DNA from: Candidatus Gastranaerophilales bacterium
Lineage (GTDB): Bacteria; Cyanobacteriota; Vampirovibrionia; Gastranaerophilales; Gastranaerophilaceae
Reading direction: 5' to 3'
Assembly: GCA_944326635.1 (NCBI GenBank)
Contig: CALVEU010000009.1
Span: 1 to 32,039 of the forward strand
DNA: 32,039 nt
Positions 1 to 32,039 of this stretch are shown piece after piece. The translations under genes and the position numbers were made by a program. The notes under the pieces are model-generated. The model made no database searches. It had not been told where the DNA came from and saw nothing but the letters and a program-made list of their open reading frames with translations. Numbering within the stretch: the stretch's first letter is position 1; each line of letters starts with the position of its first letter.

Positions 1-1185
1 CTTTTAGGACATTGTAACCCTAAAATTAATGAAGCAATAAAAAAACAAGTAGATGAATTAGAACATGTTATATTTGCAAATTTCACTCATACACAAGCAA
101 TAAAACTATGTGAAAGATTGTCTAAAATTCTACCTAAAGGATTATGCAAATTTAATTTTACCGATAACGGCTCCTCTGCTATTGAAGCAGCTATGAAAGT
201 TAGCTTTCAATACCATGAACAAACCGGCAATCCTCAAAAAACAAAATTTATGGCTCTTACAGAAGCCTACCATGGAGAAACAATAGGTGCTCTATCAGTA
301 GGAGATTGCGATTTATATACAAAACTTTATAAACCAATATTAATGGACATAGTAAGAGTTGAAGGTCCTGATTGCTACAGATGCCCCTACGGTCAAAATA
401 GAGAAAATTGTAATTGCGAATGCTTCAAAAAAGCGGAAGAAACTTTTGAAAAATACGGGAATGAGACTGCTGCAATGCTTGTTGAGCCGTTATTACAAGG
501 TTCTGCAGGGATGAAAGTGTATCCCCCATTATATCTAAAAAAATTAAGAGAACTATGCGATAAATACAATGTACACCTAATTGCAGATGAAATTGCAACA
601 GGTTACGGAAGAACTGGAAAAATGTTCGCATTTGAACACGCTGGTGTTTCACCTGATATTATGTGCTTATCAAAAGGTCTTACAGGAGGATATATGCCAA
701 TGGCATTATTTGTAACTACTCAAAAAATTTATGATGCATTCTATGATGATTACAATACTGGCAAAGCATTTATGCACAGCCATACATATAGTGGAAACCC
801 TCTAGCTTGTTCTGCGGCAAATGCTGTACTCGATTTAATGGAAGATGGTTCAATTTTAAAAAATGCACAAGAAAATGCAATCTACTTCAACAATATCATT
901 AAAGAAAAATTTCTTTCTCACAAAAATGTAGGAGAAGTTCGCCACATAGGACTTATTAATGCAATAGAACTTGTTGAAGACAAAAAAAGTAAAAAGCCTT
1001 TTGATGGCAGATTCAGAACCGGTTACCAAATCTACAAAAAGGCTTTGATGGAGGGAGTTATTTTAAGACCTCTAGGAGATGTCATTTATTTTAATCCACC
1101 TCTAATTATGTCAAGAAAAGATATGGATTTAGTCACAGATATTGCACGCAAATGCCTAGACGAAATTTTGCCCACAGCAAAATAA
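1..1185 (+). CDS. bioA: Adenosylmethionine-8-amino-7-oxononanoate aminotransferase, 5'-truncated by the window edge
   Basis: This is a class III PLP-dependent aminotransferase of biotin synthesis; it makes 7,8-diaminopelargonate from KAPA, with SAM as the amino donor in the classical enzyme. The frame is open from base 1, so the true start lies upstream; a TTG at 118 is internal, because the preceding residues (GHCNPKINEAIKKQ, then FANFTH) match the family. Visible motifs are the PLP-phosphate loop NGSSAIEAAMK, AYHGETIGALS, ADEIATGYGRTG, and the Schiff-base lysine in LSKGLTGG (codon at 673-675). A Cys-rich insert, CYRCPYGQNRENCNCECF, follows the YHG region; similar CYRCP inserts occur in other class III enzymes. 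BioA is the best match, but lysine-dependent BioK-like variants cannot be excluded. No clear intrinsic terminator follows. Confidence 0.9.
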   Translation, partial: LLGHCNPKINEAIKKQVDELEHVIFANFTHTQAIKLCERLSKILPKGLCKFNFTDNGSSAIEAAMKVSFQYHEQTGNPQKTKFMALTEAYHGETIGALSVGDCDLYTKLYKPILMDIVRVEGPDCYRCPYGQNRENCNCECFKKAEETFEKYGNETAAMLVEPLLQGSAGMKVYPPLYLKKLRELCDKYNVHLIADEIATGYGRTGKMFAFEHAGVSPDIMCLSKGLTGGYMPMALFVTTQKIYDAFYDDYNTGKAFMHSHTYSGNPLACSAANAVLDLMEDGSILKNAQENAIYFNNIIKEKFLSHKNVGEVRHIGLINAIELVEDKKSKKPFDGRFRTGYQIYKKALMEGVILRPLGDVIYFNPPLIMSRKDMDLVTDIARKCLDEILPTAK

Positions 1186-1241
1186 AGCGTTAAACAAATA
1201 ACGTACAAAATACACTTTTTAATAAAGACACCTTCTCACTC

Positions 1242-1272
1242 TTAAGTTTTTTTGACGAAAAAAGGAACTTAA
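1242..1272. repeat. Imperfect inverted repeat downstream of bioA
   Basis: Arms TTAAGTT (1242-1248) and AACTTAA (1266-1272) can extend through a T run (1249-1253) pairing with an A run (1258-1263), leaving a GG bulge and a GACG loop. Neither strand has a U-tract directly after the stem, so it is not a typical intrinsic terminator. It may be a processing or mRNA 3'-end structure for bioA or for the small minus-strand gene at 1308-1403. Confidence 0.4.
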
Positions 1273-1307
1273 ACTAACATATTCCGTCTTTTAAATTAAA
1301 GGGTTCA

Positions 1308-1403
1308 TTATCCTTCTGTAGTTAATTCTTCCCAAATGCTTGGAACTACGATTAACGCAGTATAAACAATGAAACCGAATAGAATTAAGTTAATAGCTTC
1401 CAT
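1308..1403 (-). CDS. 31-residue single-pass membrane peptide, unknown
   Basis: A short minus-strand ORF starts with ATG at 1403, preceded by a good ribosome-binding site (AGGAG with about 7 nt spacing), and ends with TAA at 1308. The product begins MEAINLILFGFIVYTALIV and ends SIWEELTTEG. It is one hydrophobic helix of about 18 residues (roughly 5-22) with an acidic tail, so a small membrane protein is expected. A promoter-like sequence (TTGACA, 18 nt, TAAGAT) lies upstream at 1449-1478. I do not recognise the family. Its size and style recall small subunits of membrane complexes, but no specific one matches. Support comes from the start signals, the promoter and the clean hydrophobic pattern. 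Confidence 0.6.
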   Translation of the reverse strand: MEAINLILFGFIVYTALIVVPSIWEELTTEG

Positions 1404-1448
1404 GATAACACTCCTATCTGTTAGCTTAGATGAATAAACGACATAATC

Positions 1449-1478
1449 ATCTTACTAATTCTATTCCCATGATGTCAA
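1449..1478 (-). promoter_or_regulatory. Sigma-70-type promoter for the 31-residue peptide gene
   Basis: Reading the minus strand, TTGACA (1478-1473) is a perfect -35 box and TAAGAT (1454-1449) a fair -10 box, with an 18-nt spacer. It lies about 46 nt before the start codon at 1403. Confidence 0.55.
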
Positions 1479-1483
1479 AAAAA

Positions 1484-1513
1484 TTAACATTTTTTAATAA
1501 ACATTTTTATTAT
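1484..1513 (+). promoter_or_regulatory. Possible promoter for the zinc-ribbon gene
   Basis: TTAACA (1484-1489), 18 nt, TATTAT (1508-1513). It is divergent from the promoter at 1449-1478. The predicted 5' leader before the start at 1532 is only about 12 nt, which just holds the GAGG ribosome-binding site. Confidence 0.35.
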
Positions 1514-1531
1514 AATATGAAAGAGGATTAT

Positions 1532-1843
1532 ATGAAAAAGAAAATAGGACAACTATTTAACAATCTTTGCTGTTCACAATGCAAAAATAGTTTTGACGAA
1601 AATTCAATAACCATAAAAAGAGAAGAAGAAGGCTTAACAGTAATAAGTCTTGAATGTCAGCACTGCGGCAAAAACTTCGGTGTCGCATTTTTAGGCTTCA
1701 CAGATTTTGATATAAATACATATGAACCATTGGAAGTCCAAGAAGGACCTGACCCAATTAATTACGATGATGTAATTGATGCCCATAGATTCATACAAAA
1801 TCTTGATGCTGACTGGCAAAAACATTTACCAAAATCTAACTAA
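1532..1843 (+). CDS. Small zinc-ribbon protein, conserved hypothetical
   Basis: The product is 103 residues. I place the start at the ATG at 1532, which has AGAGG five to six bases upstream. The same frame is open back to an ATG at 1430, but that extension has no ribosome-binding site and crosses the promoter region. Four or five cysteines form a ribbon: CCSQC near residues 13-17 and CQHC near residues 42-45, separated by a short beta-rich stretch, followed by an acidic C-terminal part (EVQEGPDPINYDD). Two CxxC knuckles like these bind one zinc ion and suggest a nucleic-acid or protein-binding role. No specific function is recognised. The gene converges on the transporter gene, and their stop codons overlap. 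Confidence 0.7.
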   Translation: MKKKIGQLFNNLCCSQCKNSFDENSITIKREEEGLTVISLECQHCGKNFGVAFLGFTDFDINTYEPLEVQEGPDPINYDDVIDAHRFIQNLDADWQKHLPKSN

Positions 1844-3120
1844 TTAAACAATACCCCCGCAATTGCTGCTGACATATAACAAGTTAAAGTTCCGCAAATC
1901 AAAGCTCTAACCCCAAGTCTTGCAAGATTTTTACGCTGATTAGGAGCAAGTTCCCCAATACCACCTAATTGAATAGCAATAGATCCAAAGTTTCCAAAAC
2001 TACATAATGCAAAACTTGCAATTAAAAATGCTTTATCGGAAAGAGCAGTTGGTAAATGTGTCATATCAAAATATGCAACCATTTCATTTAAAACTAATTT
2101 AGTCCCCATCAAACTACCAACAGTTGTAGCCTCTTTCAAAGGAACCCCCATAAAATAAGCAAATACAGCAAAGATTTTACCCAAAATCATCTTCAATGAA
2201 AGATGATTCAAATCAAAAGAGGCAAAATTTATATGCAAATATTTAACAATTAATACTCCTAAATGTCCCAATGCCCAATCAATCATTGCAACTAATGCAA
2301 CTAAAGCCAAAATCATTGCAACAACATTTATAGCAACTTTCATACCTTCAGAAGCTCCTGCTGAAATTGCATCAAATACATTTATATAAGGTTTTCTTCT
2401 TTTGCTGTAAGTAATTTTTATATCTTCACTAGTTTCTGGAGTTCCAGTCTCAGGATATACAATTTTTGTAATAACAAGAGCACCCGGAGCTGCCATAATT
2501 GATGCAGCCAAAAGATATTGAGCAGGAATTCCCATACCAATATAAATAGGCATTGTAGCCCCGGAAATACAAGCCATGCTACCAGCCATTGATGCTAATA
2601 ACTCAGATCTTGTTAATTTTGCAAGATAAGGTCTAATCATAATTTGAGCAGCTATTTGTCCTACAAAAGCACTTGCAACATTTGATAAAGCCTCTGCTCC
2701 ACTTACACCCATTAATTTATTCATAGCTTTACCAAAAAGAGGAACTACACGTTGCATAATTCCATAGTAATAAAGCATATTTACTAAAATCATCATAAAT
2801 ATTAAAGATGCAATTAACTGTAATGCAAATACTTGAGCACCTTCTCCAAATACAGCAGTAATTTTATGTTCTGTCATTAATGGGCCAAATACAAATGATC
2901 CACCCTCTTTTGCAAACTCAAGAATTTTTTGGATAAACAAACCTAAATTATAAAATAATGCTCGACCGATTGGAACTTTAAAAATAAATAAAGCCAATAC
3001 AACTTGTAATAAAAAGCCCATACCAACCGTTTTATAATTAATAGCCTTTCTGTTATTAGACATTAAATAAGCTATCCCAAAAATTAAAATTATTCCCAAT
3101 AATCCAAAAAATCTATCCAT
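1840..3120 (-). CDS. nupC: Concentrative nucleoside transporter, NupC/CNT family
   Basis: A 426-residue inner-membrane protein that should import nucleosides by cation symport. It starts MDRFFGLLGIILIFGIAYLM and shows the CNT pattern: an N-terminal helix set, then the gating and transport regions. These include GAEALSNVASAFVGQ, GSMACISGATMPIYIGMG, and the C-terminal SFGNFGSIAIQLGGIGELAP with RKNLARLGVRALICGT. The length is typical for bacterial NupC. The stop (TAG, 1840-1842) overlaps the stop of the convergent zinc-ribbon gene, so there is no room for a separate terminator. Family assignment is firm; the preferred nucleoside and coupling ion cannot be read from sequence by eye. Confidence 0.92.
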   Translation of the reverse strand: MDRFFGLLGIILIFGIAYLMSNNRKAINYKTVGMGFLLQVVLALFIFKVPIGRALFYNLGLFIQKILEFAKEGGSFVFGPLMTEHKITAVFGEGAQVFALQLIASLIFMMILVNMLYYYGIMQRVVPLFGKAMNKLMGVSGAEALSNVASAFVGQIAAQIMIRPYLAKLTRSELLASMAGSMACISGATMPIYIGMGIPAQYLLAASIMAAPGALVITKIVYPETGTPETSEDIKITYSKRRKPYINVFDAISAGASEGMKVAINVVAMILALVALVAMIDWALGHLGVLIVKYLHINFASFDLNHLSLKMILGKIFAVFAYFMGVPLKEATTVGSLMGTKLVLNEMVAYFDMTHLPTALSDKAFLIASFALCSFGNFGSIAIQLGGIGELAPNQRKNLARLGVRALICGTLTCYMSAAIAGVLFN

Positions 3121-3335
3121 TTAATCACCTTTTTAAAACTATTGATATAATCATACTTTAAACCTAGAAAAAAAACTTTAATTATTAAAAAAAAGTTTAC
3201 TTAATATTTCTTAACAAATTACCCGATTGGTGTTGAAAAAAAACTTGTCAGCATTTTACTATAATAGCAGATAAGATTTTCTGCAAAATTTTAAGAATTA
3301 GTATAAAATATTATAAATGGGATGTAGGTGTAAAT

Positions 3336-6300
3336 ATGCGTGTAAATTCAATTATGCCACAAATGAGGGCAACAAGTATCAAAAGAAATGACAATGTTAA
3401 TTCTAGCAATCAAACCATGCCTGTTGCTATGAATTTAACTGCTCCAATTGTAAAATCAGGAGTTATCTTAACTTTCACAGGGAATGATAGTAAAAACATT
3501 CATCAATTCCTATCATATGCTCCAGAAAACAAAAGATTTGGAGTAAAAGCCTACAATCTTGGAGGTTTAGGCGTAGTTGCCCAAGAAGCACCAGCAAGTT
3601 GGAGAACTAAAGCTGGCGCAGACGTAAGAGATTTTGCACCATATCACAGTTTTAATAACCCTGATGGCGGAGTAACCATTGTTAAAATCACTAAAAATGA
3701 AAAAGGTATTTATAATGACCGTTATCCAGCAGAAAGTTTTATCTCTGCAAAACAAGATGAAACATTAGAAGAAGTAGGCAAAAGAGTAAAACTAAAAGAA
3801 GGAGAAAGACTAGCTTATGCTATCAGATTACAGCCTGATGATAAGGGAATATCCCAAATTATAAGATTAGAAGATACAGGCGTTCAAGGATCATTCAAAA
3901 GAGCTGCTAACAAAAGTATAGCAGATACACAAGATGTAACCTATAGACTCTTCAGAGCTGTAGATATTGCTGATACTGTTGATATACCAATTAACGATTA
4001 CAAGAAGAAAGTTCTTGCAAAAATAACAAAAACGATTAAAGACGAAATAGCAGCTCCAATTAATGAAAAATATAAAGAAGATTTAGCAAAAGCAAAAGAA
4101 AAAGATTTCCAACTTACTTTAAAAGCAAGAGACTTATATGATGCCAAAAAGTCAACAGATGGAGAAAGATTTTATCCTATACATGATAATGAAATAGAAA
4201 TACAATCAAAAATTAATGATGAAATTGAAAAGAATTTCAATACAGAAGAAATAAAAAAAAGAATTGATACAGCATACAATGAAAAAATAAATTCAGAAGA
4301 AGTAAAAAAAGAATTAGAAACAATAAAATCCAAAATAATAGCAGCTCCAGAAGTACCGGAAAGAAATGCTGCATACTTTATTCACACAAAAGACCTAGCA
4401 AAATTTGATACAGCATACGGTTCTGGGGATAAAGGATACAGTGCATATGGTGCATATGGAACAAGCGGATCATTCCCTTCTGGGAATAACCCAACAGAAA
4501 CAAAACATCTTGTAAGTACAAATGTTGCTTATGCTGATAACAATAGAGCATTAATCGAAATAATGCCTAAATTAAATACAAAAGAACACGGTTTTTATAA
4601 TCCTGCAAACTGGTGGTTACATGATAGACCTGCATTTATTACAATGAATGCCATTGCAGACGCTTCCCATTTTGGAAATACATATTACAATGGATTAAAA
4701 GTACATGGTACATTCCATAACCCGGGAAGAGATTACCAAGGTGCAGAAAGCAATCCATTTGAATTTTTCAAAATGGTTGCAAGACCTGAAGACATAGAAA
4801 CATTAAAAAAACATTCTCAATTTGAAAAATTAAAGAAAATAGAATCTAAATGGGCTGGAAATTGGCAAAATGCACCTTTATCTGAGAGAAATTTTGCAAA
4901 TCAAATTTTAAGACCATTTATGGCAAATTTCTTAGATGACTATGTTGATACTGCAAATGATGTAAGAACATTTAATATTTCTATGACTCCTATTGCAGGA
5001 ACTAATGTTAACTCTATGAACATGAGTGGTGGTACTGTTTCAGTCAATTACGGAAAAGAAATGAAATCACTGGAAACTCCTGATATTGCTCAATTCTTAA
5101 CAACCAAATTAGCTGCGACAAAAACCATTGATATTACAAATGGTAGTACGCCTGCAAACTTGAGATTAAACGATCCTACAGCTACATTCTGCCAAGGGAA
5201 TAATATTAATGGATTAACAGAATTAAAAGAAGGTTTTACAACATACGAATACAAACCTGTATTCGATAAAACTGAGAAACTAGTATCTGATAACATTGAT
5301 GAAGTTTTAAAAGCAAAAAAATCAAACACTAAATGGTTATTAGATTCATTAGGAGATGCTTTTGACAAAGGTGGTTCTCAAGGTATTACCAAAATGTTTT
5401 TTACCGATAAACAGGTATCAGAAAATAATGCCAGCATAATTGGACATCTATCAAAATACGAAGATGGTGATATGTTATTTATGGGCTGGGGAAGACCAGA
5501 CCCACAAAAGGGATATCCTTCAACATTCCAAGCATTTCTTGACTTCTTAAAAGACCCTAAAATTGATTCAGAAGTAAAAAAACACACCAAACTATTAGTT
5601 GGTGCCGGAGTATGGGAAAATGATGCTAGAGATTACACTTGGGTACAAGATATCATTAGACAAATTGGCGAACTTGATGGTGGAATATACAAGGGTAATG
5701 CTTGTTATGTAAATGGCTTCTTCCCGAATAGACTTGTTGGTTGTGCAACTTATACAATCTTTTCATCAAGATTTGAACCTTGCGGAATTACACCACTAGA
5801 ATCTTTCGCATCAGGTACACCTGTAATATCTACAAAAACAGGCGGAGCTCCTGACTTTATAACAGAGACAAGAGGCTACTTAACTAAAAATCCATACTTA
5901 AGAAGTGCTGAAAATTTAAAAATTGATCCAGCAAAACTTGCAGGTAAAAAAGCTGAAGAAATTGGGAATATAATTGATGCAGAAAGAATGTTCGCTAATG
6001 CAAGTGAACTTAAAGAATGTATTATTGCAGCAACTTCGGATTATAACCTAAAACCTGAAGAAGGGAAATTAACAAAATATGCTGAAATGGTAAAAGATGC
6101 CATTACTCAAAAAATAGATTGGCATGAGAATGCTGCTTATAACGGAGGGAAAACCGCAAATGAGCGCTATATGACTGAAGTTTTTGAAGTTGATAAAGGT
6201 ATAGAAGGAAGAAACTTTGAAAAACTAAAACGTTTAGTAGGAGAATTCGGTATTGCAGTAGAAGATGGCGCTAAGAAATTAAGAAACAAATGGACTAAAA

Positions 6301-6521
6301 CAATTATTGGTACAGGAGTTGCAGTTGCAGCACTAGGAACTGCAGCATATGCATATATGAAACGAAATGACAAAAAAGCTCAAACTACTAATACTACAAC
6401 ACCCCAGACAAGTACAACTCCTGTTATAAATATAAAACAAGAAAATAATATGACAAATCCTGTTTCTACAAACAAAGATGCAAAAAATGAAACAATAAAC
6501 AAAATAAATAAAACTGTTTAG
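3336..6521 (+). CDS. Giant GT5 glycogen/starch-synthase-like glycosyltransferase with a membrane-tail extension
   Basis: This 1061-residue protein is about twice the usual glycogen synthase length (near 480). The GT5 fold is split. An N-terminal nucleotide-sugar loop, LGGLG, lies at residues 75-79. A lysine/glutamate-rich, probably coiled-coil insert covers about 215-340. An acceptor-site region, GTFHNPGRDYQG, includes His461. The second Rossmann domain has GRPDPQKG with Arg720 and Lys725 (same spacing as R300/K305 of the E. coli enzyme) and SRFEPCGITPLESFASGTP with Glu814. The lysine of the KxGG motif is Asn74 here. A hydrophobic segment, TIIGTGVAVAALGTAAYAYM, lies at about 989-1008, followed by a Thr/Asn-rich tail. 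I infer an alpha-glucan synthase activity, possibly membrane- or granule-tethered. Substrate use is uncertain because of the changed KxGG. There are no glgB, glgC or glgP neighbours. Confidence 0.8.
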   Translation: MRVNSIMPQMRATSIKRNDNVNSSNQTMPVAMNLTAPIVKSGVILTFTGNDSKNIHQFLSYAPENKRFGVKAYNLGGLGVVAQEAPASWRTKAGADVRDFAPYHSFNNPDGGVTIVKITKNEKGIYNDRYPAESFISAKQDETLEEVGKRVKLKEGERLAYAIRLQPDDKGISQIIRLEDTGVQGSFKRAANKSIADTQDVTYRLFRAVDIADTVDIPINDYKKKVLAKITKTIKDEIAAPINEKYKEDLAKAKEKDFQLTLKARDLYDAKKSTDGERFYPIHDNEIEIQSKINDEIEKNFNTEEIKKRIDTAYNEKINSEEVKKELETIKSKIIAAPEVPERNAAYFIHTKDLAKFDTAYGSGDKGYSAYGAYGTSGSFPSGNNPTETKHLVSTNVAYADNNRALIEIMPKLNTKEHGFYNPANWWLHDRPAFITMNAIADASHFGNTYYNGLKVHGTFHNPGRDYQGAESNPFEFFKMVARPEDIETLKKHSQFEKLKKIESKWAGNWQNAPLSERNFANQILRPFMANFLDDYVDTANDVRTFNISMTPIAGTNVNSMNMSGGTVSVNYGKEMKSLETPDIAQFLTTKLAATKTIDITNGSTPANLRLNDPTATFCQGNNINGLTELKEGFTTYEYKPVFDKTEKLVSDNIDEVLKAKKSNTKWLLDSLGDAFDKGGSQGITKMFFTDKQVSENNASIIGHLSKYEDGDMLFMGWGRPDPQKGYPSTFQAFLDFLKDPKIDSEVKKHTKLLVGAGVWENDARDYTWVQDIIRQIGELDGGIYKGNACYVNGFFPNRLVGCATYTIFSSRFEPCGITPLESFASGTPVISTKTGGAPDFITETRGYLTKNPYLRSAENLKIDPAKLAGKKAEEIGNIIDAERMFANASELKECIIAATSDYNLKPEEGKLTKYAEMVKDAITQKIDWHENAAYNGGKTANERYMTEVFEVDKGIEGRNFEKLKRLVGEFGIAVEDGAKKLRNKWTKTIIGTGVAVAALGTAAYAYMKRNDKKAQTTNTTTPQTSTTPVINIKQENNMTNPVSTNKDAKNETINKINKTV

Positions 6522-7420
6522 TTTTTATTTAATAAATCAATTAAATCATAAATTACGATGAATCTGTCAATCAGATCATCGTAATTTTTTGCGTTCAACA
6601 ATGATTTAAATAAAAAACCAAATTGCATAGGTCTTTTTTGCCTAATCGCAATTAAAACAACATTATTTTTATATGATAATTCAAATCCTTTAGCAGTATA
6701 AATTTCTCCAAATTTTCTTATTATACTCCAAAATTCTTCATTAATAAAAGCAATATTTTTAGAATCTTTTGCAAAAACATAAAGGTATTGATTTAATTCT
6801 TGAATATTAGGATTAACTTGTTTAAAGGAATTACACTTATGTTCATTCTTTGAAAAAAGAATAACATGGTTATTTATAGATCTATCCAATTCTAATTGAA
6901 TTATTGTACCTTTAAATAAATTAGGTTTATTAACACCTTTTACAGGCATTGTCAAATTAGTACTTGAAAAAATTATATTAGTTCTGTTATAAAAGCCAAA
7001 GAAACTAGCATCATCTTCTTGAGTATCAAAATTATAAAAAAGCTGAGATTCTAATATAGTTTCAGTATTATAATTTTTAGGCCAAGGTTTGAAGTTAGCA
7101 ACAGGTTTTAAAAATAAAGGAAATACATCTTCCAATAATCTTTCTTGATATTTTTTCCCTACTAAAATAAAATTTATAATACTTTTTATAAAAAAAACAT
7201 ACATAAAAAACAAAATAATAGGAAATAAAATTGGATTAAATTTATCATTTAGCATTACATAGATAAATAAGAATGCAAAACCAGCTGCGATTATAAAAAA
7301 GAATAAAGATGAAAATATTAAATTTTTAATTAATTTTAATCTATATTTTTCTATTTCATAGATATTTGGCAAAATCTTTTCTTGAAAATATTTATAATAT
7401 AATTCTTTTTTATCATCCAT
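6518..7420 (-). CDS. DUF3137-like membrane protein
   Basis: A 300-residue protein with a short charged N-terminus, two adjacent transmembrane helices (about 34-57 and 62-86), then a soluble domain. That domain carries the DUF3137-type pattern of LESQLF followed by an acidic stretch and FFGFYNRTNIIFSSTNL. The function of this family is unknown; members are usually anchored proteins with the large domain in the cytoplasm. The start is the ATG at 7420. There is no Shine-Dalgarno sequence, and an extended -10 element ends 7 nt upstream, so the message may be leaderless. The stop overlaps that of the convergent GT5 gene. Confidence 0.7.
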   Translation of the reverse strand: MDDKKELYYKYFQEKILPNIYEIEKYRLKLIKNLIFSSLFFFIIAAGFAFLFIYVMLNDKFNPILFPIILFFMYVFFIKSIINFILVGKKYQERLLEDVFPLFLKPVANFKPWPKNYNTETILESQLFYNFDTQEDDASFFGFYNRTNIIFSSTNLTMPVKGVNKPNLFKGTIIQLELDRSINNHVILFSKNEHKCNSFKQVNPNIQELNQYLYVFAKDSKNIAFINEEFWSIIRKFGEIYTAKGFELSYKNNVVLIAIRQKRPMQFGFLFKSLLNAKNYDDLIDRFIVIYDLIDLLNKN

Positions 7421-7427
7421 AAAATTT

Positions 7428-7436
7428 ATTTTAGCA
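7428..7436 (-). promoter_or_regulatory. Extended -10 element before the DUF3137 gene
   Basis: Minus-strand TGC-TAAAAT (-10 hexamer at 7433-7428) ends 7 nt before the ATG at 7420. No good -35 is visible. If used, transcription would begin at or next to the start codon. Confidence 0.35.
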
Positions 7437-7501
7437 TATATATATCAAAGAATAAATATATTTTTAATTGGATTAGGAAAGCAATAAAAATCTCTAAAAA
7501 A

Positions 7502-8585
7502 TTAGTTTTTACGCAAATAAGATTCTATAAAACCATCTAAATCTCCATCCATTACGGCATCTACATTCGTCGATTCAAAATTTGTTCTATGGTCTTTTAC
7601 CATTTTATATGGATGAAAAACATATGAACGGATTTGAGATCCAAAATTAATATCGACATTTTCACCCTTTAACTCTGCGAGTTTTTTCTCATGTTCAGCT
7701 TGCCTAATTGCTAATAACTTTGAAGCTAAGATTTGCATAGCATTTTCTTTATTTTGCAATTGAGAACGTTCTTGCTGACATTTTACAACTATTCCAGTTG
7801 GTTTATGCAAAATTCTTACAGCTGTTTCGACTTTATTTACATTTTGTCCTCCAGCTCCACCTGAACGCATTGTATCAATTTCTAAATCTTCAGAAGGAAT
7901 ATCAATAGTTTTTTCAAAGTCTTCAATTATAGGAGATACTTCAACTGAAGCAAAACTTGTCTGACGTTTACCATTAGCGTTGAATGGAGATATTCTTACA
8001 AGTCTGTGCACTCCTTTTTCAGCTTTTGAATATCCAAATGCATATTTTCCAACAATTTTTATAGTTGCAGATTTAATTCCAGCTTCATCACCGTCAAGTT
8101 TGTCCAGCAATTCTACTTTCCAATTATGACCTTCTGCCCAACGCATATACATTCTTAATAATAAACTAGCCCAATCTTGAGCATCAGTACCACCGGCTCC
8201 TGCATTTATCGTCAATATTGCATCTGCTTCATCATATTCACCACTAAGCATTTGTTTAATCTCAAATTTATCAAGAGATTTTTCCATATTTTTTAAATTT
8301 TCAAAACACTCATTGATTAAATCGGAATCTCCTATTTCTAAAGCAGTCAAAGAATCTTCCAAAGTATTTACACAATAATCAACAAATTCCAGATTATCTT
8401 TTATTTCGCGAATTCTTGCGCCTAATTCTGATGCTTTTTTTTGATTACCCCAAATTTCAGGAGTCTGCATCTGATTTTCCAAAACTTCTAATTCTTCTTT
8501 TAATTTAGCAGAGTCAAAGACACTCCTTAATTTTATTAAACCTAACCTTTAGATCATTTAATTTTTGTTTTACTTCTATATCCAT
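7502..8585 (-). CDS. prfB: Peptide chain release factor 2, expressed by programmed +1 frameshift
   Basis: RF2 releases peptides at UGA and UAA. The gene is in two frames. ATG at 8585 opens a 23-codon segment ([20 protein letters not shown], then ECL) that ends at CTT followed by an in-frame TGA (8516-8514). Skipping the T at 8516 joins it to the main frame from 8515 to 7502, giving 360 residues, the usual RF2 length. The SPF tripeptide in [12 protein letters not shown] marks RF2 rather than RF1, and [11 protein letters not shown] holds the catalytic GGQ. A simple ORF call would wrongly begin at a TTG at 8482. When RF2 is scarce the ribosome pauses at UGA and shifts, so the protein controls its own synthesis. 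Confidence 0.96.
8513..8528 (-). promoter_or_regulatory. RF2 programmed +1 frameshift site
   Basis: On the minus strand, an internal Shine-Dalgarno AAGGAG (8528-8523) lies 3 nt before the slippery CTTTGAC (8519-8513). This is the same arrangement as in E. coli prfB: SD-like sequence, 3-nt gap, CTT TGA C. The TGA also shows that UGA is read as a stop here, so the genome uses the standard bacterial code for this codon. Confidence 0.95.
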
Positions 8586-8614
8586 ATTTTTAGTCTATAA
8601 AAAAAAAATTTATA

Positions 8615-8642
8615 TTGCAATTGCGAAAAAAACTGCTATAAT
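8615..8642 (+). promoter_or_regulatory. Promoter of the three-gene membrane protein operon
   Basis: TTGCAA (8615-8620), 16 nt, perfect TATAAT (8637-8642). It is followed by an AAGGAG ribosome-binding site (8656-8661) and ATG at 8668. It lies in the divergent gap shared with prfB. Confidence 0.6.
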
Positions 8643-8667
8643 AGTCACTATTGGTAAGGAGATTTTA

Positions 8668-9447
8668 ATGACTAATTTAATAGATAGTTATAAGAAAGTT
8701 TATGAAAATAAAAAAGCTCATATTAGTCTAATTATTCTATCAATAATATGGACTTTAATGTCTACAATTTGGGATATTAAAACTGGCGACATAAACAACT
8801 ACAGACAAAATCCTTTTGATATATTATTTAATATTATTATTGGAGGATATAGCATTAAATTTCTACACAACTGTATTAACAATATTGATAATGGAATACT
8901 TCCAAAATTTAAAGGAACACCTTGGATTATGTATTTAGGGATGATTCAATTAAATATAGTTTGGGGCATATATGCTCTTATTTTTATAGTTTTCGCATTT
9001 TTGCTATATATAATAACTCACATTTTCTTCTTTCCAATTTTACTTGTAATTTTATTATTATTTATTGCAATGTTCATATACTACATTTTCCTTGCCTTTG
9101 CTGATAATTTAGATACAAAAGGACTTTTTAATATTAAATTGATATTCAATTTAATTCCACACACAATTAAACCTCTATATAAAAATTTCATATTTTTTCT
9201 ATTATTTAATTTATTAATTGCTATAATTTATATACTTTTATACACTGTGGCTGGATTATTTGGAATAGATTCAATGATAAATATCAAAGACGATATTTAC
9301 CTTATAGATATAGTAATGAGCACTATCGCTGGATACTTTGTTATAGTAACTTGGTATTTCGCATTTCCATATTCATTAATAGATTCCTACAAAGAACATG
9401 CCAAAGCTATTTTAAGAAAGGATGAAAATAATGGCACAAATGTTTAA
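8668..9447 (+). CDS. Polytopic membrane protein, first of three related genes
   Basis: A 259-residue protein with five to six hydrophobic segments. A short amphipathic N-terminus (MTNLIDSYKKVYENKKAHIS) precedes the first helix. The sequence GGYSIKFLHNCINNIDNGILPKF, of the GY...LP.F style, and the closing region resemble DUF4013-type membrane proteins, though I cannot confirm that family. It shares the motif DTKGLFNI and overall layout with the third gene of the operon (DSKGLFNI), so the genes look like diverged duplicates. The start is supported by AAGGAG 6 nt upstream and a strong promoter. Its end overlaps the next gene by 17 nt, implying coupled translation. Function unknown. Confidence 0.75.
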   Translation: MTNLIDSYKKVYENKKAHISLIILSIIWTLMSTIWDIKTGDINNYRQNPFDILFNIIIGGYSIKFLHNCINNIDNGILPKFKGTPWIMYLGMIQLNIVWGIYALIFIVFAFLLYIITHIFFFPILLVILLLFIAMFIYYIFLAFADNLDTKGLFNIKLIFNLIPHTIKPLYKNFIFFLLFNLLIAIIYILLYTVAGLFGIDSMINIKDDIYLIDIVMSTIAGYFVIVTWYFAFPYSLIDSYKEHAKAILRKDENNGTNV

Positions 9448-10177
9448 TGGGTTAAAAAAATTATATACTGAAGAAAAAGCATTTGAAAGACAACTCTCAT
9501 TATTTTCTATTTGTGGTATTGCTGGACTTATAACAGGTTACATAGCTTTAGCAAATCAAGGATATATTGAAATTACAAGTATCCAAAAAATATTCTTTAC
9601 AATACTATTAATTATTTTTGGGCTGTTTTTTATTGGATATGAAACATTATTTATGCATACAAGAACAATTCCAGATATTGGAATCGATTCATTTAAAATA
9701 GCAATAAAAAAAATACCATTCATTATATTTTTAGTTGGAATCCCTGTATTAATAACAAGCTTATACACCAAATATCAATATTCTGCATTTTGCATTGAAA
9801 TGTTTCTCTCAATACCACTTACAATGTTACAAGCAGGATTTTCTTACAATTATGAAAATAATGATTATCATTTACTGTTTAATAAATTTAAGATTAAAGA
9901 TATTTTCTTTTTATTAATAAAAAGATTATGGATTGTTATTATAACTTACATAACAACTTACTTTTTAATTTTTATAATATTTTTTATTATTGGACTCATT
10001 TCTGCTTTCTATTACAAAGGAGATATTAATGCAATGAGTATGGCTATCTCCTCTCAACAAGTTACAATTGCAAAACTATCAAATTACATTGCTAGTATCT
10101 TATATACTTACATTATATCAATAGGAATACTTGTATGGGATTATGAACTTTTAAAAACTTATGAAAGAGAGGAATAA
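9431..10177 (+). CDS. Polytopic membrane protein, second of three related genes
   Basis: I choose the ATG at 9431 (MAQMFNGLKKLYTEEKAFER, 248 residues) because AAAGG at 9417-9421 is well spaced from it. An in-frame ATG at 9422 touches that ribosome-binding site and is less likely. The N-terminal pattern GLKKLYTEEKAF mirrors the first and third genes (SYKKVYENKKAH, GFKKVYSGKNVL). Five or six transmembrane helices follow. It is the most diverged of the three and lacks the KGLFNI motif. It overlaps both neighbours (17 nt and 1 nt), so the three products are probably made together and may form one hetero-oligomeric membrane complex. That last point is inference. Confidence 0.72.
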   Translation: MAQMFNGLKKLYTEEKAFERQLSLFSICGIAGLITGYIALANQGYIEITSIQKIFFTILLIIFGLFFIGYETLFMHTRTIPDIGIDSFKIAIKKIPFIIFLVGIPVLITSLYTKYQYSAFCIEMFLSIPLTMLQAGFSYNYENNDYHLLFNKFKIKDIFFLLIKRLWIVIITYITTYFLIFIIFFIIGLISAFYYKGDINAMSMAISSQQVTIAKLSNYIASILYTYIISIGILVWDYELLKTYEREE

Positions 10178-10950
10178 TGAACGTTATTGACCTAATGATT
10201 GACGGATTTAAAAAAGTATATTCTGGGAAAAATGTACTATCCAAGCACATTTTTATGCTTATAATAATAGCAATTTTATCAATTGCCACTGTAAATGTTC
10301 AAATAATGGCAGACACAATAGAAAAAACAAAAGAATTACCAAATATCTGGCAATTATTGGTATGCATGATAATCACATTAATAGCAGGCATCTATACTGG
10401 AGGATATAATTTACTATTTTCTCATAATGCTTTCAATCAAGAAAACAAAGATATTTTACCAGAAATAAATTTAACCCCTTTCAAAGTATTTTTTAAAACA
10501 TTACCATTAATGATAGTATGGTCATTGTATATATTAGTTACACTATTCTTTTCAATGGCTTTAATTTCGAGCAAATCACTATTAACAATTTTAGGAATAT
10601 TTATATTTATATTTTTATTATTTGTATATGCCTTTATTAATTTTGTCTATATAGCATACATTAAAAACTTTGATTCAAAAGGATTATTCAATATTATGTT
10701 ACTGGCAAAATACATAAAGTACTCTTTTTCAGACTTTGTTCTGCTTGGGCTTCTTTTTATCCCGGTATATGGAGTCGCAATGACACCAAGCTTTATAGTT
10801 GGTTTATTATTTGGACTTATGGGAGCAAAAACGATGACAGCACTATACGCTGGAGGAATACTTGGTGGATATTTAGGATTTATTGTTCAAATAGTATGGT
10901 ACTATTCTCTTGTTCAGATTTATAAAAATAAAATAGAACCCAACTTATAA
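10177..10950 (+). CDS. Polytopic membrane protein, third of three related genes
   Basis: A 257-residue protein starting MNVIDLMIDGFKKVYSGKNV. The start overlaps the previous stop as TAATG, with GAGAGG upstream. It has about six transmembrane segments, a GGYNLLFSHNAFNQ turn followed by DILPEINLTPFK, and DSKGLFNIMLLAKYI, shared with the first gene. The layout again recalls DUF4013-like proteins. A strong hairpin terminator follows directly at 10949-10977. No enzymatic motif is visible. Roles in transport, envelope assembly or protein insertion are possible but not shown. Confidence 0.75.
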   Translation: MNVIDLMIDGFKKVYSGKNVLSKHIFMLIIIAILSIATVNVQIMADTIEKTKELPNIWQLLVCMIITLIAGIYTGGYNLLFSHNAFNQENKDILPEINLTPFKVFFKTLPLMIVWSLYILVTLFFSMALISSKSLLTILGIFIFIFLLFVYAFINFVYIAYIKNFDSKGLFNIMLLAKYIKYSFSDFVLLGLLFIPVYGVAMTPSFIVGLLFGLMGAKTMTALYAGGILGGYLGFIVQIVWYYSLVQIYKNKIEPNL

Positions 10951-10977
10951 AAAGAGCCTTTAAAAGGCTCTTTTTTA
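10949..10977. terminator. Bidirectional intrinsic terminator
   Basis: The stem AAAAAGAGCC...GGCTCTTTTTT encloses a TTTTAAAA loop and inner stem, with a T run on one strand and an A run on the other. It ends the membrane protein operon (+) and overlaps the stop of the convergent prepilin gene A (-). Confidence 0.9.
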
Positions 10978-11723
10978 ATACGTCATTTCCCAATTTTCAT
11001 TTAATATTTTTCCAAAACAGCCATGTCCCCAAGTAGGTCTTGAAGAATTACAAGCTCTTTGGAAATTATCTTCTCTGGTTTCTTTATCTAACGGAGCAGG
11101 AACCACCTCAGTTTGAGAATTCGAACCACTAGGATCTCCATCTAACACACTATAATCGTCAATTACCCCATTTTGGTAAAGATACATTCCAAAAAAATCT
11201 CTTCCTACTACATTGGGACCTTGCTTACCATTAACATCAACCATCATTGATAAAACAATAAAAGAATTGTCATTTGAAACAGAATCAACTGCAACAGAAG
11301 CACCACTAGCTAATACAAATGTATTTATATTGTCTTGAGGACCGCTAAATGGATAAGTAGTACCATCCAACTTTTTATATACAGAAACAGGAAAACAAGG
11401 CGAAACATCATGCCCACAATCTTGGACAACCTTAAAATATGTTTTTACAAAATTTGCTGCAGCATCTTGGGTTGCGAAACCAGCTTCTTTTAAATTCACA
11501 GCATTTCTATCTGTCTGATATTGTAATGCCGCTTGTTGAAATTCATTATATACTTTATGCAACTGAGTAACATAAGATTTTCTTTGGTAATTCTGCATTA
11601 AAGATGGAACGGTTATTGCTGACACTACACCAATTATTCCTAATGTTACCAATACTTCTGCTAACGTAAATGCTGGAGCTGAGCCTAGATTACGCCCCCC
11701 CCCCGATTTTCAAATCTTTTCAT
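10975..11723 (-). CDS. Prepilin-like protein A, interrupted by an out-of-frame C:G tract
   Basis: The body encodes a type IV pilin/pseudopilin-like protein. Its N-methylation helix AFTLAEVLVTLGIIGVVSA is followed by VPSLMQNYQRKSYVTQL, then a globular domain with NGKQGPNVVGRDFFG and a C-terminal Cys pair (RACNSS, HGCFGK). The expected start is the ATG at 11723, with AAAGGAG 6 nt upstream. That frame reads MKRFENRGGG, then VI and a stop, because a 10-nt C:G tract (11695-11704) puts the body out of frame. Lengths 8 or 11 would join them and give the leader MKRFENRGGGRNLGSAPA. In the body frame a TGA lies just upstream of the tract and no start codon precedes the cleavage motif; only an internal TTG at 11652 would begin it. 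The residue before the cleavage point is Ala, not Gly. Phase-OFF allele or slippage-dependent gene; a sequencing slip is the alternative. Confidence 0.85.
11695..11704. repeat. Homopolymeric C10/G10 tract in prepilin gene A
   Basis: Ten consecutive C on the plus strand (G on the coding strand), 18 nt after the A of the start codon is reached plus one base, flanked on the coding strand by C before and CGTAATCTA after. In-frame lengths are 8, 11 and so on. Length 10 ends at TAG within three codons, and length 9 would end at TAA within two. Confidence 0.95.
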
Positions 11724-11748
11724 TCTTCGCTCCTTTCTTTATTATTTT

Positions 11749-11777
11749 ATTTTAACATATTTCTATTACTTATTCAA
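11749..11777 (-). promoter_or_regulatory. Promoter of prepilin gene A
   Basis: Minus strand TTGAAT (11777-11772), 17 nt, TAAAAT (11754-11749). It is about 25 nt before the start codon, with a AAAGGAG ribosome-binding site in between. The intact expression signals argue against a dead gene. Confidence 0.6.
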
Positions 11778-11886
11778 TATCGAGAATTTATTAATTTTTG
11801 TAAATAAGACTTATAATTTACTAAAGTTTTCTTAAATACAAACCGATATTAAAAGAGTAATCAGAATTAAAATGGAGATTTTATAT

Positions 11887-12042
11887 ATGCTTAAAAAGAT
11901 AGTATCACCTTCGTGTAATGTATGCGACAGTGTGGAATTCATATTAAGAGGAGCGAGAAAACGCCGTAATTTGGCGATAGCATCTGCAAAAATGATTAAC
12001 TCAGATGCAGGTATTCAAACTGGACTAAAAGCAGTCAAGTAG
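11887..12042 (+). CDS. 51-residue basic CxxC mini-protein, or a structured RNA
   Basis: ATG at 11887 has GGAG 9 nt upstream, and the stop is TAG at 12040. The product starts MLKKIVSPSCNVCDSVEFIL, has one CNVC pair at residues 10-13, then a basic stretch RGARKRRNLA and an uncharged C-terminus ending LKAVK. I do not recognise it. The stretch is visibly less AT-rich than its surroundings and can fold: GCATCTG (11980-11986) pairs perfectly with CAGATGC (12002-12008), and CGCC (11962-11965) with GGCG (11973-11976). With a -10-like TATAAT at 11812-11817 and a strong terminator at 12081-12110, the unit could be a roughly 290-nt transcript that is coding, structural or both. Confidence 0.5.
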   Translation: MLKKIVSPSCNVCDSVEFILRGARKRRNLAIASAKMINSDAGIQTGLKAVK

Positions 12043-12080
12043 TGCTTATTGTTTAGAAAAGATTAGAGAGTTTATATTTT

Positions 12081-12110
12081 AAAAGACCGATAAAAATCGG
12101 TCTTTTTTTT
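12081..12110. terminator. Intrinsic terminator, probably bidirectional
   Basis: The stem AAAAGACCGA (12081-12090) pairs with TCGGTCTTTT (12097-12106), with a TAAAAA loop and a long T run on the plus strand. It ends the mini-protein transcript and sits directly behind the stop of the convergent dehydrogenase gene. Confidence 0.9.
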
Positions 12111-12112
12111 AC

Positions 12113-13144
12113 CTATGGCTTAATTAAAAATTTAATAGCTTTACCTTCAATATGTTGCTGCATAGCCCACTCAACTTTTTCTAAAGGCAAAGTACCAGTA
12201 ATCAATTTTTCAACATCAACATCTCCTGAGGCAATATATTCTAAAGCCATTCTAAAATATTTTGGAGTATGATGAAATACACTCATCAATCTTATATCAC
12301 CATAATGCATCTTTGTAGTATCAAATGTCACAGTAGAACCTGACTTACACCCGCCAAAGAAATGCACAGTACCACCCGGACGAACACAAGAGAAAATTCT
12401 TTCCCAAATTTCAGGCAGCCCAACGCACTCAATTGCAACATCCAAGCCTCTATGTTCCTCTGTATACTCTCTAAATATTTTTTCAGGATTAGGATATTTT
12501 GATAAATCCACAATCTCATCAGCATGAGCAAATTCATCAGCAGCCTTTAATTTTATAGGATTTCTACCTGCTACAATTACTCTTGCCCCTTTTAATTTTG
12601 CTAATCTTGCAAACATCAAACCGATAGGACCAATACCAATAATTCCAACAGTCTGTCCAGGTTTAATATCTGTTCTTTCCACCCCATGGACAACATTTGC
12701 TAAAGGCTCACAAAAAGCAGCTTTGTCAAAACTTAAATTATCTGGCAAAATCAACATATTTTTTTCTACAATACGAGCAGGGACTGTAATATATTCAGCA
12801 TATGCCCCATTTAATAAATCTAAATTTTCACAAAGATTATACTCTTCATGCCTGCAATAAAAACATTTTCCGCAAGGTGCAGAATTCGCAGCAACAACCC
12901 TATCGCCAACTTTAACATTTGTTACACCTTTTCCAACTCTATCTACAATTCCAGCAAATTCATGTCCAAATCCAGAAGGGATTGATTTTATTAAAACAGG
13001 ATGACCACGTCTAAAAGTTTTAACGTCAGTACCACAAGTCAAAGCAGAAATAACTTTGACAACAACCTCACCTTCTTCAGGAGGTTTTACCATTACTTCT
13101 TCATATTTTATATTTTGTGGTCCGTAATATTGTATAGCTTTCAT
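12113..13144 (-). CDS. Zinc-dependent medium-chain alcohol/polyol dehydrogenase
   Basis: A 343-residue MDR enzyme that should oxidise an alcohol or polyol with NAD(P)+. Catalytic-zinc ligands are Cys37 (LTCGTD), His61 and Glu62 (GHEFAG). The structural-zinc lobe has four cysteines at 91, 94, 97 and 105 (CGKCFYC and NLC). The Rossmann loop GIGPIG is at 170-175. It resembles sorbitol, threonine and galactitol-phosphate dehydrogenases, but substrate cannot be assigned. It follows a second MDR gene on the same strand after 43 nt. The ribosome-binding site before ATG 13144 is weak (AAAAG). A 14-codon reading frame starting ATGAAAGGACAG lies in the gap and could be a leader peptide. Confidence 0.88.
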   Translation of the reverse strand: MKAIQYYGPQNIKYEEVMVKPPEEGEVVVKVISALTCGTDVKTFRRGHPVLIKSIPSGFGHEFAGIVDRVGKGVTNVKVGDRVVAANSAPCGKCFYCRHEEYNLCENLDLLNGAYAEYITVPARIVEKNMLILPDNLSFDKAAFCEPLANVVHGVERTDIKPGQTVGIIGIGPIGLMFARLAKLKGARVIVAGRNPIKLKAADEFAHADEIVDLSKYPNPEKIFREYTEEHRGLDVAIECVGLPEIWERIFSCVRPGGTVHFFGGCKSGSTVTFDTTKMHYGDIRLMSVFHHTPKYFRMALEYIASGDVDVEKLITGTLPLEKVEWAMQQHIEGKAIKFLIKP

Positions 13145-13187
13145 CTTTTAACACAGCCTACATTCGATGCAAACTGTCCTTTCATTT

Positions 13188-14174
13188 TTAATTTGTAACC
13201 TTTATATATGCCTTCATAATTTTATTAGCCATTGTATCATCAAAAGCTTTTTGAATATCATCTAGATTGTATACAGAAGAAATTCCTTTAACTTTTACTT
13301 TTCCATCTTCTAGCAAAGCTAAAGAATCTTTTAAATCTACAGGAGCCGGAGAATAACTGCCCATTACAGTTAATTCTCTATAATAAATTTCATTATTTGG
13401 ATAAGCTGATAAATCAGATGGAGTGCTTGAAAATACGAGAATTTTTCCGCCATTACGAACATATTTTAAAGCTGTTCCAATAGCCTTATCTGCCCCTGAT
13501 GTCATAAATATTCCATCTGCTTCATAATCATCGGCAAGTTCTCTCACATCAATAGCATCTATTCCAAAAGATTTTAAAAGCTCAATTCTCTCTTTTAACA
13601 AATCACAGCCAAGCACATCATAACCATATGCTTTTAAAGCCTGAGCTGTTAAAATACCGATAGAACCTAATCCAACAACCAAAGCATTATCACCTTTTAA
13701 TAAACTTGCACGTTTAACTGCACGAACTATACAACCTAAAGGTTCATAAAAAGACGCTTCTATATCTGATAAATTTTCCGGTTTCAAATGCGCAACATTT
13801 TTCAAATGTTCTTCACTTAAATAAACATACTCTGAAAATCCCCCAGGTCTAATATTAGTAGATTTAAAATGCTCACACATTGAGACATTACCGTGTTTGC
13901 AATATACACATTCCCCACAAGGAATATGATGTGATGTCACAATTTCATCTCCAATTTTAAAATCTGTATCAGAATCAATATCTACAATTTCTGCAACTAT
14001 TTCATGTCCTAATACTGTTCCATCCTTTGATATTTTATGGACGAATTTAACTATATCAGATCCACAAAGACCGCAACCTAAAACTTTTACAATTGCGCCT
14101 TTACGAGAATTTAATTTAATATCTTCAACATTTTTTACAATAATTTTTTCATTATCAATTACAGCTATTTTCAT
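13188..14174 (-). CDS. Second zinc-dependent medium-chain dehydrogenase
   Basis: A 328-residue MDR-family enzyme and partner of the downstream gene. Catalytic-zinc residues are Cys37 (CGLCGSD), His57 and Glu58 (GHEIVAE). Structural cysteines are at 86, 89, 92 and 100 (PCGECVYC, SMC). The NAD-binding loop GLGSIG is at 168-173. ATG at 14174 has GGCGGAG just upstream. The two enzymes are only distantly alike, so this is a pair of related functions rather than a recent duplication. Side-by-side polyol and sugar dehydrogenases often act in sequence on one carbohydrate, but no kinase or transporter lies adjacent to confirm a pathway. Confidence 0.87.
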   Translation of the reverse strand: MKIAVIDNEKIIVKNVEDIKLNSRKGAIVKVLGCGLCGSDIVKFVHKISKDGTVLGHEIVAEIVDIDSDTDFKIGDEIVTSHHIPCGECVYCKHGNVSMCEHFKSTNIRPGGFSEYVYLSEEHLKNVAHLKPENLSDIEASFYEPLGCIVRAVKRASLLKGDNALVVGLGSIGILTAQALKAYGYDVLGCDLLKERIELLKSFGIDAIDVRELADDYEADGIFMTSGADKAIGTALKYVRNGGKILVFSSTPSDLSAYPNNEIYYRELTVMGSYSPAPVDLKDSLALLEDGKVKVKGISSVYNLDDIQKAFDDTMANKIMKAYIKVTN

Positions 14175-14207
14175 ACTCCGCCTCGCACAAAAAATTTTAT
14201 CACAAAC

Positions 14208-14236
14208 TTGAAAAGATTAACAATAAATTATATAAT
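14208..14236 (+). promoter_or_regulatory. Strong promoter predicting a leaderless mRNA
   Basis: TTGAAA (14208-14213), 17 nt, perfect TATAAT (14231-14236). The GNAT start codon begins at 14243, only 6 nt after the -10 box, so transcription should start at or within a base or two of the ATG. No ribosome-binding site is present. Confidence 0.7.
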
Positions 14237-14242
14237 AAGTAT

Positions 14243-15229
14243 ATGGCAGTAATAAGAAGATTAAATTGTTTTGATGCTCCTAAAATAAAAAAAATGATTT
14301 CTTATTTAGGAAGCGATGATGGAAACAAATATACCAAAGCATTAAATGTAGAAGCTTTTATTATGCTTCATGCAATTCTTCCATTAAAATACAAATTTCT
14401 TCCGGAATCTTATATTTTTCTTGAAAATAAAGAAATTATGGGACTAATTACAATTGTTCCTACAAGCGGGAATCCTTATAAAATTAATATCACAAGATTA
14501 ATCTTCAAACAAAATTTATATGAAGTCGGAAAACAATTAGTAGAATTTGTGATTGCAAGATATGGAGCAAAAGGAGCTAAATCATTCACTGTAACAGTGG
14601 ATCAATCACACGATGAAATGCTTAATTTATTTATGCAAGGCTGTGGGTTTAGACAATGCAGCTACGAAAATTTGTGGAAACTTGAAAATTTTACCCCACA
14701 AACAGATAAATGCGCAAACTTCAGATACTGCCAAAACTCTGATGCTAAAGCGATTGCAAAACTATACAACAATGAATTAAAAAACTTATACAAACCTTCT
14801 CTGGAACGATCTAAAGAAGAATATAAAGAGCCATTTTTTGAAGGTATGACAAATTTCTACAAAAACAGATATGTACTTGAAGAACCTTCAAATCACAGAA
14901 TTATAGCATACCTTTCAATAACCACAAATGACAATTACAATTTTATTATTGATATGTCATTAAATGATGGTTATGACATTCCATATGACGAAATTATAAA
15001 TTTTGCACTGGGAGAAATTTCAAGAAGAAAAACAAAATTCTACGCATTTTTAAAACATCGTCAATACACAAAAAATGCAGATATTTTAGAAAAATATCTG
15101 CACGAAAGAAATTTAAACTGCATTCAAACTCAATGTGTTTTGATAAAAGATTTTTACAAACCGATAAAACAAACTGAAAATGCTATTCAAGTATTTTTAT
15201 TTGGAGAAAATGAACTCGCATCTAACTAG
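14243..15229 (+). CDS. GNAT-fold acetyltransferase-like protein
   Basis: A 328-residue protein. The first half has GNAT-type features: IFLENKEIMGLITIVP (beta strands 4-5), LIFKQNLYEVGKQLVEFVI, where an acetyl-CoA-binding turn is expected but without a clear R/QxxGxG/A, then FTVTVDQSHDEMLNLFMQGC followed by GFRQCSYENLWKLE (the C-terminal strand typical of GNATs). The second half (from about residue 150) has a similar alternation and may be a second degenerate GNAT domain. Acyl acceptor unknown. The weak pyrophosphate loop leaves open a non-catalytic role. The start is the ATG at 14243, defined by the promoter rather than by a Shine-Dalgarno sequence. Confidence 0.65.
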   Translation: MAVIRRLNCFDAPKIKKMISYLGSDDGNKYTKALNVEAFIMLHAILPLKYKFLPESYIFLENKEIMGLITIVPTSGNPYKINITRLIFKQNLYEVGKQLVEFVIARYGAKGAKSFTVTVDQSHDEMLNLFMQGCGFRQCSYENLWKLENFTPQTDKCANFRYCQNSDAKAIAKLYNNELKNLYKPSLERSKEEYKEPFFEGMTNFYKNRYVLEEPSNHRIIAYLSITTNDNYNFIIDMSLNDGYDIPYDEIINFALGEISRRKTKFYAFLKHRQYTKNADILEKYLHERNLNCIQTQCVLIKDFYKPIKQTENAIQVFLFGENELASN

Positions 15230-15236
15230 AAAATAC

Positions 15237-15970
15237 CTAAAACCTTAACGGATAATCTTTAGATACACTCCAACCATCATACTGAATTAATGCCCCACAA
15301 TCAGCAGGTTTTTCTTTACAATGTTCGAGAAGATAAGATCTACTTTTTGTTGATAATTTACCTTCTTCATTTATAAATTGAAGAGGTACATAGACTGAAG
15401 GACTTCCTAATTTCATTCTAAAGAGAAATTGATCCCTACCTGCAATATTAGGTTTAGCAGAACAATTATAATCATACCAACCATGAATATTAACATTTGC
15501 TGGACCTGTACCTCCCGTTAAAATACCAAAACAAGATCCATCAGAAAAAACATATCTTGAATAATTTAAACCATTTGTAGAGATATCTGCATCTACAGTT
15601 ATATCAATACATTCTTTAGTACTACATTTCTTTATTCCTTTCATATATTGAAAAAAATAATTATTAAAAAATTCGTCATTATCCTTAAAAGCTTGATCAG
15701 TTCCAATACTCTGAGACGCAAAATTCCAAGTAGAGAAATCCCCATTTTCTGCCTGCGAAATTTGAAGAGCGTTCATAAAAGTTGAATAGAATTTTTTTAA
15801 TCTTACCTCAACAACTTTTTTCTTATGATTTGCAATTAATGTAGGAATAGTCAAAGCTGCAACAACACCAATAATACCTAAAGTAATTAATACTTCAGCG
15901 AGAGTAAATGCTTTGTAGGAGCTTAAATTACGCCCCCCCCCCGCATTTTAAAAATACAAGATTTTTTCAT
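15237..15970 (-). CDS. Prepilin-like protein B, interrupted by an out-of-frame C:G tract
   Basis: The body carries the prepilin helix AFTLAEVLITLGIIGVVAA, then LTIPTLIANHKKKVVEVRL and a globular domain with NCSAKPNIAGRDQF. The C-terminal disulphide motif is EHCKEKPADCGALIQYDGW, followed by DYP. ATG at 15970 with AAAGGAG 6 nt upstream reads MKKSCIFKMRGGGVI and stops, because the tract at 15933-15942 is 10 nt long. Eleven or eight would give the leader MKKSCIFKMRGGGRNLSSYK plus A before the cleavage point. A TAA blocks the body frame upstream of the tract, and no ATG, GTG or TTG lies between tract and motif. It therefore depends on tract length or slippage. Genes A and B share 5' sequence (AAGAAAGGAGC and C-G10-CGTAAT), so they are probably duplicates. 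Confidence 0.85.
15933..15942. repeat. Homopolymeric C10/G10 tract in prepilin gene B
   Basis: Ten C on the plus strand, located 28 nt from the start codon on the coding strand, between start and cleavage motif. Flanks on the coding strand are ATGC before and CGTAATTTAAGC after. Off-frame reading ends at TAA in both wrong frames within four codons of the tract. Confidence 0.95.
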
Positions 15971-16001
15971 ACTTATTGCTCCTTTCTTAATTAATACAGA
16001 T

Positions 16002-16030
16002 ATCATAACAAATTTGAAAAAACTTTACAA
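16002..16030 (-). promoter_or_regulatory. Promoter of prepilin gene B
   Basis: Minus strand TTGTAA (16030-16025), 17 nt, TATGAT (16007-16002). It is followed by AAAGGAG and ATG at 15970, and lies in the divergent gap with ilvC. Confidence 0.55.
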
Positions 16031-16058
16031 GATATATTTTTTCTTTGTGCTAAAATAA

Positions 16059-17105
<1,047 letters not shown>

Positions 17106-17132
17106 AAAATATCAGATAAATAAGGAAATAAA

Positions 17133-17975
17133 ATGTTCAGTACAGATGTAGATTATGAAGTTGTAATATTTTCAGTAGGTGATACAAAAGCCGGAACAAA
17201 AATGGGAAAACTCCAATTAAGAAATTTGGAAGATAATTCGCTTTTGAATTGTATTTTATGGGAAGAAACCCTCAATCGTTTCGACAGCAAAATTTTCAGG
17301 ACTGGAAATATTGTGAGAATAGTGTCAGCATCTTTTAATGAAAAATTCAATAATTGTTTGGTATCAACTCTATCTTTAGTAAAAGAAGCCAAAATGGGAT
17401 TGGACAAACAAGAAAGAGAAAAAGTATATTCTGAAATAATTTCTTATATTGATAAAATTCAAGATGAAAAATTAAATAGTTTTGTAGCGACATATTTTAC
17501 TCAACACAAAGATTTAATAAAAATTATGCCTGCAGCTAAACTAATGCACCACAACTACATTGGCGGACTGATGGTACATATTTTGGAATGTATTAAATTT
17601 GCTGAAATGAATATGAATATGTCTGATTACAAATTTAATCATGATAATATTATTGCAGCTTGCATTCTCCACGATATCGGTAAAATCTTTGAATATACTA
17701 TTGACTTAGAAACCGGACTTATTGATTATGATGAAAACTTTAGAAAAGAATGGCTTACTCACTCTCAATATGGATTTTCAATCTGTATGAATAACGGTTT
17801 TAAAGAAATTGCAAGAATGATTGCAGCTCACCATGGAAGAAGTGATTGGGGAGCAATCATAGACCTGGATCAGAAAGATTTGGAACCTGAATTATATTTT
17901 ATTCACATTGTAGATAATCTATCTGCAAAATTTGGAAAAATTAATGTTCACCTCTTGGAAGAAAAAGGAGTATAA
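17133..17975 (+). CDS. YhaM-type OB-fold/HD-domain 3'-5' exoribonuclease
   Basis: A 280-residue protein. The N-terminal OB-fold (about 1-85; VGDTKAGTKMGKLQLRNLED style) is followed by a helical linker and an HD phosphohydrolase domain. HHNYIGGLMVHILEC contains His149, CILHDIGK has His180-Asp181, and AAHHGRSDWG has His233-His234. This order and length match YhaM of Firmicutes, a Mn2+-dependent 3'-5' exonuclease acting on RNA and ssDNA. A general HD nucleotidase is the alternative. The start ATG at 17133 has AAGGA 7 nt upstream. It sits between ilvC and thymidylate kinase, so a nucleic-acid housekeeping role fits better than a metabolic one. Confidence 0.85.
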   Translation: MFSTDVDYEVVIFSVGDTKAGTKMGKLQLRNLEDNSLLNCILWEETLNRFDSKIFRTGNIVRIVSASFNEKFNNCLVSTLSLVKEAKMGLDKQEREKVYSEIISYIDKIQDEKLNSFVATYFTQHKDLIKIMPAAKLMHHNYIGGLMVHILECIKFAEMNMNMSDYKFNHDNIIAACILHDIGKIFEYTIDLETGLIDYDENFRKEWLTHSQYGFSICMNNGFKEIARMIAAHHGRSDWGAIIDLDQKDLEPELYFIHIVDNLSAKFGKINVHLLEEKGV

Positions 17976-17977
17976 CA

Positions 17978-18652
17978 TTGTCTAAATTAACAGAAAAACA
18001 TCATTATAAAGGAACACTTATTTGTGTAGAAGGGATTGACGGTTCTGGCAAATCTACACAATTAGCACTTTTGAGAGATTGGTTAAAATCTATCGGACAA
18101 GATGTAATTTTTACTGAGTGGAATTCTTCTGAATTAATTAGCCAAACAACTAGACTTGCGAAGAAAAAAAATATGTTATCACCTAGAACATTTTCCCTTT
18201 TACATGCAGTTGACTTTGCGGATAGACTAAAACAAGTTATTGACCCTGCATTGAAAGCTGGATTTATCGTACTTGCAGACAGATATGCTTATACAGCATT
18301 TGCAAGAGATGTAGCAAGGGGCGTTGATCCAAATTGGGTAAGAAATGTATACAGCTTTGCTATAAAACCTGATTTAGCAATATATTTTGATATTGATCCA
18401 AAACATTCTATGGAAAGAATTTGTGCAAATCGAGCTCCAAAATTTTATGAAGCAGGTATGGATTTAAAATTAAGTAATGACCCTTATGAAAGTTATATGA
18501 TATTCCAAGGAAGAGTAATAAAAGAATATCAAAAAATGGTAGATGAATTTGGTCTAATAAGACTTGATGCAATGGATTCAATACATTCAAAACAAGTCGC
18601 AATAAGAGAAATGTTAAAAGAAGTTCTAGCAAACAAAGGAGTAAACTTATAA
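17978..18652 (+). CDS. Thymidylate-kinase-like protein 1
   Basis: 224 residues of the P-loop NMP kinase fold. Walker A is GIDGSGKST (19-27) with EG before it, and the base/phosphate motif DRYAYTA is at 101-107 (DRY as in dTMP kinases). The canonical REPGGT stretch is replaced by TEWNSS (46-51). The start is TTG at 17978, supported by AAGGAG 7-11 nt upstream and by the conserved N-terminal YKGTLICVEG. It probably phosphorylates dTMP to dTDP, but the changed REPG region and the paralogue next door make the substrate uncertain. Its stop overlaps the second gene's start (TAATG). Confidence 0.85.
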   Translation: MSKLTEKHHYKGTLICVEGIDGSGKSTQLALLRDWLKSIGQDVIFTEWNSSELISQTTRLAKKKNMLSPRTFSLLHAVDFADRLKQVIDPALKAGFIVLADRYAYTAFARDVARGVDPNWVRNVYSFAIKPDLAIYFDIDPKHSMERICANRAPKFYEAGMDLKLSNDPYESYMIFQGRVIKEYQKMVDEFGLIRLDAMDSIHSKQVAIREMLKEVLANKGVNL

Positions 18653-19323
18653 TGGCACAATTTAAAACAAAACACGGATATGAAGGTTTGCTTATTGTAA
18701 TTGAAGGAACTGATGGATCAGGCAAATCCACTCAATTGGAATTATTAAAAAAATCTATCCAAGCTCAATCATATGGAGTTATGGTATCTGAATGGAAAAC
18801 TTCAAGATTGATTGCAGGAGTAATTGATGATGCAAAAGAAAGAAACCTTTTGAATGCTACAACATACAGCCTTTTATATGCAGCAGATTTTGCAGACAGA
18901 TTAGAAAACCAAATTATACCAGCTCTAAAATCTGGTTTTATTGTACTATTAGACAGATATTACTACACTGCATTAGCTAGAGATGTTGTAAGAGGTCAAG
19001 ATATTGAATGGGTTAAAAATTTATACGACTACGCTCCTGAACCTGATTTGATATTCTATCTTGATATGCCTGTTGATGTCCTATTAAAAAGAATTATTGG
19101 AACTACAGGTCTTAACTATTATGAAAGCGGTAGAGATGTCGGTTTCTCAACAGACTTCTACAAAAGTTTTGAAATTTACCAAAATAAATGCTTAGAACAA
19201 TATGAAAAAATGAAGTCTGAATATAATTTCAAAAGTATTGACGGTACAAAATCTATAGAAAAAATCCATTCCATAATGAACAAAGAAGTTCAAAAAATTT
19301 TAGATTCTGGTGTTTTATATTAA
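18652..19323 (+). CDS. Thymidylate-kinase-like protein 2 (tandem paralogue)
   Basis: 223 residues that align without gaps to the preceding gene over the first 120 residues, with roughly half the positions identical by eye. Walker A GTDGSGKST is at 19-27, SEWKTS at 46-51 in place of REPGGT, and DRYYYTA at 101-107. The catalytic features are intact in both copies, so neither looks decayed. The start ATG overlaps the upstream stop by one base, with AAAGGAG upstream, so the copies are translationally coupled. They may form a heterodimer, or one may have moved to a different nucleotide. A clean terminator follows. Confidence 0.83.
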   Translation: MAQFKTKHGYEGLLIVIEGTDGSGKSTQLELLKKSIQAQSYGVMVSEWKTSRLIAGVIDDAKERNLLNATTYSLLYAADFADRLENQIIPALKSGFIVLLDRYYYTALARDVVRGQDIEWVKNLYDYAPEPDLIFYLDMPVDVLLKRIIGTTGLNYYESGRDVGFSTDFYKSFEIYQNKCLEQYEKMKSEYNFKSIDGTKSIEKIHSIMNKEVQKILDSGVLY

Positions 19324-19341
19324 AAAATTTAACTAAAAAAT

Positions 19342-19379
19342 AAAATCAGATAATAAAAAAATCTGATTTTATTTTTTTA
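19342..19379 (+). terminator. Intrinsic terminator of the ilvC operon
   Basis: The stem AAAATCAGAT (19342-19351) pairs with ATCTGATTTT (19361-19370), with a 9-nt A-rich loop, then a T-rich tail. Confidence 0.85.
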
Positions 19380-19444
19380 TAAATAAATTAAACATTATAA
19401 ATATATCTATAATTGTTACTTAAATAAATAAAAATTTACGTTAT

Positions 19445-19483
19445 GAAACATTTTGTTCCACAGAGCATGGTTTATGCTACATT
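19445..19483 (+). promoter_or_regulatory. Two palindromes over a promoter (candidate operator)
   Basis: The first near-palindrome, GAAACA-TTT-TGTTCC (19445-19459, one mismatch in six), overlaps a -35-like TTGTTC. The second, AGCAT-GGTTT-ATGCT (19464-19478, perfect arms), overlaps the spacer and an extended -10, TGC-TACATT (19475-19483). Centre-to-centre spacing is about two DNA turns (19 bp). This arrangement suits a dimeric regulator binding over the promoter of the winged-helix gene at 19528. Confidence 0.45.
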
Positions 19484-19527
19484 AGAGAATGTAAAGAGAA
19501 ATATATATAGTTTATAGGAGATTATGA

Positions 19528-20148
19528 ATGTCTGAATATTTGAGCAAAGAAGAGATAAAACAATGGAGAAGCTCATTAGAAAAGATTACATTAGAAGAAT
19601 TCGCTGCCAGATTAGGGAAGAAAATAGAAGAGGCTAAGCCTACAAACGATTTAATAGACATAGTTTTAAAAGGGAAACCAGTTGTTTCAAATGAAGGAGA
19701 ATGGAAACAAACTCATGCAGAACGTTTAAGTTCTATCGCAGAAAGAAGTTACGATTTGGAAAGAGATATTGCTCCAAGTCCATTTTCTATTCATAAAATC
19801 CACACTCCTGAAGAAACTATTGATACTAAAATTGAAAAACCAAAAACAGAAAAGAAACCTGCAGCTAAAAAGACACCTGCAAAATCTTCTAAAAAAACAG
19901 AATCTGTTAAAGCAGAATCTTTAAGAGATGAAGTAAGAATTGTATTCAAAAAAGCTCTTACAGACAGAGAACAAAAAGTATTTGACCACTTTGTTGAAAA
20001 CAGAGGTAAAATAGTTTATGCAAAAGATTTAGCAGCATTACTTGATTTACCAAGAGATTATGTATACAAATACATAAAAAACTTAAGAGCTAAAATTGAT
20101 GGTGAAAACCTTCAAAATGCCGACAAAGGCGGATTTATATTAAACTAA
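19528..20148 (+). CDS. Winged-helix DNA-binding protein with Lys/Ala/Pro-rich linker
   Basis: A 206-residue protein in three parts: an acidic/helical N-terminal region (about 1-100, including ITLEEFAARLGKKIEEA); a histone-H1-like linker (KPKTEKKPAAKKTPAKSSKK, about 105-125); and a C-terminal winged helix of the OmpR/PhoB effector type. The last part reads LTDREQKVFDHFVENRGKIV, then the recognition-helix region LPRDYVYKYIKNLRAKI and a wing ending GGFILN. ATG at 19528 has AGGAG 7 nt upstream; an earlier ATG at 19524 stops after three codons. It lacks a receiver domain. A transcription factor or nucleoid protein is likely. Its own promoter carries palindromes, suggesting but not proving self-control. 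Confidence 0.7.
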   Translation: MSEYLSKEEIKQWRSSLEKITLEEFAARLGKKIEEAKPTNDLIDIVLKGKPVVSNEGEWKQTHAERLSSIAERSYDLERDIAPSPFSIHKIHTPEETIDTKIEKPKTEKKPAAKKTPAKSSKKTESVKAESLRDEVRIVFKKALTDREQKVFDHFVENRGKIVYAKDLAALLDLPRDYVYKYIKNLRAKIDGENLQNADKGGFILN

Positions 20149-20180
20149 TAAACATTCAGTCATAATCATTTCACACTAAT

Positions 20181-20216
20181 AAAAGAGCCTCTGAAAAAAT
20201 CAGAGGCTCTTTTATT
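20181..20216. terminator. Strong bidirectional terminator
   Basis: A perfect 14-bp stem, AAAAGAGCCTCTGA paired with TCAGAGGCTCTTTT, with a five-base A loop. It serves the winged-helix gene (+) and the radical SAM gene (-), whose stop is at 20224. Confidence 0.95.
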
Positions 20217-20223
20217 ATAAATC

Positions 20224-21618
20224 TTATTTTCTTAAAAGGACATTCATACCTGCTATAAAATAATTTTTTATCTCTGTAAATGATCTTATTCTTGACAACA
20301 TTTTTAAAATATACAATGGTCGCAAATAAAAACGTTTAATCGCAGATTTATGCAATTCAAAAACTCTTTCTCTTGAAAGATTGTGAGTATTTACAGCCGG
20401 GTAATAATAAGCATTTTCAAAAGATGTTTCTTTATCAAATAAATTATGTTCCAAAGCATAATCATAAAATCTTGACCCTGGTAAAGGAGTTGCAGTATAA
20501 AAACTTATAAAATCACTATTTAACTCAATAGCGAATTTTATTGTTTCTTCTACAGTTTCCTCTGTCTCCCAAGGTAAACCTATTACAAAATAATTATAAA
20601 TTCTGATTTTAGCTTTTTTGAAAACTTTCACAGTACGGCGAACATCATTCAGAGTAATTTTTTTACCCATTTTTTCTAACATATATTGAGATCCGCTCTC
20701 TACTCCAATACTTACTAATCGACAACCAGACTTATACATTATTTCAGCCATTTCTAAATCCGCAGTATCTGCTCTTGTATTTGCTGACCAAGTGATTTTC
20801 AATCCACTATCAATTATTGTTTGACACAATTTCATTGTCCATTCTTTATCAATATTAAAAATATCAGACCAGAACAAGAAATTTTTTATATTGTACTTTT
20901 CTACACACTCTTTAATTTCAGCAACAATATTTTCTGGACTACGGCGCCTTACCTTAGCTCCTGAAACAGGTGTTGCTAGGCAGAAAAAGCAATGAAAAGG
21001 ACAACCGCGAGATACTTTAATAGTAGCTTGAACTTTATTATTATCAGGACGTCTATAAATATTATTATCAACAAGATGTCTTGCTGGGAAAGGTAATGAA
21101 TCCAAATCTTCAATAAATGGTCTGTTACCGGTAAATTTTACTTCATCATTTTCTTTGTAGTACAACCCTAAAATTTCAGCTTTAGGTTTTTCTTCTAAAA
21201 TTTCTTTTAATGTATTTTCAGCCTCACCTAAAATACCAAAATCTAATTCATTATGTTCTTTTATAATTCTTTCAGCTAGAGTTAAAAAAGCTGCACCTTT
21301 TGCAATTGTAACTACATTAGGACAAATCTCTTTTGCTTTTTTAACAGCGTCTAAATCATGCTCTAATGTAGGAGTCGCAATATTTACAACTAAATAATCA
21401 GGATTAAATTCTTTTAAATCTGCTTCATAATCACCATTTTGACTGTAATCATTAATCTTTGCATCAAGCCCTGCTTTTTCAGCGACTGCTGCTAAATACA
21501 TTAAATCAGTCGGCGGCAATGGTGGAATTACAATAAGATCTTTAGTCGGTTGCTGACAACGATCTTCTCTATTCAAAACGGGTGATGGCGGATAAATTAA
21601 AAGAATTCTTTTTTTCAT
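20224..21618 (-). CDS. B12-binding radical SAM protein
   Basis: A 464-residue class B-type radical SAM enzyme. The N-terminal cobalamin-binding-like Rossmann domain (about 1-150: RILLIYPPSP, PPTDLMYLAAVAEKAG, DYLVVNIATPT, GILGEAENTLKEI) is followed by a SAM-radical barrel with the 4Fe-4S cysteines C206, C210 and C213 in SRGCPFHCFFC. Further on come VSIGVESGSQYMLEKMGKK and YNYFVIGLPWETEETV. The family includes methyltransferases and cyclases (BchE/HpnJ-like); no substrate can be named. The N-terminal domain lacks an obvious DxHxxG cobalamin-tail motif, so B12 use is plausible but unproven. The start overlaps the transporter stop (TAATG), so the two are a coupled pair. Confidence 0.85.
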   Translation of the reverse strand: MKKRILLIYPPSPVLNREDRCQQPTKDLIVIPPLPPTDLMYLAAVAEKAGLDAKINDYSQNGDYEADLKEFNPDYLVVNIATPTLEHDLDAVKKAKEICPNVVTIAKGAAFLTLAERIIKEHNELDFGILGEAENTLKEILEEKPKAEILGLYYKENDEVKFTGNRPFIEDLDSLPFPARHLVDNNIYRRPDNNKVQATIKVSRGCPFHCFFCLATPVSGAKVRRRSPENIVAEIKECVEKYNIKNFLFWSDIFNIDKEWTMKLCQTIIDSGLKITWSANTRADTADLEMAEIMYKSGCRLVSIGVESGSQYMLEKMGKKITLNDVRRTVKVFKKAKIRIYNYFVIGLPWETEETVEETIKFAIELNSDFISFYTATPLPGSRFYDYALEHNLFDKETSFENAYYYPAVNTHNLSRERVFELHKSAIKRFYLRPLYILKMLSRIRSFTEIKNYFIAGMNVLLRK

Positions 21619-23003
21619 TAAATCTTTTCCTTAACTGTATTTGTAATAACTGCAGCAATAGCCAAACATACTGCTCCAACTAAAAATGCATATTCCCAAT
21701 GATAATTTATAAAATCAGAACCCATAGCAAAAGAACACTTAGAAATGAACCAAGCTACAAGTGTACATACAAAAACTTGAGGGCCTGCTATAAATATATT
21801 AAAAATTCCCATTACAGAACCTTCTGTACCTTTTTTAATAAATTGGGAAAGCATTGCAAAAGGTAATGCACAAATACTTGCCCAGCCAATACCTGCAACA
21901 CCCATTAATGCAGCTACTGCTTTTGGCTGTTTTGTAAAAAACATTCCTAAATATGCCAAAATCATTGTAATTAAAGATATAATATGAACTTTTTTATTCG
22001 AATACTTAGCTGACAAAATACCTATTGGAATTGCAACTAGGAAACAAATTAAATTAAATATCGCAAAACATACAGAAGAAAAGTTTGTGCCATTCAATGT
22101 CGCCTGAGCATATAATTCTTTTGTAGATTCTGAAACTGTAGTTAAATCTGGAACGCAATAAATTGTATGCACTGCATATTGTGTAAAAAATATCATCATA
22201 CACATAGTACCAATCCAAGTAAAAAATTGCATTGTACAAATTTTTGATACTTCTGGAGAAAGTGCAAAGAAATTTTTTACAGCATCAATAAAAGAACCTT
22301 CTTTAATTTCAGCAGTTGCAACATCTTTTATAACTTCTTTTTTTACATTATGCTCTTTTATAGTAATACAGGTCCAAATCATACCCAAAGTAAAAGCAAG
22401 AGCAGCCATTATAAATTGTGCATTTATTGACATTTGATAACCAAAAGCCCATTTCAAAAACGGAGCAGTCCCAGCAGCTACAACTGAACCTAGCCCAATT
22501 GCAAGACTAATATAAGAATTTGCAATTGAATACTGTTCTTCAGGCACAACATCCGGAACTAATGCTCTATAAGGGCCTTGAGCAACATTTACACAAGCAT
22601 CAATAATCCATATCATAATCGCAGCAATTAAAAGAGCTGTTAATGGAGGCAAATTAACACCTGTAAAATTGTGCAAAAAATCTGCGACAGTTGCAGAATT
22701 TGGAAAAATCCACAAAGCTAAGGAAGCTAATAACGCACCACCTAATAAATAAGGTCTTCTTCTGCCTAACGGAGAAATAGTTTTATCACTTAATGCACCA
22801 ACTAAAGGTTGAACAACCATACCTGTAAAAGGTCCAGCAAGCCATATTAGACCATATATAAAAGGTGATGCACCAAGACCTTCTGTTACAGGTCCAGATA
22901 AAATTATTCTCATTTGCCAAGCAAATTGCAAACCGAAAAAGCCCAATGCAAAATTTAAAAATTGAGCAGTAGTAAATTTTTTTAAAACGTTATTCTCTTC
23001 CAT
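21618..23003 (-). CDS. MFS sugar transporter, SLC45/sucrose-transporter-like
   Basis: A 461-residue, 12-helix permease. The opening FALGFFGLQFAWQMRIILSG and the loop 2-3 signature GALSDKTISPLGRRRPYLLG are typical of GPH/SLC45-type cation-sugar symporters. The C-terminal half has AMLSQFIKKGTEGSVMGIFN. Start ATG at 23003 with GGGGAG 11 nt upstream. Import of a di- or monosaccharide is likely; the sugar is unknown. It is transcribed with, and translationally coupled to, the radical SAM gene, an unusual partner for a sugar permease. Confidence 0.85.
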   Translation of the reverse strand: MEENNVLKKFTTAQFLNFALGFFGLQFAWQMRIILSGPVTEGLGASPFIYGLIWLAGPFTGMVVQPLVGALSDKTISPLGRRRPYLLGGALLASLALWIFPNSATVADFLHNFTGVNLPPLTALLIAAIMIWIIDACVNVAQGPYRALVPDVVPEEQYSIANSYISLAIGLGSVVAAGTAPFLKWAFGYQMSINAQFIMAALAFTLGMIWTCITIKEHNVKKEVIKDVATAEIKEGSFIDAVKNFFALSPEVSKICTMQFFTWIGTMCMMIFFTQYAVHTIYCVPDLTTVSESTKELYAQATLNGTNFSSVCFAIFNLICFLVAIPIGILSAKYSNKKVHIISLITMILAYLGMFFTKQPKAVAALMGVAGIGWASICALPFAMLSQFIKKGTEGSVMGIFNIFIAGPQVFVCTLVAWFISKCSFAMGSDFINYHWEYAFLVGAVCLAIAAVITNTVKEKI

Positions 23004-23080
23004 TTAAATATATCTCCCCAAATAATTATCTGTATATACAAAAATACACGCAACATAAGTCATAGTCAAGCAAAAAATAC

Positions 23081-23111
23081 TTGACAAATTAAAAATAATA
23101 ATAAATAATAT
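23081..23111 (+). promoter_or_regulatory. Promoter of prepilin gene C
   Basis: Perfect TTGACA (23081-23086) followed by an AT-rich stretch with AATAAT (23104-23109, 17-nt spacer) or TAATAT (23106-23111, 19-nt spacer). The start region lies 10-25 nt beyond. Confidence 0.5.
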
Positions 23112-23127
23112 ATAAAAAATATGGAGG

Positions 23128-23847
23128 TTGAAAAATGTTTATTCAAGAAGCTTTGAGAGTGCCCCCCCCCCGCAAAACATAGATTATTCTAAGGGCTTCA
23201 CGCTTGCGGAAGTTTTAATAACTTTAGGGATTATTGGAATTGTTGCATCAATGACAATGCCTACATTAATTCAAAATTACCAAAAGAAAGAAGCTGCAAT
23301 AAGACTAGAACAAGCATACTCTATTATTTCTCAAGCAGTTAAAATGTCTGAATTAGCAAATGGTCCAATTGAATATTGGGAAATAAGTAAAACTAACGAT
23401 TCTGGAGATACAACTACAACCAAAAATTTTGTCGAACATTATATAACACCATACATAAAAAATATAAATTCGATACAAATGAAAACATCTGGAATGCCAT
23501 ATGAATATTATTATTACACAAGAAATGGGAAACTTGTAACAGGAGGAGGTCATACTCATTATAGTTTAGCTCTTGTAAATGGAATTTACTTACATTTTAA
23601 TGCCACATATGAATCATCAAACAAAATCGGTATAAGAATAGATACTAACGGAGAAAAAAGACCTAATATTATAGGTAGAGATACGTTTTTTGCAACAATA
23701 TATCCCAAATTTGAATTATATGGAACAGGAATGACCAGAAATCAATTGTTTAATCTGTGCAAAAAAGAGGATTATAATTCTCAAAAAAACTGTAGTGGAT
23801 TAATACAGGCTGACGGTTGGGAAATAAAAAAAGATTATCCTTGGTAA
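23128..23847 (+). CDS. Prepilin-like protein C with two competing starts and a C:G tract
   Basis: The body holds a canonical prepilin site, SKG before FTLAEVLITLGIIGIVAS, then NYQKKEAAIRLEQAYSIISQ, a globular domain with NGEKRPNIIGRDTF, and a C-terminal NLCKKEDYNSQKNCSGLIQ motif, then ADGW and DYPW. The ATG at 23135 has GGAGG exactly 7 nt upstream, but its frame reads MFIQEALRVPPPRKT and stops, because the C tract at 23162-23171 is 10 nt long. At 11 or 8 it would join the body. At length 10 the body frame is open only to a TTG at 23128, which touches the GGAGG and so should initiate poorly. The TTG reading, MKNVYSRSFESAPPPQNIDY, is nevertheless a plausible leader. A terminator follows. Confidence 0.87.
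   Translation: MKNVYSRSFESAPPPQNIDYSKGFTLAEVLITLGIIGIVASMTMPTLIQNYQKKEAAIRLEQAYSIISQAVKMSELANGPIEYWEISKTNDSGDTTTTKNFVEHYITPYIKNINSIQMKTSGMPYEYYYYTRNGKLVTGGGHTHYSLALVNGIYLHFNATYESSNKIGIRIDTNGEKRPNIIGRDTFFATIYPKFELYGTGMTRNQLFNLCKKEDYNSQKNCSGLIQADGWEIKKDYPW
23162..23171. repeat. Homopolymeric C10 tract in prepilin gene C
   Basis: Ten C on the coding (plus) strand, 27 nt from the ATG at 23135, before the cleavage motif. Unlike genes A and B, the coding strand carries C rather than G, so it encodes proline instead of glycine. The window plus strand carries C in all three loci, each flanked by G on both sides. Confidence 0.95.
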
Positions 23848-23848
23848 A

Positions 23849-23879
23849 TAAAAGCTCTCAAAAATTTGAGAGCTTTTTA
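23849..23879. terminator. Bidirectional intrinsic terminator
   Basis: AAAGCTCTCAAA (23851-23862) pairs with TTTGAGAGCTTT (23865-23876) around a two-base centre; T-rich on both outgoing strands. It is shared by prepilin gene C (+) and pyrG (-). Confidence 0.9.
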
Positions 23880-23881
23880 AT

Positions 23882-25486
<1,605 letters not shown>

Positions 25487-25578
25487 TCACCTCAAAATTT
25501 AAAAATAATACACACGAGAAAATAAAATTTAATTTCTCTTTACACACTTAACCCCAATATAAAATATTAATATTAAAA

Positions 25579-25603
25579 TCTACATAGAATAAATCTATGT
25601 AGA
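25579..25603 (-). terminator. Hairpin after gatC, probable terminator
   Basis: A perfect 10-bp stem, TCTACATAGA paired with TCTATGTAGA, with loop ATAAA, lies just beyond the gatC stop. On the minus strand it is followed by TTTTAATATT, a modest U-rich tail. Confidence 0.65.
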
Positions 25604-25614
25604 CTTTAATAAAA

Positions 25615-25896
25615 CTAATTAATTTTTGGAACTTTAAAAAATCCGTTTTCTTCTTCAGGAGCATTAGCCATCAAATCATCCTTACTAATTTCCTGAACAA
25701 CTTTGTCTTCTCTCATTACATTACAAAAATCTATAACTTGTGTCATAGGTTTTACGTTAGAAGTATCAACTTCATTCATTTGGTCAACATACTTTAAAAC
25801 ATCACCTAACTGTTTTGTATATAATTCTTTTTCTTCTTCTGTTAATTCTAATCTTGCAAGTTTTGCAACGTGTTCTACATCTTTTATCGTAATCAT
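25615..25896 (-). CDS. gatC: Asp-tRNA(Asn)/Glu-tRNA(Gln) amidotransferase subunit C
   Basis: A 93-residue protein matching GatC in length and motifs: ITIKDVEHVAKLARLELTEE, KQLGDVLKYVDQMNEVDTSN, and the closing NGFFKVPKI. It stabilises the GatCAB complex, which makes Gln-tRNA and/or Asn-tRNA from misacylated precursors. The start ATG at 25896 has GGAG about 7 nt upstream. gatA and gatB are not in this window, so the genes are scattered, as in many cyanobacteria. Confidence 0.95.
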   Translation of the reverse strand: MITIKDVEHVAKLARLELTEEEKELYTKQLGDVLKYVDQMNEVDTSNVKPMTQVIDFCNVMREDKVVQEISKDDLMANAPEEENGFFKVPKIN

Positions 25897-26020
25897 AATT
25901 CTACTCCATTATTTTATTATGGTAACACAAAAATTTTTCATGCAAAAAATTATTACATAAATTTAATGATTTCTAAAATAAAAAAGTTATGTTATAATAC
26001 TAATATTATTGGAGATAATT

Positions 26021-26809
26021 TTGTTGGAGAGTAAAGAAAAAAAAGTTGAAGACCTAGATGAGCAAATTCTCATTTACAAAGAATGTAAAGATGAGAAGAA
26101 AAAGCGCATGCTCCATATCAATATTGTCGAAAACGGGATGTTCCTTGTAAAAAAGATTGCAGGAAATATTTCTGCTCAATCAGGGATTTCAAATGAAGAC
26201 TTAGTACAAGTTGGTTCAATTGGATTAATAAAAGCTATTGAATTTTTCAATCCTGATAAAAATACAAGATTTAAAACTTATGCCTCTTATTTTATCAGAG
26301 GAGAAATAAAACATTATCTAAGAGACAAAGCTTCTATAATTAAAGCACCAAGAGAATTACAAGAATTAGTATTTAAAATAAGCACAGCAGTAAAACAATT
26401 AAAAGAAGATGGTTTTGAAGATCCTACAGAAGAACAAATAGCTCAAACAGTAGGTGTTCCTGTAAAGAAAATACATGAAGTAATGGAACTTGAACTTTGC
26501 AAAAGTACATTATCATTGGATCAAGCAATATCATCAGTAGATGATGATGATTTAACACTTATTGATAAAATTCCATCAGGCGACTACCAAGAATTTATGA
26601 ATTCTTATGAAAATAAACTTATGTTAGCTGCTGCAATAAAAAAATTACCAAAAGACTTACAAGAAATTGTAGAAATGAGTTACTATCAAGACTTAAATCA
26701 AAGAGAAATTTCTGAGAAAATAAATATTTCTCAAATGCAAGTTTCTAGAAGGCTAAAAAAAGCCTTAAGTAAAATGTACGAAATCATAAAATCTAAAGAC
26801 GATAATTAA
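26021..26809 (+). CDS. SigB/SigF-type (group 3) alternative sigma factor
   Basis: About 262 residues. Region 2 is NEDLVQVGSIGLIKAIEFF, then TRFKTYASYFIRGEIKHYLR (core binding and -10 recognition). Region 3 is APRELQELVFKISTAV, and region 4 contains LPKDLQEIVEMSYYQDLNQR and ISQMQVSRRLKKALSKM, the SigB/SigF-style helix-turn-helix. I place the start at the TTG at 26021 (LLESKEKK), 6 nt after GGAG; the frame is open to a TTG at 26009 that overlaps that site. A TATAAT at 25993-25998 may be its -10 box. The prepilin peptidase gene follows after 17 nt. In cyanobacteria SigF controls pilin genes, so a pilus-related regulon is a reasonable inference. Confidence 0.9.
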   Translation: MLESKEKKVEDLDEQILIYKECKDEKKKRMLHINIVENGMFLVKKIAGNISAQSGISNEDLVQVGSIGLIKAIEFFNPDKNTRFKTYASYFIRGEIKHYLRDKASIIKAPRELQELVFKISTAVKQLKEDGFEDPTEEQIAQTVGVPVKKIHEVMELELCKSTLSLDQAISSVDDDDLTLIDKIPSGDYQEFMNSYENKLMLAAAIKKLPKDLQEIVEMSYYQDLNQREISEKINISQMQVSRRLKKALSKMYEIIKSKDDN

Positions 26810-26826
26810 ATCAAGGAGACATAAAA

Positions 26827-27822
26827 ATGGGAGCATTAATTGCTATTTTAGCACTGGTATTTGTAACAGGGCTATGTATTGGAAGTTTTTTAAACGTTGT
26901 AATTTTAAGAACATTAAGCGAAGAATCAATTGTATTCCCCGCATCAAAATGTCCAAAATGTCAAACACCACTAAAATGGTGGCATAATATTCCAGTTTTT
27001 TCTTACATATTTTTAAGAGGAAAATGTGCTTTCTGCAAAGAACATATTAGCATTCAATATCCTATTATTGAATTATTAACAGGTATAATATTTACATTAT
27101 TATTTATGAAATTTGGAATAAGCATTAATACATTATTTTCTTGGATAGTTTCTGCTATCCTGATTGTAATAGCTGGAACTGATATTAAAGAAAAAGTTGT
27201 CTATGACATACATACATACACACTTATTGGGGTAGGCTTGATATATGCAATAGTTGTAACAGCACTTTCTTTTTACCAATTACACGCTGCAGGCACACCT
27301 ATTGAATTCACAAAATTCTTAATACTAAATAACCCAATATCTAATTCCCTTTTAGGAATGATTGCAGGAGCACTAATTCTTGAAATATGTGCAAGAGCCG
27401 GATATCTATTTGCAGGAACAAGAGCATTTGGAGAAGGTGATACCTTTATTGCAGCTGGTCTTGGAGCACTTTTTGGCTGGAAAACATTACTTATAGTACT
27501 AGCTCTATCTGTATTGATCCAAGTAATAATCTTTCTACCAATTTTCATTAAAGGATTAGTAAAAAACAAAGAGTGGAAAACTCTAATTTCTTTTACAGTA
27601 TTTACAATATTTGCAATTGCTTTTTATACATTGCAACATTTAAGAATAATTACTGTTGATAATACAATTTTATACATAGGCCTTGCATTAATACTAATAA
27701 TATTAGGTATTATATCTTGTATATTAATATTTAAAGGACTTAGAGAACACCCTGAAAATAGAACTTATATGCCATTTGGACCAGCTATGGTAGCAGCTGC
27801 ATTCATTGCACTAATTCTATAA
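26827..27822 (+). CDS. pilD: Prepilin peptidase / N-methyltransferase (type IV leader peptidase)
   Basis: A 331-residue polytopic membrane aspartyl protease that cleaves the leader of prepilins before the FTLxE helix and methylates the new N-terminus. The N-terminal part has IGSFLNVVILRTL and a zinc-binding loop with Cys42, 45, 67 and 70 (CPKC and CAFC). The catalytic aspartates are Asp119 in GTDIKEKVVYD and Asp205 in FGEGDTF (GxGD type). It is somewhat longer than the usual 250-290 residues, with extra C-terminal helices. AAGGAG 9 nt before the ATG at 26827. The gene is co-transcribed with the sigma factor. It is the expected processing enzyme for the three prepilins in this window. Confidence 0.95.
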   Translation: MGALIAILALVFVTGLCIGSFLNVVILRTLSEESIVFPASKCPKCQTPLKWWHNIPVFSYIFLRGKCAFCKEHISIQYPIIELLTGIIFTLLFMKFGISINTLFSWIVSAILIVIAGTDIKEKVVYDIHTYTLIGVGLIYAIVVTALSFYQLHAAGTPIEFTKFLILNNPISNSLLGMIAGALILEICARAGYLFAGTRAFGEGDTFIAAGLGALFGWKTLLIVLALSVLIQVIIFLPIFIKGLVKNKEWKTLISFTVFTIFAIAFYTLQHLRIITVDNTILYIGLALILIILGIISCILIFKGLREHPENRTYMPFGPAMVAAAFIALIL

Positions 27823-27842
27823 AAACATATTTTATATCACAT

Positions 27843-27884
27843 AAAAAACTCACTAATTTTATCATTAGTGAGTTTTTTATTTTT
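27843..27884. terminator. Bidirectional intrinsic terminator
   Basis: A 15-bp stem, AAAAAACTCACTAAT paired with ATTAGTGAGTTTTTT, with loop TTTATC and T runs. It is shared by the sigma/pilD operon (+) and the pepP-to-ruvA operon (-). Confidence 0.93.
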
Positions 27885-27891
27885 TAATTAA

Positions 27892-28509
27892 TTATATTGA
27901 AAGAATTTTTAAAGCTTCTTTTAAAATTTCTTCAGCTGAGGCTTTGTCATTTAATATTGTAACAGCTTTAGATATAGCATCTTGAATTTCTGCACGTTCA
28001 TATCCTAATGAAACAAGTACCATTTGAGCATCTTCAACAGCTTGATTATCAACTTTTACAGGAGTAATAGATGTAATTTTTATAAGTTCTTTAGCTTGAT
28101 AATTCATAAGCTTATCTTTTAATTCCAAAATAATCTTTTGTGCTAATTTTGGACCAACACCTTTCGCCCTCGTAATTTCTTTATAATTTCCATCAATTAC
28201 AAAACCAATAAGTTCTGAAGATTCAAATTCATCTAAAAGAGTAAGAGCCATTTTAGAACCTACGCCTGATACAGAAGTTAAAATATTAAATATATCCCTA
28301 TCCTCTTTATGTAAAAAACCGCAAAGACTCATTTTATCTTCTCTATGCAAAAGCACAGTATAAATCTTAATATCACCATCGGGAATTTCATTAAAATCTC
28401 GTGTAGTAATTTCTAAAAGATACCCAATACCCGCTGTTTCTACAGTAACAAAAGTTCCTTTAGTTGAATTTATTTTTCCTGCAACAATTCCTTTTATATA
28501 ATCGTACAT
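27892..28509 (-). CDS. ruvA: Holliday junction DNA helicase subunit RuvA
   Basis: 205 residues, normal size. The OB-fold N-terminus MYDYIKGIVAGKI, then TAGIGYLLEI, is followed by the two helix-hairpin-helix DNA-binding motifs, FNILTSVSGVGSKMALTLL and ITRAKGVGPKLAQKIILELK. A C-terminal three-helix domain (AVEDAQMVLVSLGYERAEI) binds RuvB. RuvA holds the Holliday junction during branch migration. Its start overlaps the dnaA stop (TAATG), so its translation is coupled to dnaA. ruvB is not adjacent. Confidence 0.97.
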   Translation of the reverse strand: MYDYIKGIVAGKINSTKGTFVTVETAGIGYLLEITTRDFNEIPDGDIKIYTVLLHREDKMSLCGFLHKEDRDIFNILTSVSGVGSKMALTLLDEFESSELIGFVIDGNYKEITRAKGVGPKLAQKIILELKDKLMNYQAKELIKITSITPVKVDNQAVEDAQMVLVSLGYERAEIQDAISKAVTILNDKASAEEILKEALKILSI

Positions 28510-29906
28510 TAATTTTCCCTCAAAGTTCTTCTGATCACTGCTATATCTTGATCAAGATCTTTATTAGTTTTTAAATCATCTCTTATTTTTTCATATGAAT
28601 AAAGCATAGTAGTATGTTTCTTTTTGAAAAACTCCGCAATGCTTTCAAAACTTTTTTGAGTAATTTCACGTGCCATATAAACTGCAACATGACGAGCAGA
28701 TGAAACTCTTTGATTTCTTGCAGAACTTAAAAAATCACTCAATGATACACCATAATAGTCACCAACAGCACGAGCGACTTTTTCAATTGTAATTTCTTGT
28801 TTCATACTCTCACAATTTAAAACTTTTTTAGCAAATTCAAGAGTTAAATCAGTCTTTTCAATATCAGCATAAGCACTTACTTTATTAAAAGCACCCTCTA
28901 ACTCTCTGACATTATTAACAAAATTTTTTGCAATATATTCAAACACATCAAAATCAGCTTTTAAATTAACTTGATCTGCCAAATTTTTCAAAATTGCAAC
29001 ACGAGTTTCAAAATCAGGAGGTGTAATATCAACCATAAGTCCCATTTCAAAACGTGTTCTCAATCTGTCAGGAAGAGTTGGAATATCTCTTGGTAATCTA
29101 TCAGAAGTAATTACAATTTGCTTATTTTTGTTATGTAAACTATCAAATGTATGGAAAATTTCTTCCATAGTATATGTCTTACTTTCCAAAAATTGAATAT
29201 CATCAATCAAAAGCACATCAACATTTCTATACTTTTGACGAAATTTATCCATACGGCTGTTTCTATCATTTCCTCCGCATTGAATATTTTTAATTAATTC
29301 ATTTACATATTCTTCTGTTTTTATATACTTAACCCTTAATTTTGGTTTGTTGAATATAATATAATGTCCAATTGCTTGCATTAAGTGGGTTTTTCCCAAA
29401 CCTGATGCACCGTAAATAAATAACGGATTATATTTTTTTGCAGGATTTTGAGCTACTGTGAAAGCTGCAGCATGAGCAAATCTGCTATTTTCTCCAACAA
29501 CAAAATTTGAAAATTTGTATTTCAAATTAAGATTAGCAGAAGATTGCATTTGAGCCAAATTATCAATAATTTTGCTTTCTTCTGATTCCGGCAAAGCTCT
29601 TTTAGCTTTTTGTAATTCTTTTTTCTTTTCTTTTTGATATTTATCTGCTAATTCTGCATCAAATGTAATTTGATATGCAACTTCTTTGCCAATAACTTTT
29701 TTTAATGCCCCTAAAATCTGACTATCATAATTTGCCTTAATCACTTGAGGAGCAAGAGAATGAACAGTTGCGAGAAAAAATATATCTCCATCAAAATTTG
29801 CAGGCTCTAATGCATCCATCCACATTTGAAACGCAGGGGCTGGTACGTTTTCCTTTAAGTTATTTTTTACTTCACTCCAAAGATTTTTTACTTCCAAAAT
29901 ATCCAT
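28509..29906 (-). CDS. dnaA: Chromosomal replication initiator DnaA
   Basis: 465 residues. Domain I has WSEVKNNLKENVPAPAFQMW, the linker is Lys/Glu-rich, and the AAA+ domain carries Walker A GASGLGKT (166-173) and Walker B LLIDDIQF (232-239). It also has SDRLPRDIPTLPDRLRTRFE (sensor/arginine box). Domain IV has VSSARHVAVYMAREIT and FFKKKHTTMLYSYEK (HTT at 431-433). The last motif is usually GGRDHTTV; here the stretch before HTT is KKK and appears one residue shorter, without the Asp. The gene lies third in a tight operon (pepP, SpoU methyltransferase, dnaA, ruvA), 12 nt after the methyltransferase stop, with no Shine-Dalgarno sequence. No room remains for an origin beside it. Confidence 0.97.
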   Translation of the reverse strand: MDILEVKNLWSEVKNNLKENVPAPAFQMWMDALEPANFDGDIFFLATVHSLAPQVIKANYDSQILGALKKVIGKEVAYQITFDAELADKYQKEKKKELQKAKRALPESEESKIIDNLAQMQSSANLNLKYKFSNFVVGENSRFAHAAAFTVAQNPAKKYNPLFIYGASGLGKTHLMQAIGHYIIFNKPKLRVKYIKTEEYVNELIKNIQCGGNDRNSRMDKFRQKYRNVDVLLIDDIQFLESKTYTMEEIFHTFDSLHNKNKQIVITSDRLPRDIPTLPDRLRTRFEMGLMVDITPPDFETRVAILKNLADQVNLKADFDVFEYIAKNFVNNVRELEGAFNKVSAYADIEKTDLTLEFAKKVLNCESMKQEITIEKVARAVGDYYGVSLSDFLSSARNQRVSSARHVAVYMAREITQKSFESIAEFFKKKHTTMLYSYEKIRDDLKTNKDLDQDIAVIRRTLREN

Positions 29907-29918
29907 ATAATAATTTTA

Positions 29919-30671
29919 CTATAAAAATAATTTGTACAACACAACAGCACAAGAAACTGACAAATTTAAAGATTCAACATTCGATGCCATTTCAATTTTA
30001 ACCTCTTTTGTTGAAAAATCAATCAATTCTTGAGACAATCCATCAGCTTCAGATCCAAACATTACAAGCATTGGCTCATGTATTTTAATATTTTTCAAAT
30101 ATTCTGTTGCTCGAGGTAATGTAGCAACTCGTTCAAATTTTTCAAATAAAAATTTTAATTCAGAAAATTCATTGATATACACAACAGGAATTTTCCAAAG
30201 ATTACCAACTGATGAGCGAACACATTTAGGGTTATATAAATCAGTACATTCACTCCCGTATAAAACAACTGCATCAGCTCCAAAGGCTGTTGAAGTCCTT
30301 AAAATTGTACCTAAGTTTCCTAAATCTTTTATATTTTCCAAAAGAACAACTTTTTTTACATTTTTCAAATCTGCAGTTGAATAAATTTTCTTAAAAGCTA
30401 CACCAACAGCATCAGGGGCACTATCTGTTGTTGATATTTTCTTTAATACAGATTCAGTTGTAATAATTATTTTTTCTCCAAGATATTTATACAATTCAGC
30501 TTTTTCTTTTAAGACAAAAACATATTCAATATCAACACCTGCTTGATATGCTTCTTCTATACATTTCATACCTTCAAGTAGGAATTTATTTTCTTTGTCA
30601 CGATATTTTTTTTGCTGTAATTTAACGGTTTGTTTTACCAAATCATTATTAACACTTGTAATTTCCTGCAT
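29919..30671 (-). CDS. SpoU/TrmH-family RNA 2'-O-methyltransferase
   Basis: 250 residues with an N-terminal substrate-binding part (NKFLLEGMKCIEEAYQAGVD) and a C-terminal SPOUT knot. Motif 1 is ENIKDLGNLGTILRTSTAFG, motif 2 is LVMFGSEADGLSQEL, and motif 3 is IEMASNVESLNLSVSCAVVL. It should 2'-O-methylate a ribose in rRNA or tRNA using SAM; RlmB/TsnR-like rRNA methylation is most likely, but the target position is unknown. It starts 2 nt after the pepP stop, so the two are co-transcribed. Confidence 0.92.
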   Translation of the reverse strand: MQEITSVNNDLVKQTVKLQQKKYRDKENKFLLEGMKCIEEAYQAGVDIEYVFVLKEKAELYKYLGEKIIITTESVLKKISTTDSAPDAVGVAFKKIYSTADLKNVKKVVLLENIKDLGNLGTILRTSTAFGADAVVLYGSECTDLYNPKCVRSSVGNLWKIPVVYINEFSELKFLFEKFERVATLPRATEYLKNIKIHEPMLVMFGSEADGLSQELIDFSTKEVKIEMASNVESLNLSVSCAVVLYKLFL

Positions 30672-30673
30672 TG

Positions 30674-32039
30674 TTATAAAACCTCAAATTCTTTAAGCCA
30701 TTCTTTTTCTTGCTCTGTTAACATTGAAAAATCTATCAATTTCTTTTCATAATTCATATGAACAAAAGATTTGATTTTACCATCTTTCATATAGCAAGAA
30801 TTTTCAAGTCTTACACCAAAATAATCTTCATTATAAAGTCCTGGTTCAATTGTAAAACACATGTTATTTTTAATTTCAACTTTTGCCATTTCATTCTTGC
30901 TCAAATTCGGCGGATACTCATGTACACTGACACCAATTCCATGACCTAAACCATGATTAAATACAAAACCGTCAATTTCATTTTCTGAATATATTTTTCG
31001 AGCTAGATTATCAATATCATAACCAACTTTTAAATCAGAATTATATGCATTCAAAAACATTTTTAAAACAGTTGTATAAACTCGTTTTTGCAATTCAGAA
31101 GGATTACCTTTTACAAAAACTCTTGTAATATCAGTTGCCAAACCTTGCTCATAATATGCACCGCAATCAATTAAAACAAGGCTGCCATCTTTTAAAATTT
31201 CATCTTTTGAACACTTTGAATAATGAGCTAAAGCAGAATTTTTATCTTTTGCAACAATTGATTTAAAACTCAAACTCTTTGCACCAAAACGCTTAAATTC
31301 TTTTTCCAACTGCTCTGCAATATCGTATTCTGATATATTATCATTATTTTCAATATAATCCCGAATTGCTTTAACTGCCATATCAGTTCGTTTAAAAGCA
31401 TCGATATAATGATTAATTTCATCATCAGTTTTTACTGATTTCATCAATTTTATAGGACTATCAGATAATATCTCAACTTTTTCGCCAATTAATTTATAAT
31501 CATAAGCATTAATTGTCGATTTATCTACATAAATTTTACCGTTATAACTTTCGACAAAATCATCAATATCATCCAATAAACGAGCTCTACCTGCTAAAAT
31601 TACAGCTTTTCCTCTTATTTTAGAAGAATAATTTTTTGAAAAATCTCTCAAGTTAAATAAATAAGAAACTTCTTCTAAATTAGTAATTAAAACAGCACCA
31701 TCAATATCAATATCTTTTATTTTGTCTTCGACAGAGACACCATCAACTTTTACGATATTTGAATTATCATAATCAATTGTTTTATCTAAAGGATCATTAT
31801 TAAAATACTTTAACTTAACACCATTTTTTTCAAGATATTCAACACGAGTTTGAGAATTTTTCTTTGCAAAAATTCCTAAAGTTTCATTTTGAGGAATTTT
31901 TTTTATTAGCTCATCTAAAAATGTTTGACCGGTCTGCAATTTAACAACAGATACAATATCATGATTAACCTCTAAATCAGCCTGAATATGGTATCTACCA
32001 TCAACAAATAAATAAATATCTTCAAAAGTGACTAAAACA
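30674..32039 (-). CDS. pepP: Xaa-Pro aminopeptidase (M24B), 5'-truncated by the window edge
   Basis: A metallopeptidase that removes N-terminal residues before proline. The frame stays open to the end of the window, reading upstream of the TTG at 31939 as LVTFEDIYLFVDGRYHIQAD, a typical creatinase-fold N-terminal segment, so the true start lies outside. The catalytic pita-bread domain carries the five metal ligands: Asp in LVLIDCGAYYEQGLATDITR (two), His in FNHGLGHGIGVSVHEYP, Glu in FTIEPGLY and Glu in GVRLENS. It is the first visible gene of the operon with the SpoU methyltransferase, dnaA and ruvA. Confidence 0.94.
   Translation of the reverse strand, partial: VLVTFEDIYLFVDGRYHIQADLEVNHDIVSVVKLQTGQTFLDELIKKIPQNETLGIFAKKNSQTRVEYLEKNGVKLKYFNNDPLDKTIDYDNSNIVKVDGVSVEDKIKDIDIDGAVLITNLEEVSYLFNLRDFSKNYSSKIRGKAVILAGRARLLDDIDDFVESYNGKIYVDKSTINAYDYKLIGEKVEILSDSPIKLMKSVKTDDEINHYIDAFKRTDMAVKAIRDYIENNDNISEYDIAEQLEKEFKRFGAKSLSFKSIVAKDKNSALAHYSKCSKDEILKDGSLVLIDCGAYYEQGLATDITRVFVKGNPSELQKRVYTTVLKMFLNAYNSDLKVGYDIDNLARKIYSENEIDGFVFNHGLGHGIGVSVHEYPPNLSKNEMAKVEIKNNMCFTIEPGLYNEDYFGVRLENSCYMKDGKIKSFVHMNYEKKLIDFSMLTEQEKEWLKEFEVL

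Follow-up and report, generated by a model that had tools for sequence, protein, structure and literature searches.

A predicted membrane-anchored, GT5-derived protein at a conserved locus of the Gastranaerophilales

The CNT–DUF3137 locus and the distribution of the gene

The window, i.e. the whole 32,039 nt stretch of DNA that was analysed, comes from a Candidatus Gastranaerophilales bacterium (assembly GCA_944326635.1, contig CALVEU010000009.1) and contains, at positions 3336–6521 of the forward strand, an open frame that starts with ATG and encodes a putative membrane-anchored GT5-like glycosyltransferase of 1061 aa. The gene for this protein, here called P0001, is present in a single copy in the genome. 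It is flanked by a divergently oriented gene for a Na+-dependent nucleoside (CNT) transporter (1840–3120, reverse strand) and by a convergent gene for a DUF3137 protein (6518–7420, reverse strand), the end of which overlaps that of the P0001 gene; both conserved neighbours were recognized by profile match and synteny. Throughout the genus, where 30 of the 32 other genomes possess it, the gene sits between these two neighbours even when protein identity has fallen to approximately 33 %, and the CNT gene also adjoins many family members in other genera. Recent import of the gene is ruled out by this genus-wide synteny. Profile matches of the neighbours confirmed the statement of the first-pass annotation that no glycogen genes lie next to P0001 in the window.

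Downstream of the DUF3137 gene, several relatives carry genes for a UDP-glucose/GDP-mannose dehydrogenase, an NAD epimerase, a GT2 enzyme and methyltransferases, together with large proteins lacking a Pfam family. The window has prfB at this position instead, and none of the sugar genes is a constant companion of the P0001 family; the arrangement nevertheless hints that the DUF3137 side forms the border to a variable glycan locus. Further along the window lie three adjacent proteins of 251–259 aa (8668–10950) that contain hydrophobic stretches and match neither a Pfam nor an NCBIfam family, scattered prepilin-like proteins with starts of the TLAEVLITLGIIGIV type (10975–11652, 15237–15854 and 23128–23847), a type that recurs in relatives, and two adjacent ORFs (17978–18652 and 18652–19323) that begin alike (EGxDGSGKSTQ) and look like a tandem pair of thymidylate-kinase-like genes.

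A profile built from 22 family members found the gene in 67 of the 146 genomes of the order, and a wider one built from 23 diverse members gave matches in 126 of 146 (119 of the 136 good genomes), the matching frames being mostly of 750–1190 residues and the weakest matches including canonical GlgA. Outside the order, within the same taxonomic class, weak partial matches came from three genomes only, and on these profile searches the family appears to be limited to the Gastranaerophilales. The dN/dS ratio was 0.11–0.16 in five pairs, which argues for a retained function; with the frame also open in relatives, a pseudogene or frameshift artefact is ruled out. Nucleotide identity between the P0001 region and that of its nearest relative, L040, is 91–100 % up to approximately position 4400 (99–100 % just before it) and 78–88 % from there to 7436, where homology stops and gene content differs. 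The break lies inside the gene, right behind the segment encoding a charged insert, and this sharp drop in identity makes it likely that recombination within the P0001 gene has joined two lineages.

Kinship with glycogen synthases and the donor-binding residues

Curated profiles catch only the C-terminal Rossmann part of P0001: PF00534 matches residues 804–853, i.e. approximately 50 residues, with 36.5 bits (E value 4e-9, cut-off 26.4), and the score against the GlgA profile TIGR02095 is 27.8 bits compared with a curated cut-off of 328. The protein itself is too divergent to be matched by PF08323, and a direct comparison of the P0001 family profile with the GlgA of the same genome aligned just 46 residues, so that intermediate homologues were required to establish the relationship. 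Ten homologues linked through the family profile were compared with PF08323, and eight pass, with 29–81 bits against a cut-off of 22.7 (e.g. L102, 81; L089, 67; L104, 51; L091, 40; L107, 36). The kinship with GT5 proposed in the first-pass annotation is therefore sustained by these bridging homologues, and the catalytic positions can be mapped onto the genome's own GlgA. We class P0001 as a GT5-derived protein and not as a canonical GT5 enzyme.

The canonical enzyme is present as well. The second, ordinary glgA that the first-pass annotation had suggested looking for lies on another contig (C50:8008–9441; 487.5 bits with TIGR02095), and the genome also contains glgC (C60, 492.6 bits) and a short phosphorylase (C75), with no match to the branching enzyme type described by TIGR01515. 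Of 39 genomes, 34, this one included, contain a canonical glgA that passes its curated cut-off, and we therefore regard the long protein as an addition to GlgA rather than its substitute. P0001 is indeed approximately double-sized, being 2.2 times the length of its own GlgA (478 aa), although the cause is a set of lineage-specific inserts and tails and not a second domain; a duplicated GT domain is ruled out by the alignment, which consists of one core plus these inserts and tails.

Structure prediction with AlphaFold2 gave poor models, with a pLDDT of 54.7 and a pTM of 0.47 for the full protein and of 58.9 and 0.48 for residues 42–972, and the core is unreliable because the underlying alignment held only 12 homologues. 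Foldseek with the first, full-length model returned mostly GT-B retaining enzymes, all at E ≥ 0.04. When the weak trimmed model was compared by VIA-align, the GT5 starch synthases 6gnf (Z 9.5, 309 residues aligned, rmsd 12.8) and 4hln (Z 9.0, 317 residues aligned, rmsd 10.3) came first and second, these granule-bound or soluble enzymes matching over both domains, and glycogen phosphorylases followed with Z 8–9. The latter belong to the same GT-B superfamily (GT35), yet P0001 has no family match to glycogen phosphorylase (PF00343). These matches of a weak model agree with a GT5 origin and are no proof of it.

Alignment with MAFFT of 69 family members and the genome's own GlgA (70 rows) placed the donor and catalytic positions in the same order in both proteins. 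Ahead of them lies an FxG motif, LTFTGN (residues 45–50; 3468–3485), in which F47 is invariant in a 23-row superfamily alignment. The KxGG loop reads N74-L-G-G-L-G (3555–3572), N74 corresponding to K15 of GlgA and G76-G77 to G17-G18, and the H429-D430-R431 stretch (4620–4628) is the equivalent of N-D-W in GlgA, with D430 corresponding to D140. The GT5 His-Asn motif is H461-N462 (4716–4721; H170-N171 in GlgA), N602-G603 (5139–5144) corresponds to N254-G255, and GWGRPDPQK (residues 717–725; 5484–5510) provides R720 and K725, equivalent to R308 and K313, with GT5 spacing. There follow an EX7E motif, E814-PCGITPL-E822 (5775–5801), in which E814 corresponds to E384, and DWHEN (residues 928–932; 6117–6131), in which W929 corresponds to W464. 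The alignment thus bears out the catalytic marks that the first-pass annotation had read, H461, R720/K725 and E814, and the spacing that it had noted for the R720/K725 pair. The roles of the second lysine (K725) and of the glutamate (E814) are taken to be those of their GlgA equivalents. Equivalents of the Lys, Gly, Asp, His, Asn and Arg residues touch ADP-glucose in the Agrobacterium glycogen synthase (PMC2576272, Table 1), and His-Asn is a strictly conserved motif of GT5 (PMC6086201).

Among the mapped donor and catalytic positions of P0001, the first lysine alone has been lost. H461, N462, N602, R720 and K725 are invariant in all 69 family members, D430 and E814 are each kept in 62 of 69, and the second glutamate of EX7E, E822, is likewise invariant (69/69), GlgA of the same genome having Ile there. 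Starch and glycogen synthases strictly retain the KxGG motif (PMC2576272), unlike P0001, and the first-pass annotation was right that asparagine (Asn74) occupies the lysine position. The emphasis that it put on this replacement is not supported. K-x-GG is present in 17 of the 69 family members, among them a syntenic orthologue in P0001's own genus (L033 of G018, which has KCGG). A GlgA-rooted tree from which these columns had been omitted requires at least five changes at the lysine position; the GlgA outgroup and several deep groups have Lys. We infer that lysine is ancestral and that its loss has been recurrent; given this, and its presence in relatives, the loss is no longer a defining trait. 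Homologues with the lysine in place, which the first-pass annotation had named as evidence against its reading, thus exist for part of the family, and they leave the GT5 assignment unaffected.

Two further patterns were seen at these positions. In a lysine-keeping clade of seven members (L033–L036, L135, L136 and L147), the donor Asp equivalent to D430 is replaced by Cys, and the clade of P0001 has the reverse pattern, lysine lost and Asp kept; L089–L094 and similar deep members retain both, and no member lacks both. Such a pattern is a lead without a statistic, since it concerns a single clade. In a deep subclade (L095, L097, L098, L100, L101, L104 and L105), Ala stands at Glu814 and Glu at Gly817, so that APCEL replaces EPCGL, and members of this subclade are possibly inactive or of altered chemistry.

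These losses bear on whether P0001 is an enzyme at all. If transfer activity had been lost, the protein could serve at the membrane as a GT5-like, non-catalytic scaffold through which the synthesis of glucan or of the envelope is organized or regulated, as might be expected from the repeated loss of the KxGG lysine, the loss of E814 in one deep subclade, the very fast divergence and the large inserts. All other donor and catalytic positions are, however, kept in the clade of P0001, for which a scaffold would have no need, and purifying selection on the core is strong (dN/dS of approximately 0.1 or less), so that we consider a scaffold unlikely. We consider catalytic activity of P0001 rather likely. 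The family evidently tolerates loss of canonical residues, the lysine being gone and one deep subclade also lacking E814, and we propose that the KxGG lysine is dispensable because it is only one among several donor contacts.

Predicted membrane anchor, inserts and terminal segments

Close to its C terminus P0001 carries a hydrophobic helix with basic flanks (residues 989–1008; 6300–6359), which peaks at residues 990–1008 with a mean hydropathy of 1.51, is rich in Gly and Ala and recurs near the C terminus in nearly all C-anchored relatives. P0001 thereby has the predicted make-up of a single-helix C-anchored membrane protein. Comparison of P0001 with L040 gave dN/dS values of approximately 0.1 or less for the core, 0.08 for the helix and 0.64 for the tail behind it, rough figures given the short stretches. 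One anchor is carried by nearly every family member, none being seen in a few (L089/L090, L096 and L102/L103). The hydrophobic C-terminal helix described in the first-pass annotation is therefore a recurrent feature, and its suggestion of a membrane-bound protein is strengthened by family-wide conservation of the anchor. Insertion of the helix into the membrane is likely, and not certain, given its Gly/Ala-rich composition and modest hydropathy. That P0001 is a GT5-derived GT-B protein with a predicted membrane anchor we regard as very probable.

A second kind of protein with a predicted tether occupies the same site. In G006, from the same genus, a different GT5-like protein of 931 residues lies between CNT and DUF3137, with a PF08323 score of 67 bits, an intact KxGG and a hydrophobic helix at residues 42–60, i.e. 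at the opposite end. This N-anchored kind adjoins CNT in 13 further sampled genomes; His, Asn, Arg, Lys and Glu are retained in 24 of 24 of its members and the KxGG lysine in 20 of 24. In a joint quick tree with some long branches, 26 C-anchored or related members are united in a starred clade that excludes the N-anchored members; the latter group with the unanchored L096 and L102. The simplest reading of these sequences is that two tethered GT5 clades have replaced one another in place at the CNT–DUF3137 locus, and that tethering was kept while the protein was swapped.

The anchor also bears on a possible role in glycogen storage. P0001 might be a granule-associated isoform, its helix and tails binding the glycogen particle or a partner rather than the membrane and its core elongating storage glycogen; the genome does have glgA, glgC and a phosphorylase, a granule-bound starch synthase ranks first among the structural matches and the hydrophobicity of the helix is only moderate. 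Yet the helix, of approximately 19–20 residues with basic flanks, is as expected of a membrane tether, and the opposite-end helix of the N-anchored clade fits a tether and not a glucan-binding patch, so that we think this role improbable. Starch synthases, unlike P0001, are not known to carry a membrane helix.

The remaining length is made up of inserts and terminal segments. The N-terminal segment (residues 1–41; 3336–3458) starts with a conserved MRVNSIMP followed by a variable N/S-rich linker, in keeping with the family pattern of MR[VI]xS[VI]MP, variable linker and [IL][TS]FxG. The long charged insert that the first-pass annotation had placed at about residues 215–340 (3978–4355) was recovered in the alignment, though it is restricted to the subclade of P0001, and is helix-rich in the AlphaFold2 model. 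It is followed by a Gly/Tyr/Ser-rich loop (residues ~358–385; 4407–4490), which becomes (YGT)n repeats in L019, L020, L022 and L045, and the anchor helix by a variable T/N/Q/P-rich tail (6360–6500). This loop or the Thr-rich tail could take the first glucoses, as in glycogenin, making P0001 a self-glucosylating, membrane-bound primer that nucleates a glucan; residues of suitable kind are present in the Gly/Tyr/Ser loop, the (YGT)n repeats of relatives and the Thr/Asn-rich tail. Since most of the family lacks the repeat loop, and since the tail shows little conservation (dN/dS 0.64) and, if the helix spans the membrane, would end up on the opposite side from the active site, we consider such priming very unlikely.

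Behind the variable tail the extreme C terminus is kept, reading KINKTV in P0001 (6501–6518) and KLDKAA, KIDKVA, KINKVA, EINKVA or LLNRAV in relatives. This motif resembles no sorting signal known to us, had no match among the 394 ORFs of G018:C11:1–400000 and is possibly a proteolysis tag. The N-terminal [IL][ST]FxG stretch also occurs in unrelated proteins of the lineage (G018:C11, L049–L068 and L109–L128; L150; L153). In G018, [ILVM][ST]FxG within residues 4–70 was found in 10 of 683 ORFs, where 1.9 would be expected (p 3e-5, a generous value since several patterns were tried), and the joint pattern of an M[KR][IV] start with FxG was not enriched (7 against 4.2 expected, p 0.12). The stretch is possibly a lineage-specific N-terminal tag.

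A proposed role apart from glycogen storage

Bacterial GT5 enzymes are familiar as soluble proteins that synthesize storage glycogen. P0001 shares with GlgA (CAZy GT5; TIGR02095, PF08323 plus PF00534) a predicted two-domain GT-B core and, in order, equivalents of the GG loop, Asp, His-Asn, Asn, Arg/Lys and Glu, and differs from it in the lost KxGG lysine, the second Glu of EX7E, the long insert and tails and the predicted membrane helix, while coexisting with the canonical enzyme. Our working hypothesis, which we think probably correct, is that P0001 is an active, membrane-tethered, GT5-type retaining glycosyltransferase special to the Gastranaerophilales and distinct from glycogen storage. 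The helix would sit in the inner membrane as a tether, with the core, a predicted two-domain GT-B unit bearing the GT5 donor and catalytic residues save the KxGG lysine, facing the cytoplasm, where nucleotide-glucose is made. There the core would transfer glucose, probably from ADP- or UDP-glucose, to an acceptor that may be a membrane-held alpha-glucan or another glycan or glycoconjugate; acceptor and product are both guesses, and an envelope or membrane glucan is offered only tentatively as the product. Storage glycogen would be left to the soluble GlgA of the same genome.

The fungal alpha-1,3-glucan synthase Ags1p likewise has a glycogen/starch-synthase-like domain tied to the membrane (PMC5753165). 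Ags1p has extracellular and multitransmembrane domains, whereas P0001 has one helix only, and the likeness drawn here is one of arrangement. No description of a tethered GT5 protein such as P0001 was found in the literature searched, in which subscription journals were thinly covered; the GT5 kind itself is known, and what is new is an order-wide GT5-derived protein with a single predicted membrane tether. A bolder reading, to which we give limited credence, is that this is an undescribed, order-wide tethered GT5 class, in which two clades tethered at opposite ends swap at a conserved locus, selection keeping the membrane placement and not the protein, and whose product is a glucan, of the envelope or membrane-bound, that differs from storage glycogen.

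Most genomes of this gut order of non-photosynthetic cyanobacterial relatives keep an additional, predicted tethered GT5 protein, seemingly exchanged at the same site. If active, these proteins would provide natural examples of enzymes that dispense with the KxGG lysine, for which a part in donor binding has long been discussed, and would imply an as yet unknown membrane or surface glucan in uncultured residents of the gut.
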